Source: Collinsella sp. AM17-1
Lineage (GTDB): Bacteria; Actinomycetota; Coriobacteriia; Coriobacteriales; Coriobacteriaceae
Assembly: GCF_003470665.1 (NCBI RefSeq)
Contig: NZ_QRJZ01000002.1
Span: 114,901 to 178,900, forward strand
Length of the DNA: 64,000 nt
Direction: 5' to 3'
In this document: piece by piece, positions 1 to 64,000 of the stretch
Numbering within the stretch: the stretch's first letter is position 1
How the letters are laid out: each line of letters begins with the position of its first letter
Translations under genes and position numbers: made by a program
Notes under the pieces: generated by a model
What the model saw: the letters and a program-made list of their open reading frames with translations, nothing else
Database searches by the model: none
What the model was told of the DNA's origin: nothing

Positions 1-666
1 GCGGTCGACATCGTTGTGGGGTACACGAGATACGTGGAGCTCGCGCTCGCCGCCGTGCCCGACGCGGCGCGTCTCGCGACGCCGATGATGCACGAGGTCG
101 AACGGTGCCGCGTGGCGCTTTCGCGCGCGCAGAGTGGAGAAGCGGTGGCGCTCGTGTGCAGCGGTGACGCGGGCGTGTATGGCATGGCGAGCCCCGTGCT
201 GGAGCTTGCGGAGGACTACCCCGATGTAGACGTGGAAGTTATCGCCGGGGCCACCGCGGCTCAGAGCGGGTCGGCGGTGCTCGGCGCCCCGCTTGCCCAC
301 GATTTCGCGGTCGTGTCGCTTTCCGACCTGCTCACGCCGTGGGAGGTCATCGAACACAGGCTCGCCGCCGTGGCGAGCGCCGACTTCTGCATCTGTTTGT
401 ACAACCCGCGCAGCAGAAAGCGCGCCGACAGGCTCTCGCGCGCGGCGAAGATTATGCTCGAATGGAAGGCCCCCGACACGCTCTGCGGTTGGGTACGCAA
501 CATCGGGCGCGAGGGGCAGCAATCGGGCATGTGCAGGCTCTCCGAGCTGGGGGAGTTCGACGCCGACATGTTCACTACCGTGTTCGTCGGCAACGCGGAC
601 ACGAAGCGCGTAGGCGGCCGTATGGTCACGCCGCGCGGGTATCGGGAGATTCCATGCGAAAGGTAA
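1..666 (+). CDS. cbiH: Precorrin-3B / cobalt-precorrin-3 C17-methyltransferase (CbiH/CobJ), 5' truncated by the window
   Basis: This enzyme uses SAM to methylate C17 of the corrin precursor and contracts the ring in cobalamin synthesis. The reading frame is open from base 1, so the true start is outside the window and 221 residues are visible. The tetrapyrrole methylase signature CSGDAGVYGMASP is present, followed by the family stretch AGATAAQSGSAVLGAPLAHDF and the late motif LYNPRSRKR. The gene overlaps the next one by 13 bases, as expected for one polycistronic unit. I see no frameshift. The N-terminal SAM-binding glycine loop cannot be checked. Confidence in the family is high from the motif order and the cob context. 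Confidence 0.93.
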   Translation, partial: AVDIVVGYTRYVELALAAVPDAARLATPMMHEVERCRVALSRAQSGEAVALVCSGDAGVYGMASPVLELAEDYPDVDVEVIAGATAAQSGSAVLGAPLAHDFAVVSLSDLLTPWEVIEHRLAAVASADFCICLYNPRSRKRADRLSRAAKIMLEWKAPDTLCGWVRNIGREGQQSGMCRLSELGEFDADMFTTVFVGNADTKRVGGRMVTPRGYREIPCER

Positions 667-2126
667 CGATCATCGGGGCGGGGCCCGGAAACCCCGACTT
701 GCTCTCGCGCGCGGCGCTCGACGCGATCGACATCGCCGACGTGGTCATCGGCGCTCATCGCGCGCTCGTCGGCATCGACGTGCCGCCCGACGTGGTGAGA
801 TGCGAGCTCGTTAAGACGGCGGACATCGTCGCCGCGCTCACCGATGCGGCGTCGTGGCAGCGCGCCGTGGTCGTGATGACGGGCGATGTGGGGCTGTTCA
901 GCGGCGCGCGCCGCCTGGTGGAGGCGCTCTCCGGCGACGCGCAGGTGGACGTGCGCGTCATTCCCGGCATAAGCTCAGCGTCGTATCTCGCCGCGCGCCT
1001 CGCGCGTCCATGGCAGGATTGGCGCTTCGCGAGCGCTCACGGCGTGGCGTGCGACATCGTGGCCGAGGCCGAGCGCGCAGGTGAGCTCTTCCTCGCCACG
1101 TCGGGCGGGGAAGACCCCTCGCGGCTTTCGGGCGAGCTTGTGCAGGCTGGCTTCGGGGACGCGCGCGTGACGGTGGCCGAGCGCCTGTCGTACCCCGACG
1201 AGCGCATCACCTGCGCGACCGCAAGTGAAATCGCAGGTCAGACGTTCGACGACTTGAACGTGATGCTTATCGAGTTCGCAGGCTGCGCCGGTTCGCCTGC
1301 GGGCTCTAGCGCAGCCTCCGAGACGCCGGCCGGCGCGTCTGCGCCCGCGGCGGCTTCTTTCGCGGCGGACTCTGCGGGCGCATCCCGCGCCGCGAGCTCC
1401 CGCTGGCCGTACGCTTCCTCGGGCATTCCCGACGAGCTCTTCATCCGCGGCGACGTTCCCATGACCAAGCAGGAGGTGCGCGCCGTCGCACTCGCGAAGC
1501 TGCGCCTTACCGCGACCGACACCGTGTGGGATGTCGGCGCCGGCACGGGGAGCGTGTCGATCGAGGCGGCGCTCGTCGCGCGAGTGGGGTCGGTATGGGC
1601 GGTCGAGCGCAACGCGGCCGGCGTGCGGCTCATCCGAGAGAACGCGGATGCATTCGGGTGCGACAACGTGCATGCGGTCTCCGGTGTCGCCCCCGATGCG
1701 CTCGCGAAACTGCCCGTCCCCGACGCCGTGTTCGTCGGCGGGAGCGCGGGCGAGCTTCCCTCCATCGTGGAGGCGGCGCTCGAGAAGAACTCGCAGGTTC
1801 GCCTGTGCGTGCCATGCGTCACCGTTGAGACGCTCACCGAGGCGTGCGCGCTCCTCTCGGATTCGCGCTTTAAGGGGTTCGAGGCGTGCCAGGTGTCGGC
1901 CGCCCGCGCCGAGGCTGTAGGCTCGCACCATCTTATGAAGGCGCAAAACCCCGTGTTCCTCGTCAGCGCGCGTGGTGCGGGCGCGGATGCCGAGGAGCTT
2001 GCCGATGTCGGGGCGCTTGTTGAGTCGCCTGTTGGGGAGGACCCCTCTACCGAGGGGAAACCATCCGTTGAGGTGGTCTCGCTTGCTAACTGCAACGCCG
2101 CAGGTGGGGAAGGCGGTGCCCGGTGA
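654..2126 (+). CDS. cbiET: Fused CbiE-CbiT cobalt-precorrin methyltransferase/decarboxylase (CobL type)
   Basis: The fusion methylates C5 and C15 of cobalt-precorrin and decarboxylates the C12 acetate. I chose the ATG at 654 because translation from there begins MRKVTIIGAGPGNPDLLS, the tetrapyrrole-methylase N-terminus. The CbiE domain spans about residues 1-210 and includes MTGDVGLFSGARRL. A 40-residue Ala/Ser-rich linker follows (about 212-250). The CbiT methyltransferase domain comes next, with DELFIRGDVPMTKQEVRA and the SAM loop DVGAGTGS near residue 293. A low-complexity tail of about 70 residues ends the 490-residue protein. It overlaps the neighbours at both ends, which supports translational coupling. 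Confidence 0.93.
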   Translation: MRKVTIIGAGPGNPDLLSRAALDAIDIADVVIGAHRALVGIDVPPDVVRCELVKTADIVAALTDAASWQRAVVVMTGDVGLFSGARRLVEALSGDAQVDVRVIPGISSASYLAARLARPWQDWRFASAHGVACDIVAEAERAGELFLATSGGEDPSRLSGELVQAGFGDARVTVAERLSYPDERITCATASEIAGQTFDDLNVMLIEFAGCAGSPAGSSAASETPAGASAPAAASFAADSAGASRAASSRWPYASSGIPDELFIRGDVPMTKQEVRAVALAKLRLTATDTVWDVGAGTGSVSIEAALVARVGSVWAVERNAAGVRLIRENADAFGCDNVHAVSGVAPDALAKLPVPDAVFVGGSAGELPSIVEAALEKNSQVRLCVPCVTVETLTEACALLSDSRFKGFEACQVSAARAEAVGSHHLMKAQNPVFLVSARGAGADAEELADVGALVESPVGEDPSTEGKPSVEVVSLANCNAAGGEGGAR

Positions 2127-3505
2127 GCACGTCCATCCCGCGCTTCATGGTCGCTGCGCCCTCGAGCGGGAGCGGCAAGACGGTCGTTACGTGCGCGCTC
2201 CTGCGCGCGCTCGCGCGCCGCGGCCTCGCATGCGCGGCCTTCAAATGCGGCCCCGACTACATCGACCCGCTCTTTCATCGCCGCGTCGTGGGTGCGCGCT
2301 CGGGCAACTTAGACGGCTTCTTCACCGACGCCCCGACGCTGCGCGCCCTGCTCGCACGCGGCGCCGCGGGCGCGGATGTCGCGGTACTCGAGGGGGTTAT
2401 GGGCTTCTACGACGGCATGGCGCCCGGCGTGGCCGACGCGAGTAGCTACCAGGTTGCGCGCGACACGGAAACGCCGGTCGTTTTAGTGGTGAACGGGCGC
2501 GGGGCGTCTTTATCGCTCGCCGCCGTAATCCACGGCATCGCCGAGTTCCTGCCTTGTGCGAACGTGCGCGGCGTCGTGCTGAACAAGACGAGCGCCGCTG
2601 CCTGCGCCTACGCGGCGCCTGCGATCGAGAAGCACACGGGCGTCGCGGTTTTGGGGAATATCCCCGCCGACGAGGCGTTCTCGCTCGAAAGCCGGCATCT
2701 GGGGCTTGTGACCGCCGACGAGGTCGAGCAGCTCTCCGCGCGCATCGACAAGATGGCCGAGCTGGTGGAAAAGAGCGTCGACGTCGACCGCTTGCTCGAA
2801 ATAGCTGCGACGGCCCCCGATATCCGCGAGGAACCTTACCGGTTGGAGCCGATCGCGGGAGCGCGGCCCATCGTCGGCGTCGCGCGTGACGAGGCGTTCT
2901 TGTTCTACTACGAGGAGAACCTGCGCGCGCTCGAGGACCTTGGTTGCGAGCTGGCCTTTTTCAGCCCCCTGTGTGATAGCGAGTTGCCCCGGGGGACAAG
3001 CGCCCTCTATCTGGGGGGCGGCTACCCGGAGCTCCATGCGCGGCAGCTCTCCGAGAACGCGCCGATGCGCGAGGCGGTGCGGCGCGCGGTGGAATCCGGC
3101 ATGCCGACGGTCGCCGAATGCGGTGGGTTTCTGTACCTGCAGCGCGAAATCGCCGATAGCGAGGGGCGTCGCTGGCCTGTTGCGGGCGCCCTTGAGGGCG
3201 CAAGCGAGAACGGGGGAAGGCTGTCCCATTTCGGGTACGTGGAGCTCACTTCCCAACGCGACGGGCTCTACGGGCCGTGCGGCACACGCATCCGCGCGCA
3301 CGAGTTCCACTACTGGCAGTCCACCTGCCCGGGCGGCGACTTCTGGGCGCAGAAGCCCCGGCGCGACAAGGGCTGGCCGTGCATGACGACTATCCCGTCC
3401 CTGGTGGCGGGCTTCCCGCATGTGTACTATCCTGCTAACCCCGACGCTGCGCGCGCGTTCGCGTCTGCCGCAGCGTCGTTCGCAGAGAGGAGACAGCATG
3501 GCTGA
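2123..3505 (+). CDS. cbiA: Cobyrinic acid a,c-diamide synthase
   Basis: CbiA uses ATP and glutamine to amidate the a and c side chains of (cobalt-)cobyrinic acid. The 460-residue protein has an N-terminal DTBS-like P-loop domain (APSSGSGKTVVTCALLRAL, residues about 8-26) and the motif KCGPDYIDPLFH. The C-terminal class I glutaminase domain shows YLGGGYPELHARQL and the nucleophile cysteine in VAECGGFLYLQ near residue 333. A later HEFHYW supplies the expected histidine region. The GTG start overlaps the preceding stop by four bases. CbiA and CbiP are sister families; the length near 460 and the CGPDYIDP motif favour CbiA here. Confidence 0.95.
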   Translation: MSTSIPRFMVAAPSSGSGKTVVTCALLRALARRGLACAAFKCGPDYIDPLFHRRVVGARSGNLDGFFTDAPTLRALLARGAAGADVAVLEGVMGFYDGMAPGVADASSYQVARDTETPVVLVVNGRGASLSLAAVIHGIAEFLPCANVRGVVLNKTSAAACAYAAPAIEKHTGVAVLGNIPADEAFSLESRHLGLVTADEVEQLSARIDKMAELVEKSVDVDRLLEIAATAPDIREEPYRLEPIAGARPIVGVARDEAFLFYYEENLRALEDLGCELAFFSPLCDSELPRGTSALYLGGGYPELHARQLSENAPMREAVRRAVESGMPTVAECGGFLYLQREIADSEGRRWPVAGALEGASENGGRLSHFGYVELTSQRDGLYGPCGTRIRAHEFHYWQSTCPGGDFWAQKPRRDKGWPCMTTIPSLVAGFPHVYYPANPDAARAFASAAASFAERRQHG

Positions 3506-4640
3506 GGCAACCGAAACCGCGCTTGCCTGCATCCGCGAGGAAGTCGGGCGCGCGTTCTCGTCGGCGCCGGGCGCCGTGCTCGAAGCCGCGCTCTCCCGGA
3601 TCGCGCCCGCAGACGAGTGCGCCCGCGCCGCCGCGTACGCCGCGTGGGACTCCATCGCGCACCCCTTGGGGGGATTGGGCGACTTTGAAGACGCCGTCGC
3701 GTGTATCGCCGCAGCTCAGGGGAGCGCCGAGGTTGCCGAGTTTCCCCGTGCGCTCGCGGTATTCTTCTCCGACAACGGGGTCGTTGCCGAAGGCGTGTCG
3801 CAAAGCGGACAAGACGTGACGCGAGCCGTCGCGCGCAACATGTGCGAGGGGGCCACGAGCGCCTGCCGCATGGCGGCGTTCGCGGGTGCCGAGGTCGTGC
3901 CCGTCGACGTGGGTATGGCCCGGGGCATAGAAGACACGCGCATGGTGCGCGCGAACGTGCGGCGGGGGAGCGGCAACATCGCGCACGGCTCCGCCATGTC
4001 TCGCGATGGGGCCGTGCGCGCGATCGAGGTCGGAATCGCCGTCGCGTGCGGGCTTGCCCGCGCCGGCGTGCGCCTTCTCGCCGCGGGCGAGATGGGCATC
4101 GGCAACACGACTACCTCGGCGGCGGTGGCCGCAGTGCTCATCCGGGCGGACGCGCGGAGCCTCGTCGGGCGCGGCGCGGGGCTCTCGGACGCCTCGCTCG
4201 CGCGCAAGCGCGACGTGGTCGAGCGCGCTATCGATGCGAACTCGCCCGATCCCGCCGACCCGATCGACGTTCTCTCGAAGGTGGGCGGCTTCGACATCGC
4301 GGCGATGTGCGGCTTCTACCTGGGGGCCGCGGCCTCGAAGGCGCCGGCGCTCCTCGACGGGGTCATATCCTGCACGGCGGCCCTGTGCGCGGCGCGCCTG
4401 TGCCCCAACGCCTTGGGCTACCTCGTGGGCACCCACGCATCAAGCGAACCAGCAAGCCAGGAGCTCCTTCGCGAGCTCGGCATAAAGGCACCCCTCGACG
4501 CAGGCATGCACTTGGGCGAGGGCGCGGGCGCCATGGCGTATCTGCCTCTTCTGGATTCGGCGCTGCGCGTGTACCGGGATGGGAAGACGTTCACGGCGAC
4601 TGGCATGGCTGCTTACGAGCATTTCGAGGCCGGGAAATGA
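3498..4640 (+). CDS. cobT: Nicotinate-nucleotide--dimethylbenzimidazole phosphoribosyltransferase
   Basis: CobT makes alpha-ribazole-5'-phosphate, the lower ligand of cobalamin, from a benzimidazole base and nicotinate mononucleotide. I start it at the ATG at 3498, eight bases inside the end of cbiA, where GAGAGGAG lies just upstream as ribosome binding site. The 380-residue product carries the family motifs FFSDNGVVAEGVSQSG and GEMGIGNTTTSAA. Near the C-terminus, GMHLGEGAGAMAYLPLLD contains the expected catalytic glutamate. The base actually used, benzimidazole or another, cannot be told from this gene. Confidence 0.95.
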   Translation: MAEATETALACIREEVGRAFSSAPGAVLEAALSRIAPADECARAAAYAAWDSIAHPLGGLGDFEDAVACIAAAQGSAEVAEFPRALAVFFSDNGVVAEGVSQSGQDVTRAVARNMCEGATSACRMAAFAGAEVVPVDVGMARGIEDTRMVRANVRRGSGNIAHGSAMSRDGAVRAIEVGIAVACGLARAGVRLLAAGEMGIGNTTTSAAVAAVLIRADARSLVGRGAGLSDASLARKRDVVERAIDANSPDPADPIDVLSKVGGFDIAAMCGFYLGAAASKAPALLDGVISCTAALCAARLCPNALGYLVGTHASSEPASQELLRELGIKAPLDAGMHLGEGAGAMAYLPLLDSALRVYRDGKTFTATGMAAYEHFEAGK

Positions 4641-5185
4641 CGGTGACGCTCGTCATCGGCGCCGCCGCGAGCGGCAAGAGCGCCTATGCCGAGTCCCTGT
4701 GCCTCGGGCACGACGGCCCTCGCGTGTACCTGGCAACGATGGAGCCCTTCGGGGAAGAGGGCGCCCGCCGCATCGCGCGCCATCGGGCGCTGCGCGAGGG
4801 CAAGGGGTTTTCCACTCTCGAGCGCACGCGTGACGTGGGCGCCGCAGCGCCCGGGCTCCCGCGCGGCTGCACGCTTCTTTTGGAGGACGTGGGCAACCTG
4901 GTTGCGAACGAGCTCTTCGCGGAAGGCGGCTTGTCCCCACGAGACCCCGACGCTGCGGCGCGCGAGGTGCTCGGAGGCATCGAACGTCTCGCTCAGGCCG
5001 CTGCGTATACGGTGGTGGTCACCGTCGACGTGTTCGCCGATGGGATGCGCTACGATGAAGGGACCGAGGCATGGAGGCGCGCGCTCGCGCGCGTGAACGC
5101 GGGCGTGGCGGCGCTGGCCGACCGCGCAGTCGAAGTGGTATGCGGGATTCCCGTGTGGATGAAAGGTGAAGGACCTACAAGGTGA
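4637..5185 (+). CDS. cobU: Bifunctional adenosylcobinamide kinase / adenosylcobinamide-phosphate guanylyltransferase
   Basis: CobU phosphorylates adenosylcobinamide and transfers GMP to it, activating it for lower-ligand attachment. The ATG at 4637 overlaps the cobT stop as ATGA. The 182-residue protein has an intact P-loop GAAASGKS (residues 8-15) and the motif RRIARHRALR, in which His49 matches the residue that carries GMP in the family. The end motif VCGIPVWMKG is also typical. Length and motifs agree with Salmonella-type CobU. It contrasts with the degenerate CobU-like domain two genes downstream. Confidence 0.94.
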   Translation: MTVTLVIGAAASGKSAYAESLCLGHDGPRVYLATMEPFGEEGARRIARHRALREGKGFSTLERTRDVGAAAPGLPRGCTLLLEDVGNLVANELFAEGGLSPRDPDAAAREVLGGIERLAQAAAYTVVVTVDVFADGMRYDEGTEAWRRALARVNAGVAALADRAVEVVCGIPVWMKGEGPTR

Positions 5186-5961
5186 AGATAGCAGAGGCAA
5201 TCGGCGCGGCGTTCGGAACGTTCTCGCGCATCCCCGTTCCGAAATCGGCCTGGACCGATTTCGGGTCAACCCATGCGCTTGCCGCGTTTCCCCTGGTGGG
5301 CCTTGCGGAAGGCTTCCTCATGACGGCATGGGGACACGTTGCGAACCTGCTCGGCGTGCCCGCGACCATCGTCGCGGCCGTGCTCGTGGCGCTGCCTGTG
5401 GCGGTGACGGGAGGCATCCACCTAGACGGGCTCTGCGACACCTCCGATGCGCTTGCAAGTTGGGCGCCGCGCGAGCGAAAGCTCGAGATCATGCACGACC
5501 CGCGGGCGGGCGCCTTTGGGGTCATCGGTGTTGTTGTGTACCTTATTCTGCAGTTTTCCCTGTTCACCGCGCTGCCGCTTACGGCGGGGGCGTTCCTCGC
5601 GCTTCTGTGCTCGCTCGTGTTCTCCCGCTCGCTTTCGGGGCTCGCCGTTGAATGCTGGCCTGCCGCGCGGGCGGACGGCATGGCCGCGGGGCTCTCGCCT
5701 GCGAAGAAGCGCGCGGCGATCGTCGTGCCGCTTTGCGCTTTCGCTGCGGCTTCGGCTGCAGGGATGGTCGCGTGCGCTCAGGCCGTCGGCGCCCTTATGG
5801 CGGTGGCGGGGCTTTTGGCGCTCGCGTGGTACCGCCATGTTGCCCTGTCCCGCTTCGGCGGGGTGACGGGGGATTTGGCCGGATGGTTTCTGCAATGGGC
5901 CGAGCTCGCGATGCTTGCCATGCTGGTGGCGGGGGGCATGCTCCTATGGTGCTCGTGGTAG
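5182..5961 (+). CDS. cobS: Adenosylcobinamide-GDP ribazoletransferase (cobalamin synthase)
   Basis: CobS is the integral membrane enzyme that joins activated cobinamide to alpha-ribazole(-phosphate). The 259-residue protein starts with GTG overlapping the cobU stop. The motif GGIHLDGLCDTSDAL (about residues 74-88) holds the acidic residues that bind metal in this family. Several hydrophobic segments follow, for example about residues 116-145 and 178-215, and the final stretch is hydrophobic too. A histidine-bearing MHDPRAGAFG follows the acidic motif. The protein should sit in the cytoplasmic membrane with CbiB. Confidence 0.94.
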   Translation: MKIAEAIGAAFGTFSRIPVPKSAWTDFGSTHALAAFPLVGLAEGFLMTAWGHVANLLGVPATIVAAVLVALPVAVTGGIHLDGLCDTSDALASWAPRERKLEIMHDPRAGAFGVIGVVVYLILQFSLFTALPLTAGAFLALLCSLVFSRSLSGLAVECWPAARADGMAAGLSPAKKRAAIVVPLCAFAAASAAGMVACAQAVGALMAVAGLLALAWYRHVALSRFGGVTGDLAGWFLQWAELAMLAMLVAGGMLLWCSW

Positions 5962-6947
5962 GTGGCGCGCATTCGGGGAAGAGGACTTTCGTGCGCGAAA
6001 AGCTCGGGTTCGCGGCGGACGATTTCGTCGACGCGGCGCAGCTTGCGGAGGGCGGCGTGCCCGCTGCTTTTGTCGGCCGCGTCGCATACCGTGCTGAGGA
6101 ACTCGTATGCGCGCTCGACGCTGACCGGGCGCTCGAGCGGCTGATCGGCTTCGACGCAGTGATTCTGTCCTTGGTCGGCTCGGGGGTCGTCCCCATGCGT
6201 GCGGAAGACGCCCAATGGCGCGAGCGCGCGGGGCGCCTGGGATGTGCGCTCGCTGCGCGCGCCGACGTCGTCGTGCGCATGACGTGCGGGATTCCCCAGG
6301 TCATCAAAGGAAACCTTGCCGATGCGCCTCGAGGGACGCAGGGCGCGGGCGCGCCTTTGGAAGTCGTCTTCGTGCGCCATGGTGCCACGGCGGGCACGGA
6401 AGACCATCGCTACAGCGGGGCGGGCACCGACGAGCCCCTGTCGAGCGCGGGCGAGCTCGCTTTGCGCGACCTCGCGTGCGATCGTGACGTGTTCCGTGTT
6501 ATCACGAGCGGCATGGCCCGAACCGACCAGACGGCGCGCATCCTCTTCCCGAACGCGGAGCTTGTGGCGTGCCCCGGTCTGCGCGAGATGGATTTCGGCG
6601 ACTTCGAGGGGCGAAGCGCCGCCGAGCTTAAAGAGGATGCGCGCTACCGCGCCTGGGTAGACTCCTGGTGCGAGACGCGCTGCCCGCATGGCGAGGGCAA
6701 GAGCGATTTCACCCGCCGCGTCGTCGCGGCGTTTCGGGAGGCGTGCGAATCGGAGCGCTCCCAGGGGAGTTGGCGCGCCGTCTTCGTCGTTCATGCGGGT
6801 ACCGTGAAAGCGCTGCTCTCCGAGCTAGCTGTCCCGACAATGGGATACTTCGACGTGCATACTGAGCCGGGCGGCGCATGGGCCGCCACCTGGGATGGGC
6901 GCTGCCTTCGCGACGTTCGCCCCGCTTCGGGGGGCGATGCCCGGTGA
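5946..6947 (+). CDS. cobC: CobU-like P-loop domain fused to a histidine phosphatase (probable alpha-ribazole phosphatase CobC)
   Basis: I place the start at the ATG at 5946, inside the end of cobS, giving 333 residues. Residues 1 to about 125 resemble a shortened CobU: a glycine loop GGAHSGKR and a closing MTCGIPQVIKG. The loop ends in Arg instead of Ser/Thr, and the His-bearing guanylylation motif of CobU is missing, so this half may be inactive or only bind nucleotide. From about residue 140 there is a histidine phosphatase domain with VFVRHGATAGTED, the acid motif REMDFGDFEGRS and the second histidine in VVHAGTVKALLSEL. In a cob operon this half most likely removes the phosphate of alpha-ribazole phosphate. 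Confidence 0.85.
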   Translation: MVLVVGGAHSGKRTFVREKLGFAADDFVDAAQLAEGGVPAAFVGRVAYRAEELVCALDADRALERLIGFDAVILSLVGSGVVPMRAEDAQWRERAGRLGCALAARADVVVRMTCGIPQVIKGNLADAPRGTQGAGAPLEVVFVRHGATAGTEDHRYSGAGTDEPLSSAGELALRDLACDRDVFRVITSGMARTDQTARILFPNAELVACPGLREMDFGDFEGRSAAELKEDARYRAWVDSWCETRCPHGEGKSDFTRRVVAAFREACESERSQGSWRAVFVVHAGTVKALLSELAVPTMGYFDVHTEPGGAWAATWDGRCLRDVRPASGGDAR

Positions 6948-7921
6948 TGACGATTCTTGCCGTCGCCGCCGGGTTCGCGGCCGACCTTGCCTTCGGCGAC
7001 CCGCGCTGGCTTCCCCATCCCGTTGTCGCCATGGGGCGCGCGATCACGTGGGCCGAAGGCCGCCTGCGGGGCGCATTCCCGCAAACGTCCGCGGGCACGC
7101 GCGCCGCAGGGCTTGTGCTCGCCGTGGCGCTTCCGCTTGCGTGTGGGCTTTTGACCTGGGGAATCCTGCATCTTTGCGGCATGGTTCACCCCGTCTTGCG
7201 CTTCGTTGCCGAGGCATGGGCGAGCTATCAGATTCTCGCGGCATGCGAGCTGCGCCGCCAGAGCCTGGCCGTGGCCCGCGCGTTCTCGAAGGGCGGCCTT
7301 GTCGCGGCGCGCGAAGCCGTCGGGCTCATCGTGGGACGCGATACGTCTGTTCTCGACGAGCGGGGCGTCGCGCGCGCCGCTGTGGAAACGGTGGCGGAGA
7401 ACGCGAGCGACGGCGTCATCGCGCCGCTTTTCTACCTTATGATCGGGGGTGCGTCCTTGGGCATGGCGTACAAGGCGGTGAATACGCTCGATAGCATGGT
7501 GGGCTACAAAAACGAGCGCTACATCGACTTCGGCTGCGCCTCGGCGCGCCTCGACGATGCGGCGAACTGGATTCCCTCGCGCTTATCGGCCTTGCTCATG
7601 ATCGCCGTGTGCCCGATCGTCGGTCTCGACGCGCGCGGGGCGGCGCGCATCTGGCGCCGCGACAGGCGTCGCCATGCGAGCCCGAACGCGGCGCAGACCG
7701 AGTCAGCGTGCGCGGGCGCGCTCGGGCTGCGTCTGGCAGGACCCGCGGTGTATTTCGGCAAGCTCGTTGAGAAACCGACGATAGGCGACGCGTCCCGCGA
7801 AATCGAGTGGGGCGACATCGCCCGGGCGACAAGGCTCATGCTCGCCGCGTCCGTATGCGCGCTCGTCGTCTTCGGTGCCGCGCGTGCGGCGGTCGTGCTC
7901 GCCGTGGGGGCGATGGCATGA
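6944..7921 (+). CDS. cbiB: Adenosylcobinamide-phosphate synthase (membrane)
   Basis: CbiB attaches aminopropanol (or its phosphate) to adenosylcobyric acid in the membrane. Translation starts at GTG 6944 or the adjacent ATG 6947; both overlap the preceding stop. The opening VAAGFAADLAFGDPRWLPHP is the family N-terminus. Internal motifs GVARAAVETVAENASDGV, INTLDS-like VNTLDSMVGYKNERY and DDAANWIPSRL are all present. Hydrophobic segments flank these motifs and the C-terminus is a membrane segment. Length (325-326 residues) matches the family. Confidence 0.95.
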   Translation: MMTILAVAAGFAADLAFGDPRWLPHPVVAMGRAITWAEGRLRGAFPQTSAGTRAAGLVLAVALPLACGLLTWGILHLCGMVHPVLRFVAEAWASYQILAACELRRQSLAVARAFSKGGLVAAREAVGLIVGRDTSVLDERGVARAAVETVAENASDGVIAPLFYLMIGGASLGMAYKAVNTLDSMVGYKNERYIDFGCASARLDDAANWIPSRLSALLMIAVCPIVGLDARGAARIWRRDRRRHASPNAAQTESACAGALGLRLAGPAVYFGKLVEKPTIGDASREIEWGDIARATRLMLAASVCALVVFGAARAAVVLAVGAMA

Positions 7922-9141
7922 GGGAAGACCACGTCGCGCCCCGGGCTGCCGGGGGAATCCTGCGTGCCCGTGCGCATGGGGGTAGCACGCAATCGCTCGG
8001 CATCGCTTGCGAAGGGGGCGCCTCCGACCTCATTGACTTCTCGGTGAACGTGAATCCGGCAGGCCCCTCGCCGCGCGCCGTCGCCGCAGCTTGCAAGGCG
8101 CTTTCTCGAATCGACGCCTACCCCGATAGGGAAAGCCTCGCCCTCGTTCGTGCCCTAGCGCGCGCCCAGGGCATTCCCGAAGATACTATCGTCTGCGGCG
8201 CGGGCGCGGCCGACATCATCTGGCGGCTCGCCGCGGCGGTGCGCCCGAAACGCATCGTCGTGTGTGCGCCGACGTTCTCTGAATATGCGGAGGCGGCATC
8301 GTACTACGGCGCATGCGTGCAGGAGTTCCCGCTCTCCGAAGCGGACGACTTCGACGTGCCCGCCTCCTTTGCCCGCGCGATCGAGGGGCCGGGAGACGTG
8401 GCGTACCTCTGCAATCCGAACAACCCGACGGGGCGACTCGTCGACCCCAGCGTGATCGATGCCGCGGCTTGCCGCTGCGAGCAGGTGGGCGCGCTGCTCG
8501 TCGTGGACGAGTGCTTCCTCGGATTTGCGCCCGACGCCCGCGAAAGGAGCGTGGCCGCACGCGCCGCGTGTTCGCGCCATGTGGCCGTGCTCTCCGCGTT
8601 CACCAAGCTCTACGGAATGGCGGGGTTGCGGTTGGGATATCTGATCAGCGGAAACGCCCATCTCATCGAGGGGATTCGCCGGGCGGGGCAGGCGTGGCCC
8701 GTCTCCTCGGTCGCCGAGGCCGCGGGTATCGCCGCCCTGGAAGACGTTGAATACGTCTCGCGCACGCGCGACGTATTGGCGGGCGAGCGAGCGTGGCTTT
8801 CCCACGAGCTCTCCTCGCTCGGGCTTTCCGTCGTGCCGTCGGATGCGAATTTCCTTTTAGTCCGCACGCCGGCGAAAGACATCCCCGAGCGCCTGTATAA
8901 ACAGGGGGTTTTGGTCCGCACGTGCGACTCGTTTTCGGTACTGTCCCGTTTCTGGTGCCGCGTCGCGGTGCGCACGCGCAAGGAGAATGCCCGGCTTGCG
9001 ATGGCGTTCAGCCGCGCACTTCGGGCGGAAGGTGCATCGGGCGAAGGCGAACCCGACGAACGGGGCGGCGCTTCTTGTAGCGGCGCTATGGCGGGCGCGG
9101 ATGGCCGAGGCTCGGCGAAGGAGGTCGATACCCGTGGGTAG
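7918..9141 (+). CDS. cobD: Threonine-phosphate decarboxylase (CobD), PLP aminotransferase fold
   Basis: CobD makes aminopropanol phosphate from threonine phosphate for the nucleotide loop. The ATG at 7918 overlaps the cbiB stop as ATGA. The 407-residue protein has the HisC-like N-terminus ARAHGGSTQSLG with LIDFSVNVNPAGP. CNPNNPTG and VVDECFLGF are the cofactor-pocket motifs, and SAFTKLYGMAGLRLGY holds the PLP lysine at about residue 230. Context selects CobD over the related histidinol-phosphate aminotransferase. The last 40 residues are Gly/Ala/Glu-rich and beyond the usual family end. They overlap the start region of the next gene. Confidence 0.92.
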   Translation: MREDHVAPRAAGGILRARAHGGSTQSLGIACEGGASDLIDFSVNVNPAGPSPRAVAAACKALSRIDAYPDRESLALVRALARAQGIPEDTIVCGAGAADIIWRLAAAVRPKRIVVCAPTFSEYAEAASYYGACVQEFPLSEADDFDVPASFARAIEGPGDVAYLCNPNNPTGRLVDPSVIDAAACRCEQVGALLVVDECFLGFAPDARERSVAARAACSRHVAVLSAFTKLYGMAGLRLGYLISGNAHLIEGIRRAGQAWPVSSVAEAAGIAALEDVEYVSRTRDVLAGERAWLSHELSSLGLSVVPSDANFLLVRTPAKDIPERLYKQGVLVRTCDSFSVLSRFWCRVAVRTRKENARLAMAFSRALRAEGASGEGEPDERGGASCSGAMAGADGRGSAKEVDTRG

Positions 9142-10633
9142 GGCGAAGCCCATCATGATCCAGGGCACCATGTCGAACGCGGGGAAGAGCCTGCTTGCGG
9201 CGGGGCTGTGCCGTGTGCTTTCGCAGGACGGCCTGCGCGTGACTCCCTTCAAGAGCCAGAACATGGCGCTCAACAGCGGTGTCACGGCCGACGGGCTCGA
9301 GATGGGGCGCGCCCAGATCATGCAGGCCGAGGCGTGCGGCATCGCGCCCGACGTGCGCATGAACCCCATCCTTCTCAAGCCCGAAAGCGACCACCGAAGC
9401 CAGCTCATCGTGGCCGGCAAGGCGAAGGGAGCCTTCGCTGCGAGGGACTACTTCGCGCGAAAGAAAGCGCTCATGCCGCAGATTTTGGAGGCGTTCGATT
9501 CTCTCGCGGAGGAAAACGACGTCATCGTCATCGAGGGCGCCGGCAGCCCCGCCGAAATCAACCTTTCCGAAAACGACATCGTCAACATGGGGCTCGCGCG
9601 CGCCGTGTCCTCCCCCGTGCTGCTCGTGGGCGACATCGACCCAGGCGGGGTGTTTGCCCAGCTCTACGGTACGGTCGCGCTCTTTGCGCCCGAGGATCGC
9701 GCGCTTTTGCGGGGGCTTGTGGTGAACAAGTTCCGCGGCGATGTGGAAATCCTGCGCCCGGGTTTGGCCCCGCTCGAGAAGATGTGCGGGGTTCCCGTCG
9801 TGGGGGTCGTGCCGTATCTTACGCTCGACCTGGACGACGAGGACTCGCTCGCGCCGCGCCTATCTGCCCGCGAGGCGCGCGGCGTCATCGATGTCGCCGT
9901 CGTGCGCCTTCCGCATCTGTCGAACTTCACCGACTTCGACCCGCTTTCGCGCGTGCCCGGCATGGGCGTGCGCTACGTTTCCTCGACGACCGATCTGGGC
10001 CGACCCGACCTGGTGGTGCTTCCCGGCTCGAAGACCACGCTCGACGACGCGCGCTGGCTTGCGGCTAGCGGCATCGGAGCCTGTGTACGCGCGCTTTCGG
10101 GCGCGGGCACACCGGTGCTCGGCATATGCGGAGGCTACCAGCTTTTGGGAGACGAGCTTTCCGACCCGCACGGCAGGGAAGGCGCTGGCACCGCGCGCGG
10201 GCTCGGGCTCATCCCTGCAAGTACAGTGTTCAAGGAGGAGAAGCGCCTCGCCCAGTCGGAGCTGCGCATCACGGGCGCCCAAGGCGCGTTCTCGGTGTGG
10301 AACGGCATGACGGCGCGCGGGTACGAGATTCACGACGGCGAAACGACCGTCTCCTGCGCCCCTGCAGGCACGATTGGCGGCAAACCAGAAGGCGCGGCCT
10401 GCGGAAACGTGTTCGGAACCTATCTCCACGGCCTGTTCGACGAACCGGGGTTGGCGCTCGCCCTCGCGCGCTCGCTCGCGCGCATGCGCGGCCTGCCCGA
10501 GAGCGTCGTGGGTGCTGCGGGCGCAGCGTCCGCAGCCGATCACCGTGCGCGCGAGTTCGACCGCCTGGCCGACGTCGTGCGCGGGGCGCTCGACATGGAG
10601 TATGTCTACCGCATTATCGAGGAGGGTGTATGA
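9134..10633 (+). CDS. cbiP: Cobyric acid synthase (glutamine-hydrolysing)
   Basis: CbiP amidates side chains b, d, e and g to give adenosylcobyric acid. The frame is open further upstream, but I choose GTG 9134: AAGGAGG lies at 9118-9124 with ideal spacing, and translation then opens MGRAKPIMIQGTMSNAGKS, the family start. That gives 499 residues. The N-terminal P-loop domain includes PFKSQNMALNSGVT and MNPILLKPESDHRSQ. The glutaminase domain has VLGICGGYQLLG with the nucleophile Cys near residue 332 and a late HGLFDE. The start overlaps the cobD stop by eight bases. Confidence 0.96.
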   Translation: MGRAKPIMIQGTMSNAGKSLLAAGLCRVLSQDGLRVTPFKSQNMALNSGVTADGLEMGRAQIMQAEACGIAPDVRMNPILLKPESDHRSQLIVAGKAKGAFAARDYFARKKALMPQILEAFDSLAEENDVIVIEGAGSPAEINLSENDIVNMGLARAVSSPVLLVGDIDPGGVFAQLYGTVALFAPEDRALLRGLVVNKFRGDVEILRPGLAPLEKMCGVPVVGVVPYLTLDLDDEDSLAPRLSAREARGVIDVAVVRLPHLSNFTDFDPLSRVPGMGVRYVSSTTDLGRPDLVVLPGSKTTLDDARWLAASGIGACVRALSGAGTPVLGICGGYQLLGDELSDPHGREGAGTARGLGLIPASTVFKEEKRLAQSELRITGAQGAFSVWNGMTARGYEIHDGETTVSCAPAGTIGGKPEGAACGNVFGTYLHGLFDEPGLALALARSLARMRGLPESVVGAAGAASAADHRAREFDRLADVVRGALDMEYVYRIIEEGV

Positions 10634-11145
10634 TCCACGTGTATCATGGCGACGGCAAAGGCAAGACCACGGCGGCGATGGGCCTCGCCCTTCGCATGCT
10701 CGCCGCAGGCCGCCGCGTCGTCGTCGTGCAGTTCCTGAAAGACGGCGAAAGCGGGGAGGCGCGCCTGCTCGCCGAGCATTTCGGCGTGCCCGTGTTCGCG
10801 GGGAAGGTGTCGGACAAGTTTACCTGGTCGATGACGTCGGAAGAACTTGCCGCGACGTGCGAGCTGCACGATGGGAACCTCGCTTCCGCGCTCGCCGAGT
10901 TCGAGGGCGCTCAGGAGGGGCTGCTCGTGCTCGACGAGGCGCTCGACGCGCTTTCGAAGGGGCTTGTCGACGAGGCGCTCATGGACCGCGCGCTCGATAT
11001 GTCCGCGCGCGGCGTCGAAGTAGCGCTCACCGGGCGCGCGCCTTCCCGCAAGATCGTGGAGAAGGCCGACTACATAACCGAGATGCGGTGCGAGAAACAC
11101 CCCTACTCTCAGGGGATATGTGCAAGGGAAGGAGTGGAGTACTAG
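10630..11145 (+). CDS. cobO: Cob(I)yrinic acid a,c-diamide adenosyltransferase (BtuR/CobO/CobA type)
   Basis: This ATP-dependent enzyme adds the 5'-deoxyadenosyl ligand to the corrinoid cobalt. The ATG at 10630 overlaps the cbiP stop as ATGA. The 171-residue protein shows the P-loop HGDGKGKTTAAMGLALR (residues 6-22), the motif VVVVQFLKDGESGE, the acidic LLVLDEALDAL and the end motif VALTGRAPSRKIVEKADYIT. It is the P-loop BtuR family, not the PduO or EutT families. The last residues EKHPYSQGICAREGVEY are typical of Firmicute/Actinobacterial members. Confidence 0.95.
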   Translation: MIHVYHGDGKGKTTAAMGLALRMLAAGRRVVVVQFLKDGESGEARLLAEHFGVPVFAGKVSDKFTWSMTSEELAATCELHDGNLASALAEFEGAQEGLLVLDEALDALSKGLVDEALMDRALDMSARGVEVALTGRAPSRKIVEKADYITEMRCEKHPYSQGICAREGVEY

Positions 11146-11787
11146 ATGGATTCCAAGGAGATGGCGCCCGGCGACATCGAGCGGCGCAGCTTCGAGATCA
11201 TCACCGAAGAGCTCGGCGGCCGCACGTTCCCGCCGCTTGAAGAGCCCGTCGTGAAGCGCGTCATCCACACCACTGCCGACTTCTCGTACGCCGATTCCCT
11301 CGTGTTCACCCATGACGCCGCGCACTGTGCGCTCGACGTACTGCGCGCAGGGGCCACGGTGCTCACCGACACGAACATGGCGCTTGCAGGCATAAGCAAG
11401 CCCGCGCTCGCGAAGCTCGGCTGCAAGGCCGTATGCTACATGGCCGACCCTGATGTCGCCGCTGCTGCGCGTGTCGCGGGCACGACTCGCGCCGTTGCGA
11501 GCATGGACAAAGCTTGCGGCATCGAGGGTCCGCTCATCGTGGTCGTCGGCAACGCTCCCACAGCACTTCTGCGCCTCGCCGAGCTCATGGACGCGGGGAA
11601 GATCGCACCCGCGCTCGTCGTTGGGGTGCCGGTCGGGTTTGTGAGCGTGGTCGAGGCGAAAGAGGAGCTACTCGCGCGACGCGTGCCGGCCATCGTCGCG
11701 AGGGGTCGCAAGGGCGGTTCGACCGTGGCGGCCGCCATTATGAACGCGCTGCTCTACCAGATCACGCGCCCAGGCGGCCCGAAGTGA
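11146..11787 (+). CDS. cbiC: Cobalt-precorrin-8 methylmutase
   Basis: CbiC moves the methyl group from C11 to C12 to form cobyrinic acid. The gene starts directly after the previous stop codon. The 213-residue protein has IERRSFEIITEE and the catalytic histidine H41 in KRVIHTTADFSY. LTDTNMALAGI and VVGNAPTALLRL follow in the usual order. The late motif ARGRKGGSTVAAAIMNALL is also conserved. GAAGGA at 11128-11133 can serve as ribosome binding site. Confidence 0.96.
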   Translation: MDSKEMAPGDIERRSFEIITEELGGRTFPPLEEPVVKRVIHTTADFSYADSLVFTHDAAHCALDVLRAGATVLTDTNMALAGISKPALAKLGCKAVCYMADPDVAAAARVAGTTRAVASMDKACGIEGPLIVVVGNAPTALLRLAELMDAGKIAPALVVGVPVGFVSVVEAKEELLARRVPAIVARGRKGGSTVAAAIMNALLYQITRPGGPK

Positions 11788-12557
11788 CGGCGCCCGCATC
11801 CGCGCCGGCGCTGCGCATCTTCGCCGGCACCACCGAGGGCCGCCTTCTGTGCGAATGGGCGAGCGAGGCGGGCATCCCCGCCCGTGCCTACGCGGCAACC
11901 GAGTACGGAGGCGAGCTTTTGGGCGAGCTTCCGGGCATCGAGGTGCATGCGGGCAGGCTCGACGATGCCGACATGGAGCGCGAGCTTTCCGGCGCGCGCA
12001 TCGTCGTCGACGCCACGCACCCCTTCGCTACGCTCGCAAGCGGCAACATCCGAGCCGCTTCGCTCACCGTGGGTGCACGATGCCTGCGCCTTGCGCGCCC
12101 GGTCGAGGCGCTGCCCAAAGGCGTCGTGCCGGTCGCGTCGATCGCCTGCGCGGCGCGCTTTCTCTCCGAGAACCCGGGTCGCGCGCTTCTCACGACGGGG
12201 AGCAAGGAGCTTGCTCCCTACACGCGCGTCGCCGATTTCGCGGAGCGCTTCTTCGTGCGTGTGCTCCCGCTGCCCGGTGCTATAACGAAGTGCATCGACG
12301 CGGGGTTTTCGCCGTCGCACGTCATCGGCATGCAGGGGCCCTTCACCCGCGAGCTCAACGAGGCGATGCTTCGGCAGGTGGGCGCCCAGTGGCTTGTGAC
12401 CAAGGACTCGGGAACCGTAGGCGGCACGGCCGAGAAGCTCGCCGCCGCGCGCGACGTGGGAGCGCGCTGCATCGTGGTCACCCGTCCCGCCGAGGGAAGC
12501 GGGGCCCTTTCGCTTCGGGAAGTGGAAGACGCGCTCTTACGTGAGTTCGCGCGCTAG
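11784..12557 (+). CDS. cbiJ: Cobalt-precorrin-6A reductase
   Basis: CbiJ reduces cobalt-precorrin-6A with NAD(P)H. I use GTG 11784, which overlaps the cbiC stop; the frame is open further upstream but only as an antiparallel artefact of cbiC. The 257-residue protein begins with the nucleotide-binding motif IFAGTTEGRLLCEWA. It continues with VDATHPFATLASGNI, LLTTGSKEL, GMQGPFTRELNEAML and LVTKDSGTVGGTAEKL. All are family motifs in the right order. It is the last gene of the cob unit; no T-rich terminator hairpin is obvious in the following 130 bases. Confidence 0.95.
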   Translation: MTAPASAPALRIFAGTTEGRLLCEWASEAGIPARAYAATEYGGELLGELPGIEVHAGRLDDADMERELSGARIVVDATHPFATLASGNIRAASLTVGARCLRLARPVEALPKGVVPVASIACAARFLSENPGRALLTTGSKELAPYTRVADFAERFFVRVLPLPGAITKCIDAGFSPSHVIGMQGPFTRELNEAMLRQVGAQWLVTKDSGTVGGTAEKLAAARDVGARCIVVTRPAEGSGALSLREVEDALLREFAR

Positions 12558-12688
12558 GCGCTCACCGCCCCTGCGCGCCCTTCCGCCCGCGAGGAGGATC
12601 GCCTCGAGCAAGCTTGACCCTTACAAGCCCGTCATCCGCCAATAGCTAGAGGACGACGCCCGGAACTGGCGCAAGCGGCCCTTCAATA

Positions 12689-12755
12689 AGTTTCGGTGAA
12701 ATAGTGTCTGTTTTTGCTGCTAGAAAGCATATTCGGTTCCTAATTCACCGCAACT
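12689..12755. repeat. 67-bp palindromic element, copy A
   Basis: This intergenic palindrome starts AGTTTCGGTGAAATAG and ends AATTCACCGCAACT, so its arms pair imperfectly over about 20 bases. It has exactly the same length as the element at 28,887-28,953 and as the element interrupted by the insertion sequence at 29,229-30,597. Internal bases also align with copy B read in reverse. It sits between the convergent ends of cbiJ and the ABC permease gene, where it could also act as an RNA hairpin. Confidence 0.75.
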
Positions 12756-12768
12756 TTTTGGTGGTGGC

Positions 12769-13983
12769 TTACTGGTAGCGAAGGCACTCCACCGGGTTGA
12801 GCTTTGCCGCGCGGCGAGCGGGGTAGAAGCCAAAGATTACGCCGATGCCGACGGAGACGGCGAAGGCCAGCAGCACCGTGGCGATTGAGAAACTCGGTGT
12901 GATTTGCCCACTGGCACCGAGCTCGCCAAGAATCCCGGATCCGGAGGCAAACATCGCGAGGCCCCAGGCCAGCAGATAGCCAATCAGGACACCCAACAGT
13001 CCGCCGGTGACGCACAGCGCCGAGGATTCGGCCAAAAACTGCGCGGTGATATCGCGACGACTTGCGCCCAGAGCGCGGCGGATTCCGATCTCGCGAATGC
13101 GCTCCGTTACGTTGGTAAGCATCATATTCATAATGCCGATACCGCCGACAAGCAGCGAGATGCTGGCGACAGCACCCATGATGAGCGAGAACGCGCTCAT
13201 AAAGGAGTTGAGTGCATCGATGGCGCTTTTCATGGATGTCGCCGATACACTGTCGTACTCATCCTCCTCCTCGATGCCCTTCATCGCGCGCACCTTGGAC
13301 TCGATGGTCTTACAAAGCTCATCCATGTCCGTGCCCTCGGCGGCAAGTGCCGTCACGCTGGGGAATGAAGGATTCTCGTCGCCAAACAGCCCGGCGATGG
13401 TTTCGCGTGGCATATACAGCGTGAGCGAGCCCATGGAGTCGCTGCCGCCATCAATCACGCCTACAATCTGCACCTCGCCGTTGGACACCTTGATGGTTTT
13501 CCCCAGCGCATCCTGTTCGTTGCCGTAAAGCTGATCGGCACCGCCGCGGCTGATGAGCGCCACGCGCGAGCCTGCCTTTGACTCGACATCGGTGTAGGTG
13601 CGCCCCGCAACGAGCTTACTGGCACCCACGGCGTCGAGCATGTCGCTATCGACACCCTGTGCCATGACGGTATAGCTTTTATCGCCGGTCTTGTACTCGG
13701 TATACGCGCTGTCGACAATGCCGATCTGCTCTATCTGCGGCACCAGTTTTTGAAGCTTCTCGATGTCCGACTCGGTGAGTTCTTGCGACGAATAGATTTG
13801 CACCATGCGCGCCGCATTGAGGCCCAGACTGTTGACCAGGCTGTTTTGGATGCCGCCGATGAGCGAAGTCATGGCGATAACCGAGGCGATGCCGATGACA
13901 ATGCCCAGGATGGTGAGCAGGCTGCGCCCCTTGTTGGCCTCGAGCGAGTGAAGGGCTTCCTGGATGAGATCGCGGGCGCTCAT
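12769..13983 (-). CDS. MacB/FtsX-type ABC transporter permease
   Basis: This is the membrane subunit of a MacB-like exporter whose ATPase and adaptor are encoded just upstream on the same strand. The 404-residue protein opens with a cytoplasmic helix and a transmembrane segment near residues 20-45 (LLTILGIVIGIASVIAMTSL). A periplasmic-core-like extracellular domain follows (about 50-270). The C-terminal FtsX domain contains three hydrophobic helices and the conserved stretch TERIREIGIRRALGASRRDI. The start overlaps the ATPase stop by four bases (ATGA). The substrate cannot be predicted; peptides, macrolides and lipids are all known for the family. Confidence 0.9.
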   Translation of the reverse strand: MSARDLIQEALHSLEANKGRSLLTILGIVIGIASVIAMTSLIGGIQNSLVNSLGLNAARMVQIYSSQELTESDIEKLQKLVPQIEQIGIVDSAYTEYKTGDKSYTVMAQGVDSDMLDAVGASKLVAGRTYTDVESKAGSRVALISRGGADQLYGNEQDALGKTIKVSNGEVQIVGVIDGGSDSMGSLTLYMPRETIAGLFGDENPSFPSVTALAAEGTDMDELCKTIESKVRAMKGIEEEDEYDSVSATSMKSAIDALNSFMSAFSLIMGAVASISLLVGGIGIMNMMLTNVTERIREIGIRRALGASRRDITAQFLAESSALCVTGGLLGVLIGYLLAWGLAMFASGSGILGELGASGQITPSFSIATVLLAFAVSVGIGVIFGFYPARRAAKLNPVECLRYQ

Positions 13984-14753
13984 GCCACCACTCCTTTCGG
14001 CGGGTTGGCGGAGGCGGAAATCATGGGCAGGCTATCTACGGCGCTGCGCAGGGTCCGCGGTGCATGTGGAATATACGCGCCGTCGTGAATGCGACCGTCG
14101 CGGATGGTCACGGCGCGGTCGGCCTCGGCGGCGATGCCGGGGTCGTGTGTGATAAGAACGATGGTTTTGCCGCGCTTCTGGAGCTTATGGAAGGTCTCCA
14201 TCACAAGCGCTCCGGTAGCGGAGTCCAGGTTTCCCGTCGGCTCGTCGGCCAGAATGATGGGCGGGTCATTGACGAGGGCGCGCGCGATTGCGACGCGCTG
14301 CATCTGTCCGCCCGAGAGCTCTGATATGCGGTGGTCCCAGTGGTCGACCGGCAGCGTGACGGCCTGTAGCGCGTGCACGGCGCGCATTTCGCGCTGGCTA
14401 CGGGGCACATTGGTGTAGGCCAGCGGCAGCATGACGTTTTCGATAACCGACAGGCGCGGCAGCAGGTTGAAGCTCTGAAAGACAAAGCCAATGCTCAGGG
14501 CGCGAACTTCGGTGAGCTCGTCATCATCGAGCTCGGCCACGTTGAGCCCTTGCAGGTAGTAGTCGCCCGCCGTCGGCTTATCCAGGCAGCCCAGGATGTT
14601 CATGAGCGTCGACTTGCCCGATCCCGAGGGGCCGGTGATGGCAACGAACTCACCGGGATCTACTGCCAGGCTCACGTTATGCAGGATGTGGGCGCAACCG
14701 GCCTCGCTCTCAAAGATGCGGTGCACGTTGCGGATGTCGATGACGGGACGCAT
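13980..14753 (-). CDS. MacB-type ABC transporter ATP-binding protein
   Basis: This ATPase drives the adjacent permease. It has a Walker [10 protein letters not shown] (about residues 39-47), the signature [15 protein letters not shown], and a Walker B followed by the D-loop [14 protein letters not shown]-loop histidine lies in VLITHDPG. Length (257 residues) is slightly above the LolD/MacB norm owing to a 25-residue C-terminal extension. The start codon shares one base with the adaptor stop codon, so the three genes form one transcription unit. Confidence 0.95.
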
Positions 14754-16180
14754 TACTTGCCCTCGTCGGCAGACATGCTGCCCGAATCCGCGCTGTTGCC
14801 GCCGTCAGCCGTTACTTCCGCTCCGGTGTCCATGACGAGGGTGTCGCCATCGCGCAGCTTGGTAACCGGCACGTTGGGGTTGATTTCGTTGCCCTGGTCG
14901 TCGCGCTTGACCTGCGTCTTACCGACTACAGCCTCGTTGTCGTTTTGCGTCACGACGGTCACCTTCACGCGATGGGTTTGCTTGCCCTCGTCATCGGTTG
15001 CCACGTTGACGTAATAGTGTTCGCCGTCTTCGGTCATGAGCGCCATCGTCGGCACCATAACCACGTCGTCGAGCTTCTCGGTCACTACCGAGACCTCGGC
15101 AGTCATACCCGGCTTAAGGCGACTGTCGGGTGCTTCGATGAGGATGTCGACGTTAAAGGTCACGCTGCCGCCGCTACCGGAGCCGGAGTCAGAGTTTGCC
15201 ACCGAGGCGATAGCCGTGACGGTGCCCTGACTCACGATATCGGGAAACGCGGGATAGGTCACGTTGGCGCTTTGGCCCACGGCAATTTTGGCGATATCCT
15301 TTTCGCCCACCTGAACCGTCACCTTCATCTTGGACAGGTCGGCGATTTGCATGCACTGCTTGCCGCCGCTCGTGTCGCCTTCGCCCATGATCGTGCCTCC
15401 GGTCACCGTGGCACCGACTTTGGCGTTGAGCTCGACGATGTTGCCCGAACTGGGGGCCTTTACGGTGCGCTCGGCCGCCTTTGCAGTTGCCTGCTCCAGC
15501 GTTGCCTGGGCCGAGGCGAGGTTGCGCTGGGCGGTCGAGACGGCATTTGCGTTGGCGTTTGCGTCCGATGGGCCGGTCGATCCGTCACTGTCCGTTGTCG
15601 GTGCGGCCTGTGCGGCCGCGAGTGCCACCTTTGCATTGTTCAGGTCTTCCTGGGCGGCCGCGACCGCGCGCTGCGCCTCGGAAACAGCGCTATCGAGCGC
15701 GTCGTTCTTAATGGTCATGAGCACGTCGCCCTCGTTGACGCTCTGTCCGGCCTGCACGTTGATCTTTTCAACCGTACCGTCGACAGAAGGGGAGACGACC
15801 GATGCCGAGATGGGCTTAAGCTGCCCCTTGGCTTCGACTGTGGTGGTAAACGTGCCTTCGGTGACCATGTCGGTCACCGGTCCGTTGGTGCCTGCGGGTT
15901 GCGCGTTGATGACCAGCGTTGCGATGATGACAATGAGCGCGATGGCAACAACGACGCCGGCGGTAATACCGCGTCGAATCAGCTTTTTGCGTCGACGTTC
16001 GGCACGCTTTGCCTTGAGCTTGGCATACGCCTCTTCATCGGAAATCTCGGCCGTATCGTTCGTGCGTCCGCTCTCCTCGTCGGCATGTACGTCTGTGATC
16101 AGAGGAAGCGTTTCGGTGGCACCTTCGGGCGTGCGCTCGGTATCATTTGGGCCCGGGGTGATCCTGGGGACATTCGGCAT
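14753..16180 (-). CDS. Membrane-anchored efflux adaptor (HlyD/MacA family)
   Basis: This protein is the extracytoplasmic partner of the MacB-type exporter. I start it at the ATG at 16180, preceded by AAAGGAGA, instead of the longer frame to 16243. The 475-residue product has a charged cytoplasmic stretch, a membrane anchor near residues 76-98 (VVVAIALIVIIATLVI), then a lipoyl/barrel-sandwich half (VEKINVQAGQSVNEGDVLM). An Ala-rich helical hairpin region follows (AQRAVAAAQEDLNNAKVAL to ATLEQATAKAAE), and then beta-barrel segments. The end is Ser/Asp-rich. In a Gram-positive cell it would act at the outer face of the membrane. Confidence 0.9.
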   Translation of the reverse strand: MPNVPRITPGPNDTERTPEGATETLPLITDVHADEESGRTNDTAEISDEEAYAKLKAKRAERRRKKLIRRGITAGVVVAIALIVIIATLVINAQPAGTNGPVTDMVTEGTFTTTVEAKGQLKPISASVVSPSVDGTVEKINVQAGQSVNEGDVLMTIKNDALDSAVSEAQRAVAAAQEDLNNAKVALAAAQAAPTTDSDGSTGPSDANANANAVSTAQRNLASAQATLEQATAKAAERTVKAPSSGNIVELNAKVGATVTGGTIMGEGDTSGGKQCMQIADLSKMKVTVQVGEKDIAKIAVGQSANVTYPAFPDIVSQGTVTAIASVANSDSGSGSGGSVTFNVDILIEAPDSRLKPGMTAEVSVVTEKLDDVVMVPTMALMTEDGEHYYVNVATDDEGKQTHRVKVTVVTQNDNEAVVGKTQVKRDDQGNEINPNVPVTKLRDGDTLVMDTGAEVTADGGNSADSGSMSADEGK

Positions 16181-16215
16181 AGCGTCTCCTTTATAGAAAG
16201 AACCTCGATAATTAT

Positions 16216-16243
16216 ATGCGCCCACCGGTTGGGGCGGGCGCAT
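16216..16243 (-). terminator. Hairpin between the L,D-transpeptidase and the exporter operon
   Basis: The arms ATGCGCCC and GGGCGCAT pair perfectly across a 12-base loop. It lies after the L,D-transpeptidase stop and before the exporter adaptor on the same strand. No strong T run follows, so it may be a weak terminator or a leader structure of the exporter mRNA. Confidence 0.4.
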
Positions 16244-16312
16244 AGGACGTTTTCTTTCGGAACTGTTAGATTGGTCGCAGCGGTTCCACGTTGTAGGAAT
16301 GCGCGCGTTGCA

Positions 16313-18037
16313 CTACGAGTGGACAACCACGCACAGGCCGACTTTGATGCAGTCGTGAAGTGCCTTGGCGTCGGCCAGGCGCAGGTTGATGCAACCGTGG
16401 CTGCCGCACCACTTGTACGACTCGGCATTATCGAAGCTCTTGTCGTTTTGCCAGGTGGCGTCGTGGAATCCGACCATATTGCCCTCGAACGGCATCCAGT
16501 AGCTTACCGGGCTCTCGTATTTGGGCTTGCCGGTCTCGGGGTCCTTGGCACCGATGAGTTTGCTGGCGCCATCGTTGCTGTTGATCTGCCATACGCCCTC
16601 GGGGGTGGCGTCTTCGCCCGGTTTGCCAGAAATAAAGTTGGCCTCCCACACGATGTTGCCGCTCTCGTCGTAGTAGCGCGCATGCTGCTCGGACAGGTCG
16701 ACGTCGATATAGGCCTTCCAGTCGGGCTCGCCCTTGGCGGTAAATGTGTCGGCCTTCTGGGAGTACTTGATCTCGATTTCGCCGGTCTGCTTGTTGTTGA
16801 TGGCGTCCTCGACCTGCTTGGCGAGCGAGCTGCTGTCGATGGACCAACCAAAGTCGCCGCCTTCGACGGCGCACTGCTTGCCATCGGCGCGCGTCCACCA
16901 GCGAGTGGAGCCCACGGTATTAAAGCCGTTGGCGAGCTCGGCTGCCCAGCTGCTGATCTGCGACGTATCGAGCGTGGGGTTGGCCGGATCGGCAAAGCTG
17001 ATCCACTGCAACACGGAGCTGCCATCAACCTTGCCGGCATCCTCGCCGTTGAGCTTGAGGGTCACGTTGACGCCCAAGAAGTTGTTGGCGGCATCGCATG
17101 CAGACTGAATCTGATCATCGGTCAGCGTTCCATTGAGCGGCTCATAGGCATCGTTGCCGAGCTTGGAAAGATCTACGGTCTCGGCCAGCGAGGCAAGCTC
17201 GAGCTCGGCATACTTAATGACATGCTCGCGGTTGAGTTTTTCGTTGGAGCGCGCCTTCTCGACGGTAAACTTGCCGGCCTGCTCGTCATAGGAGCTATTG
17301 GCCTCGAACGCGCCCGAACGCCCCTCGTTAAACTCGTCGATGGCGGCGCCCAGATCCTTCTCAAACTGCTTTTGGTCAAAGGTGTCGGAGAGCATGGACA
17401 GGTCGACGTCTTGATCAAGATCGACTTCGTTGGAGCTAGCGGTTGTTTTGGTCTTGCCGCTTAAGGATTCTACAAGGCGAACCGGCCATACAATGGCTTC
17501 GTTGCGGCTGATAATCTCTTTTGCGGCAGCTTCGCCGTCGACAATGGGCTCATCGGACTCGGGCTGATAGGTCCAGCTAAAGTCATCGCCTGTCACGGTG
17601 AGCTTATAGTGCTTCCAAGCCGAGTTGACCTTGGTGGCGGCAGACGAAGCGTTGGAGAACGAGACATCGACGCCGGCGATAGTGGTGTTGGGGTAGGCTA
17701 CCTGCGAAAACGCTACGACGCCTACGATATAGACAATGACGATAAGACCCAGAACGACAAAGAGCGTCGTCTTTTTGCCCGACTTATTGTTCTCGGCGGG
17801 TTTGCGTGCGGGGCCGCGATCGCCTCGAGCGTGCGTGGGGGGCTGCTTGGGCGCATTGCCGTTTGCCTGGCGCTGCTGACGTTGCTGGCGCTGCTGGTTC
17901 GGGCGTTGCGAAGCGTTTGCCGCACCACGCTGCTGACCGTGGCTCGGCGCGATAGGACGCGGCGACTGAACGCCGCCGGTGTGCCTGCTCGGCTGCTGCG
18001 GATCGGGAATCAGTTGAGTTCGATCGTTTTGCGACAT
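16313..18037 (-). CDS. L,D-transpeptidase (YkuD) with peptidoglycan-binding domains
   Basis: The enzyme cross-links peptidoglycan through 3-3 bonds or attaches proteins to it. I start at ATG 18037 (MSQNDRT), with AAGGA ten bases upstream; the ATG three codons earlier is too close to that site. The 574-residue protein has a Gln/Arg/Pro-rich cytoplasmic N-terminus of about 90 residues and one membrane segment (FVVLGLIVIVYIVGVVAF). VanW/PG-binding-4-like repeats (INTIAGVDV-like NTTIAGVDVSFS) come next. The YkuD domain is C-terminal, with catalytic SHGCINLRLADAKAL. Confidence 0.93.
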   Translation of the reverse strand: MSQNDRTQLIPDPQQPSRHTGGVQSPRPIAPSHGQQRGAANASQRPNQQRQQRQQRQANGNAPKQPPTHARGDRGPARKPAENNKSGKKTTLFVVLGLIVIVYIVGVVAFSQVAYPNTTIAGVDVSFSNASSAATKVNSAWKHYKLTVTGDDFSWTYQPESDEPIVDGEAAAKEIISRNEAIVWPVRLVESLSGKTKTTASSNEVDLDQDVDLSMLSDTFDQKQFEKDLGAAIDEFNEGRSGAFEANSSYDEQAGKFTVEKARSNEKLNREHVIKYAELELASLAETVDLSKLGNDAYEPLNGTLTDDQIQSACDAANNFLGVNVTLKLNGEDAGKVDGSSVLQWISFADPANPTLDTSQISSWAAELANGFNTVGSTRWWTRADGKQCAVEGGDFGWSIDSSSLAKQVEDAINNKQTGEIEIKYSQKADTFTAKGEPDWKAYIDVDLSEQHARYYDESGNIVWEANFISGKPGEDATPEGVWQINSNDGASKLIGAKDPETGKPKYESPVSYWMPFEGNMVGFHDATWQNDKSFDNAESYKWCGSHGCINLRLADAKALHDCIKVGLCVVVHS

Positions 18038-18146
18038 CGTGTGCATATCCTTCGAATTTCGCCTTGCGGCTCATCGTGTTTTTACTGGGCTTGCATTATA
18101 GCGATTACCTAGTTGTTTGTGGTATGGAAACGGTGGCATTCAAAAG

Positions 18147-18168
18147 AGGTGGGACATTTGTCCCACCT
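18147..18168 (-). terminator. Terminator of the serine dehydratase gene
   Basis: AGGTGGGAC and GTCCCACCT form a nine-base stem around a four-base loop; on the minus strand it is followed by TCTTTT. It lies 19 bases beyond the stop codon of the serine dehydratase gene. Confidence 0.75.
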
Positions 18169-18186
18169 TCGAGTCTTTCTTTGTCG

Positions 18187-19794
18187 CTATCCGCACACAC
18201 CGCATTTTGCACAGGCCGAAAGTGCGGCCGGAGCCTGCGCGATGCCACCCTTTGCCGTCTCGCGCAGCGTGGCCGGCAACGCGTGGCCCACGGAGAGCAT
18301 GACGTGCGCCATCTGGTCAAACGGCACCAGGCTCTTGATACCGGCAAGTGCAAGCTGCGCCGAGCTAAAGGCGGCTGCCACGCCGATGGCGTTGCGGTTT
18401 TGGCAGGGCACCTCCACGAGGCCACCGACGGGGTCACAAACGAGGCCCAGCAAGTTACTCAGCGCGATGGAACTGGCGTCGAGCGCCTGCCCGGGCGTGC
18501 CGCCGAGCATCTGCACCAGCGCGGCGGCTGCCATGGCGGCCGCACTTCCTACCTCAGCCTGGCAGCCGCCCTCGGCACCGGCGACGCAGGCGCTCGTGGT
18601 GAGGTTGAGGCCGATGGCGGCTGCGCAGTAGAGCGCGTCCATGACCTGCTCGTCGTCGAGCTGAAGGTGATCGGCGAGCGCCAGCACGCAGCCGGGCACG
18701 ACACCCGCGGAGCCTGCCGTGGGGGCAGCGACGATCACACCCATCGTGGCTGAGCGCTCTAGCACGGCCATGGCGCGAGCCACGGCGTCGGTCTGGACGG
18801 CGCCCATTAAGTTGGAGCTCAGGTCGTTGCTGCCGGTGGCATCGACAAGTTTTGCCTCGCCGCCGATGAGGCCGCCAAGCGAGCGCTGCGGATTGACGAT
18901 GGGGGCTGTGGTCTCTTCGCGCATAACCTCGAGTACGCGGCGCATGGCGGCGACGGCGTGGGCCTCGCCGGTCAGACGCGCCTCGCGTACAGCCATGACG
19001 GCGCCGATGCTGAGCCCCAGTTCCTCGCACGCACCGAGCAGCTGCTCGCCGTCGTCGAAGATTTCCTTGGCCGAGACGCCGGGGGAGAGCGAGGAGGCAG
19101 AACCGGGGAGCTCGATAAAGGTCGCGTAATCGACATTGTCGAGCTTGCGTAGCATGGGGATAACGGTGTCGTCGGGCGCGCCGTCGGTCTCAAAGACGGA
19201 GTAGGCCTGGCCGCCCACTTCGGTGCGGTAGGTGCGGCAGAAGGCGATGTTCACATGGGCGTAGGCGAGCAGGTTGGTGAGCGCTGCGAGCACGCCGGGA
19301 ACATCCTGATGCGCCACGAAGAGCGTGGAATACATGCCTGAGATGTCGACGCCGACGCCGTTGATACGGCTGATGCGCATCTTGCCGCCGCCGAGGCTTT
19401 CGCCGCGGACCTGTGCCGTGGCGCCCGTGGCGTCGACCATGTCGATGTCGACGGTGTTGGGGTGGATGGAGGCGTCGTCGCCCTTGATGTCAAAGTGATA
19501 TTCGAGGCCCTGCTCGCGTGCGAGGTCAAAGGCCTGCTTGATGTTTTCGTCATCGGTGTCGAGGCCCAGAATGCCCGCGACGAGCGCACGATCGGTGCCG
19601 TGGCCGCGGTAGGTGTGGGCAAAGGAGTTCCACAGGCCAAAGGTGACCTTAGTGATGCGGCCTTCCAGCAGGCTGGCGGCAACTTGGGCGCAGCGCAGGG
19701 CGCCGGCGGTGTGCGATGAACTGGGGCCGACCATGACGGGGCCCAAGATCTCGAATGCCGAGGTCGTAGCTAGTGTTTGCGGCTTGCCTGCCAT
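18187..19794 (-). CDS. sdaA: L-serine ammonia-lyase, iron-sulfur dependent, alpha and beta domains fused
   Basis: The enzyme deaminates L-serine to pyruvate and ammonia. The 535-residue protein starts with the beta domain (FEILGPVMVGPSSSHTAGALR), which includes an ACT-like part near VPGVLAALTNLLAYAHVNIAFC. The alpha domain covers about residues 250-535. The [4Fe-4S] ligand cysteines are in TSACVAGAEGGCQAEVG and in EVPCQNRNAIG. The protein ends CAKCGVCG, a cysteine-rich tail that in related enzymes occupies the active site. The single-chain form is usual in Actinobacteria. Confidence 0.96.
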   Translation of the reverse strand: MAGKPQTLATTSAFEILGPVMVGPSSSHTAGALRCAQVAASLLEGRITKVTFGLWNSFAHTYRGHGTDRALVAGILGLDTDDENIKQAFDLAREQGLEYHFDIKGDDASIHPNTVDIDMVDATGATAQVRGESLGGGKMRISRINGVGVDISGMYSTLFVAHQDVPGVLAALTNLLAYAHVNIAFCRTYRTEVGGQAYSVFETDGAPDDTVIPMLRKLDNVDYATFIELPGSASSLSPGVSAKEIFDDGEQLLGACEELGLSIGAVMAVREARLTGEAHAVAAMRRVLEVMREETTAPIVNPQRSLGGLIGGEAKLVDATGSNDLSSNLMGAVQTDAVARAMAVLERSATMGVIVAAPTAGSAGVVPGCVLALADHLQLDDEQVMDALYCAAAIGLNLTTSACVAGAEGGCQAEVGSAAAMAAAALVQMLGGTPGQALDASSIALSNLLGLVCDPVGGLVEVPCQNRNAIGVAAAFSSAQLALAGIKSLVPFDQMAHVMLSVGHALPATLRETAKGGIAQAPAALSACAKCGVCG

Positions 19795-19817
19795 ATGCGC
19801 TCCTGTTCTATCCCGTC

Positions 19818-19938
19818 GTTCCGAGGGCTTTGGTATTTGGTCGCCTGCTCTACAGTCCTGGCTCGCACGGAGGCCACATTAAGTGGCCTCCGGCTCGTGC
19901 GGAACTCGCGATCGACCAAATACCAAAGCCCTCGGAAC
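19818..19938. repeat. 121-bp palindrome with 26-bp perfect arms and an inner hairpin
   Basis: The outer arms 19818-19843 and 19913-19938 are perfect complements (GTTCCGAGGGCTTTGG and its reverse). Inside, GGAGGCCAC and GTGGCCTCC form a second hairpin around ATTAA. The element occupies the upstream side of the serine dehydratase gene, in the 311-base gap (19,795-20,105) before metK. The rest of that gap holds only the terminator at 20,033-20,068. It is distinct in sequence from the 67-bp family. Confidence 0.8.
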
Positions 19939-20032
19939 TTAGGATACATGGTAGGGGCACGCTTGCTGCAAAATTCTTCAGCTGGGAACCTATTCTGCGT
20001 CCCAGGTCGGCTCATCTTCACCACCGGTTAAT

Positions 20033-20068
20033 AAAAAAGAGGTACCGGTTGTTCCGGTACCTCTTTTT
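20033..20068. terminator. Terminator after metK, symmetrical
   Basis: AAAAAGAGGTACCGG and CCGGTACCTCTTTTT form a perfect 15-base stem with a five-base loop. On the minus strand it follows the metK stop by about 40 bases and ends in a U run. It is flanked by A and T runs on both sides and could work in both directions. Confidence 0.9.
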
Positions 20069-20105
20069 GGCGTGTTTCTATTTGGCTGTGGCTTTTCTCG
20101 TAAGC

Positions 20106-21386
<1,281 letters not shown>

Positions 21387-21495
21387 GATTGTCCTTTCAA
21401 AAACGTGTCCCAGCGACCGTTACCATTCCGCCGGGCTCTCTATGCAAGGGCACATCATAGCGCGTAAATCAAACATTCACACCCTTTCCGCACCT

Positions 21496-21579
21496 ACTCA
21501 TTGGGGACAGACTTAAATGAGTAGCCTCAAACTAAGAATGTCTCCAGCGACTGGTCATTTAAGTCTGTCCCCAATGAGT
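21496..21579. repeat. 84-bp palindrome with 25-bp perfect arms, upstream of gltX
   Basis: The arms 21496-21520 and 21555-21579 are perfect complements beginning ACTCATTGGGGACAGAC. The 34-base loop has no coding potential. Sequences with the core TTGGGGACAG are, from memory, common as REP-like intergenic repeats in several phyla; I cannot confirm the family here. It lies between the divergent metK and gltX genes. Confidence 0.8.
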
Positions 21580-21664
21580 GGGTCGGTGCCCTTTGTGCGG
21601 AGGTGGGCATTGTTGCTTTATACTGATACGGTTAGACATCCATCCTGCAATCGAGGAGATTTCC

Positions 21665-23140
21665 ATGGCATCAGACGTTCGCGTCCGCTTTGCACCCTCA
21701 CCGACGGGCAAGCTGCACATCGGCGGCGCCCGCACCGCTATCTATAACTGGGCTTTCGCCCGCGCAAACGGCGGCACGTTCATCCTGCGCATCGACGACA
21801 CCGACCCCACCCGCTCCACCGACGAGAACACACAGATCATCCTGCGCGCCATGCGTTGGCTGGGCCTTGACTGGGACGAGGGCCCCGAGGTGGGCGGCGA
21901 CTTTGGCCCCTACGCCCAGACCGAGCGCCTGGACCTGTATAAGCAGGCCGCCCAGAAGCTTTGGGACGAGGGCAAGGCCTATCCCTGCTTCTGCACCAAG
22001 GAGCAGCTCGACGCCGACCGCAAGGCCGCGCAGGAGCGCAAGGACCCCTTCCAGGGCTATCAGCGCCGTTGCCGCGATCTTGATCCCGAGGAGGCCCGCC
22101 GCCGCATCGAGGCCGGCGAGTCCTACGTCCTGCGTATTAAGGTGCCCGAGGACCGCGGCGACGTCGTCATCCACGACGCCGTCCACGGCGAGGTGACCTT
22201 CGACGCCAAGGAGCTCGACGACTTTGTCATCTTCCGCTCCGACGGCACGCCCACGTACAACTTCGCGACCGTCGTCGACGACGCCATGATGAAGATCACC
22301 CACGTCATCCGCGGCGACGACCACCTTTCCAACACCCCGCGCCAGGTCATGGTGTATGAGGCTCTCGGTGCGCCCGTGCCCACGTTCGCCCACATCTCCA
22401 TGATTCTGGGCGCCGATGGCAAGAAGCTCTCCAAGCGCCACGGCGCCACCTCGGTGGAGGAGTACCGCGATGCCGGTTACCTGCCCGACGCGTTCGTCAA
22501 CTACCTGGCGTTGCTCGGCTGGTCGCTCGACGGCGAGACTACGATCATCCCGCGCGATGTCCTGGCCAGCAAGTTCTCGCTCGACCGCATTTCCAAGAAC
22601 CCGGCGACCTTCGACCCCAAGAAGCTCGACTGGGTCAATGCCGAGTACATCAACGGCATGTCCGATGCTCAGTTTGCCGACGAGATCATGGTTCCCGAGC
22701 TGCACGAGGCGGGTCTCATCGAGGGTAACGTCGAGTACGGCGAGGACTGGATTGACGCGCTTGCCGCCATCGTCAAGCCGCGCACCAAGATGCCGGCCGA
22801 CGCCGTGACCGTTGCCGCCCCCATCTTTGCCACGGCCGAGACGCTCGAGTATGACGAGAAGTCCGTCAACAAGGGCCTGGCCAAGGAGGGCATGGGTGCC
22901 ATTCTGGACGCCGCCAAGGCTGCTCTCGAGGGCGTGGACGAGTGGACTGCCGAGGCCATCGACGCCGCGCTTGAACCGCTGCCCGAGCAGATGGACCTTA
23001 AGAAGCGCGTGGTGTTCCAGGCCGTGCGCGTTGCCGTCTGCGGCAACATGGTGAGCCCTCCGCTGGGCGAGACCATGGCGCTCGTCGGCCGCGACGACTG
23101 CCTGGCGCGCATCGACCGCGCCCGCACGATGGCGCTGTAA
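21665..23140 (+). CDS. gltX: Glutamyl-tRNA synthetase
   Basis: GltX charges tRNA-Glu (and often tRNA-Gln in bacteria lacking GlnRS). I start at ATG 21665, preceded by CGAGGAG at a good distance; the frame is open upstream only through the palindrome. The 491-residue protein has the HIGH-type motif PSPTGKLHIGGART and the KMSKS-type motif DGKKLSKRHGA. The C-terminal anticodon-binding region is complete. Codon usage is strongly C-ending, as in highly expressed genes. Confidence 0.97.
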   Translation: MASDVRVRFAPSPTGKLHIGGARTAIYNWAFARANGGTFILRIDDTDPTRSTDENTQIILRAMRWLGLDWDEGPEVGGDFGPYAQTERLDLYKQAAQKLWDEGKAYPCFCTKEQLDADRKAAQERKDPFQGYQRRCRDLDPEEARRRIEAGESYVLRIKVPEDRGDVVIHDAVHGEVTFDAKELDDFVIFRSDGTPTYNFATVVDDAMMKITHVIRGDDHLSNTPRQVMVYEALGAPVPTFAHISMILGADGKKLSKRHGATSVEEYRDAGYLPDAFVNYLALLGWSLDGETTIIPRDVLASKFSLDRISKNPATFDPKKLDWVNAEYINGMSDAQFADEIMVPELHEAGLIEGNVEYGEDWIDALAAIVKPRTKMPADAVTVAAPIFATAETLEYDEKSVNKGLAKEGMGAILDAAKAALEGVDEWTAEAIDAALEPLPEQMDLKKRVVFQAVRVAVCGNMVSPPLGETMALVGRDDCLARIDRARTMAL

Positions 23141-23228
23141 TCGCTGCGCAAACGTATGTATCCGAGCCCCGTTCACCCGAGCGGGGCTCTTGTTTCTAAA
23201 GACGTATGGGATGGGAGGTACAGAGACC

Positions 23229-25682
23229 ATGGCCGAGCAACTGTCACTGTTTGGTTCGCCGGAACCGGAGGAAGCTCCGAAGTCCGCGGCCCCCGTCGCC
23301 GCCCCGGCGCAGCCCGAGCCGGTATCCGAGCCCGTCGTCGCCTACGCGAGCGTGGTCCTCGACATCCCGACCCGTGCGCTGTCCGAGCCGTTTGTCTACG
23401 GCATTCCCGACTCCCTTGCCGACGAGGCCCAGGTCGGATCGACGGTCCTGGTTCATTTTGGCAACCGTGCGGCCGCAGGCTACATCGTCGACATTGCGCC
23501 CGAGCTTGCCAACCTGCAAGGTAACGACGCTCTCGATCCCGCGCGCATCAAGCCTATCGAGGCTATCCTCAGCAAGCCGCTCTTTACCGCCGAGTCCGCC
23601 CGTATCGCACGTTGGATGAGCCGCGAGTACGTCGCGACGCTTTCCGAGTGCCTGCGCCTGTTCTTGCCCCCGGGCGGAAGCCCGCGCGTGGTCAAGGTCG
23701 ATGACGGCGTGTGGACCGTTGAGCGCCCCGCCGTCAAACCCATCCAAAACCGTTGGGTCATGCTCACGCCCGAGGGTTTCGACTACACGCCGCCCAAGAC
23801 CGCGGTCCGCCAGCGTCAGCTCATTGAGGCGCTCCAATGCGGCCCGGTCACGACGCGCGACCTCAACCTGCTCTACAACAGCATGTCGGCGACCATCAAG
23901 GCGCTCGAAAAACGCGGCGTCGTGGTGGTGGAGGAGCGCCGGGCGTGGCGTGGCTGTAGCGAGCAGACCACGCTGTCCTCCGCGAGCGGCAAAGCGCCGG
24001 TCTCGCTTACCAACGGCCAGCAGCAGGCCCTCGCGCAGATTGAGCGTGCCCGCCTTGACGCCCACGGCGACGTAGTCCTTGTCGATGGCGTCACCGGATC
24101 TGGCAAAACCGAGGTCTACCTCTCCGCTATCGAGCGCGTGCTGGCGGCCGGCCGTTCGGCCTGCGTGCTCGTGCCCGAGATTTCGCTGACGGCCCAGACT
24201 GTCGGCCGCTTCCGTTCGCGCTTTGGCGAGACGGTTGCCGTGTTCCATTCGCGACTTTCTGCTGGCGAGCGCCTGGACCAGTGGGATATGGTCGCCAGCG
24301 GTGCCGCGCGTGTGGTCGTGGGCGCCCGCTCGGCGCTCTTTTGCCCGCTCAGCGACTTGGGTCTTATCATCATCGACGAGGAGCACGAGACCAGCTACAA
24401 GCAGGGCTCCAGCCCGCGCTACCATGCGCGCGAGGTGGCTGCCGAGATGGCGTGTCGGTATCGCTGCCCGCTCGTGTTGGGCTCGGCCACGCCTTCTGCG
24501 GAGGCCCTCGACCGCTGCCGCCGCGGCACGTACAACGGTGCCACCTGGACTCGTGTCGAGATGCCTGAGCGCCCGGGAAATGCCGTGCTGCCCACGGTCC
24601 GCATTGCCGACCTGCGCCGCGAGTTTTCGCACGGCAGCCGCTCCATGTTCTCAAAACCGCTGATGGAAGGCCTGGAGCGCGTAGTCGAGCGCCGCGAGAA
24701 GGCCGTGCTGCTGCACAACCGTCGCGGCTTTGCGCCGTTCCTTATGTGCCGTGAGTGCGGCTGCGTCCCCACCTGCAATCACTGTTCCACCGCGCTCACG
24801 TATCACGAGCGCACCCATACGCTGCAGTGCCACACTTGCGGTTCGTCCTGGCGCGTGCAACCCTATCCGGCGCCCACGAGTCGCTGTCCCAAGTGCGGCA
24901 GCCGCTACCTGGCTAAAATGGGCCTGGGTACGCAGCAGATCGAGGATGCGCTGCACCAGATGCTGCCCGACGACGTCGCCATCATTCGCATGGATGCCGA
25001 TTCCACGCGCGGCAAGGACGCGCACAAAAAGCTGCTCGAGCAGTTCGATGCGGCCGATTGCGCGGTGTTGCTGGGCACTCAAATGATCGCAAAGGGCCTC
25101 GACTTTCCCGAGGTCACGCTCGTGGGCGTGGTCAATGCCGACTTCGCCCTCAAGCTGCCGGACTTCCGCGCAGGGGAGCGCGCCTACGACCTGCTAGAGC
25201 AGGTTGCGGGCCGCGCCGGCCGCGGTGATCGTCCCGGCGAGGTTATCATCCAGACCTACCTGCCTGAGGACCCGGTCATTCGCGCCGTCGCCGAGCACGA
25301 CCGCTCGATTTTTACCGACTACGACCTGGACCAGCGCCGCGACGCCCTGTATCCGCCGTTCGTGCGCTTGGCCAACATCTTGGTGTGGTCGACGAATGCG
25401 GATGACGCGCGGGACTACATCGGCCGCATCGCGAAGCTCCTCAAGCGTCGCTGGCATGCCGCCGCGCCCGACTTTTTGCGGGCGGGGAGCGCCGTGCCCC
25501 AGGTGCTTGGTCCGGCTTCGTGTGTAATCGAGAGAGCCAAGGACCGTTACCGCTTCCATCTGCTTGTAAAGTCGCCGGTAGGGTACCATGTCTCTGATGA
25601 TATCGACGCCTGCCTCAAAGAGGTTGGCTCCGTGCGCGGCGTGAGCGTGAGCGTTGACGTCGACGCCTATGATTTGATGTAA
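23229..25682 (+). CDS. priA: Primosomal replication restart helicase PriA
   Basis: PriA reloads the replisome at stalled forks. The start at ATG 23229 follows GGGAGG. The 817-residue protein begins with QLSLFG, which resembles a clamp-binding motif. The Walker A is GVTGSGKTEVYL and the helicase motif II is IIIDEEHETSYKQ. A zinc-binding insertion has CRECGCVPTCNHC and later CHTCG and CPKCG. Helicase motifs in the C-terminal half include QMIAKGLDFPEVTLVGVVNAD and QVAGRAGRG. Its neighbour downstream is def, 18 bases away, so priA-def-fmt-rsmB form the usual cluster. Confidence 0.96.
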   Translation: MAEQLSLFGSPEPEEAPKSAAPVAAPAQPEPVSEPVVAYASVVLDIPTRALSEPFVYGIPDSLADEAQVGSTVLVHFGNRAAAGYIVDIAPELANLQGNDALDPARIKPIEAILSKPLFTAESARIARWMSREYVATLSECLRLFLPPGGSPRVVKVDDGVWTVERPAVKPIQNRWVMLTPEGFDYTPPKTAVRQRQLIEALQCGPVTTRDLNLLYNSMSATIKALEKRGVVVVEERRAWRGCSEQTTLSSASGKAPVSLTNGQQQALAQIERARLDAHGDVVLVDGVTGSGKTEVYLSAIERVLAAGRSACVLVPEISLTAQTVGRFRSRFGETVAVFHSRLSAGERLDQWDMVASGAARVVVGARSALFCPLSDLGLIIIDEEHETSYKQGSSPRYHAREVAAEMACRYRCPLVLGSATPSAEALDRCRRGTYNGATWTRVEMPERPGNAVLPTVRIADLRREFSHGSRSMFSKPLMEGLERVVERREKAVLLHNRRGFAPFLMCRECGCVPTCNHCSTALTYHERTHTLQCHTCGSSWRVQPYPAPTSRCPKCGSRYLAKMGLGTQQIEDALHQMLPDDVAIIRMDADSTRGKDAHKKLLEQFDAADCAVLLGTQMIAKGLDFPEVTLVGVVNADFALKLPDFRAGERAYDLLEQVAGRAGRGDRPGEVIIQTYLPEDPVIRAVAEHDRSIFTDYDLDQRRDALYPPFVRLANILVWSTNADDARDYIGRIAKLLKRRWHAAAPDFLRAGSAVPQVLGPASCVIERAKDRYRFHLLVKSPVGYHVSDDIDACLKEVGSVRGVSVSVDVDAYDLM

Positions 25683-25700
25683 CAACCCGAAAGGATGGCC

Positions 25701-26237
25701 ATGGAAGCCAACGGAATCGTACTGTCGCCCGACCCTCGTCTGCGCCAGGAGTGCGCCGTCATCGAGGAGATCACTCCGGCGATCGAGGCGCTTGCCGAGA
25801 AGATGAAGAAGATGATGTTCGACAACGGCGGTTGCGGTCTGGCTGCCCCGCAGATCGGTGAGCTTATTCAGCTCGTCACCATCGACTGCGACTACAGCGA
25901 CAAGAATGACTACGATCCCTACGTGCTCATCAACCCTGTCATTGTTGAGCAGAGCGACCATCTGGTGCCGTTTAGCGAGGGCTGCCTGTCCATTCCCGGT
26001 ATTAGCTGCGAGATCGAGCGTCCCGACCATGTCGTCGTCGAGGCGTACGACCTGGATGCCAACCTGATTCGCTACGAGGCCTCGGGCGATCTGTTCTGCG
26101 TGTGCCTGCAGCACGAGATTGATCACCTGCACGGCAATACCATGTTTGAGCGCCTTAAGCCCATGCAGAGGATCAAGGCAGTCAAGGAGTACCAGGACGC
26201 CCTGGCCCGCGGCGCTCGACCGGGCGAGACGGAGTAG
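25701..26237 (+). CDS. def: Peptide deformylase
   Basis: Def removes the N-formyl group from nascent proteins. I prefer ATG 25701 because GAAAGG then lies seven bases upstream; the ATG at 25695 touches that site. The 178-residue protein has all three metal-site motifs: GCGLAAPQIG, EGCLSIPG and QHEIDHLHG. It is followed after a 325-base gap by fmt, the gene for the opposing formylation step. Confidence 0.96.
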   Translation: MEANGIVLSPDPRLRQECAVIEEITPAIEALAEKMKKMMFDNGGCGLAAPQIGELIQLVTIDCDYSDKNDYDPYVLINPVIVEQSDHLVPFSEGCLSIPGISCEIERPDHVVVEAYDLDANLIRYEASGDLFCVCLQHEIDHLHGNTMFERLKPMQRIKAVKEYQDALARGARPGETE

Positions 26238-26245
26238 GTTTGTCC

Positions 26246-26341
26246 GTCCCCGGGGCGCCCGCCTATATCATCCCGTGCTCAAACATTCTCGCTGCGCTGC
26301 GAAACTGCGCGCGGGACGATATAGGCGGGCGCCCCGGGGAC
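26246..26341. repeat. 96-bp palindrome with 30-bp arms between def and fmt
   Basis: Arms 26246-26275 and 26312-26341 pair with a single mismatch; they contain GGGGCGCCCGCCTATATCA. The 36-base loop is non-coding. It begins nine bases after the def stop codon and may serve as a terminator-like or RNA-stabilising hairpin. The remainder of the gap (26,342-26,562) is T-rich and holds no gene I can support. The fmt ribosome binding site is GAGAGGAG at 26,546-26,553. Confidence 0.8.
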
Positions 26342-26562
26342 TACGTTGACGCTGCTTGTCTCGCCCGGGTACCGTCGGGCCAGGGAGGGGCGTCTTCGCT
26401 GATAATTGCTTTGTTGAGAGAGAGCTGCTTTTATTGCGGCTCTTTCTTTGGTTTTGGGTATATTTGTTTTTGTTGGACTGTTCTGGCGGCTGGGTGCGCT
26501 TGCGACCTGGAACGCTTCTTTTGTAGCCGTCTCGGCTCGTTGTTGAGAGGAGACTTACTTTT

Positions 26563-27483
26563 ATGCGTATTGTGTTTATGGGTACGCCTGATTTTGCTGT
26601 GCCTTCGCTGACTTCGCTTGTTGAGGCTGGGAACGAGATTTCGCTTGTAATTACTCGTCCCGATGCTGTTCGTGGGCGTGGTAAGAAGCTTGAGCCTTCT
26701 CCTGTTAAGGCCAAGGCGCTTGAGCTTGGCCTGCCGGTTGTTGAGGCAAATCGCATGACGCCGGAGGTTGTTGAGGCGCTTCAGGCTGCGCAGGCTGATA
26801 TTTTCTGTGTGGCTGCCTATGGTTGCATTTTGCCTGATGAGGTGCTGCATATGGCGCCGCTTGGTATTGTGAATGTTCATGCGTCCTTGCTGCCTCGTTG
26901 GCGTGGGGCTGCTCCCATTCAGCGTGCCATTCTTGCTGGTGATGAGGTTGCTGGCGTTTCTATTATGCGCATTGGGCATGGCGTTGATACTGGTGCTTAT
27001 TGCGCGCAGGCCTCGACGTCGGTTGCCGGTAAGCATGCTGAGGCGCTGACCATGGAGCTTGCTGAGCTTGGCGGTAAGTTGCTTGCCGATGCGCTTCCCT
27101 CGCTTGCCGATGGCTCGGCTGTTTGGACTGAGCAGGACGAGTCGCGCGTCACGCATGCTGCAAAGATTTCCAAGCAGGAGATGCGTCTTGATCCGCAGAT
27201 GGCGGCGCTCGACTGTGTGCGTCATGTGCTCGCTTCGTCCGATACCGCGCCTGCTCGTTGCGTGATTGCCGGCAAGACGGTTCGCGTGCTCGATGCTGCG
27301 CCGGCCGATGTGTCGCTTGGCGAGGGCGCTGTTGCCGCCAAGAGCAAGCGTGTTTACCTGGGCCTTTCCGATGGCGCTGTTGAACTGCTCGAGGTTAAGC
27401 CCGATGGCAAGCGTGCCATGGCCGCATCTGCCTGGGCTGCCGGCCTGCAGGGTGTCGAACTTAGGTGGGGTGTACTGTCATGA
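26563..27483 (+). CDS. fmt: Methionyl-tRNA formyltransferase
   Basis: Fmt formylates the initiator Met-tRNA. The 306-residue protein shows MRIVFMGTPDFAVPSL and the folate/catalytic motif VNVHASLLPRWRGAAPIQRAI. GVSIMRIGHGVDTGAY follows, all in the expected order. The start follows GAGAGGAGA. Codon choice is unlike its neighbours: many codons end in T (GCT, GTT, CTT), most clearly in the first 600 bases. It overlaps rsmB by four bases. Confidence 0.96.
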   Translation: MRIVFMGTPDFAVPSLTSLVEAGNEISLVITRPDAVRGRGKKLEPSPVKAKALELGLPVVEANRMTPEVVEALQAAQADIFCVAAYGCILPDEVLHMAPLGIVNVHASLLPRWRGAAPIQRAILAGDEVAGVSIMRIGHGVDTGAYCAQASTSVAGKHAEALTMELAELGGKLLADALPSLADGSAVWTEQDESRVTHAAKISKQEMRLDPQMAALDCVRHVLASSDTAPARCVIAGKTVRVLDAAPADVSLGEGAVAAKSKRVYLGLSDGAVELLEVKPDGKRAMAASAWAAGLQGVELRWGVLS

Positions 27484-28880
27484 GCAAGTTGTCTCCCGCG
27501 CGCAAGCTTGCACTCGATGTGTTGATGGAGGCCGATCGCCGCGGTATGTACGCACGCGACGTGTTGTCTTCCCGTGCTTTGGCCAAGGCTATTGACCAGC
27601 GCGATTCTGCTTTTGCCGCTCGTTTGGCGCTCGGCGTTGCCGCCACGCAGGGCATTTTGGATGAGTTGCTCGATCAGTTTTTGGATAAGCCCAAAAAGGT
27701 CGCGCCGCGCGTTCGCATGGCGCTTCGTATCTCGGCCTTCGAGATGCTCTATCTGCATACGCCGGGCCGCGTTGCCGTGAGCCAGGGTGTTGAGCTGGTA
27801 CGCAGCGGTGCTAAGTCTGCCGCTGGCCTGGCTAACGCGGTGCTGCACAAGGTCGCGGACAACGTTGAGGACTTTGCCACGGCATCCGACGTGGATGAGT
27901 CCGAGCGCCGTTTGGTTCGCCTGTCTCGTTTGATGGGTATCCCTCGCTGGCTGTGCGCCCGCATTATGGCGTCGTTCGATACGCCCGAGGGCGTGCTCAA
28001 CTTTGCCGGCAATCTGGCGCCTGCGCCGCTTGCGCTGCACGAGAATGCGTTTGCGACCAAGGACGACCCGTATATCTCGCAGCTCGTTGCGCCTGTCTTC
28101 CCGGGCTGCCATGCTCCGGTCGATGCGCAGGTCACGGTTGCATCGGGCGTGTTTGAGCGTGCGGCCGCGGTTGCCTCGGACCTCAACGCACAGCTTATCG
28201 CTACTGCCGCGACACGTCCCGGCCGTTGCCTGGAGATCGGCGCCGGTCGCGGCACTAAGACCTATGTGATGATGTGTCAGGCCAAGCGTGCCGGGTACGA
28301 GCGTCAGCATACCGCACTCGACCTGCATGATCGTAAGTGCGATCAGAATCTCGCGCGCCTGCATAAGGCGGGTATCTCAGGTGTTCGTACGGTGTCGGGC
28401 GATGCCTGCGAGCTCAATGAGGTGCTCACGTCCTTTGACGCGATGCTTGGCGAGCCTGCCCTGTTCGACACGGTCTTTATCGACGCGCCGTGCTCTGGCA
28501 CCGGCACTATGCGCCGCCACCCCGAGATTCCTTGGCGCCTGACCGAGAATGACGTTACGACTGAGCTGCCCCGCCTGCAGCTGACGATGCTCAAGGAAGC
28601 AGCCGCGCGCGTGGCTGCTGGCGGCGAGCTTATCTATGCCACCTGCTCGGTTTTTGATGAAGAGAACACGCAGGTCGTGGACGCCTTCCTGGCTTCTCCC
28701 GAGGGCGCCGGCTTTACCGTGGCGCCGCTCTCCGAAGCCCAGATTTTGCAGCTGCCCGAGTTCGCCCAAGCCAAGAAGCTCGTCTCCGTTCGCCAAAACG
28801 ACCGCGGCCTCTTCCAAAGTGTGCCCGTTAATGCGGACTCCTACGACGGCCACTTCTGCGCCCGCCTGGTCCGCCAGTAA
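27480..28880 (+). CDS. rsmB: 16S rRNA m5C967 methyltransferase RsmB (Sun/Fmu)
   Basis: RsmB methylates C967 of 16S rRNA. The start ATG at 27480 overlaps the fmt stop as ATGA. The 466-residue protein has an N-terminal NusB-like helical domain (about residues 1-140). The methyltransferase domain has the SAM loop CLEIGAGRGTKT and the catalytic cysteines in DAPCSGTGTMRRHPEI and YATCSVFDEENT. It ends the translation-related cluster; the 67-bp palindrome starts seven bases after its stop. Confidence 0.95.
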   Translation: MSKLSPARKLALDVLMEADRRGMYARDVLSSRALAKAIDQRDSAFAARLALGVAATQGILDELLDQFLDKPKKVAPRVRMALRISAFEMLYLHTPGRVAVSQGVELVRSGAKSAAGLANAVLHKVADNVEDFATASDVDESERRLVRLSRLMGIPRWLCARIMASFDTPEGVLNFAGNLAPAPLALHENAFATKDDPYISQLVAPVFPGCHAPVDAQVTVASGVFERAAAVASDLNAQLIATAATRPGRCLEIGAGRGTKTYVMMCQAKRAGYERQHTALDLHDRKCDQNLARLHKAGISGVRTVSGDACELNEVLTSFDAMLGEPALFDTVFIDAPCSGTGTMRRHPEIPWRLTENDVTTELPRLQLTMLKEAAARVAAGGELIYATCSVFDEENTQVVDAFLASPEGAGFTVAPLSEAQILQLPEFAQAKKLVSVRQNDRGLFQSVPVNADSYDGHFCARLVRQ

Positions 28881-28886
28881 CTACTA

Positions 28887-28953
28887 AGTTGCAGTGAAAT
28901 AGGGATTGAATATCGGTTTCTGCCCGCCAAACAGTCCTTATTTCACCGCAACT
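28887..28953. repeat. 67-bp palindromic element, copy B
   Basis: The element starts AGTTGCAGTGAAATAGG and ends CTTATTTCACCGCAACT. Its arms pair over about 22 bases with few mismatches. Read in reverse it aligns end to end with copy A at 12,689 and closely with the outer part of the IS-interrupted copy only 276 bases away. It lies just after the rsmB stop. Confidence 0.8.
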
Positions 28954-29027
28954 CAGAAGGTCATACGTGCGGAGATCGTAAAAGAGGTAAAGAGTGGTAA
29001 AAATAGCCCCGTTTCATACTTGCTGTT

Positions 29028-29185
29028 ATCAAAAGTAGGGCGGATTACGGGGCTAGATTGGTGATGCCCGACCACAGCAAAAATGACCTAAATAAAACCG
29101 CAGGTAGATGGCTTGTTGAAATTTGCAAATTACTGGAATGGATAGAGGTTGTCAATTCAGCCCCGTAATCCGGTAGAGTTTTGAT
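29028..29185. repeat. 158-bp imperfect inverted repeat
   Basis: The left arm (29028-29054) contains CGGATTACGGGGCT and the right arm (29159-29185) contains its reverse complement AGCCCCGTAATCCG; both arms also share ATCAAAA/TTTTGAT at the outer ends. The interior is non-coding and AT-rich. It fills most of the gap between copy B of the 67-bp palindrome and the interrupted copy. Confidence 0.65.
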
Positions 29186-29264
29186 ATGTTACAAACTTAG
29201 CATCAGCCCGAAATCCAATATATAGAAAAGTTGCGGTGAAATAGTTCCTGTTTGGCCGTTGGAT

Positions 29265-30563
29265 GGGGGTGCGGACGATTTCTTGGACCGCGCCTAGGCG
29301 TATCCAAGCTTCCTGCGGTACTCCATCGGGCTCAGCCACTCGAGGGACTTCTTGATGCGCCCGTCCCGATAGTACACGAGGTAGGCCTCGAGCCTCCCCA
29401 TGAACTCCTCGGCCGTCACGCCCTCCCAGTCCCTGTAGCGGAAGAACTCGTTCTTGAGGCGCCCGAAGAAGCCCTCGCAGGCCGAGTTGTCCGGGCTGCA
29501 GCCCTTCGCGGACATGCTCCTGACCAGGCCGTTCTCCTCGCAGATCCCGATCCACTCCGGCCAGCGGTAGTGGCCGCCCCGGTCCGAGTGGATCGTCGTG
29601 CGCGCGCCCGCCGGCCTCGCCGCGCAGGCCTTGAGCAGGCTCGAGTTCGCGAGGCGCTTGTCGGGGTGCAGCCCGATCGACCAGGCGACGGGCATCCCGT
29701 CGAAGCAGTCGATGACCGGGCTCAGGTAGACCTTCTCGCCGCCCGGGAGCCTGAACTCGGTGATGTCGGTGAGCCACAGCCGGTTGGGCTCGTCGGCGTG
29801 GAAATTCCTGTTCACGAGGTTCTCCGGCGCCTTGGAGACCTCGCCGGCGTAGGAGCTGTAGCCCCGGGCGCGCCTCTTGTTGTAGACGACCTCGAGGCCC
29901 TCCTCGCGCATCACGCGGGCCACGCGCTTCTCGCTGGCGCGGACGCCCTCGCGGCGCAGGCGCGCCCAGACGGTGCGGTACCCCCAGCACCCCGAGCCCT
30001 CGCGGAAGATGCGCACCACGCGGTCGCGTATGTCGGCGTCGCGGTCGCGCGGCGCGGCGACGCGGGGCCTCCAGTACTCATAGGAGCTCTTCGATATCCT
30101 CAAGAAACCTGTGATCGAGCGGAGGGGCAGGGCGGTCGCCCGCCTCAATCTCTCGCCGAGCTCGCACTTGCTCCTGTTCGAGATCGAAGCCGGGTCCCAC
30201 CCTTCCGCTTTTAGGTCGGCCAACACCGCCCTGAGCAGCAGGTTCTCTATCTGGTCCTCGTTGAGCCCGGCGAGCGGGCCGGTCGCCGGCGGGGCGTAGA
30301 TCGACTTGTCGGGGCCCAAGCTGGCCTCCTTCCGTGGCGGTTCCCTCGCCACGATTCTACAGCCCCCGCCGGTGTAGCTGCGCGGGAGGTGCCCCGTCGC
30401 CCACTTCTTGGCCGCGCCCACCGAGACCCCCGCGAACTCCGCGGCGGCAGTGGGCCCCATGCCGTCCTCCGTCGCCAGGAGGAAGAGCTCGACCTTCTCC
30501 CTGCTGTACATGCGAACCTCCAGTCCGGACCGCCCCGCGGTCCAACTTTCTGTCCGCACCCCC
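29265..30563 (-). mobile_element. IS3-family insertion sequence with 3-bp target duplication
   Basis: The element is 1,299 bp. Its ends are inverted repeats: GGGGGTGCGGAC at both termini, then a 6-7 base divergence, then TTGGACCGCG on both sides. The target duplication GAT is at 29262-29264 and 30564-30566, the 3-bp size usual for IS3-family elements. One transposase gene on the minus strand fills it. The sharp duplication and intact gene suggest a recent, probably active insertion. Confidence 0.88.
29294..30511 (-). CDS. IS3-family transposase, single ORF
   Basis: I start at ATG 30511 (MYSREKVELF), with GGAGG seven bases upstream. The 405-residue protein has an N-terminal helix-turn-helix (TAAAEFAGVSVGAAKKWATG), an HTH-21-like middle part (GCWGYRTVWARLRREGV) and an rve integrase core. 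The catalytic DDE residues are in LWLTDITEFRL, TIHSDRGGHY and NSACEGFFGRLKNE. IS3 elements usually make the transposase by frameshifting between two ORFs; here one uninterrupted frame covers both parts. No frameshift is needed. Confidence 0.92.
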   Translation of the reverse strand: MYSREKVELFLLATEDGMGPTAAAEFAGVSVGAAKKWATGHLPRSYTGGGCRIVAREPPRKEASLGPDKSIYAPPATGPLAGLNEDQIENLLLRAVLADLKAEGWDPASISNRSKCELGERLRRATALPLRSITGFLRISKSSYEYWRPRVAAPRDRDADIRDRVVRIFREGSGCWGYRTVWARLRREGVRASEKRVARVMREEGLEVVYNKRRARGYSSYAGEVSKAPENLVNRNFHADEPNRLWLTDITEFRLPGGEKVYLSPVIDCFDGMPVAWSIGLHPDKRLANSSLLKACAARPAGARTTIHSDRGGHYRWPEWIGICEENGLVRSMSAKGCSPDNSACEGFFGRLKNEFFRYRDWEGVTAEEFMGRLEAYLVYYRDGRIKKSLEWLSPMEYRRKLGYA

Positions 30564-30625
30564 GATGGGCTGATTCAGGAACTATTTCACCGCAACTCAT
30601 GGGGAAATCTGGGTACCGGTTGTCG

Positions 30626-30862
30626 CTAGTGGTTGTGTGGGCAGTTGGCGCAGCAGCCGCTGGTGGCGCTGGTGCTGGAACCACCGCTGCGCTGGTCGGT
30701 GTTGTAGAAGCCGCTGCCCTCAAACTTGATGCCGCTGGCCGAGAACGTCTTGGCCGCCGGAGCGCCGCAGCTCGGGCACACGACCTCGGGGGTCTCGGAC
30801 ATGGGATGCTCAACCTCAAACACGTTGCCGCAGCTCGAGCACTTGTAATCGTAGCGCGCCAT
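30626..30862 (-). CDS. FmdB/CxxC-type zinc ribbon protein
   Basis: The 78-residue protein opens MARYDYKCSSCGNVFEVEH and has a second pair VVCPSCGAPA, which together make a four-cysteine zinc ribbon of the FmdB family. The tail has FEGSGFYNTDQR, another family trait, and ends in a Cys/His-rich CCANCPHNH. FmdB-like proteins are small, with regulatory or unknown roles. AAAGGAAG precedes the start. Confidence 0.9.
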   Translation of the reverse strand: MARYDYKCSSCGNVFEVEHPMSETPEVVCPSCGAPAAKTFSASGIKFEGSGFYNTDQRSGGSSTSATSGCCANCPHNH

Positions 30863-30884
30863 AATACTTCCTTTTCAGCACAAA

Positions 30885-30906
30885 GCGGGCAGATCGCTCT
30901 GCCCGC
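30885..30906 (-). terminator. Terminator after the amylase-amylomaltase gene
   Basis: GCGGGCAGA and TCTGCCCGC pair perfectly around a four-base loop; on the minus strand TTTGT follows. It lies 45 bases beyond the stop codon of the fusion gene and upstream of the zinc ribbon gene. Confidence 0.65.
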
Positions 30907-30950
30907 ATAAATTCAAACAGCTGTAACTGTACCCTATATCGGGGGTTTTA

Positions 30951-33900
30951 TCACGCTTCGCCCCAGAATCTATGGGTGTTGCGCAGGAGCTGTGCAGTTT
31001 TGCCCTCGGCGGCCGCAACGGCGGCCTCATCGGCCTGCCAGGTCCAGTTACCCGTGGCCACGCCCGGTACGTTCATGCGCGCGTCGTCGCCAAGCCGCAG
31101 GACATCCTGCAGCGGCATCATCACCAGGGGAGCGTCGCTTGCGAGCGCGTCGCCCATCAGCTTGGCCGCCACCTCAACACCGCTCGGCTCGTCGCCGCCC
31201 GCAAAGGAGCGCGTGCACCAACCGGCGAGCGTCGACGTGTCGTGCGTCGAGGTGTATAGAATCTTACCCGGCGTGGGATGCACGCCGTTACGGACGTCGT
31301 AATCGCTAAACTCCAGCACGTCCATGCCGGGGAAACCGCAGGTCGAAGCCATGGCGCGAACACCGGGCGTCAGGTAGCCCAGGTCCTCGGCGATAAAGTT
31401 GAGCGGCCCCAGTTCGTCATAGGCAGTCTGGAACAGATCCTTGCCCGGACCCGCCAGCCAGCGGCCGTCGGCGCAGGCCTTGCCGGCGGGAATGCTAAAG
31501 TAGCTGTGGAATCCTAGGAAGTGGTCCAGGCGCACGCGGTCGTAGAGCGAGAACGCGCGACGCAGACGGTCCATCCACCAGCGGTAGCCGTTCTTCTTCA
31601 TATGATCCCAGCGGAACGTCGGGTTGCCCCACACCTGGCCCTCGGGCGCAAAGTTGTCGGGCGGTGCACCGGAGATCTCGATTGCCTTACCGGTATCGGA
31701 CAACCAGAAGTTCTCGGGCTCGCTCCACGCGTCGGCCGAATCGTCCGAAACGTACATGGGAATGTCGCCGATGACCTCGATGCCCTTCTTGTGCGCATAG
31801 TTCATGAGCTCGCACCAGGCCAGGTCAAAGCGGTACTGCATGTACGCCTGCAGCTCGGCCTCGTCGTGGAAACGCTTGTCGTCAATCAGATGCTCGTTGT
31901 AGCGCGCGACATCGGCCGGCCAATCGTGGCGCGACTCGCCCTCAAAGTACTTCTTAACGGCCATGTAGACGCAGTACTTCTCGAGCCAATCGGCGTTGCG
32001 ATGTTTAAACGCCGTGTAGAGCGGGTCTGCATCCTCGCCGCCACGGGCCTTCCAAGTCTCAAAGTCGGCCGCCAGTTCCACTTGGCTCTCGGGCAGCAGG
32101 TCAACATTGCCCGCAAAAGCCGAAGGCCCAGCGTATGGGGAGCGGAAGAAGTCCGTCGGGTTGACAGGCAGGACCTGCCAGTAGCGCATGCCCATAGCGG
32201 ACAGATGGTCGATAAAGCGACGCGTGGGTGCGCCGATCGTGCCGGGCTTGCCGTCATCGGTCGGCACCGAGGTGATGTGGCACACGACGCCCGCGCCGTG
32301 ATCGAGCGGCTCCTGCAGGCGCTGCTCGGCATGGTGATAGATGATCGACGAGCCCAGCGGATACAGATCGAGCGTGACCGTACCGTTGTGGATCTCGCAC
32401 TCGTGACCGCTGATGACGTCACTCGCGCATTCGCCGAGCGCCGGAATCGTCACGCGGTGCGAATTGCGCAGGCTGCGGTTGATGATAACCGTCGCGGACT
32501 CGCCATCCTTGCCCGTGCGGTTGTAGGCCAGCACCTCATCGTTGAGCGCGAAGGCCTTGATCTCGCCGTCGATCATAAACGGCAGTGCGCGGCGTACGGC
32601 AGAGGCGTTCTTGACAATAGCCAGCGTGTCGAAGTCGTGCAGTTGGTCCTTGGTCGGCAGGGTGCGGCGGTTGCCCGGATCGGTAAGGCCCTCCAGGCCG
32701 TATTCGTCGCCGTAGTAGATCGAAGGCACGCCGGGGAAGGTCATCTGCATGAGCGTTGCAAGCCAAAAACGGCTCTTGGCCAGGCCCATCGAGTTCTCGT
32801 CCAGACGCCACTTGCTGCGCTCGCACTCGGGTAGCTGCGACTCGTCGGGGCCGCCGCCGAGCACCGAGATGATGCGCGGGCGGTCGTGGCTCGAAAGCAA
32901 ATTGAGCGCGCAGGACAATGCCTCGCTCGGGTAGTTCTCGCGCAGGGTTTCGATATCCTCAGCTGCCTGGTAGGCGTTCTTATATCCCATCAAAAAGCCG
33001 ATGACCATGTCGCGGAAGGGGTAATCCATAGCAGAGTCCAGCTCGGATCCCTGCAGATAGCGGCGCAGATGGCCGTAGCTAATTTTGTTTGAGGCGTCTT
33101 CCCAGACTTCGCCGAGCAACAGCGCATCAGGCTTTTCGGCAAGTACGGCCTTCTTGATCTCGGCTAGGAAATCGTCCGAAAGCTCGTCGGCGACGTCCAG
33201 GCGCCAGCCATGAGCGCCGGCACGTAGCCATTTACGGATCACGCCGTCCTTGCCCAGGAGCCGCTCGCGTACCAGCTCGGAGCTCTCATTGATGGCGGGC
33301 ATGTTGCCCACGCCCCACCAGCAGTCGTACGAGCCGTCCTCGTGGAAATAAAACGCATCGCGCCACGGCGAGTCCTCACTCTGCCACGCGCCCACGCCGG
33401 GGTAGTTGCCGTAGCGGTTGAAATAGATCGAGTCATCGCCCGTATGGTTAAAGACGCCGTCCAGGATGATGGAGATGCCCAGCTTCTCGGCTGCCTGGCA
33501 CAGCTCGGTAAAGTCCTGCTCGGTGCCCAGGATCGGGTCGATCTTGGTGTAGTCGGCCGTGTCGTAGCGGTGGTTGCTCGCGGCCTCAAAGATGGGGTTG
33601 AGGTAGATGGCCGTGAAGCCCAGCTCCGCGATGCGGGGCAGGTCATTTTGGATACCCTTGAGCGAGCCGCCATAGAAGTCCCAGGTCTTGATGGAGCCGT
33701 CCTCGGCGCGCTCGTATACGGGCGGCTCGTTCCAGTCCTCGATCATGCGGCGCTGGATTCCGTTGCGCGGTTTTTCAACCTCGGCCAGCGTGCGCTCGTG
33801 CCAGTTTTCGTCGCGGGCATAGCGGTCGGGGAAGATCTGGTACACCATGCCGCGCTCGTACCAGACGGGGCGGTTCTCGCGGTGCTTATAGACGGTAATC

Positions 33901-34247
33901 TGGAAGGACGGCACCTCGGCGTAGTCGTAGGTTACGCCCTCGCCGCCGGTGCGGCCTTGCGGCGCGCCCAGGCGAACCTCGGGCTGGCCCTCGATATTGC
34001 AGATAAAGCTGTACCAGATAAGACAGGGCTCGGTGCACACAAGCTCTACGGTAAATATTCCGTCGCCCTCGTGCGTCATGGGATACAGAGACTCACCGAT
34101 CTCATCGACCCAAGTGCGCAGCGTAAGCGTTGCCTGATTGGGATCGGCATCCTCCAGAATCACGGAGAGCGAAAGGGTAGTTCCAGTGGTCACAGCGCCA
34201 AACGGAGTGCGAAACTGCGACAGGCGGCTGTTGTGAATCAATCTCAT
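30951..34247 (-). CDS. GH13 alpha-amylase/neopullulanase fused to GH77 4-alpha-glucanotransferase (MalQ)
   Basis: The 1,098-residue protein joins two starch-active enzymes. Residues 1 to about 120 resemble a starch-binding beta domain. The GH13 barrel (about 125-560) has FDGVFNHTG-like ILDGVFNHTG, the nucleophile in WRLDVADEL, the acid/base in LLGEVWEDA and LLSSHDRPR. The GH77 part (about 650-1098) has YDRVRLDHFLGFHSYF with the nucleophile, IAEDLGYLTPGVRAM and TSTHDTSTLAGW. The GH13 part would hydrolyse maltodextrin; GH77 would transfer glucan segments. No signal peptide is seen, so it should work on cytoplasmic maltodextrin or glycogen. A possible operator lies 128 bases upstream. Confidence 0.9.
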   Translation of the reverse strand: MRLIHNSRLSQFRTPFGAVTTGTTLSLSVILEDADPNQATLTLRTWVDEIGESLYPMTHEGDGIFTVELVCTEPCLIWYSFICNIEGQPEVRLGAPQGRTGGEGVTYDYAEVPSFQITVYKHRENRPVWYERGMVYQIFPDRYARDENWHERTLAEVEKPRNGIQRRMIEDWNEPPVYERAEDGSIKTWDFYGGSLKGIQNDLPRIAELGFTAIYLNPIFEAASNHRYDTADYTKIDPILGTEQDFTELCQAAEKLGISIILDGVFNHTGDDSIYFNRYGNYPGVGAWQSEDSPWRDAFYFHEDGSYDCWWGVGNMPAINESSELVRERLLGKDGVIRKWLRAGAHGWRLDVADELSDDFLAEIKKAVLAEKPDALLLGEVWEDASNKISYGHLRRYLQGSELDSAMDYPFRDMVIGFLMGYKNAYQAAEDIETLRENYPSEALSCALNLLSSHDRPRIISVLGGGPDESQLPECERSKWRLDENSMGLAKSRFWLATLMQMTFPGVPSIYYGDEYGLEGLTDPGNRRTLPTKDQLHDFDTLAIVKNASAVRRALPFMIDGEIKAFALNDEVLAYNRTGKDGESATVIINRSLRNSHRVTIPALGECASDVISGHECEIHNGTVTLDLYPLGSSIIYHHAEQRLQEPLDHGAGVVCHITSVPTDDGKPGTIGAPTRRFIDHLSAMGMRYWQVLPVNPTDFFRSPYAGPSAFAGNVDLLPESQVELAADFETWKARGGEDADPLYTAFKHRNADWLEKYCVYMAVKKYFEGESRHDWPADVARYNEHLIDDKRFHDEAELQAYMQYRFDLAWCELMNYAHKKGIEVIGDIPMYVSDDSADAWSEPENFWLSDTGKAIEISGAPPDNFAPEGQVWGNPTFRWDHMKKNGYRWWMDRLRRAFSLYDRVRLDHFLGFHSYFSIPAGKACADGRWLAGPGKDLFQTAYDELGPLNFIAEDLGYLTPGVRAMASTCGFPGMDVLEFSDYDVRNGVHPTPGKILYTSTHDTSTLAGWCTRSFAGGDEPSGVEVAAKLMGDALASDAPLVMMPLQDVLRLGDDARMNVPGVATGNWTWQADEAAVAAAEGKTAQLLRNTHRFWGEA

Positions 34248-34374
34248 AATACGGTCCAGTTCAATAGAATCATGGCCTGCTGGCCATGGGCTTTACGCAC
34301 AGGTTATAAGTATATCTGTTGTACACAGGGTGTATAAACAACATCCGTTTACCATCGGCGAACGGTTGTCCTAG

Positions 34375-34390
34375 AAAAACGTTTTACCAA
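34375..34390. promoter_or_regulatory. Probable LacI-type operator upstream of the amylase-malQ gene
   Basis: On the minus strand this reads TTGGTAAAACGTTTTT, identical over 16 bases to the site at 44,330-44,345. Its core GGTAAAACGTTTTxCC is nearly palindromic with a central CG, the form typical of LacI-family operators. It lies in the 218-base gap between glgA and the fusion gene. Confidence 0.6.
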
Positions 34391-34402
34391 CTATCTACAG
34401 AG

Positions 34403-34429
34403 AAGGGGCGCCCGGTTGGAGCGCCCCTT
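34403..34429 (-). terminator. Terminator after glgA
   Basis: AAGGGGCGC and GCGCCCCTT form a nine-base stem with a nine-base loop, 37 bases beyond the glgA stop on the minus strand. A short pyrimidine stretch (TTCTCT) follows. Confidence 0.65.
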
Positions 34430-34465
34430 GCTTAGGGTTTGATGAGGTTTTAGATCGTCTGTGGG

Positions 34466-36784
34466 CTAGCGGCGCTTGCGGGTGGCCGTTGCCTTGCGGA
34501 CGGAGGTCTTCTTGGTCGGAGCCTTTTCCTCAGTGGGAGCGGCGGGGGAGACCGGGGCCTCCTTGGTGGGCTCGGTCTTTGTCGTAGCCTTCGGAGCGGT
34601 CTTGACCTCGGCGGCCTTCGGTGCCGGCTTGGCCTTTACTGCGGGCTTTTCCTCGACCTTAGCCTCTGCCTTTGGAGCAGCGGTCTTGGCCGTGGCCTTT
34701 TTGACCGTCGTCGTAGCGCGCTTGCGCGTGGTGGTCTTGGCGGCCGGCTTAGCTTCGACAGCTTCCTCAGCCTTAGGCGCAGCGGGCGTCTCCTCGACTT
34801 TGGCGGCCGGCTTTGCGGCTGCCTTGGTCGTGGCGGCCTTCTTGGTCGTCGACTTCGTAGCCGTGGTCTTCTTGGCGATCGTGGTCTTGGACGCGGTCGT
34901 CTTCTTGGCAGCGGTCTTGGCCGGAGCCTTTGCCGCAGGCTTTGCCTCGGCGGCAGCCTCAGCCTTTACCTCGGGAGCAGCCTCGGCCTCGGCGGCCTTC
35001 TTGGCAGCGGCGGTCGTACGCTTGCGCGTGGTCGTTGACTTGGCAGCGGTGGCCTTGCTCGCAGTCGCAGCCTTGCTCGCAGCGGCCTTCGTGGTCGTGG
35101 CCTTTTTAGCCATCGTCTTACGAGTCGTGGTCTTCTTTGCCACAGGCTTTGCAGCGGGCTTCGCCTCAGGCTCGGGCTCGGGAGTAGCCTCGACCTTCAC
35201 CTCAGGATCGGCCTTAACGGTCTCAGCTTTAACCGGCTTCTCTTCGGCCTTGGGCTCCTCAGCGGCAACCGGCTCAGCCACAGCCTCAGGCTCGTCGACA
35301 ACAGCCGCAGGCCTCTCAATCTCCGGATGCATAAAGAAGTACAGGTCCAGGTACTTGTCGGCCGAGCGCGTCCAGCTAAAGTCCTGGCTCATGGCCTGCG
35401 TGACCAGCTGGTTCCAGGCATCGCGGTTGTCCCAGAACAGGCGCGCCGCGCGGAATACGGCGTCGCCCATCTCATCGCCGTTAAAGTTACTAAACGAGAA
35501 ACCCGTGCCCTCGCCGGTAAACTCGTTATACGGGATCACCGTGTCCTTCAGGCCGCCGGTCTCGCGAACAATTGGCAGGGTGCCGTAGCGCATGGCGATG
35601 ATCTGCGACAGGCCGCAGGGCTCAAACTTCGAAGGCATCAGGAACATGTCGGCGGCGGCATACATACGCTGCGACAGCGCGGGATCGAACTCGATGCGTG
35701 CGGCCATGGTGCCGGGGTACTTGTCCTGGAAGTAGCGCAGGCCGTCCTCGTAATCGCGGTCGCCGGTGCCCAGCACCGCCACCTGCACGCCGCCGGCCAA
35801 AATGCGGTCGAGCGCATACATGACCAGGTCCATGCCCTTTTGGCGCGTCAGGCGCGTGACCATCACCATGAGCGGACGGTCGTCGCGAACCTCGAGCCCC
35901 AGCTCTTCCTGCAGCTTGGCCTTGCACACGGCCTTGCCAGAACGGTCCTCGACGGTGTAGTTTGCCGCGATGCGCTTGTCGGTTGCCGGGTCAAAGCCCG
36001 CCACGTCAATGCCATTCAAAATGCCCTGCAGCGCATAGGAGCGCTCGCGCAGCACGCCGTCCAGGCCCTCGCCAAACTCGGGCGTCTGGATCTCGTTGGC
36101 ATAGGTGGGGCTCACCGTGGTGATGGCGTCGGCATAGCGCAGCGCGCCCAGCATGTAGTTGATGCTGCAAGCGTCGCAACGCAGCTGCGAGGCGGCAGCG
36201 GGAATATGCGCCACACCCAGGATGTCCTCCATTACGGTGTCGCTAAACTGGCCCTGGAACGCCACGTTGTGGATCGAGAACACGGTCTTGACGCGGTCGT
36301 ACAGCGGCAGGCCCTGGTAGAACTCGCGCAAAAACACGGGCGCCAGTGCCGTCTGCCAGTCGTTGCAGTGCAGGATGTCACACTCAAAGCCCTCGGGCAG
36401 GTGCTGCAGGCTCTCGGTGATGGCCTTGGAGAAGAATGCAAAGCGCTCGCCGTCATCAAAGAAGCCGTACGGATAGTCGCGCGCAAAGTAGCGCTCGTTG
36501 TCGATAAACATATAGGTGACGCCGTCGTGCTCGAGCTTCTCGAGCCCGCAGTACTCATTGCGCCAGCCCAGGCTCACGTAAAAGTCGGAGAAGTGCTCCA
36601 TCTGGGCCTTGTACTCGTCCTTGATGGTGGCGTACTTGGGCACCATCACGATGACTTCGGCGCCGGCGCGCACAAGCGCCGCAGGCAGCGAGCCCGCCAC
36701 GTCGCCCAGGCCACCGGTCTTTACAAACGGTGCGCACTCGGCCGAGGCAAACACGATCTGCATCTTTTTGCTGGAATCTGCCAT
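34466..36784 (-). CDS. glgA: Glycogen synthase with a long histone-H1-like C-terminal tail
   Basis: GlgA extends glycogen from ADP-glucose. I start at ATG 36784 (MADSSKKMQ), with GGGAGA six bases upstream. Residues 1 to about 488 are a full GT5 synthase: FVKTGGLGDVAGSLPAAL, VFSIHNVAFQG, MVTRLTRQKGMDLV and SKFEPCGLSQIIAMRYG. After YLDLYFFMHPEIE comes a tail of about 280 residues, first Glu/Pro/Val-rich, then made of Lys, Ala, Thr and Pro blocks such as KKTTTRKTMAKKATTTKAAA, ending RKATATRKRR. The ordinary family ends near 480-500. The tail looks like histone H1 or HupB tails. Confidence 0.93.
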   Translation of the reverse strand: MADSSKKMQIVFASAECAPFVKTGGLGDVAGSLPAALVRAGAEVIVMVPKYATIKDEYKAQMEHFSDFYVSLGWRNEYCGLEKLEHDGVTYMFIDNERYFARDYPYGFFDDGERFAFFSKAITESLQHLPEGFECDILHCNDWQTALAPVFLREFYQGLPLYDRVKTVFSIHNVAFQGQFSDTVMEDILGVAHIPAAASQLRCDACSINYMLGALRYADAITTVSPTYANEIQTPEFGEGLDGVLRERSYALQGILNGIDVAGFDPATDKRIAANYTVEDRSGKAVCKAKLQEELGLEVRDDRPLMVMVTRLTRQKGMDLVMYALDRILAGGVQVAVLGTGDRDYEDGLRYFQDKYPGTMAARIEFDPALSQRMYAAADMFLMPSKFEPCGLSQIIAMRYGTLPIVRETGGLKDTVIPYNEFTGEGTGFSFSNFNGDEMGDAVFRAARLFWDNRDAWNQLVTQAMSQDFSWTRSADKYLDLYFFMHPEIERPAAVVDEPEAVAEPVAAEEPKAEEKPVKAETVKADPEVKVEATPEPEPEAKPAAKPVAKKTTTRKTMAKKATTTKAAASKAATASKATAAKSTTTRKRTTAAAKKAAEAEAAPEVKAEAAAEAKPAAKAPAKTAAKKTTASKTTIAKKTTATKSTTKKAATTKAAAKPAAKVEETPAAPKAEEAVEAKPAAKTTTRKRATTTVKKATAKTAAPKAEAKVEEKPAVKAKPAPKAAEVKTAPKATTKTEPTKEAPVSPAAPTEEKAPTKKTSVRKATATRKRR

Positions 36785-36808
36785 ATTGTCTCCCATGTTG
36801 CAATTCGA

Positions 36809-36842
36809 GAATAGCCGCCTGGCGCTAACCGGGCGGCTATTC
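36809..36842 (-). other. Hairpin between glgD and glgA
   Basis: GAATAGCCGCC and GGCGGCTATTC form a perfect 11-base stem around a 12-base loop. It lies downstream of glgD and upstream of glgA within the operon. There is no T run, so it may attenuate transcription or protect mRNA instead of ending it. Confidence 0.5.
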
Positions 36843-36874
36843 TACATGTTACGAGCGATGTTGCGGTGCCAACG

Positions 36875-38002
36875 TTAACGTACGATGGTGGTGTCGGAAG
36901 TTAACGGAGCCTTGCCCAGCACCAGGATGTTCTCGGGCGTGCCGCGAAGCTCGGTGTTGGTGGGAACCACGTTGTTCTTGTCCAGAATGGCGTTCTCGAC
37001 GCGTGCGCCGCTCTTGATGATGCAGCTCTGGTTGAGGATCGAATTGGTCACCGAAGCGCCTTCCTCGACCACGACGCCGCGCGACAGGATCGAGTTGCGT
37101 ACGGTGCCCTTGATGATGCAGCCGGCCGAGATGATCGAGTTGCACGCGTGGCTGCCGGTCGCATAGCGCGAAGGCGGCACGTCGTGAGCCTTGGTCAGGA
37201 TCGGGCGCTCGGGATCAAAGAGCTGGTCGGCCACGGTCTGGTCGAGCAGGTCCATGCTACGGCGATACAGCGACTTTTCGCTAAACACGCCCACGACCTC
37301 GCCCTTGTACTCGTAGCTGCACACGTCGATGTTGCCAAAGTCGCCCTGGAGTGCCTCGAGCAGGTCCAGATAGTCGGCGGCCTGGTAGTGGTCGATGATC
37401 TCGAGGAGCGTCTCGCGGTTGACGATGCAGCAGTCCATGGAGGCGTTGTCGCCGTACGCGACGCCGGCGCTCACGCCCGTCAGGCGGCCGTTCTCGTTAA
37501 TCTCGAGTTTGGTCTCGTCTTCGACATTGCGCGTGGCCTTGCAGTACACCACGGTCATCTGGGCACCGGAGTTCTCGTGCGCCTCGATGATGGTGTTGAG
37601 GTCCATGTTAAAGATGATGTTGGTGCCCATCATCACGACATAGGGATTCTCCGAGCGCTGGAACAGCGTCTTGTTGGAGATGATGTCGCGCAGCAGGAAG
37701 CGCATGCCGCCCTTGGTGGTGCCATACGCGTTGCCGGGCACCATGAACAGGCCGCCCTTCTTGCGGTCCAGGCCCCAGTCCTTGCCCGAGCCCACGTGGT
37801 CGATCAGCGAGCGGTAGTTACCCGGCATGACGACACCGACGGTCTTGATACCGGCATTCATCATGTTGGACAGCGGAAAGTCGATCAGGCGGTAGCGGCC
37901 CAAAAACGGAACGGACGCGATGGGGCGATCCTTGAGCAGGACGCTGCCGTAGGTCGAAGAGTAGTTAGCGGTGATATAACCGATGGCCTTGCGATTGATC
38001 AT
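36875..38002 (-). CDS. glgD: GlgD, ADP-glucose pyrophosphorylase-like subunit
   Basis: In bacteria with both GlgC and GlgD, GlgD pairs with and modulates the catalytic subunit. I use ATG 38002 (MINRKAIGYITANY), four bases after glgC; an upstream ATG at 38041 would overlap glgC. The 375-residue protein has VPFLGRYRLIDFPLSNMMNAGI and a C-terminal left-handed beta-helix (NSIISAGCIIKGTVRNSILSR). The N-terminal nucleotide-binding GGxGxRL loop of GlgC is absent, replaced by ITANYSSTYGSVL, which is the family mark of a non-catalytic subunit. Confidence 0.92.
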   Translation of the reverse strand: MINRKAIGYITANYSSTYGSVLLKDRPIASVPFLGRYRLIDFPLSNMMNAGIKTVGVVMPGNYRSLIDHVGSGKDWGLDRKKGGLFMVPGNAYGTTKGGMRFLLRDIISNKTLFQRSENPYVVMMGTNIIFNMDLNTIIEAHENSGAQMTVVYCKATRNVEDETKLEINENGRLTGVSAGVAYGDNASMDCCIVNRETLLEIIDHYQAADYLDLLEALQGDFGNIDVCSYEYKGEVVGVFSEKSLYRRSMDLLDQTVADQLFDPERPILTKAHDVPPSRYATGSHACNSIISAGCIIKGTVRNSILSRGVVVEEGASVTNSILNQSCIIKSGARVENAILDKNNVVPTNTELRGTPENILVLGKAPLTSDTTIVR

Positions 38003-38006
38003 CGGA

Positions 38007-39155
38007 TCATTCCCCCTTCCCGATAACGACGTCATTTCCAACGACGGCCGTATCCTTGGTGGTATCGACAGAGCCGAGCTTCACGCCCTCTTCGACCGTG
38101 GAGTTCTCGCCCAAAATAGCGCGGCAGATGTGCGCGCCGCTCTTAACGTGCGCACCCGGCAGCAGCACGGAGTCCTCGACCACGGCGCGCTCTTCGATGA
38201 TGACATCGGTCGAAAGGATCGAGTGGCGAGCGGTGCCGTAGATCTTGCACCCGTTGGAGACCAGGCAGTCGTCCAGGCGGCCGTCCGGTCCAATGTAGTG
38301 CGGCGGACGCGTGGTGATGTTGGACATGATGGGGAAGTTCTTGTCAAACAGGTCGAACTCGGGGTTGTTGCCCAGCAGGTCCATCGAGGTCTCGTGGAAG
38401 CTGGCGATGGTGCCGACGTCCTTCCAAAAGCCGTGGAACTCGTAGCTGTACAGGCGCTTGCCCTCGCCGAGCAGCTTGGGGATGATGTCCTTGCCAAAGT
38501 CGTGGCTCGAGCGCTGGTCCAGAGCGTCCTCCTCGAGCGCCTCGATCAGCACGTCGGCCGAGAAGATGTAGATGCCCATGGACGCGAGGTTCGAATCGGG
38601 CTTATCGGGCTTCTCGGTGAACTTGGTGATGCGGCCGTCCTCGGGGTCGGTGGTCAGGATGCCAAAGCGGCTGGCCTCCTCCCAAGGCACGGGCATAACG
38701 CTCACCGTGAGGTCGGCGTTGTTCTCAATGTGCGTCTTGAGCATCTTACGGTAGTCCATGCGATACAGGTGATCGCCAGACAGAATCAGGACGTACTTGG
38801 GGTCGTTGGCCTTGATGTAATCCAGGTTCTGCGTAATGGCGTCGGCCGTGCCCGCATACCAGGCACCGCCGGTCTGCGTCTCGTACGGCGGCAGGATCGA
38901 CACGCCGCCGTCGCGGCTGTCCAGATCCCACGCCTCGCCAGAGCCCACGTAGGCATGCAGCAGGTAGGGGCGATACTGCGTCAGAACGCCCACCGTGTCG
39001 ATGCCCGAGTTGGAGCAGTTGGAGAGCGAGAAGTCGATAATGCGGAACTTACCACCAAAGCTAACCGCTGGCTTAGCGATCTTTTGGGTGAGTGCCCCCA
39101 ATCGGCTGCCCTGTCCTCCTGCGAGGAGCATCGCGATGCATTCTTTCTTACTCAT
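38007..39155 (-). CDS. glgC: Glucose-1-phosphate adenylyltransferase
   Basis: GlgC makes ADP-glucose, the committed step of glycogen synthesis. The 382-residue protein has the nucleotide loop [14 protein letters not shown], the substrate motif [19 protein letters not shown] and [20 protein letters not shown] carries the metal aspartate. The beta-helix domain occupies the last 100 residues. GAAGGAGAAA lies just upstream. It is followed at once by glgD, so a hetero-oligomer is likely. Confidence 0.96.
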
Positions 39156-39263
39156 CGATTTCTCCTTCTGTCATCGATGTTCCTAAACCCATTAGCGACG
39201 GGCGCGGCGCAACGTCACGCCCGTCGAGTAATGCCGTGCTGGCATAGGGGAGCTCGCGCGCCT

Positions 39264-41690
39264 TTACGCGTGCCAGATCTCGTCGCGGTACTCGCGAATG
39301 GTGCGGTCGCTCGAGAACCAGCCGCTCGAAGCGGTGTTGAGCAGGGCCTTGCGGTTCCAGGTCTCCTGGTCGCCGTAGCTGTTCGTGAGCTTCTCCCAGG
39401 CGTCGACGTAGCTGCGGAAGTCGGCCATAACCAGGTCGGGGTCGTTGTTGTTCATGAGCTCGTTGTAGATGCTCTCGAAGTTGCCCGAAAGACCCGCAAA
39501 GGTGTTGTCCTTGAGCTCGTCCATCACGCGGCCAAGACGCTCGCGGTCGCCGTTGAGGGTATCCCACGCAAAGTAGCTGTTCGATGCCCAGAGCTGCTCG
39601 ACCTCGGGAGCGGTCAGGCCAAAGATGGCCTCGTTCTCGCGACCGGCCAGGTCGGCGATCTCGATGTTGGCGCCGTCGAGGGTGCCCAGCGTAATGGCGC
39701 CGTTCATCATGAGCTTCATGTTGGACGTGCCCGAGGCCTCCTTGCCGGCGGTGGAGATCTGCTCCGAGATCTCGGCGGCAGGGTAGATGAGCTGGGCGTT
39801 GCTCACGCGGAAGTTGGGGATAAAGCAGACCTTCATGACCTCGTTGACACGCGGGTCGTTATTGATGACGTCGGCCACGGAGTTAATCAGGCGGATGGTC
39901 TCCTTGGCAAAGGTGTAGCTCGAGGCAGCCTTGCCGCTAAAGATGAAGGTCGTCGGCGTCACGTGGAAGTTGGGATCCGCGATGCGACGGTTGTAGATGT
40001 CCATCACCTTCATGATGTTCATGAGCTGGCGCTTATAGGCATGGAAGCGCTTCACCTGGACATCGAAGACGGTGTTGGGGTCAATAACCAAGCCGGTCTC
40101 GGCCTTAACGTAGGCGGCCAGACGCTCCTTGTTGGCGCGCTTGGAGGCACCCACGGCCTTCAGGAACTCGGTGTCGTCCTTAAACTCCTTGAGCTTCTCC
40201 AGCTCAAAGGCGTCCTTAAGCCAGCCATCGCCAATGGCCTCGGTCACGAGCTTGGCATAGGTGGGGTTGGCCTCGGCAAAGAAGCGACGGTGCGAGATGC
40301 CGTTGGTCTTGTTGTTGAATTTCTCGGGCGTCAGGGCATAGAAGTCCTTGAGCACGATGTTCTTGATGATGTCGGAGTGGATCTTGGCCACGCCGTTGAC
40401 GCTGTGGCTGCAGATCACGGACAGGTTGGCCATGCGAATCTCGCCGTCCCACAGAATGGCGGTCTGGCGCAGACGCTCCTGCCAGCCCTCCTGCGTGGTG
40501 TCGAACGACTCGTGCCAACGACGGCTGATCTCGTCGATGATCTGGTACACGCGGGGGAGGAGCTTGGAGAACGTGCCGATGGGCCACTTCTCCAGAGCCT
40601 CGGGCAGGATGGTGTGGTTGGTGTAGCTCACGACCTGCGTCACGATGTTCCAGGCGTCATCCCACTCGAGCTTCTTCTCGTCGATGAGGATGCGCATGAG
40701 CTCGGGGCCGCACATGGCGGGGTGCGTGTCGTTGGTATGGATGGCCACAAACTGCGGCAGCAGCTCCCAGTTCTCGCCGTGCTCCTTCTCAAAGGTGTCG
40801 AGCAGGCTGTAGATGCCGGCCGAAACAAACAGGTACTCCTGCTTCAGGCGCAGCAGACGACCGTGCTCGCCGGCGTCGTTGGGGTAGAGGATGGCGCTGA
40901 TGGCCTCGGCCTCGGCGCGCTCGGCATCGGCCAGGGCGTAGTCACCGCGGTTGAAGGCCTCCAGATCGAAGTGCTCCTCGACCGGCTCAGCGGCCCAGAC
41001 GCGCAGCTTGTTGACGGTCTCGCCGGCATAGCCCACCACGGGGATGTCATAAGGGACGGCCAGGATGTCCTGCGTGTCCACCGTGCGGTAGAACGTGCGG
41101 CCGTTCTCCTCAAAGCCCTCAACACGGCCACCAAACTTGATGGTCACGGCCTTGTCCTGACGGCGGACCTCCCAGGGATAGCCGTGGGTGAGCCACTCGT
41201 CGGTGGCCTCGACCTGGCTGCCGTTAACGATTTCCTGTTTAAACAGGCCGTAGCGGTAGCGCATGCCGTTGCCGTAGCCGGCAATGCCCTCGGCTGCCAT
41301 GGAATCCAGGAAGCACGCGGCCAGACGGCCCAGGCCACCGTTGCCCAGCGCCGGATCGGGCTCCTGGTTCTCGATGACGGACAGGTCAAAGCCCATGTCG
41401 TCGAGCGCCTCGGCGACCATGTCGCGCACGCCAAAGTTGAGCAGATAGTTGTCGAGCAGGCGACCGATCAAAAACTCGATCGAGAAGTAGTACACGCGCT
41501 TCTTGCCCTCGGCGGTGGCACGGGCGTCGCTCTTGGTGGCAACGGTGCGGGCCTTCTCGGCTACGAGCTTGGCCAGGGCGTTAAAGCGGTCGAGGTCGCT
41601 GGCGGCCTCGATGCTCTTGCCGCTGATGCTCATGACGGCATCACGATAGAGCTCGGTAAACTCTTGCTTGTTGTCGAAGATCTTATTCAT
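39264..41690 (-). CDS. glgP: Glycogen/starch phosphorylase
   Basis: GlgP releases glucose-1-phosphate from glycogen ends. The 808-residue protein has DPALGNGGLGRLAACFLDS in the N-terminal half, VAIHTNDTHPAM and NGISHRRF in the middle. The PLP-binding lysine is in EASGTSNMKLMMNGA. The whole is normal in length for the family. AAAGGAACG precedes the ATG. It is located between glgB and glgC on the same strand. Confidence 0.96.
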   Translation of the reverse strand: MNKIFDNKQEFTELYRDAVMSISGKSIEAASDLDRFNALAKLVAEKARTVATKSDARATAEGKKRVYYFSIEFLIGRLLDNYLLNFGVRDMVAEALDDMGFDLSVIENQEPDPALGNGGLGRLAACFLDSMAAEGIAGYGNGMRYRYGLFKQEIVNGSQVEATDEWLTHGYPWEVRRQDKAVTIKFGGRVEGFEENGRTFYRTVDTQDILAVPYDIPVVGYAGETVNKLRVWAAEPVEEHFDLEAFNRGDYALADAERAEAEAISAILYPNDAGEHGRLLRLKQEYLFVSAGIYSLLDTFEKEHGENWELLPQFVAIHTNDTHPAMCGPELMRILIDEKKLEWDDAWNIVTQVVSYTNHTILPEALEKWPIGTFSKLLPRVYQIIDEISRRWHESFDTTQEGWQERLRQTAILWDGEIRMANLSVICSHSVNGVAKIHSDIIKNIVLKDFYALTPEKFNNKTNGISHRRFFAEANPTYAKLVTEAIGDGWLKDAFELEKLKEFKDDTEFLKAVGASKRANKERLAAYVKAETGLVIDPNTVFDVQVKRFHAYKRQLMNIMKVMDIYNRRIADPNFHVTPTTFIFSGKAASSYTFAKETIRLINSVADVINNDPRVNEVMKVCFIPNFRVSNAQLIYPAAEISEQISTAGKEASGTSNMKLMMNGAITLGTLDGANIEIADLAGRENEAIFGLTAPEVEQLWASNSYFAWDTLNGDRERLGRVMDELKDNTFAGLSGNFESIYNELMNNNDPDLVMADFRSYVDAWEKLTNSYGDQETWNRKALLNTASSGWFSSDRTIREYRDEIWHA

Positions 41691-41784
41691 ACGTTCCTTT
41701 CCCCCGGGGATGTTTCTCCCGGAACGGTTATGACATGTATCCTACGCCCCTGCGGGACGGGTAATTACAGTGGTAACGCCTTTG

Positions 41785-44052
41785 TTACGCTTTCTTGGCA
41801 GGAGCCTTAACAGCAGCTGCCTTGGCCTTGGGAGCAGCCTTTTTGGCGGTTACCTTCTTGGTCGTGGCGGGCTTGGCAGCCTTGCCAGCCTTAGCGGCGG
41901 TCTTGGTTGCCTTGGCCTTAACCGGAGCCTTCTTCGCAGCCGCGGGCTTGGGCTTCACCGAGGACGTGCGCTTGCGCGTCGCCTTCTTGGGCTCCTCGAC
42001 CACGGGTGGTTTGTAGCTGCTGGGACCGCGGCGCTTAAGCACCACGCCTGCCAGGCCGGGTACCTTAATCTCAATGGAGTCCATCTGCCCGTTCCAGGGA
42101 TAGGGCTCACTCGAGCAGGTGTAGGGTTCCTCGCCGGCGTATCCGCTGCCGCCAAACTCGGGACGGTCGGAATCAAAGATGACCTCCCAGTCACCCTCGC
42201 GCGGCACGCCCACACGGAAGCTCTCGTAGCTCGCCGGGTCAAAGTTGATCAGGATCACCAGGTCGTCGTTGACGTCCTCGCCCTGACGCACAAAGCTCAC
42301 GATGGACTGCTTGGAGTTATCCGCGTCGATCCAGGTAAAGCCGTCGTCGGTGTAGCCGCGCTCATACAGGGCGGGCTCGGCGGTGTACAGGTGGTTGAGC
42401 GCCTTGATGAACGCCTGATGATGACGGTGGGTCTCGTACTCCTCGGTCAGGAACCACTGGATGGACTCGTAGTATCGCCACTCAATAAACTGGCCGATCT
42501 CGTTGCCCATAAAGTTGAGCTTGGCACCGGGGTGCGTCATCTGGTAGAAGGCCAGCGTGCGCAGACCGGCAAACTGGCGCCACCAGTCGCCCGGCATGCG
42601 GCCGATGAGCGAGCACTTGCCGTGAACGACCTCGTCATGGCTCAGCGGGCAGATAAAGTTCTCGGTAAAGGCATACATAATGGAGAACGTGAGCAGCCCG
42701 TGGTTGCCGGGGCGCCACGGAAAATCGGTCTGCATGTAGTGCAGGGTGTCGTTCATCCAGCCCATGTCCCACTTGTAGTGGAATCCCAGGCCGCCGTCCT
42801 GCGGCGGGTAGGTCACGAGCGGCCACGCGGTGGACTCCTCGGCCATCATCATCACGTCAGGGAAGTGGGCCTCAACAGCGCAGTTGACCTGGCGGATAAA
42901 CGCGCTGGCGTCCAGGTCCTCCTCGGTACCGTACTTGTTGAACTTCTTTTGGCCCGGATCGTCGATGCCAAAGTTGAGGTACAGCATGCTGGACACGCCG
43001 TCCATGCGAATGCCGTCAACATGGAAGTTCTCGAGCCAATACAGCACGTTGGAGACCAGGAAGGAGCGGACCTCGCCACGGGCGAAGTCGAACTTGTGCG
43101 TGCCCCAGTTAGGGTGAATCTCGTGCTCAAACAGCATGTGGCCGTTAAAGGTGGCAAGGCCGTGGGAGTCTGCGCAAAAACCGCCGGGCACCCAGTCCAT
43201 GATCACGCCGATGCCAGACTCGTGGCACGCATCGATAAAGTGCATGAGCTGCTGTGGGTTGCCGTAGCGCGACGTGGCGGCATAGTAGCCGGTCGTCTGG
43301 TAGCCCCAGGAGCCATCGAAGGGATGCTCCATGAGCGGCATGACCTCGATATGCGTATAGCCCATGTCGCGCACGTAGTCCACGAGCTCCACCGACAGTT
43401 CGTCGTAGGTGTAAAACTCGCCGCGCTGCGCGGGGAAGGGGTCCATGGGACCGGGGTAGTTGCCGTACTCGTCCGGCTCGCCCTGCGGCGCATCGCCGTG
43501 GCGCTTCCACGAGCCAATATGCACCTCGTAGATGTTAAGGGGCTGTGACATGTGGTTGTGGCCGGCACGGCGCTTGAGCCATGCGGCGTCGTTCCACTTG
43601 TAGCCATCGAGGGTCCACAGCACGCTGGCGGTACCCGGAGGGCACTCGGCCTTAAAGGCATACGGATCGGCCTTATAGAGCTTTTCGCCCTCGTTGGTCT
43701 CGATGAGATACTTATAGAGCTGACCTTGTTCTGCGCCAGGAATAAAGCCTTCCCAAATAGCGCTCGTATGCACGGGCACCAGCGGGTTGGCTTGCTCATC
43801 CCAGTCGTTAAATTCGCCAATGACATGCACGCTCTTTACATCGGGCGCCCAAACGCAAAAGCGCCAGCCGCGCGTACGGTTCTGCGTGTCGGGGTGCGCG
43901 CCCATCTTTTCCCAGCTGCGCTCCCACGTGCCGATGCCAAATAGATAGACATCGTCCTTGGTGAGCTCCGGTGCGTGCGGGGCGGCTTTACGGGTTGCGG
44001 GCTTTTTAGCCGTTGGCTTTAGCTTTGTATCGCTCACGTTTGATCCCATCAT
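41785..44052 (-). CDS. glgB: 1,4-alpha-glucan branching enzyme with basic tails at both ends
   Basis: GlgB puts alpha-1,6 branches into glycogen. The start is uncertain: ATG 44052 or 44049 lack a good ribosome site, and GTG 44037 (MSDTKLKP) has only GGGA upstream. The core has a CBM48-like N-domain (WRFCVWAPDVKSVHVIGEFNDW). The GH13 catalytic residues are in IRMDGVSSMLY, MMAEESTAWP and PLSHDEVVHGK. After VLKRRGPSSYKPPV there is an 80-residue Lys/Ala/Pro tail with repeats like KAAPKAKAAAVKAPAKKA. A short N-terminal version (KPTAKKPATRKAAPH) precedes the core. GlgA in this operon carries a similar tail. Confidence 0.93.
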   Translation of the reverse strand: MMGSNVSDTKLKPTAKKPATRKAAPHAPELTKDDVYLFGIGTWERSWEKMGAHPDTQNRTRGWRFCVWAPDVKSVHVIGEFNDWDEQANPLVPVHTSAIWEGFIPGAEQGQLYKYLIETNEGEKLYKADPYAFKAECPPGTASVLWTLDGYKWNDAAWLKRRAGHNHMSQPLNIYEVHIGSWKRHGDAPQGEPDEYGNYPGPMDPFPAQRGEFYTYDELSVELVDYVRDMGYTHIEVMPLMEHPFDGSWGYQTTGYYAATSRYGNPQQLMHFIDACHESGIGVIMDWVPGGFCADSHGLATFNGHMLFEHEIHPNWGTHKFDFARGEVRSFLVSNVLYWLENFHVDGIRMDGVSSMLYLNFGIDDPGQKKFNKYGTEEDLDASAFIRQVNCAVEAHFPDVMMMAEESTAWPLVTYPPQDGGLGFHYKWDMGWMNDTLHYMQTDFPWRPGNHGLLTFSIMYAFTENFICPLSHDEVVHGKCSLIGRMPGDWWRQFAGLRTLAFYQMTHPGAKLNFMGNEIGQFIEWRYYESIQWFLTEEYETHRHHQAFIKALNHLYTAEPALYERGYTDDGFTWIDADNSKQSIVSFVRQGEDVNDDLVILINFDPASYESFRVGVPREGDWEVIFDSDRPEFGGSGYAGEEPYTCSSEPYPWNGQMDSIEIKVPGLAGVVLKRRGPSSYKPPVVEEPKKATRKRTSSVKPKPAAAKKAPVKAKATKTAAKAGKAAKPATTKKVTAKKAAPKAKAAAVKAPAKKA

Positions 44053-44274
44053 GACGCGGCAGCGTGTTGCCTTGGTGACTAGATGCGAAAGGTCCAAGGC
44101 TGCACGAATCGAAGGGACGGCGATAGTTCTATGATTCGTTCCACCTCGCGTGCTCGGTGGAACTTTCGGCAGAAACTACGATAACACCTGTACGTTACTT
44201 TTATGAAGGAAAGTGGTTTTTGGGCGGCGTTTAATCGGTAAGCGCCATGTTTAGACCACTGGCAGAATTGCGAT

Positions 44275-44298
44275 GGTAAAACTCTTGACAGTTTTACC
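44275..44298. promoter_or_regulatory. Inverted repeat GGTAAAAC-N8-GTTTTACC
   Basis: The half sites GGTAAAAC (44275-44282) and GTTTTACC (44291-44298) match those of the 16-bp site 32 bases downstream, but with an 8-base spacer that contains TTGACA. It lies in the 331-base gap between the divergent glgB and HAD phosphatase genes. It is likely a second, spaced operator, or overlaps a promoter -35 box. Confidence 0.5.
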
Positions 44299-44329
44299 AA
44301 TAAGGGTTTTTTGATTGTTGGTTTGACGT

Positions 44330-44345
44330 TTGGTAAAACGTTTTT
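44330..44345. promoter_or_regulatory. Probable LacI-type operator between glgB and the HAD phosphatase gene
   Basis: TTGGTAAAACGTTTTT is identical to the site upstream of the amylase-malQ gene in reverse orientation. It is 38 bases upstream of the HAD phosphatase start and about 280 bases upstream of glgB. A maltose- or glycogen-responsive LacI-family regulator is the natural candidate, but no regulator gene is in the window. Confidence 0.6.
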
Positions 44346-44383
44346 AGCAGGTTGTTTACCATTTGACATCGAAAGGTTCGTTT

Positions 44384-45073
44384 ATGTCCCAGACCGCCGC
44401 TCCCAATGTCGCTTTTATTTTCGATTGCGACGGCTCGCTGGTTAATAGCACCCCCGTTTGGGCCTATGCCCAGCCCGAGTTATTGCACCGCCACGGAGTT
44501 GACGTGACGGTCGACGATTTTGCCCAGTTTGAGCATTTGTCGCTCGAGGATGAGTGCCAGGCCTACCACGACACGTGGGGCATTGGCGAGAATGGCGAGG
44601 AGCTGTATCGCGAGCTGAGCGACATTCTGATTGATGGCTACTCCAAGGTGCCGCCGCGCGAGGGGCTCCTGGCATTTTTGGAGCAGGCGAAGGCGGCGGG
44701 CATTTCCATGTGCGTTGCCACGTCTACGCCGGCCGAGCTGGTGCAGCCCGCGCTCGCTGATGCCGGACTCGACGCTTACATGGAGTTTGTTACCACGACA
44801 GGCGAGGCAGGACGCTCCAAACAGTTCCCCGATGTGTACGAGCTGGCGCTGCGCCGCCTGGAGGAGCATCATGGGCATAAGTTTGAGCGCGCTTGGGTGT
44901 TTGAGGACGCGGTTTTTGGCCTTAAGAGCTCTGGGGCCGCCGGCTTTAAGCGTGTGGGTATTTATGACCCGCACGGCCGCATGAAGCGCGACAACGTGCG
45001 CGCCAACTGCGATATCTTTATCGACAGCTACGAGGAGCTGGATTTGGCTCGCGTGCTTTCGTTTGAAGGATAG
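44384..45073 (+). CDS. HAD-family phosphatase, beta-phosphoglucomutase-like
   Basis: The 229-residue protein is a HAD hydrolase with motif I FDCDGSLVNS (nucleophile and acid/base aspartates), motif II CVATSTPAE, motif III lysine in GRSKQFPDVYELAL and motif IV VFEDAVFGLKSSGAAGF. The cap resembles that of beta-phosphoglucomutase and sugar phosphatases. The start ATG at 44384 follows GAAAGG. The operator-like sites upstream suggest joint control with glgB, so a sugar-phosphate substrate fits, but this is inference. Confidence 0.88.
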   Translation: MSQTAAPNVAFIFDCDGSLVNSTPVWAYAQPELLHRHGVDVTVDDFAQFEHLSLEDECQAYHDTWGIGENGEELYRELSDILIDGYSKVPPREGLLAFLEQAKAAGISMCVATSTPAELVQPALADAGLDAYMEFVTTTGEAGRSKQFPDVYELALRRLEEHHGHKFERAWVFEDAVFGLKSSGAAGFKRVGIYDPHGRMKRDNVRANCDIFIDSYEELDLARVLSFEG

Positions 45074-45082
45074 GCGAGGTTT

Positions 45083-45724
45083 GTGGCTTGCAAAGTACTA
45101 GTAGTCTGTGGCTCGCCCGTGTTGGCGAGCGCGGATCTGTTGCGTAGGTTAGCAGGGGAGTGCGATCACGTTGTCGCCGTGGACCGCGGACTCGACGCGC
45201 TGCTGGGCGCGGGACTGAGCTGCGACGTATATGTGGGGGATGCCGATACGGTGAGCGATGCCGGTCGCGCACTGATCGATGCTGCCACCGACTTTGAAGT
45301 TGAGCGCCACGACCCCTACAAGGACTATACCGATCTGGCGCTGGCGCTCGATTCCGTCCGCCGTCGTTGGCCGGGTGCCGAAGTGGTTGCGACCTGCGCC
45401 ACCGGCGGCCGCCCGGATATGGCCCTGTCCGTACTGGGCTTGCTCGCAGACTACGAGGATGCTCCTGTCTGGATTGCCGAGGACGAGACCACGACCCGCA
45501 TCCTTCACGCAGGCGAATCGTGGACCATTGAAGGCGCCGAAGGCAAGACGTTTTCCATCATCGCCATTGCCCCTGGGACGGTTGTAAGCGAGCATGGCCT
45601 AGAGTGGGAACTCGATCACAGCCCTCTGAGCCTGTTAGCCGACACCGGCATCAGCAACGTCGTCAGGTCAACAGCCACGATCCAAGTCCACAGCGGAACC
45701 GCCATCGCTTACCTCTACAAGTAA
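45083..45724 (+). CDS. Thiamine pyrophosphokinase
   Basis: The enzyme turns thiamine into thiamine diphosphate with ATP. The 213-residue protein begins at GTG 45083, ten bases after the HAD stop, with GCGAGG just upstream. Family motifs are VVAVDRGLDALLGAG, VGDADTVSD (usual GDFDS), DPYKDYTDLALAL and CATGGRPDMALSVLGLL. The last has Asp where the common form has His. The C-terminal beta domain is present. It may be co-transcribed with the HAD gene. Confidence 0.88.
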   Translation: MACKVLVVCGSPVLASADLLRRLAGECDHVVAVDRGLDALLGAGLSCDVYVGDADTVSDAGRALIDAATDFEVERHDPYKDYTDLALALDSVRRRWPGAEVVATCATGGRPDMALSVLGLLADYEDAPVWIAEDETTTRILHAGESWTIEGAEGKTFSIIAIAPGTVVSEHGLEWELDHSPLSLLADTGISNVVRSTATIQVHSGTAIAYLYK

Positions 45725-45804
45725 GGGTTATCGCATCAGGGCTTTATCGGGACGGCAGGCGAGTAGGAAAACCCGTAAGTGATGGATACAACCAAAATTC
45801 CCTC

Positions 45805-45833
45805 TTGCATCAAGTAAAACATTCCCCTATAGT
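45805..45833 (+). promoter_or_regulatory. Promoter of tRNA-Ala
   Basis: TTGCAT (45805-45810) and TATAGT (45828-45833) are spaced by exactly 17 bases, placing the start point a few bases before the tRNA. The second tRNA-Ala copy has the same two boxes and the same spacing. Confidence 0.75.
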
Positions 45834-45846
45834 ATCTCCTCGTCAC

Positions 45847-45922
45847 GGGGGCGTAGCTCAGCTGGGAGAGCGCTTGACTGGCAGTCAAGAGGTCAGGGGT
45901 TCGATCCCCCTCGTCTCCACCA
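45847..45922 (+). tRNA. tRNA-Ala (GGC anticodon), CCA encoded
   Basis: The cloverleaf is complete: acceptor GGGGGCG/CGTCTCC with G-U pairs, anticodon stem CTTGA/TCAAG with loop CTGGCAG, T-arm GGTTCGATCC. CCA is encoded at 45920-45922. An identical tRNA body recurs at 63,170. Confidence 0.97.
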
Positions 45923-45932
45923 TCGTGAATGC

Positions 45933-45960
45933 AAGGTCACTCTATTGGGTGGCCTTTTTT
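45933..45960 (+). terminator. Terminator after tRNA-Ala
   Basis: AAGGTCAC and GTGGCCTT pair with one G-U, followed by a T run. It ends the tRNA transcript ten bases after CCA. Confidence 0.85.
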
Positions 45961-45975
45961 ATTTACATACGATAT

Positions 45976-46122
45976 TTAGTGGCCTGAACTGCATTTTTGC
46001 AAATGGCCCGTCATGTCATTGCGGGTGAAGCTACCGCGCGGCATAAACTCGTAGGGCACGCCAAGCGCGTCGCCCACGGCCATGCCGTAAACGCAATCCC
46101 TCACCGTCCGCGGTAAACCCAT
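45976..46122 (-). pseudogene. N-terminal fragment of an ADP-ribosylglycohydrolase
   Basis: On the minus strand an ATG at 46122 opens a 48-codon frame containing VRDCVYGMAVGDALGVPYEF, the hallmark N-terminus of ADP-ribosylglycohydrolases, then MPRGSFTRNDMTGH. After that the sequence no longer resembles the family, and the roughly 200 further residues with the metal-binding aspartates are missing. It starts nine bases after the GIY-YIG gene, so both were probably one operon. The truncation falls about 80 bases from the tRNA-Ala gene. Confidence 0.75.
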
Positions 46123-46131
46123 GGCACACAC

Positions 46132-47055
46132 CTAATTCCAGTTCATGCCGAACTTGCGCGATCCCAATACGTCCTTCCAATGGCTCTCGCGCTCGCACAC
46201 TTCGGCAGCGGTCATCTTTGTGTCGCATACCTCAAGGATGGAGTAGGTAAAGTTCTCGATGATGTACCCAGCCCCGTGCTCAGCCATGATGGCCTTGAAT
46301 GCCTTGTTGCCGCCCGTAGGGTCCTCGGGGTTGGCATAGGCGCTCCAACGCTGCCAGATACCCAGGTCCGCGCCTGCGTCCTTCTTGCTGTCGCCCGATG
46401 CCGAGCCCACGTAGAGCTTTCCCGTCGCGGTGTCGGTGATGCAGTTGACGCCCTTCACGTTGTCCAACGCCCAGTACCAGTCGGAGCCCACGCTAGCGAT
46501 GATGGCCTGCAGTGTCTTGTGGTCGATGCGAACGTACTTGTAGCCGGGGAAGGGGCTCACGTTGCCCAGGCTCATCGAGTACTCGTATACAACGGGTTCA
46601 AAGTCTCGCATCGTGTTCTCGTAGAACTTGTTGTAGATATCGCGTCCGATCGGCTTCTTCAGCTTGATGATAAGACGCTTGATGTAGGCCTCGTAGTCAG
46701 GAAGAAGCGTCAGCTTGTAGCCCACGCCGCCCAGCACCTCGGGCACCACCTTCTCCACTTTGTGCATGCCGCCGAAGATGAAGTACTCTGGCCCGTAGGT
46801 GTAGTACTGGGCGAACGAGAGCAGGTACTCTGCATGGTTGAGGTTGTTGTTCGCCTGCTCCGTCGCGCTCCTCCACGCGTTCATTTCGTACCATCGCGAG
46901 CCGCTATCGGTCCTCTCGGTGGTCGAGGTATCTTTTAGCAGCAGGTCGTACGCGCGTAGGCTCACGTCGCCAGCGTTCATGTTGAACTTAACCTTGGTCT
47001 TCTCGGGGTGTACCACCGGCATCAAGTCCCTGAGTGTTATCACGGGATTTCCCAT
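46132..47055 (-). CDS. GIY-YIG nuclease-like protein
   Basis: The 307-residue protein has a C-terminal GIY-YIG-type domain (about residues 200-307). The paired strands are GVNCITDTATGKLYVGSASG, followed by the arginine helix (LGIWQRWSAYANP), and the end reads ERESHWKDVLGSRKFGMNWN with the catalytic Glu region. The N-terminal 190 residues are a separate domain with no motif that I can name. The first strand is VNCIT and not the exact GIY. Such proteins occur as stand-alone nucleases of unknown target. The following fragment of an ADP-ribosylglycohydrolase suggests a former two-gene module. Confidence 0.75.
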   Translation of the reverse strand: MGNPVITLRDLMPVVHPEKTKVKFNMNAGDVSLRAYDLLLKDTSTTERTDSGSRWYEMNAWRSATEQANNNLNHAEYLLSFAQYYTYGPEYFIFGGMHKVEKVVPEVLGGVGYKLTLLPDYEAYIKRLIIKLKKPIGRDIYNKFYENTMRDFEPVVYEYSMSLGNVSPFPGYKYVRIDHKTLQAIIASVGSDWYWALDNVKGVNCITDTATGKLYVGSASGDSKKDAGADLGIWQRWSAYANPEDPTGGNKAFKAIMAEHGAGYIIENFTYSILEVCDTKMTAAEVCERESHWKDVLGSRKFGMNWN

Positions 47056-47252
47056 GCTTATTCCGCCTTTTCGATTCGAAAGCTTGTAGATCGAATCATA
47101 TCACTCGCTTTCCAGGCGAATATTAGCGCTCAGCTAACCATCCTGTTCCTGATGCTTTCCTCTCGATCGGGGATGCCCATTGGTGGGCGCACCGAAGGAG
47201 GACGCCTACGCCGTCGCGGCCGCAGAGCGCCGACCCCGCTGAGCTCGAGCGC

Positions 47253-47924
47253 GTGAACGCCGACGGCTCCAAGGGCATCCCCGAGCTCGCGCTGGGCACC
47301 ACCGAGGCCGAGGCCGTCAAGCTCTTCGCCAACACCTACCTGGCGCTGCGCGTGGCCTACTTCAACGAGCTCGACACCTACTGCGAGGTTCGAGGCCTCA
47401 ACACGCGCGACGTCATCGACGGCGTGTGCCTGGAGCCGCGCATCGGCAGTCGCTACAACAACCCCAGCTTCGGCTACGGCGGCTACTGCCTGCCCAAGGA
47501 CACCAAGCAGCTGCTGGCCAACTACAGGGACGTGCCGTATAACCTGATCGAGGCCATCGTGGAGGCCAACCGCACCCGCAAGGACTTCGTCGCCGACGAG
47601 GTGCTGCAGATGGTGTGGGACCGCGTGTACGAGGGCAAGCCGAAGCCGGTCGTGGGCGTCTACCGCCTGACGATGAAGTCCAACTCTGATAACTTCCGCG
47701 CGAGCTCCATCCAGGGCGTCATGAAGCGCGTGAAGGCCAAGGGCGTGCCCGTGGTGGTCTACGAGCCCACGCTGGACGCGCCGGAGTTCTTCGGGTCCGA
47801 GGTGACCCACGAGCTGGAGGCCTTCAAGGCCGACTGCGACGTGATCGTCGCCAACCGCTGGAGCGACGAGCTCGCGGACGTGGCGGACAAGGTGTACACA
47901 AGGGATCTGTTTAAGCGGGATTAG
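47253..47924 (+). pseudogene. UDP-glucose/UDP-sugar 6-dehydrogenase, C-terminal two thirds
   Basis: The 223 codons match the middle and C-terminal domains of UDP-glucose dehydrogenases: STEAEA-like [28 protein letters not shown]. Then comes the catalytic cysteine motif [18 protein letters not shown] and the UDP-binding end VVVYEPTLD. The N-terminal NAD-binding Rossmann domain (about 150-170 residues) is absent upstream, where the sequence ends abruptly in unrelated bases near 47,170. There is no ribosome binding site at the GTG. It is most likely a truncated remnant of a capsule gene. Confidence 0.8.
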
Positions 47925-47968
47925 GGGAGAGCGGTTGCCTGCCTGTAGCCGGGAAATCATTGAGCGCT

Positions 47969-48000
47969 GGGGTGGTATCGACGCTTGTCGATACCACCCC
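47969..48000 (+). terminator. Strong terminator-like hairpin
   Basis: GGGGTGGTATCGAC and GTCGATACCACCCC form a perfect 14-base stem with a four-base loop, followed by CTATTT. It lies 45 bases after the dehydrogenase remnant and shields the AT-rich cassette that follows. Confidence 0.75.
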
Positions 48001-48153
48001 CTATTTCGAATTACATATGCCAAGGGAGAAGCGGTAGACAGAATTTGAACAACTAGCAACGGGCTATATAGCAGCACTGTTCATCGCATTTTTACTTCGA
48101 TCATTATGTCCGCGTGAATGGATAGACTAGAGAGCGGATTCTACTAAAGCAAG

Positions 48154-50160
48154 GTGGGGATCATTTTGGAAGAAATTAATCACTCTCGAGTCTCCTGTTA
48201 TGGACCCAATGACTATGGAACGTATCGCTCAATCGAAAGATGCAAAGAGATATTAATGGATGGCGAAAGCCATCCAATTGAAACAATTAACGATGCCATT
48301 GAGATCGGTGAAATTAAGGAGGTAATTGGATGCGTACCCGAGGCCTTCGATGATATGAGTCTCGAAATTAACCATATTCTAAAAAGGCTATATGGCAAAG
48401 CTTCTTCCTTTGCACATTCAGCATTAACAAATAATGCACTTTTAGATGTTTATGAAAGTGTCGAATGGCAATATATCGACAGGTTTTGGAATCTGGCCTC
48501 CTCAACTAAAGCATATGAAAAAATAAATTCCGATGAACTTGAAGAATTACTGAGTCGGCACTCGCTCTGCATCTCAAATGTAATGTCCCACTATGGATTA
48601 GTACAGAAGTTTGACCAACATATCAGAGCTGTCCTATCAAAAAATATTGACGCTGCAGTGAGCATAATTGTCGGGAACTTTGGCGCAGAGGTACGCTCTA
48701 AAGAGATGATATATCTACCGCCGTCATTGACCGGAAGTGATATCGATGAAATTGTTCTAAGATATCTTTCAGAGACTAATCCAAATCTTAATTATGTCCA
48801 GGTTCTCATGAACTGGCCCAGTGCAGCAGCAAAAGACTATAGTCCGTCAATCGAAGTTCGCATAAAGGCCAAAAGGCGCTATGAGGAATTAAGTAAACAG
48901 CTATTTGATGAGACTGGGAGTATTGAATACGGTATTGAAGCTTCGATTAGCGGTAACCAAATTGCATGCAAAGATTCCTATGTGGATGGAAATACTCTAA
49001 AGACTTTCTTCGGTGAAGAATGGCTAAGTCGCTACCTTGATCATCCAACCATAATGAACAACTGCGCGTACGTCTTTGATTATTTAGACGAGCGGGGGCT
49101 TCTGACTTGCCCCGCCCACGAACACGATGAATCTACCCTGATGAAAACCTTTGGTATGCGTGCCAAGGACGAATACGACAACAACATATTCTTTAAAATG
49201 CGTCAGGATCTTCTACTAGAAGAAACGGCCCTATATGCAAAGCTTCTTGAAAGAAATGGTAGACGCTTGGAAGATGCAATTGAATGGACATATAACGTCT
49301 ATTTTGCTAAAGAACTCGGGATTGGGGGTTTCTCGATCTCTTTACCAGCAACCGGATGCTCGTGGCTTGATAAATGCAAGGCCATGGGCCCGGAGCTTGA
49401 ACGTGCACTAAAGGCGTACTCGCTATATTCAAAAATGCATGTAATCGATCCTGATTATTTTCGATTTGAAAACTTCAAGCTCTTCTCTGAATTTAAATCA
49501 TTCTATGCAAATAAATACGTAATTAGGGGTGATCGCTATGACGAAGCAGCGAAACCCTTGTTTTGGGATCAATCATTGCTTGCCTTCGCATCCCGCATCA
49601 AAAGCCCAGAAGACAACCTTTGGGACCTGCTGCATAAGCATGTGGTCCATGTCGACGATTACGACGGAGATTACCGATCGGCAATAGAATCGCTAATCAA
49701 CAAGGGCTTTTTAGCTGAATCTGATAAAGACGGGCGTTTATTGCCTTCCAAAAAAGCCCATTATTTAAAGAAGATTTGGGATTCGAGCGCATACCCACTT
49801 TGGCGTTGTTCGAAAGCAACTATTGATGGAGCTCACGAGCTGGTAAAGCAAGGATATCTGAAATATAGCGACGCCTTATTTTCACCAGACGAAGCATCTT
49901 ACTTGAACTATATGTTCAATAATGCGATCCATTCAAATGCTTTAGCCCTTCGAAACTCTTACGACCATGGCAACTCACCTGTTGACGACCCCAATTCCAG
50001 CCAGTTCGCAAGAGACTACTATTTGTTTCTCACGCTGCTTATCGAAATCACTTTAAAGATCAGCGAAGAGCTTATCCGTTACACCGGGAATGGAGGAGAC
50101 TTAGAGTTAATTGATTGGCCGATGTATGGGAAGCACCTTGCTGGTTGCCGCAAACGGTAA
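48154..50160 (+). CDS. Large unknown protein with a C-terminal HEPN-type R-N-x3-H motif
   Basis: I do not recognise the full-length family. The 668-residue protein is mostly alpha-helical in appearance and acidic, and its gene is clearly AT-richer than the core genes. Near the C-terminus ALALRNSYDHGNSP (Arg600, His605) fits the HEPN RNase motif R-[N/H/D]-x3-H. It sits in a helical context followed by DYYLFLTLLIEITLKISEEL, as in DUF4209-like and abortive-infection HEPN proteins. Start choice is uncertain: GTG 48154 or TTG 48166 behind AAGGTGGGG. Two further AT-rich genes follow on the same strand. A defence role is inference. Confidence 0.6.
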   Translation: MGIILEEINHSRVSCYGPNDYGTYRSIERCKEILMDGESHPIETINDAIEIGEIKEVIGCVPEAFDDMSLEINHILKRLYGKASSFAHSALTNNALLDVYESVEWQYIDRFWNLASSTKAYEKINSDELEELLSRHSLCISNVMSHYGLVQKFDQHIRAVLSKNIDAAVSIIVGNFGAEVRSKEMIYLPPSLTGSDIDEIVLRYLSETNPNLNYVQVLMNWPSAAAKDYSPSIEVRIKAKRRYEELSKQLFDETGSIEYGIEASISGNQIACKDSYVDGNTLKTFFGEEWLSRYLDHPTIMNNCAYVFDYLDERGLLTCPAHEHDESTLMKTFGMRAKDEYDNNIFFKMRQDLLLEETALYAKLLERNGRRLEDAIEWTYNVYFAKELGIGGFSISLPATGCSWLDKCKAMGPELERALKAYSLYSKMHVIDPDYFRFENFKLFSEFKSFYANKYVIRGDRYDEAAKPLFWDQSLLAFASRIKSPEDNLWDLLHKHVVHVDDYDGDYRSAIESLINKGFLAESDKDGRLLPSKKAHYLKKIWDSSAYPLWRCSKATIDGAHELVKQGYLKYSDALFSPDEASYLNYMFNNAIHSNALALRNSYDHGNSPVDDPNSSQFARDYYLFLTLLIEITLKISEELIRYTGNGGDLELIDWPMYGKHLAGCRKR

Positions 50161-50205
50161 CGCTGCCCCTCAAAAGATTCTCTGTGAAGCTTAAAGGAGG
50201 TTTTA

Positions 50206-51294
50206 ATGAGCCCGAATACCAATAATAAGCAAGTTACGCATCATAACCATTTTGTACCACAGTTTTACTTACGTAATTGGTCTTCTAACGGCAATTCGCT
50301 ATGGGATTATAAGTTGGTTGTAGAAGATGATAGGGAGAAGACTTGGCGTACGACATCATTAAAGACGGCGTGCACTTGGAATGACCTATACACACAACGA
50401 ACCGCAGGGTCCGATGTCGACGATATCGAAAATTATTTTTGCGATGAATACGAGGCACCGGCATCCGCGATCCTAAGAAAGATCAGCTCTGGGGCGGCGC
50501 TCTCAAAGAATGACATTAATTGTCTGGTTGACTTCTGGCTGATTCAGCATTTTCGAACGCCTGCTTATTTGATAAAGAACGCCAAACTGACCGAAGAGGT
50601 ATTTGAGGAAATCACTAATCAAATACCAGATATCGTGTCGAAATATTTTTATGAAAAAGAGCTGGGGATTGCACACCCGGTTGCTCATAAGCCCGAGCAA
50701 TTTTATCCATTTCCCGTTCAACCAATTGAAGCCGATATCGATTTTGAGACGGGCACCATTACGTCTTCGATTGTATTGGGGCGAGCTAGTTTCCTTTCCT
50801 CGATTGCTTCTTTTGTTAACGGGAGCGTCGGCAACAGAGTTAGAAACTTTAATTGGACAATAGTTAGGCCGCCAAGGGAGCATTTCTTTCTCACATCTGA
50901 CAATCCCGCCATCGCTTTTGGGGCATATAAAGACAACAAAATAGAAGTAGATGGAATTGGGCTTGGTCGAAGGAATGTAACGTTGGTTCTCCCTCTAACC
51001 CCTGATGCTGCTCTATTTACTGAAGTTGGAGCTCTTCCGTTTGATATTCCGGAGCAGCTCAGCGTCAGGCAATGCGAACTAATTAACCAAGCAATATATA
51101 GGGGCGCTTATAGACATATCTTTTCTAAAAAGAAGATACCTAATATCAAGAGCAATTATCCACGGGTCATTAGCAGAGCCATTGTAGAGGAAGATCGAAA
51201 ACTGAGAGAAAACTGGGCATCGTCTCAAGCCGCCGCAGAGGAACAACACGAAGCATGGCTTGCTGCTAGAAATGGGACGCAAGGATCTGAATAG
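50206..51294 (+). CDS. DUF4238 family protein
   Basis: The 362-residue protein begins with THHNHFVPQFYLRNWS, the diagnostic N-terminus of DUF4238. It continues with YTQRTAGSDVDDIENYFCDEYE and later FFLTSDNPAIAF, other family stretches. The function of DUF4238 is unknown to me; members occur in accessory and defence-rich regions. AGGAGG stands six bases before the ATG. The gene starts 45 bases after the HEPN gene, and both are AT-rich, so they are likely co-transcribed. Confidence 0.82.
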   Translation: MSPNTNNKQVTHHNHFVPQFYLRNWSSNGNSLWDYKLVVEDDREKTWRTTSLKTACTWNDLYTQRTAGSDVDDIENYFCDEYEAPASAILRKISSGAALSKNDINCLVDFWLIQHFRTPAYLIKNAKLTEEVFEEITNQIPDIVSKYFYEKELGIAHPVAHKPEQFYPFPVQPIEADIDFETGTITSSIVLGRASFLSSIASFVNGSVGNRVRNFNWTIVRPPREHFFLTSDNPAIAFGAYKDNKIEVDGIGLGRRNVTLVLPLTPDAALFTEVGALPFDIPEQLSVRQCELINQAIYRGAYRHIFSKKKIPNIKSNYPRVISRAIVEEDRKLRENWASSQAAAEEQHEAWLAARNGTQGSE

Positions 51295-51312
51295 CAACAG
51301 TCAATCAAGCGT

Positions 51313-52095
51313 GTGCTTCATTCCATTGCGTCAAGCACACGGGAAAAGAGCGAGTTTCATCAAATGGTCTACGAATCATGTTATTGGAAAGATGACTTAA
51401 GGTCATACGCAAAAGAGTTAAGTGACTTTTCCACATGCACTACTCTGGAAGACGAGTACCGTGATTATCGACTGGAAAAGGCTCTTCTATTGTCCGCCTT
51501 TACCGTTCGCTTGCTCTTGGATGCAAATAAGTTAAGCGACCGTATTGGCTCGCTTAACTTAAAAGTCGACTTTTATCCTGCAAAGATAGAAGCTCAGAAA
51601 AATGTTTCACCCTTGGATAAACGCTTTATCGACGAACGATACTTCGACTTAGCTAGCCCCACGTCCTCGTCCATTTCTTTACGACGGCTCACGAACCAGC
51701 TCATTCATTCCGCTGTTGTTGTGGCGTTTTCATACGATAATGCAAATCGTGCGCTTGGCTTTTTTGTTGTATCCGATAACGACTATGAAAAGCGATTGTG
51801 CTATTGCAGCCTGAAGGAGTGGTCAAGCGTGGTAGAAGCCGTAGCGGATGATGACGTTATTTATGCTCTGATACATAAGGATCCGAAGACGGGGAAATGC
51901 ATAACCGTAAAGCTCGCCGCAAGCGATTTAATAGATATAGATGCCACTCTGAGCCGTCTTAAATCCAAAGGTCTCAGCCCGGATATCCTTGATGCCATTC
52001 GCAAAAACCTAACGCGCATGGCTACGGAGGAATCTGCTCGTCCTGACAGCGCTGCCGATCTAAACGATATGACTCCAGAAAGCCTCGATGCGTGA
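51313..52095 (+). CDS. Hypothetical protein, third gene of the AT-rich cassette
   Basis: I recognise no family. The frame opens at GTG 51313 but that codon lies inside a hairpin (CGTGTGCTT/AAGCACACG); ATG 51364 (MVYESCYWKDD) is a sensible alternative giving about 243 residues. The sequence is helical at the N-terminus with a hydrophobic patch (LLLSAFTVRLLLDANKL). It has a central beta-like part (VVVAFSYDNANRALGFFVVSD) and an acidic Ser-rich tail. It begins 18 bases after the DUF4238 gene, so it is probably part of the same unit. Confidence 0.6.
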   Translation: MLHSIASSTREKSEFHQMVYESCYWKDDLRSYAKELSDFSTCTTLEDEYRDYRLEKALLLSAFTVRLLLDANKLSDRIGSLNLKVDFYPAKIEAQKNVSPLDKRFIDERYFDLASPTSSSISLRRLTNQLIHSAVVVAFSYDNANRALGFFVVSDNDYEKRLCYCSLKEWSSVVEAVADDDVIYALIHKDPKTGKCITVKLAASDLIDIDATLSRLKSKGLSPDILDAIRKNLTRMATEESARPDSAADLNDMTPESLDA

Positions 52096-52294
52096 GGCGG
52101 CTCAACTTGCAATCTGACTCAGCATCATTCGACCCCTCCTTTCACCGACTGGCAAAACGATTTACACCTAATTTTGGGAATCGATCGCAGGGTTTAACCT
52201 TGCCCGTAGTCCGATCTCGCTAAACTAATAACTGCTGCTACCAGGGCATTTTCTGGTGCATATTCTATTGGCTCCTGCGAAGATCGGAGCTGTT

Positions 52295-53413
52295 ATGTTT
52301 ACTGTCGCGTTCCACACTAGCCGTCACTACATCCTGTTTACCGCCATGGCCTGCCTATGCGTTTTGCTGGGCGGGCCTTCTTATGCCGCGGGTGCGGAGA
52401 GCCTCATCATTGCGGGCGCGACGTACTACGAGCCGGGCGTCTCAGGCCCCGGTTGGGCTTGGACCGATGCCGACCACCTGGAGCTCAGCGGCTTTTCTGG
52501 CGAGGCCATCGGCGCCGATGGCGACCTGGTGGTGACCCTGACCGGGCAAAATTCCGTAAAGGAGATGCAAACGTCCATCGTGGACATTTCGCAGTGCGGT
52601 CTGGAGGTGTGGGGCAACCTGACGCTCCGCGGCACCGGGTCGCTGACGGCCACGGGATCGCAGTGCGGGATTCACGCGTTTCAGGCATTGGTGGTGGACG
52701 GCTGCACCGTCAATGCCCAGGCCGACGGTGCCGGCCTTGAGGACGAGGTCGTGGCCGGCCTGGTCGCGGGGCGTCTTGTCGTTCGCGGCGGCGGGCGCGT
52801 TGTTGCCGCGGGCGCGGGCTCCGGAGCGGGCGTGCGCGCTTACGGCGCGTACCTACTAGACGAGGATCCCGGCGATGGCGTGCCCTTCGGGACGCTTGCC
52901 GTCGATGCCTCGTGGCTAGATGCGACCGGCGCCGATGGCGGTGTTGGCTGCCTGGCCGGATCGCTTACGTCCGCGCGCTTTGTGGCGCCCGCCGGTGGGG
53001 CCTTTGGGGCCAGAGGCGTGTTGGATGCCGGCGGGGCTGTGGCCACGCATGTGGTGATCGAGCCCGAGGGTGCTGCTGGCCCGGCAGGGGAGACCGACGC
53101 GCGCGATGTGCCGAGTGATGGCCGCGAGCCTGCCTCCAGCGCCGATCCTGCTGCGGGAGAGTCTGATTCGGGAACGGTAGCGCGCCCAGAGGTGAAGCCT
53201 GCGGCTGCGACAACAACGACCACTACGGTGACTAAGACTTCGGTTACCAAGACCGCTAAGCCTAAGGCCGCTAAGCCTAAGGCCGCTAAGCCTAAGGCCG
53301 CTTCCACGACAACCGCCTCGCTCCCCAAGACCGGCGACAACTGCTTGATCGTCGCCTCCGCGGCCCTTTTTCTACTTGGGACAGTGCTCCTCGTCACCGT
53401 ACGCCGCTGCTGA
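52295..53413 (+). CDS. LPXTG-type cell-wall anchored protein
   Basis: I start at ATG 52295 behind CGGAG. The 372-residue precursor has a signal peptide (HYILFTAMACLCVLLGG, cleavage near SYAAGA). A repetitive beta-solenoid-like body follows (LEVWGNLTLRGTGSLTATG, VVDGCTVNAQADG), as in carbohydrate-binding or adhesin proteins. Then come an Ala/Thr/Lys/Pro-rich stalk with three KPKAA units, the sortase motif LPKTGD, a hydrophobic segment (LIVASAALFLLGTVLLV) and the basic tail RRC. It should be displayed on the cell wall. GC is high, unlike its AT-rich neighbours. A decayed paralogue lies at 55.5-56.3 kb. Confidence 0.85.
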   Translation: MFTVAFHTSRHYILFTAMACLCVLLGGPSYAAGAESLIIAGATYYEPGVSGPGWAWTDADHLELSGFSGEAIGADGDLVVTLTGQNSVKEMQTSIVDISQCGLEVWGNLTLRGTGSLTATGSQCGIHAFQALVVDGCTVNAQADGAGLEDEVVAGLVAGRLVVRGGGRVVAAGAGSGAGVRAYGAYLLDEDPGDGVPFGTLAVDASWLDATGADGGVGCLAGSLTSARFVAPAGGAFGARGVLDAGGAVATHVVIEPEGAAGPAGETDARDVPSDGREPASSADPAAGESDSGTVARPEVKPAAATTTTTTVTKTSVTKTAKPKAAKPKAAKPKAASTTTASLPKTGDNCLIVASAALFLLGTVLLVTVRRC

Positions 53414-53426
53414 AACACTAATTTTT

Positions 53427-53549
53427 CGGAAGTGCGGGGAAAAGCAGAACCTGTCGACCGTAACCCGCTATTTATCAACAAAACCACAGGTCGCGAAAGC
53501 GTAAAACCGTGGGCTGGTCGGCAGATCTAGGTTTTATCCCGCACTTCCG
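53427..53549. repeat. 123-bp inverted-repeat element, copy 1
   Basis: The ends are inverted repeats CGGAAGTGCGGG and CCCGCACTTCCG. The interior shares the stretch GTCGGCAGATCT and other blocks with copy 2 at 59,273-59,391. Similarity continues downstream into a short frame at 53,622-53,741 (MIALADISFTISRV), a probable remnant. The rest of the 557-base gap to 53,970 holds no gene I can support. Confidence 0.7.
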
Positions 53550-53621
53550 GAATTGTCTCCATTAGAGGCCAACCAACAGTCGGCGATTGTATCTCATGCA
53601 GTCAGTTAGTTAAAATTGGCC

Positions 53622-53741
53622 ATGATTGCGCTTGCCGACATATCATTCACCATCTCACGCGTGCTACCTCGCTACGATATTCGCGAGGCTCATGATGATA
53701 TAGTTTCGACCAAAGCATCGTTTGGCTTGGGATGGATTTAG
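53622..53741 (+). pseudogene. Short remnant frame, MIALADI type
   Basis: A 39-codon frame opens MIALADISFTISRV. Its first 14 codons resemble MVTLADIASAFSSV at 59,466, in the same position relative to the repeat element. The rest does not match. It is most likely the decayed 5' end of a small gene. No function can be assigned. Confidence 0.4.
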
Positions 53742-53970
53742 TTCAGTTCCCGAATGAGGGCAGGCTCTTGGGACCGAGAAATATTTACTCCTGGGTTCAA
53801 GCCTTGCAACTGCCGGCGCATCGATACCTTTTGTTATGCCAAAGTGATACACACATAACGAAGAAAGCCCCTGCAGGAAACGCTTCCGCTACATTTTCGA
53901 ATATCTGTCCCAGCGAGCATCTATCATAGGATGAGATTACTGGGCAATAGCCATAAGGATTGGAACTGTT

Positions 53971-54474
53971 GTGACTATCTTCAGCTGGAACGACTTGAAT
54001 CCAACTGCTCGCGAATACATCTTGATGGCCAAAGATGTGCGTGATATGCAATATCGCAAACAATGGCCTACGCCTGGAGGTAAAACGCTAATCGAACTCG
54101 TTGCTAACGAGAATAAAGCCCTTAAGTTTTATCTTGATCTTACAGAGAATAAAAGAAGTTCATCCTTAATTCTTGGACTTTCCGCTGACAGAAAAAGCAC
54201 CATGCAGACACGCGTATCAGATCGTCCATTAATTCGTCTTGATTATAGTGATAATCCCGAGGTCCTTCGTCACAGAAATCCAGACGGATCGCTGATCCTT
54301 GGTACTCATGTCCATTTTGATATAGACGGATACGGCGCCAAATGGGCTTGTGGCATTCCAGGTCAAAATATTTCGAAACCTCTGAACGACGATTTTGCAT
54401 CACTCTTTTGGTCATTTCAGGAAACTTGTAATATTACAGACAAGCTTAAAGTAGAGCTATCTCTGGGGGTGTGA
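53971..54474 (+). CDS. DUF6978-like protein, first gene of a two-gene cassette
   Basis: The 167-residue protein starts at GTG 53971 with AAGGA upstream. It has RLDYSDNPEVLRHRNPDGS, then THVHFDIDGYGAKWACGIP. These fit my memory of the DUF6978 family, in which a histidine-rich strand and an Arg-Asp motif are conserved. The pairing of such genes with DUF1828 genes is known to me as a recurrent arrangement; I cannot verify it here. The product is cytoplasmic, without signal or membrane segments. The next gene starts two bases after its stop. Confidence 0.65.
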   Translation: MTIFSWNDLNPTAREYILMAKDVRDMQYRKQWPTPGGKTLIELVANENKALKFYLDLTENKRSSSLILGLSADRKSTMQTRVSDRPLIRLDYSDNPEVLRHRNPDGSLILGTHVHFDIDGYGAKWACGIPGQNISKPLNDDFASLFWSFQETCNITDKLKVELSLGV

Positions 54475-54475
54475 G

Positions 54476-55252
54476 ATGAATGTAGATCAGGCTCGAGGCT
54501 TTATCTGCGCATACGCCAAGTTCGTAGAGGCAAATATGGTCCCGGTCCAGCAAGGTAATGGCGTCTGCATCTCCACCCCCATGCTCAATCGAAACAACGA
54601 TTGCATGCGGGTTTATCTGGGTGATGACCCAGCAGGCGGCTATGTCATTTCTGATCTTGGTGAAACCATCAATGATCTTGAATTGTCTGGATTCTCCATG
54701 AAAGGACAGCGAATCGATAAGCTCAATTCGATTCTTTCTGGCTTTTCGGTAAAGGAAGAAAAAGGCGAACTGTGTATAACGGCTTCCGGATCTGACCTTC
54801 CTATGAAGATGAATATGCTTCTTCAGGCTATGGCCTCTGTTGATGATATGTTTTTGTTATCTCAAAGCAGTGTGAGAAACCTCTTCACTGAAGATGTCGG
54901 CAATTGGCTGCTTGATAATGAAATCCCTTATGTTCCTGGCCCGTCTTTCCAGGGCCGATCCGGACTTTCGTTTAAATTTGACTATGCAATTGGTAAAAAC
55001 AAGAGAAGACCCATGCGCCTTATTAAAACGGTAAATAATCCTGGTAAGCAAGGCATTCAAAATGCATTATTTGGATGGGCAGACATTAAGTCGGCACGCA
55101 ACGATTGCGAAGGAGTCGTTTTTCTCAACTCCACCAACACTAAAGATGGCGTTGTCTCACCCGAGTCTATCGAAGCTTGCAAAAACTACGGACTTACTCC
55201 AATCATTTGGGGCGTCGATCAAGACTCCTATGTTCCCATGCTCGCTGCATAG
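54476..55252 (+). CDS. DUF1828/DUF1829 domain protein
   Basis: The 258-residue protein has GVCISTPMLNRNNDCMRVYL and GGYVISDLGETINDLELSG in its N-terminal third. These are the marks of DUF1828. The C-terminal part (about 130-250) with VVFLNSTNTKDGVV fits DUF1829. Families of this kind are found in phage- and defence-linked loci, sometimes as toxin-antitoxin-like pairs. AT-rich composition and the two-base gap to the preceding gene support a transferred two-gene unit. Confidence 0.75.
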   Translation: MNVDQARGFICAYAKFVEANMVPVQQGNGVCISTPMLNRNNDCMRVYLGDDPAGGYVISDLGETINDLELSGFSMKGQRIDKLNSILSGFSVKEEKGELCITASGSDLPMKMNMLLQAMASVDDMFLLSQSSVRNLFTEDVGNWLLDNEIPYVPGPSFQGRSGLSFKFDYAIGKNKRRPMRLIKTVNNPGKQGIQNALFGWADIKSARNDCEGVVFLNSTNTKDGVVSPESIEACKNYGLTPIIWGVDQDSYVPMLAA

Positions 55253-55447
55253 GCGGTTTGATTTTGAAATGCTCATGCACGCTGATGATTGGCATTTAGG
55301 CACGCCTTTCTGCTCTTTCCATTCGTCTGTATGCTTTACTCAGTTTTTTGTCGTAAGGCGCGACCAATGAAATCAAAAGAAAGACTACCGTGAAGATCTT
55401 GGTCGCAGAGCACGACCAATGCAATTTAAATAATGCTCGCGAAGATG

Positions 55448-55476
55448 ACGCCTTCAACTGCTTAGGTTGAAGGCGT
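55448..55476 (+). terminator. Hairpin after the DUF6978/DUF1828 pair
   Basis: ACGCCTTCAAC and GTTGAAGGCGT form a perfect 11-base stem with a seven-base loop. It lies 195 bases after the DUF1828 gene. The T run is weak. In the same gap, near-copies of GCGACCAATG and GCACGACCAATG occur at 55,358 and 55,413. Confidence 0.5.
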
Positions 55477-55499
55477 ATCGATTTACAAGTGACATCGAC

Positions 55500-56313
55500 T
55501 TAACCTGCGCAGCTGAGGTTAATTCGCGTTTTTCCTGCCGGAAGCATACTACGTGCCGGGCGTGTCGGGCCCCGGATGGGCCTGGACCGATGCCGACCAC
55601 CTGGTGTTTCACGGCTACACAGGTGAGGTCATCGGCGCAGATGGCGACATGGTGCTGACGTTTACCGGGCAAAACTCCGTGAAATAGTCGCATGCGACCG
55701 ATGCGGTCATCTTGCTATGCGACATGGAAGTGTGGGGCAACCAAGTACTTCACGGTACCGGGGCCCTGACGGCAACGAGCCCCCAGTGCATGATAACGTT
55801 TCGCAGGCGTTCGCGTTGGACGTTGCACCGTCGATGCCTCGTGGCTGGATACGACCGGTGCCGATGGCAGCGTTGCGTGCACGGGCGGCTCGCTTGTGTC
55901 TGCGCGGTTTGTGGCGCCTTCCGGCGGGGTCTTTGGTGCTGAGGTGGGTGGATGCTGCCGGGGCCGTGGCCGCGCATGTGGTGATTGGGCCCGTTGTGGC
56001 CACGCCACCGGCTGTGTGGAGACCGATGGATGCGACGCGTGGGTGGCAGGGCGGGCTAGCCTGCTGGCGGTGCCGGTCATGTTGCAGGGCAACCCGGTGC
56101 TGGGTAGTCGACGGACCTCGTAGCGAAGCCCACGACCGCAGCGCCCAAGACAATCACAACGACCAGCCCCACGGTGGCCACGTCGTCCATGCCCAAGACT
56201 GCCACCGGGACCACTTCAGCTCTTCTCAAAACCAGCGACAACAACTGGATTACTGCTACCTTTACACTGCTTTTCTGGGAATAGTGTTTCTAGGTGCAGC
56301 ATATTATTGCTGA
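55500..56313 (+). pseudogene. Decayed paralogue of the LPXTG surface protein
   Basis: Fragments in several frames match the intact gene at 52,295: YVPGVSGPGWAWTDADHLV, GEVIGADGDMVLTFTGQNSVK followed by a stop, DMEVWGNQVLHGTGALTAT, then after a deletion VSARFVAPSGGVFGAE. Near the end LLKTSDNNW stands where LPKTGDN stood, so the sortase motif is lost (Pro to Leu, Gly to Ser). It contains at least one in-frame stop and two frameshifts. No start or signal peptide remains. Confidence 0.85.
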
Positions 56314-56751
56314 AACACTTTTCTGAATTTTCTCGCTTAGGCACCAACAAGACCGTGTAATGGTACCGCCAAAATTGCGCTTAGTCCCCGGTGAATTATT
56401 TTACCTGCGATCCGCCCCACGGAGCCGCCGTATGTCGACCTTGCATATGTCGACCTTGACCGCGTTGAGCGCGATCCCGCCCATGATTGCATACGTATTG
56501 ATTCCGCCGCCGGGTCTTGAGTTCCACTCCCTCTTTTTTAACTATCTGTAAAAGACCGATGAAGAGATGCCTCACCTCGGCTTCATTAGCTCAAAAAGCA
56601 TTTACCGTCTAATAGTTGCGAATGATGTTCAATTATCAATGCTGAAGGCACCTTCGGTCTTAGGGGTCATTCCTGTATTCAGGGTTCCTGATTTGACACA
56701 GTTGCCTAATTTTGAATTTGCATCAAATGGATGACTGGTAAAATACCCTTC
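56314..56751. other. Non-coding stretch upstream of the retron
   Basis: I see no gene I can support. TATGTCGACCTTG occurs twice in tandem at 56,430-56,456. Toward the right end, TTGCAT (56718-56723) and TAAAAT (56739-56744) could drive the retron RNA, since the expected start point falls at its first base; the spacing of 15 bases is short. Confidence 0.4.
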
Positions 56752-56859
56752 ATAGCCGGTTCGAATTAGCGTTTGCGCATCGCAATCGGATATGTGTTGT
56801 TTGCACATTATATTCTGCTACGTGTCTATCAAGTACGACTCTACGGAGGAACCGGCTAT
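56752..56859 (+). ncRNA. Predicted retron msr-msd RNA
   Basis: The ends ATAGCCGGTTC (56752-56762) and GAACCGGCTAT (56849-56859) form a perfect 11-base a1/a2 pair. Right after a1 comes TTAGCG (56766-56771), the same branching-guanosine context as in retron Eco1. Two small stem-loops follow: TTGCG-CAT-CGCAA (56773-56785) and ATGTG-TTGTTTG-CACAT (56792-56808), the latter with the TTGTTT loop also seen in Eco1 msr. The msd part (about 56810-56848) is short and only weakly paired. It ends 19 bases before the reverse transcriptase start. Confidence 0.75.
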
Positions 56860-56878
56860 CAACTTTAAGGAAAATCTG

Positions 56879-58504
56879 ATGCTCTACGAGCTGCAGTCGA
56901 AGACCGATCTGGCATTGTTTCTTGGCCTGTCTATAGAAAAGCTTGATTTCTTTGTCAATCCATCCTCCATGTATGACCTATACAGAAATAAAGTGATTCC
57001 AAAAAGAAATGGCGGCTATCGAGAGCTATTAATCCCAAGATCTGATTTAAAAAAGGTTCAACGAATTATCGCTAAAGAGCTAGAAAAAAGCTACAACCCT
57101 TTGCCTTGTGTGCACGGTTTTGTAAAGGGTCGGTCAATACAAACAAATGCTGAGACCCATATTGGCTCACAAGTAATTGCTGGCGTTGATATTAAGGATT
57201 TCTTCCCTTCAATCTCATCTAAACGGGTATATGGCCTTCTTGTTTCGAAGAAGTTAGGTCTCACCCCTGAAGTCGCATTCTGCATTTCTAGACTTGTCGC
57301 CACACCAAAAGGGCTCCCTCAGGGAGCTCCCTCATCCCCTTTAATTTCGAACATGATTTGCCTTGGCATGGACAAACAGCTTATGCATCTATCGCATGAG
57401 TATCATTATCAATACACGCGATATGCCGATGACCTAACGTTCTCTTTTAAAAGCTCTTTCTATTTCTATCGACACTTTTGCTCAGAGGAAAAGCTCAGGT
57501 TGCCCAACAAAGTACGAAACGCGATCACTGACTTCCATGGAACCGAGTCATTTGAGATCAACGAAGATAAATCGTTTTACAGTTGCAGTTTCTCAAGACA
57601 ACTAGTCACGGGCGTTGTCTGTAACCAAAAGACAAATATAAAGCGCGAGCAATATCGGCGACTCCGCTCAACGCTCCACCGACTAAGCATTAGCGACATT
57701 GAAGGCGCGATGGGCTGCTATTACGGTAAATCCATCGCTAAACTCACCGACGCAGAGAGAGGGATGTTTCAAGAAGCTCTTCGAGGAAGTCTAAATTTTT
57801 ATAAGTCTCTTATTAAGAATCCCTGGACATCGGGGCCGCTCCTGCGTTTAGGCAGCCTCTACAATAAAACGAAACCAGAAGATACGCCTGTTTTCCCAGT
57901 CGCACTTCAGCAAGACTCGCTTTTGTATCTAGAAGGAGAGGATGACAAAGAAACCCCGTTTGAGGGTTTAGGGTTTTACCTAATCGGCTACGGCCTTGTG
58001 ACGGCGTGGCACGTGATATGCGATGCCGTTTCTCATGACATGGAAAGAAGGGAAATAAAAGTATCCAGCTCAGATAAGACCCCGCTTGCTAAATTTAAAT
58101 TTAGCAAATCGATCGTTCAAGACAACAAGCGCGATGCTGTAATACTACGAGAAGTTCCACAAGAAATCTTAAGGAAGATCCCCAAGCTTCCAGCAGCCAT
58201 GGATTTGCCCGTAAAGGGGGATAAGATCTCCGCTTATCAACAGCATTTTTCTGAATCTAGATTCAGCCTTGAATTGCACAGTGGGGATTTGCTCAGGGTC
58301 GGAGATCCAAGCGAAGAGGGCACACTTTGTTATACGAATTGCTCATTTCAGCATGGAATGAGTGGTGGGCCAGTGTTTAATAACTTGGGTCAGGTCATTG
58401 GCATAGTACATACTGCAACTGAGCAGGGAAAACTTGGTTCTTTCCTTCCTTTAAGAGATTGTATCCGCTCATCCGATGTTTATGGAGAGTGGCAGCTCTT
58501 CTAA
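56879..58504 (+). CDS. Retron reverse transcriptase fused to a trypsin-like serine protease
   Basis: I start at ATG 56879 behind AAGGA; upstream ATGs lie inside the predicted msr hairpin. The 541-residue protein has the RT domain in residues 1 to about 320. It shows RELLIPRSDLKKVQRII, GVDIKDFFPSIS, LPQGAPSSPLISN, the catalytic YTRYADDLTFS (YADD at 182-185) and the retron-like VTGVVCNQ. From about 350 there is a chymotrypsin-fold protease with His378 in GLVTAWHVICDA, Asp419 in KRDAVILRE and Ser495 in HGMSGGPVFN, plus GQVIGIVHTA. Retrons are anti-phage systems; the protease would be the effector. AT-rich, as expected for a mobile defence gene. Confidence 0.88.
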   Translation: MLYELQSKTDLALFLGLSIEKLDFFVNPSSMYDLYRNKVIPKRNGGYRELLIPRSDLKKVQRIIAKELEKSYNPLPCVHGFVKGRSIQTNAETHIGSQVIAGVDIKDFFPSISSKRVYGLLVSKKLGLTPEVAFCISRLVATPKGLPQGAPSSPLISNMICLGMDKQLMHLSHEYHYQYTRYADDLTFSFKSSFYFYRHFCSEEKLRLPNKVRNAITDFHGTESFEINEDKSFYSCSFSRQLVTGVVCNQKTNIKREQYRRLRSTLHRLSISDIEGAMGCYYGKSIAKLTDAERGMFQEALRGSLNFYKSLIKNPWTSGPLLRLGSLYNKTKPEDTPVFPVALQQDSLLYLEGEDDKETPFEGLGFYLIGYGLVTAWHVICDAVSHDMERREIKVSSSDKTPLAKFKFSKSIVQDNKRDAVILREVPQEILRKIPKLPAAMDLPVKGDKISAYQQHFSESRFSLELHSGDLLRVGDPSEEGTLCYTNCSFQHGMSGGPVFNNLGQVIGIVHTATEQGKLGSFLPLRDCIRSSDVYGEWQLF

Positions 58505-58816
58505 CTAGATTGTCATACATTCTGGCCCAAAACGCTCATCGCATCAGGCTTGAAACAAGGTGTCTGCTGCTTCTACTTAAACGGTGACAATCGGAAAAGT
58601 CATAAGGGGGTGCTGAGCTACATGCTGGAAAATGGGCCAGTCAGAAAGACATAGAGCGGCGGACTGTATAACATTTCGTTCTAGCACGACTCTGAGACCT
58701 ATGCGGGAAAGCATGAGGGGGCGGCTTCTCCGGAAAGATAAAGCTCGCTGTTTTCGTCTGCCTTGAGACGGGGGCTTTTTTATTTAAGGCAGCGTGCGGA
58801 GCGATGGGCTCTACTC

Positions 58817-59093
58817 ATGTTCATAGATCAGGCAACCATACTTGGGAGTTACGTTCAACTTGATTATGGCATTCAGTTTGCCTACTCAGAGATACGAGAA
58901 GACGGAGCCGTTCGCGTAGCTGTCGAACGCCCGGTTGAATTTGGTGTTTACCACGTTGAACCATCTGCCTGTGGTTAGAAGGTTTAACGTCGAAGGATTT
59001 ACTACTGATGACCTCAATTTCTTGACAGAATTTGTTAGATAAAATGCCCCGTTTATCTTTGAGCTCGCCGAACGGCAAAAGTCGGACCAAAGC
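58817..59093 (+). pseudogene. Broken small gene of unknown function
   Basis: From ATG 58817 the frame reads LDYGIQFAYSEIREDGAVRVAVERPVEF and stops at 58978. The continuation FNVEGFTTDDLNFLTEFVR lies in another frame from 58983, then a stop, then NAPFIFELAERQK. Joined, these make a plausible 85-90 residue protein. I do not recognise the family. The stretch before it (58,505-58,800) also has coding-like remains (DSETYAGKHEGAASP) with stops. A hairpin with T run at 58,755-58,777 could end the retron transcript. Confidence 0.55.
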
Positions 59094-59272
59094 CTTCGGC
59101 GATGATTTCCTGACGTTCTATTGTTAAATGCCTAGTAAGGTGATTCCCAAAATTACTGTCGACACCACTCACCCATGCCGACGACATCGTCTGAATTGTC
59201 ACGCTGTTGGCGCATCCCTCGTTAATAGCATCGCTTCTTAGACCACAACTGGCTGTCGAAACTCCCGTTTTC

Positions 59273-59391
59273 CGAAATTCGGGGAAAATAGGGGCCGCTG
59301 AGCACAACCCGTTTTTTGGCAACAATACCGTCGGTCGCAGAAGCGTAAATCCGGGGTCTAGTCGGCAGATCTCGGTTTTCCCGCACTTCCG
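59273..59391. repeat. 119-bp inverted-repeat element, copy 2
   Basis: The right end CCCGCACTTCCG is identical to that of copy 1, and the left end CGAAATTCGGGG is a decayed partner. GTCGGCAGATCT and AGCGTAAA are shared with copy 1 in the same order. Similarity continues downstream to the MVTLADI frame at 59,466. Confidence 0.65.
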
Positions 59392-59465
59392 TATACGACC
59401 CCTCGATTAAGGTTATATTAACGCGCGGCGATTATTTCCCATGCAATCAGCGGTAAAATCTCGCA

Positions 59466-59663
59466 ATGGTTACGCTCGCCGATATAGCCTCTGCATTCTC
59501 TAGCGTGGACCACACCTGCAACGTCGCCGACCTGATCGACGCAGCTCTAAGAACAGAAGAATTATGAGAGGATTCAAACACCGAAAAGCCTGCAGCATCA
59601 AAAGTGTCAGACCGGCTAGATCTGTATCGTAGATATCGTTCGAGAGGGGATGACCGAAAATGA
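59466..59663 (+). pseudogene. Small frame upstream of the XRE gene, interrupted by one TGA
   Basis: The frame reads MVTLADIASAFSSVDHTCNV and stops at TGA 59565-59567; it continues in the same frame for 31 codons (SDRLDLYRRYRSRGDDRK at its end) to a stop at 59663. If the TGA were sense, this would be a 65-residue protein overlapping the XRE gene start by four bases. That suggests a former two-gene operon with a nonsense mutation. No family is recognised. Confidence 0.45.
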
Positions 59664-60343
59664 CCCACGCCCACAGTGAGATATATCTCGAGGATGCCAT
59701 GAGAACGCTGGGCGAGGCAGTCGATTTCGCCCTCTGCGACCAAGGACTGAGTCCTGTTGAGCTAACGACAATCCTATTGAATTCTCTCGAGATGAGGCAA
59801 TTTGAGCGTGGTGTGGCGCGCGTTGTCTGCGGCATGTCGGGTGACGAACTCGCGCGCGAAATAATTGCCAGTGCAGGACTGAAACCCGTAGAATGCAGGG
59901 GGAGCTATCCGCTTGATCGCTCCCCGCAATACTGGGCGGGCTGGGTTTTGGCTTATTCACAATGGGCGAGCAGCCTGAACTTTAACGAGCTCTTTGAAGT
60001 GGCACCACTCGATTGGATTATCGGCTCGTACCATCCGCTTCACGAGGCCTCCGAAGATAAGTTCGCCCAGATAGTCATTGATAAATGGAACAAAGCCCAG
60101 GCAGGCAAAAAGGGCCTCAAAGCGGCACGAAAGGCAGCCGGCCTAACACAAAAGCAGCTCGCCGCCCAATCGGGGGTTAAACTTCGCGCTATACAGCTCT
60201 ACGAACAGAATCAGCTGGATTTACGCCGCGCCTCGGTCTCCTCGGTATTTGCCCTCGCAAAAACGCTAAGCTGCGCTATCGAAGACCTCGTCTGGCAACC
60301 GATCGCTTTGGAGTACGATTCTTCCCCTGACTGCCGCTCGTAG
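59660..60343 (+). CDS. XRE-family helix-turn-helix protein with an unknown N-terminal domain
   Basis: The 227-residue protein has a C-terminal XRE helix-turn-helix (about residues 150-210): KAARKAAGLTQKQLAAQSGV, then KLRAIQLYEQNQ and VFALAKTLSCAIEDLV. The N-terminal 140 residues (YLEDAMRTLGEAVDFAL, VVCGMSGDELAREII, DRSPQYWAGWVLAYSQW) are a domain I cannot name but which looks conserved and soluble. GAGAGGGG is upstream of ATG 59660. It may regulate itself and the broken small frame before it, as antitoxins do. That is a guess from position. Confidence 0.75.
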   Translation: MTHAHSEIYLEDAMRTLGEAVDFALCDQGLSPVELTTILLNSLEMRQFERGVARVVCGMSGDELAREIIASAGLKPVECRGSYPLDRSPQYWAGWVLAYSQWASSLNFNELFEVAPLDWIIGSYHPLHEASEDKFAQIVIDKWNKAQAGKKGLKAARKAAGLTQKQLAAQSGVKLRAIQLYEQNQLDLRRASVSSVFALAKTLSCAIEDLVWQPIALEYDSSPDCRS

Positions 60344-60381
60344 CCAAACCGAATTAACGAACGCCGGTTGGCTTCAAAAGC

Positions 60382-60413
60382 AGGGTTGGCGAGGTGCGCT
60401 CCTCGCCAACCCT
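60382..60413. terminator. Bidirectional terminator between convergent genes
   Basis: AGGGTTGGCGAGG and CCTCGCCAACCCT pair perfectly over 13 bases around a six-base loop, with TTTATT on the right. It separates the XRE gene from the convergent gene that ends at 60,420. Confidence 0.85.
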
Positions 60414-60419
60414 TTATTG

Positions 60420-61070
60420 CTACGATCTTCTGCACCAGTTCTTCAGGACTTTATTGCTAATAACCCCGATGCCTGGATTCTTTGCCGCATCGTACTTGAC
60501 ATCGCGTTTCCTTAGTTCCGCTGCGTATTCACTATTGGAATTAAGAATGACGTCCTTGTATTTCGCCCACGACACAAAGTAATGCCAACGTGGGTCGACT
60601 CTCTTGCCGTCGTCCTCCTGATCATCGGCCTTCTTAGCGATTTCACTCCGCCATGGCTCTGCTACATATGGAGCAAATGGTTTCACGCTAACGGTAAACG
60701 GCCCGTCGCTCATTGGTAACGTAATGTCAAAGTAGTTATCTTTTACGTCCTTAACGGTATCGGGATCAATACCCAGCTCTCCGATAAGAGCCATATAGAA
60801 GGCGTAGCAATCGGACCCGTCGTCATTGATGCTGCTGCCTTTTTCGATGTAGTCAATAAAACACTCGGCGAGATCGTAGGTAGGATTGCCCTCTATACGT
60901 TCTATCTCCTCAGCCAGATCATCTAGCAAATCTTCAAATACTTCGTTTCCGTATGCATGCTTCCAAAGGTCAAGATCGAGAAGAGGTTTGACCTTCTTCA
61001 TTTCCTCTTTGCGACTATCAAAATAGCGTTTGCGACCATTCTTGCTAGCTGTTTTCTGATTAGAACTCAT
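60420..61070 (-). CDS. Hypothetical soluble acidic protein
   Basis: I do not recognise it. I start at ATG 61070 (MSSNQKTASKNGRKRYFDSRK), with GAAGGGA seven bases upstream. The 216-residue protein has a basic N-terminus and an acidic helical middle (EDLLDDLAEEIERIE). A beta-like part follows (NYFDITLPMSDGPFTVSVKPFAPYVAEP), then a basic end (KNWCRRS). It has no signal peptide or membrane segment. It stands alone between the terminator at 60.4 kb and the tRNA-Val. Confidence 0.6.
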   Translation of the reverse strand: MSSNQKTASKNGRKRYFDSRKEEMKKVKPLLDLDLWKHAYGNEVFEDLLDDLAEEIERIEGNPTYDLAECFIDYIEKGSSINDDGSDCYAFYMALIGELGIDPDTVKDVKDNYFDITLPMSDGPFTVSVKPFAPYVAEPWRSEIAKKADDQEDDGKRVDPRWHYFVSWAKYKDVILNSNSEYAAELRKRDVKYDAAKNPGIGVISNKVLKNWCRRS

Positions 61071-61357
61071 GGTTACGTCCCTTCTCGATAAAACCCTGCA
61101 GCTGCAGCAGGGCAAGACCTAAGGTCGTCCAAATTTATTAAACATCAAATTGTCGCACAGTGTGCGGACAACAACGCACGACTTATCTGTCGCCCCGAGA
61201 CTTCGTTGATCAAGTGATAAATGGTGATTTAGCTGCGAGTTTGCATGTTTGTTTGGTTGCGTTCGCAGGGCTTGGCCCACGAATTTAAAATCGGGAACAA
61301 AAAGTTCTTGGTAAACCACGCGCGGCTATGATAGTATCTCTTTTGCCGAAAGGCGAC

Positions 61358-61432
61358 GGGCGATTGGCTCAGGGGTAGAGCATATCCTTCACACGGATGG
61401 GGTCACAAGTTCGAATCTTGTATCGCCCACCA
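61358..61432 (+). tRNA. tRNA-Val (CAC anticodon), CCA encoded
   Basis: Acceptor GGGCGAT/ATCGCCC is perfect. The anticodon arm has loop TTCACAC, giving CAC, and the T-arm is AAGTTCGAATCTT. CCA is encoded at 61430-61432. TTGGTA or TTCTTG near 61,305 with TATGAT at 61,327 are candidate promoter boxes. Confidence 0.95.
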
Positions 61433-61442
61433 TCAAAAGTGT

Positions 61443-61475
61443 AGGTCAGAGGTGTTAAGCCTCTGGCCTTTTTCT
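61443..61475 (+). terminator. Terminator after tRNA-Val
   Basis: AGGTCAGAGG and CCTCTGGCCT pair with one G-U around a seven-base loop, followed by TTTTTCT. The following stretch to 61,873 holds the tandem pair GTGACACCAAA (61490 and 61502) but no gene I can support. Confidence 0.85.
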
Positions 61476-61873
61476 TTATGACAACATGGGTGACACCAAA
61501 AGTGACACCAAATTTTTGATTTTTATTAAAGTGGATTCCCGTTTTTTTGATCGTAAACCCTTCATAGTTCCTACATATTGAATAAAATTTCCTTTCGCTG
61601 GCTAACTTTAAGTGACGTCATTGAGCATTTTGAAAATAGTTCGCGCGCTCTTTCAATGAATTCTTTGCATGATTCATACGCAAATGTGGAGACAGGGACC
61701 ACACGCCCAGAGCGTCTTCCAGCGGATTTCTATCACACGACGATTTTTCGGCGGATCTCGTCAAGCATTTGGTCAGCATTTGGTTTGCTTCCAGTGCTTA
61801 CCCGCATGATGTACAGCTAGATAATCGGGCCCGTAAGCTACATGGCATACTCCCAAAGCTAGGGGAGGTCCAC

Positions 61874-62515
61874 ATGGACGAGATCGTCTGCGCAAATACC
61901 GCATTCCGTTACTGGCGCTGCCCGCCTCAGGTGCGCGACCTCTACCCGCGCTTGCCCAATTCCGAAGACGGCTGGCGAGCTCTATCCCAAGCCCCTTTCG
62001 TAACCGACGTCCTCAAGACTCCGATTATTTCCACGACGGAGCCCGGTGGCGTTAACTACCATTCGGGATTACAGACAACAATCCATTGTGGAGACGCTTC
62101 TGGGGTGGACAGTACTCTGAAAACAGCGATGGGCTTTAGGGTAACCAATCCGCTTGCAACGTTGTTTACCATGGCGCGCTTTGTGTCTCAAACCGATCTC
62201 GTCCTTGTCATGTACGAGTTCTGTGGGTGGTTTTCTGTCTTTGAGCCCACCGCCGCAGCCGAAGTAGAACTGAGCAAGGCCGATGACGCCGCTCAAGATT
62301 CCTCGACCGAATCTCTCTTTGAACTAGATGAGAGCCAAGACGAGGCGCAATGGAGACGCGTTTATGCGCGCGTAAAAGTTAAAGAGCAGGTAAATGCAAA
62401 GGGAACAAACGTCCAAAAGAAGACGAAAGAGGTCACGAAGCTCAAAGGCACATCGCTCTGGATGAGAAAGCCGCTTATCGAACTGCACGAACTTCATGAG
62501 TACGCCAGGAGATGA
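61874..62515 (+). pseudogene. N-terminal part of a split nuclease-like protein
   Basis: The ATG at 61874 follows a strong GGGGAGG site. The 213 codons open MDEIVCANTAFRYWRCPPQV, an N-terminus I associate with Coriobacteriia proteins that carry a C-terminal restriction-endonuclease-like fold. The frame ends at ELHEYARR and the next frame begins in the ATGA overlap with the expected continuation. Thus one ancestral gene (about 385 codons) has probably been split by a frameshift near 62,500. Whether both halves are still made is unknown. Confidence 0.55.
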
Positions 62516-63030
62516 AAAGCCGTAAGTGGGGTGCTAAGTTCTATAACGCTGCGCGGATGGTTACGGGTATAGCGGCCTCCCCGCTAGAAGTAGCGGGAAT
62601 TCTACTGCTGTCGCTTCCTCGCTCCCGCGGCGGTGCCGGCTTTCGGAATGTCTTCGTCAACGATTTTACGCCGCTTACTGCATCGGCCCAGAGCATTGCG
62701 GGGCAAAAAGTCTGCTACGGGGATATCGTGATCGTGAATCCGAACATAATGAAAGCTGGCATATTGGAGATTCAGGGAGAGGTTATCCATGGTTCAGGCG
62801 CCGTGCTGGACCACGATGCCAAACGCATGACGGCGCTACAAAGTATGGGGTATGACGTCTTTTTGGTTACCCACGACATGCTTAATGATGCTGCACAGCT
62901 TGATGCGATCGTGCGAAGCCTTTGTTCACGCTTGAGTTTGCGCTATAGGTGCAAAACAAAGGTTCAAAGGTCAGCGGAAACGGAGCTACGGGCCAACGTC
63001 CTGTGCAATTGGCTGGAAATCGGTCGCTAG
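62512..63030 (+). pseudogene. C-terminal part of the split nuclease-like protein
   Basis: The 172 codons contain ASPLEVAGILLLSLPRSRGG, then VCYGDIVIVNPNIMKAGILEIQGE, then RMTALQSMGYDVFLVTHDML. The order acidic strand, E-x-Q strand, then a hydrophobic strand before T-H recalls the PD-(D/E)xK-like fold (DUF559-type), but the match is loose. It overlaps the preceding frame as ATGA. There is no separate ribosome binding site beyond the coding region of the first half. Confidence 0.5.
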
Positions 63031-63106
63031 ACAGCCGTTTTTCCGCTTTATGGCGCTTTGGGTTGGCTGTCCGCGACGCCGCGGGACTCCGGCGCCCGCG
63101 CCCCCG

Positions 63107-63163
63107 GAAAGTTTTTCCAAAATTGTCCTTGCATCGCCGTCCGAGTTCCCGTATAGTACTTCT
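63107..63163 (+). repeat. 57-bp promoter/leader repeat, copy 1
   Basis: This stretch from GAAAGTTTTTCC to TAGTACTTCT recurs without mismatch at 63,944-64,000, where the window ends. It contains the promoter boxes of the second tRNA-Ala. Confidence 0.9.
63129..63157 (+). promoter_or_regulatory. Promoter of the second tRNA-Ala
   Basis: TTGCAT (63129-63134) and TATAGT (63152-63157) are 17 bases apart, the same arrangement as upstream of the first copy at 45,805. Confidence 0.75.
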
Positions 63164-63169
63164 TCGCAC

Positions 63170-63242
63170 GGGGGCGTAGCTCAGCTGGGAGAGCGCTTGA
63201 CTGGCAGTCAAGAGGTCAGGGGTTCGATCCCCCTCGTCTCCA
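63170..63242 (+). tRNA. tRNA-Ala (GGC anticodon), second copy, CCA not encoded
   Basis: The 73-base body is identical to that at 45,847. After the discriminator A the DNA reads CCC, so CCA is not encoded and must be added. The upstream and downstream flanks differ from the first copy apart from the promoter boxes. Confidence 0.96.
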
Positions 63243-63257
63243 CCCGAGCATTGAATG

Positions 63258-63286
63258 AGGCTCCAACGCAAGTTGGGGCCTTTTTT
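63258..63286 (+). terminator. Terminator after the second tRNA-Ala
   Basis: AGGCTCCAAC and GTTGGGGCCT pair around a four-base loop and are followed by a T run. Confidence 0.85.
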
Positions 63287-63346
63287 CATATAGGCACACA
63301 AGGTCAAAGGCGGCACCATGATCCTCCTGGTCGACAAGATCGTGCG

Positions 63347-63375
63347 TTGAACGGGTGCCGCGTGCATGGTAGTAT
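63347..63375 (+). promoter_or_regulatory. Possible promoter of the CAT-anticodon tRNA
   Basis: TTGAAC (63347-63352) and TAGTAT (63370-63375) are 17 bases apart. The leader to the tRNA would be about 60 bases, longer than for the tRNA-Ala genes, so the assignment is tentative. Confidence 0.4.
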
Positions 63376-63442
63376 TTCAGATCGTGGTGCAACGCATCTC
63401 TACATGGAAATCCTCCATTACCTTTGCAACCACTAATCACAA

Positions 63443-63518
63443 GGGCTCTTGGCGCAACGGTTAGCGCAGGGGACTCATAATCCCTGGGTTCTGGGTTCGA
63501 ATCCCGGAGGGCCCACCA
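63443..63518 (+). tRNA. tRNA with CAT anticodon (elongator Met, or Ile2 with lysidine), CCA encoded
   Basis: Acceptor GGGCTCT/AGGGCCC pairs with one G-U, anticodon stem GGGGA/TCCCT holds loop CTCATAA, and the T-arm is GGGTTCGAATCCC. The first acceptor pair is a normal G-C, so it is not an initiator tRNA. Met and lysidine-modified Ile cannot be told apart by the anticodon alone. Confidence 0.9.
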
Positions 63519-63526
63519 GATTTTTC

Positions 63527-63559
63527 AACAGGTCAGGCAATTTGTTTGGCCTGTTTTCT
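63527..63559 (+). terminator. Terminator after the CAT-anticodon tRNA
   Basis: AACAGGTCA and TGGCCTGTT pair with one G-U, followed by TTCTTTATT. Confidence 0.75.
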
Positions 63560-63636
63560 TTATTCTGGCAACATTTTCCTGCAAGTAGCCTGTTTGCCCA
63601 CTTCCGAATGCCTGGGATCGGCTTCCCGCGATGTCT

Positions 63637-63800
63637 CCGCCACTAAACCGGCCCATCTACTACGTTTGGCCCCGACCCTTCGACCATACCCGGTGTTTAG
63701 CGAAAACCGCAGGCCGTCTACCTGCGGTTTTATTTTTGCCCAAGACTGCATGGTCGGGCAGTGCCGGCCGAACGTAGTAGATGGGCCGGTTTCGTGGCGG
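63637..63800. repeat. 164-bp palindrome with 35-bp arms and an internal terminator
   Basis: Arms 63637-63671 and 63766-63800 pair with two mismatches; they contain AAACCGGCCCATCTACTACG. Between them lies a perfect 11-base terminator-like stem AAAACCGCAGG/CCTGCGGTTTT (63703-63731) followed by ATTTTT. No coding frame is supported. The element is unlike the other palindromes in sequence. Confidence 0.75.
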
Positions 63801-63856
63801 GAGGTCCCCGGGGGCGACCGAACTGGAGCCGGAAAGGCGTGCGGCGCCGCCGGCGC

Positions 63857-63884
63857 CCGCCCGCGGGGCGCGCCCCGCGGGCGG
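63857..63884. repeat. 28-bp perfect GC palindrome without loop
   Basis: CCGCCCGCGGGGCG is followed at once by its reverse complement. Every base is G or C. It lies in a very GC-rich stretch (63,800-63,943) with no gene I can support. Confidence 0.7.
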
Positions 63885-63943
63885 AAAGGGCATCGCGGGG
63901 CTTCGCGGCCCGTTCCCGCGTCCGTATCCGCGGCCGCGGCGGC

Positions 63944-64000
63944 GAAAGTTTTTCCAAAATTGTCCTTGCATCGCCGTCCGAGTTCCCGTATAGTACTTCT
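63944..64000 (+). repeat. 57-bp promoter/leader repeat, copy 2, running off the window
   Basis: It is identical over all 57 visible bases to 63,107-63,163, including TTGCAT (63966-63971) and TATAGT (63989-63994). A further tRNA gene, most likely another tRNA-Ala, is expected just beyond base 64,000. Confidence 0.85.

What the first reader, a model, noticed from the sequence alone, without database searches (positions are those of the whole stretch)
56752..58504. Retron with a reverse transcriptase-protease fusion and a readable msr-msd
Seen: RT motifs (YADD 182-185, QGAPSSP, VTG) and a complete trypsin-like triad (His378, Asp419, Ser495) in one 541-residue protein. Just upstream, an 11-bp a1/a2 pair encloses TTAGCG, two small msr stem-loops and a very short, weakly paired msd. 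Known: retrons are anti-phage systems, and RT-protease fusions have been reported among them. Inference: the msDNA keeps the protease in check until phage infection. The short msd and the Coriobacteriia host make this variant worth study.
Basis: partly seen in the sequence, partly recalled or inferred. Interest (0 to 1): 0.8.

Follow-up and report, generated by a model that had tools for sequence, protein, structure and literature searches.

The report
Protease-armed retron in a Collinsella genome
A gut bacterium carries a retron, a probable anti-virus alarm in which a reverse transcriptase is fused to a protein-cutting enzyme and sits next to its own template RNA; the type was already known, but the RNA part can now be recognised in related bacteria and tested.

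Summary
The 541-residue protein at 56879-58504 is an intact retron reverse transcriptase fused to a trypsin/HtrA-like protease; PADLOC's best model is RT-Protease_XI, a known single-gene retron type. RT motif and triad are invariant in 58 aligned sequences, the window's included. The upstream RNA is real: a covariance model built from eight other Coriobacteriia RT-protease loci (33-37% protein identity), without the window, ranks 56751-56860 first in 64 kb (20.4 bits); its a1/a2 helix covaries. The model also finds RT-Toprim (Ec67-type) retron RNAs, so the cryo-EM anatomy of retron Eco2 can be transferred. Most likely msDNA holds the protease inactive until phage infection; this is inferred, since no msDNA, protease activity or defence was measured. 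Verdict: a real, divergent new member of a known kind.

The parts
56717..56744 (+). promoter-like site TTTGCA-16-TAAAAT with TG before the second hexamer; would start transcription about at the first base of a1
   Evidence: only promoter-like site found in 56500-59000, fewer than the 3.7 expected by chance, so weak by itself; TAAAATA lies at the same distance from a1 in L001
56752..56762 (+). a1, 5' arm of the inverted repeat
   Evidence: 11/11 pairs with a2; homologous helix covaries in 8 relatives
56763..56763 (+). predicted branch (priming) guanosine
   Evidence: G directly after a1 in 14 of 14 loci of this RNA family (13, L001); corresponds to rG15 of retron Eco2. Rival: G56769 in TTAGCG
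56770..56788 (+). msr stem-loop 1
   Evidence: matched by model R1; same hairpin paired in all cells of 8 relatives, though only 1 of its 8 pairs has a change on both sides
56792..56808 (+). possible stem-loop 2, weakly supported
   Evidence: in L001 one pair keeps pairing through changes on both sides, one turns G-U, one is broken (read by eye); no equivalent in the consensus structure of the relatives
56798..56848 (+). predicted msd template, 51 nt (38 nt, 56811-56848, if stem-loop 2 belongs to the msr)
   Evidence: Eco2 anatomy applied; the same rule gives 67 nt for an E. coli Ec67-family locus, the length reported for Eco2
56849..56859 (+). a2, 3' arm of the inverted repeat
56867..56871 (+). 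AAGGA Shine-Dalgarno-like site
   Evidence: sequence; also in L001
56879..58504 (+). RT-protease fusion, 541 aa: RT about 1-335, Trypsin_2/HtrA-like protease about 345-535
58750..58775 (+). terminator-like hairpin followed by T run
   Evidence: consensus match only

Best explanation
This is an intact single-protein retron of the RT-protease kind (type XI). One transcript starting at a1 gives the ncRNA and the mRNA. The RT binds the ncRNA through the a1/a2 helix and stem-loop 1, primes on the 2'-OH of the guanosine after a1 and copies about 51 nt of the msd into a branched RNA-DNA. As in retron Eco2, the RT with its msDNA probably forms a self-inhibited assembly in which the C-terminal effector domain, here a trypsin/HtrA-fold protease, cannot reach its substrates. 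A phage function that cuts, unwinds or binds the msDNA would release the protease, which would then cleave host or phage proteins and stop the infection. Shown here: the gene, the domain architecture, the conserved catalytic residues, the ncRNA family and its covarying a1/a2 helix. Inferred: msDNA synthesis, restraint, trigger, protease substrate, defence.
Against: No msDNA, protease activity or phage defence has been measured. The paper searches listed no experimental study of an RT-protease retron, so the restraint model rests on a relative with another effector. The R1 score of the window is modest (20.4 bits; the next match in the window scores 15.2) and R1 is not specific to type XI. The ncRNA of the window does not show the third helix of the model. 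The predicted RT-DNA folds no better than shuffles, so there is no strong DNA hairpin that a phage factor could obviously sense. The window scores lower against the type XI model (356.8) than four other RT-proteases tested (554-662 bits): it is a divergent member. Twenty RT-protease rows are rejected as one clade of the RT tree (p-AU 0.006).
Confidence: 0.72

Rival explanations
1. Same retron, but with the first reader's anatomy: priming on G56769 in TTAGCG, two msr stem-loops, msd of about 38 nt.
For: AGC in the msr is the classical priming context (PMC6868368, passage); stem-loop 2 forms in the predicted fold and has one pair with changes on both sides in L001.
Against: The RNA is related to Ec67-type RNAs, and in Eco2 the branch G lies beside the inverted repeat and there is a single msr hairpin; the G after a1 is present in 14 of 14 loci of this family, while none of the 8 other Coriobacteriia RNAs has AGC in the 8 nt after a1; one pair of stem-loop 2 is broken in L001.
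Confidence: 0.25
2. The protease does not kill by itself but activates a partner proenzyme, as in the nuclease-protease pairs of other immune systems.
For: Trypsin-like proteases fused to Avs, Lamassu, Hachiman and DRT proteins are paired with a metallo-beta-lactamase-type nuclease that proteolysis activates (PMC12799240, abstract and passages).
Against: In those systems the nuclease is encoded next door; here no gene family other than the RT recurs in more than 2 of 12 loci, and the Pfam scans of 17 ORFs between 30954 and 61115, the RT-protease included but not every ORF there, show no such nuclease.
Confidence: 0.12
3. The RT makes DNA only on infection (as some DRT systems do) and the DNA product activates rather than restrains the protease.
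For: DRT2 reverse transcribes its RNA upon infection (abstract shown); nothing here shows constitutive msDNA.
Against: RT fold and ncRNA are closest to retron Eco2, whose complex is described as self-inhibited with msDNA in place; DRT models score far lower.
Confidence: 0.1
4. Not a retron: an RT of a group II intron or DGR that happens to be fused to a protease.
For: A weak TIGR04416 match exists (62.9 bits, cut-off 300).
Against: PADLOC retron RT models score up to 357 bits and NCBIfam retron models 202-231 bits, although below their own cut-offs; NAXXH and VTG motifs; the window RT falls with retron RTs, apart from five rows found by TIGR04416, none of which is over that model's cut-off, so no verified group II or DGR RT is in the tree; retron-type RNA upstream.
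Confidence: 0.01

Closest known systems
RT-Protease_XI (type XI retron; PADLOC PDLC02959/PDLC02960)
   Same: single gene, retron RT fused to trypsin-like protease over nearly the whole model
   Different: the Collinsella group is 27-35% identical to the other aligned members, scores lower against the model than L009 and L034-L036 and has a template about 15-25 nt shorter than eight Coriobacteriia relatives
Retron Eco2 (Ec67), RT-Toprim, type I-C
   Different: effector is a Toprim RNase, not a protease; msd is 67 nt
RT-TIR (PADLOC RT-TIR_XII)
   Same: second-best PADLOC type over the RT part; single-gene RT-effector fusion
   Different: effector is a TIR domain; its ncRNA was not compared here
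Nuclease-protease pairs in Avs, Lamassu, Hachiman, DRT (PMC12799240)
   Same: trypsin-like protease fused to an antiviral core enzyme
   Different: a neighbouring pro-nuclease is activated there; none is conserved here

Membership tests
Retron | RT with catalytic YxDD and retron-specific NAXXH (region X) and VTG (region Y) | tested here: met
   YADD 182-185, NAETH 90-94, VTG 243-245
Retron | msr-msd RNA beside the RT gene, closed by complementary a1/a2 | tested here: met
   11-bp a1/a2; rank-1 match of a covariance model built without the window; covariation in relatives
Retron | conserved priming guanosine at the start of the msr | tested here: inconclusive
   two candidates, G56763 (Eco2-like, favoured) and G56769 (AGC); only an experiment decides
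Retron | makes branched msDNA | not testable with these tools
   needs nucleic acid extraction
Retron | anti-phage function with a toxic effector | not testable with these tools
   only a defence-type gene neighbourhood seen
Type XI retron (RT-Protease_XI) | RT and trypsin-like protease in one protein, single-gene system | tested here: met
   PDLC02959 356.8 bits over residues 3-528; triad invariant in 58 of 58 aligned sequences; no other gene shared by more than 2 of 12 loci
Type XI retron (RT-Protease_XI) | RT groups with other RT-protease RTs as one clade | tested here: inconclusive
   window sits in a 4-row clade of RT-proteases (100/97), but 20 RT-protease rows as one clade are rejected (p-AU 0.006); with L010, whose RT has no trypsin domain, counted among them, p-AU was 0.073. 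This questions the type as a natural group, not the place of the window in it
Type XI retron (RT-Protease_XI) | match to a published type XI ncRNA model | not tested
   no such model was at hand; Rfam 15 has no match; the 2020 classification paper is not held
Group II intron RT | RT scoring over the family cut-off | tested here: not met
   TIGR04416 62.9 bits against cut-off 300
DGR RT | RT matching a DGR RT family | not tested
Nuclease-protease pair system | adjacent metallo-beta-lactamase-type pro-nuclease | tested here: not met
   (17 ORFs, not every ORF)

The most novel reading that the evidence does not exclude
Single-protein retrons with different effectors (Toprim RNase, protease) share one RNA family and one RT-msDNA sensor on which the C-terminal weapon is exchangeable. 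The Collinsella form is a protease-armed version with an unusually short template, in which msDNA loss frees a serine protease that acts alone, without any partner gene.
Probability: 0.45. Interest if true: 0.6.

Novelty: new member of a known kind. Interest (0 to 1): 0.42.

Why it matters
RT-protease retrons have protein models, but no experimental study of one was listed by the searches of the held library. A covarying RNA that can be found next to the gene, with a predicted branch point and template, makes the type testable: one construct, one small-DNA gel, and two point mutants. If the protease is released when msDNA is lost, it would show that the retron sensor can drive proteolysis too, and that effectors are exchanged on a common RT and RNA.

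Tried and rejected
Rfam: no retron RNA match in the window at gathering scores or at E up to 5 in 56600-56950. Viral contigs: 17 stretches matched a pattern, none encodes a relative by tblastn; phage and plasmid records hold only relatives under 60% identity. Own genome: not held. Close DNA relatives of the ncRNA: only L001 (L002 is the same match on a contig of the same length); P0002-P0010 are proteins without DNA here. The 570-aa start at 56792, also used in P0002, P0005 and P0007, was rejected (in-frame stop in L001). L010 was dropped from the model set because MAFFT misplaced it; its repeat gives only a weak R1 match (11.1 bits), and a later check shows that its protein has no trypsin domain, so it is not an RT-protease although one search counted it as one. 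L009, an RT-protease, gave no credible R1 match; L011, without the protease serine motif, only a partial match to stem-loop 1 (9.4 bits). Proteobacterial RT-proteases L034-L036 have upstream repeats but no clear R1 match, so the RNA family shown here is not all of type XI. R1 matches RT-Toprim RNAs as well as or better than the window (L033 32.2, L032 20.7 bits; L031 11.0 and L037 10.3 are weak). The first MAFFT of 11 RNAs misaligned the 3' ends and was not used. The tree leaves out 7 rows (L011, L025-L030: long branches, TIGR04416 rows and L011). P0011, an 86% identical RT followed by DUF3825 instead of the protease, looked like an effector swap, but only positions 123-238 of the 238 of DUF3825 are present, so a recombination or assembly junction is as likely.

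Papers: PMC12405507 seen in abstract and sections 6, 9, 10, 12, 13; PMC12799240, PMC6868368, PMC8934634 and PMC13405049 only by passages; PMC12548924 only by a term count; others only as search listings. The name type XI is taken from the PADLOC model name; its source paper (Mestre 2020, recalled) was not seen. That HtrA-like and trypsin-like folds share the His-Asp-Ser triad is recalled.

Full report
What was claimed and what is there. The 541-aa protein, its motifs and its triad are as described, and the gene is open throughout. The mechanical ORF is longer (570 aa from 56792), but in the 79% identical Collinsella aerofaciens relative L001 an in-frame TAA sits just before the equivalent start, so translation begins at 56879, after an AAGGA site.

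Tree. In RT trees the window groups with L001, P0010 and P0017, all RT-proteases (100/98, 100/97). The rows found by the group II intron model stand apart, but none is over that model's cut-off, so the tree has no verified group II or DGR RT. Counting L010 as an RT-protease, 21 rows as one clade were not rejected (p-AU 0.073). But L010 has no trypsin domain (Pfam RVT_1 only) although its RT matches the type XI model best, over the RT part (439 bits). Without it, the 20 RT-protease rows are rejected as one clade (log-likelihood 31.1 lower, p-AU 0.006; the group was changed after the tree was seen). This points to exchange of the C-terminal effector.

The RNA. Relatives were collected from 396 genomes of the class (10 with a match), 43 of the genus (1), 140 of one family (5) and 395 of the order (10); these sets overlap and the limits differ. 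Of the 11 distant loci (L003-L013), eight, all with RVT_1 and Trypsin_2, showed the same arrangement upstream of the RT: a long inverted repeat, then G and a CTTT-like strand, a hairpin of the form G[GA]ATGTG-loop-CGCAT[CT]C, and GAAG (GATG in L013) just before the second arm. On these eight, 26 consensus pairs are 95.6% paired; 14 pairs and 30 cells show changes on both sides (shuffles 8.0 and 11.4; 0 of 500 as high; slid controls at most 5 and 6), although the number of further pair types is no higher than in shuffles (395 of 500 as high). The a1/a2 helix (10 of 13 pairs with changes on both sides) and stem-loop 1 (1 of 8 such pairs, 6 never vary) are paired in 100% of cells, the third helix in 77.5%. 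A covariance model of these eight, which does not contain the window, gives its best match in the 64-kb window at 56751-56860 (20.4 bits, E 0.0018; next 15.2 bits) and its best match among L001, L009, L010 and L011 at L001 7877-7980 (17.3 bits; next 11.1). Between window and L001 the 110-nt RNA is 89% identical while third codon positions of the gene are 61% identical.

Which kind of RNA. The same model matches the RNA of two Ec67-family plasmid loci, L033 at 32.2 and L032 at 20.7 bits, and weakly L031 and L037, 11.0 and 10.3 bits. L032, L033 and L037 are annotated as Ec67 family and L031 is RT-Toprim_I-C by PADLOC. This makes retron Eco2, whose RNA has been seen by cryo-EM, the best guide: branch at rG15 beside the inverted repeat, a four-nt single strand, one stem-loop (rG20-rU42), nine single-stranded nt (rG43-rU51), then the template. 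In 14 of 14 loci of this family (window, eight Coriobacteriia, L031, L032, L033, L037; L001) the base after a1 is G; in L034, L036 and L038, outside the family, the best automatic repeat is not followed by G. Applied to an E. coli Ec67-family locus (L037) this anatomy predicts 67 nt, the length published for Eco2; to L032 and L033, 83 and 73; to the eight Coriobacteriia loci, 66-76; to window and L001, 51. The distance between a1 and a2 is 86 nt in the window, 99-109 in the eight, 103-117 in the four others. So the short template is a property of the Collinsella group: P0002, P0003, P0004, P0005 and P0007, whose over-long reading frames run through the region, keep the same spacing from HIIFCYVSI to the RT. 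Predicted RT-DNA is not better folded than shuffled sequence in the window (z 0.32) and L001 (0.76), nor in most relatives (the eight range from -2.19 to 0.79), so weak pairing is not special to this locus.

Surroundings. The locus lies among defence-type genes: UzuA-like 46135-47055, PDC-S56 48154-50160, a weak DUF4238-Pers match at 50206-51294 and the PDC-M24A/B pair 53971-55252. L001 has other ones: PDC-M37, LmuB-like, AbiL-like and PDC-M12. Among 12 loci with up to 17.6 kb each, only the RT gene is common to all, with a trypsin domain in all but L010's; every other shared family is in two loci (for L001 the domain rests on 79% identity over the full length). A promoter-like site ends 7 bases before a1 (such sites are expected by chance) and its TAAAATA is kept in L001.

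Mechanism. The evidence supports a retron ribonucleoprotein with a protease as its third element in the same chain. By analogy with Eco2, where the assembly is described as self-inhibitory and phage DenB as the likely trigger, the msDNA-bound complex is expected to hold the protease until a phage factor removes or binds the msDNA. The rival that the protease activates a nuclease, as in the pairs of PMC12799240, lacks a partner gene here. All steps after the presence of the genes are inference.

Novelty. RT-protease retrons are a named type in a 2023 library, so the locus is a new member of a known kind. What may be new is the RNA: it has no match in Rfam 15, and the paper searches listed no study of a type XI RNA or protease (in a library that lacks most subscription journals and the 2020 classification paper). 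Whether that paper already gives such an RNA could not be checked.

Noticed in passing
window 52256-53413 and about 55547-55940: A predicted surface protein with an LPKTG-type C-terminal anchor (by eye), and downstream a decayed second copy in two frames (65% and 71% identity over 83 and 45 residues).
   Followed up: partly
window 46135-55252: Defence-type genes beside the retron: UzuA-like, PDC-S56, DUF4238, PDC-M24A/B.
   Followed up: partly
L033 220-352, L032 231-373: RNAs upstream of RT-Toprim (Ec67-family) genes match a model built from RT-protease RNAs, suggesting one RNA family for several single-protein retron types.
   Followed up: partly
L010 1423-3054: An RT nested among RT-protease RTs whose C-terminal part has no trypsin domain and no Pfam match: a different or unknown effector.
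   Followed up: partly
P0011 (protein, 458 aa): RT 86% identical to the window's, followed by the second half of a DUF3825 domain instead of the protease; recombination, assembly junction or effector swap.
   Followed up: partly
L009, L034-L036: RT-protease genes whose upstream repeats do not clearly fit the Coriobacteriia RNA model; TTTAACTTTC recurs after the repeat in L035 and L036. Type XI may hold two RNA kinds.
   Followed up: no
window 61358-63518 and 45847-45922: Three tRNA genes (Val, Ala, Met) on one side and one (Ala) on the other flank the defence-gene stretch.
   Followed up: no
L001 9869-10399: Transposase-like open frame downstream of the relative's retron, named by eye only.
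   Followed up: no
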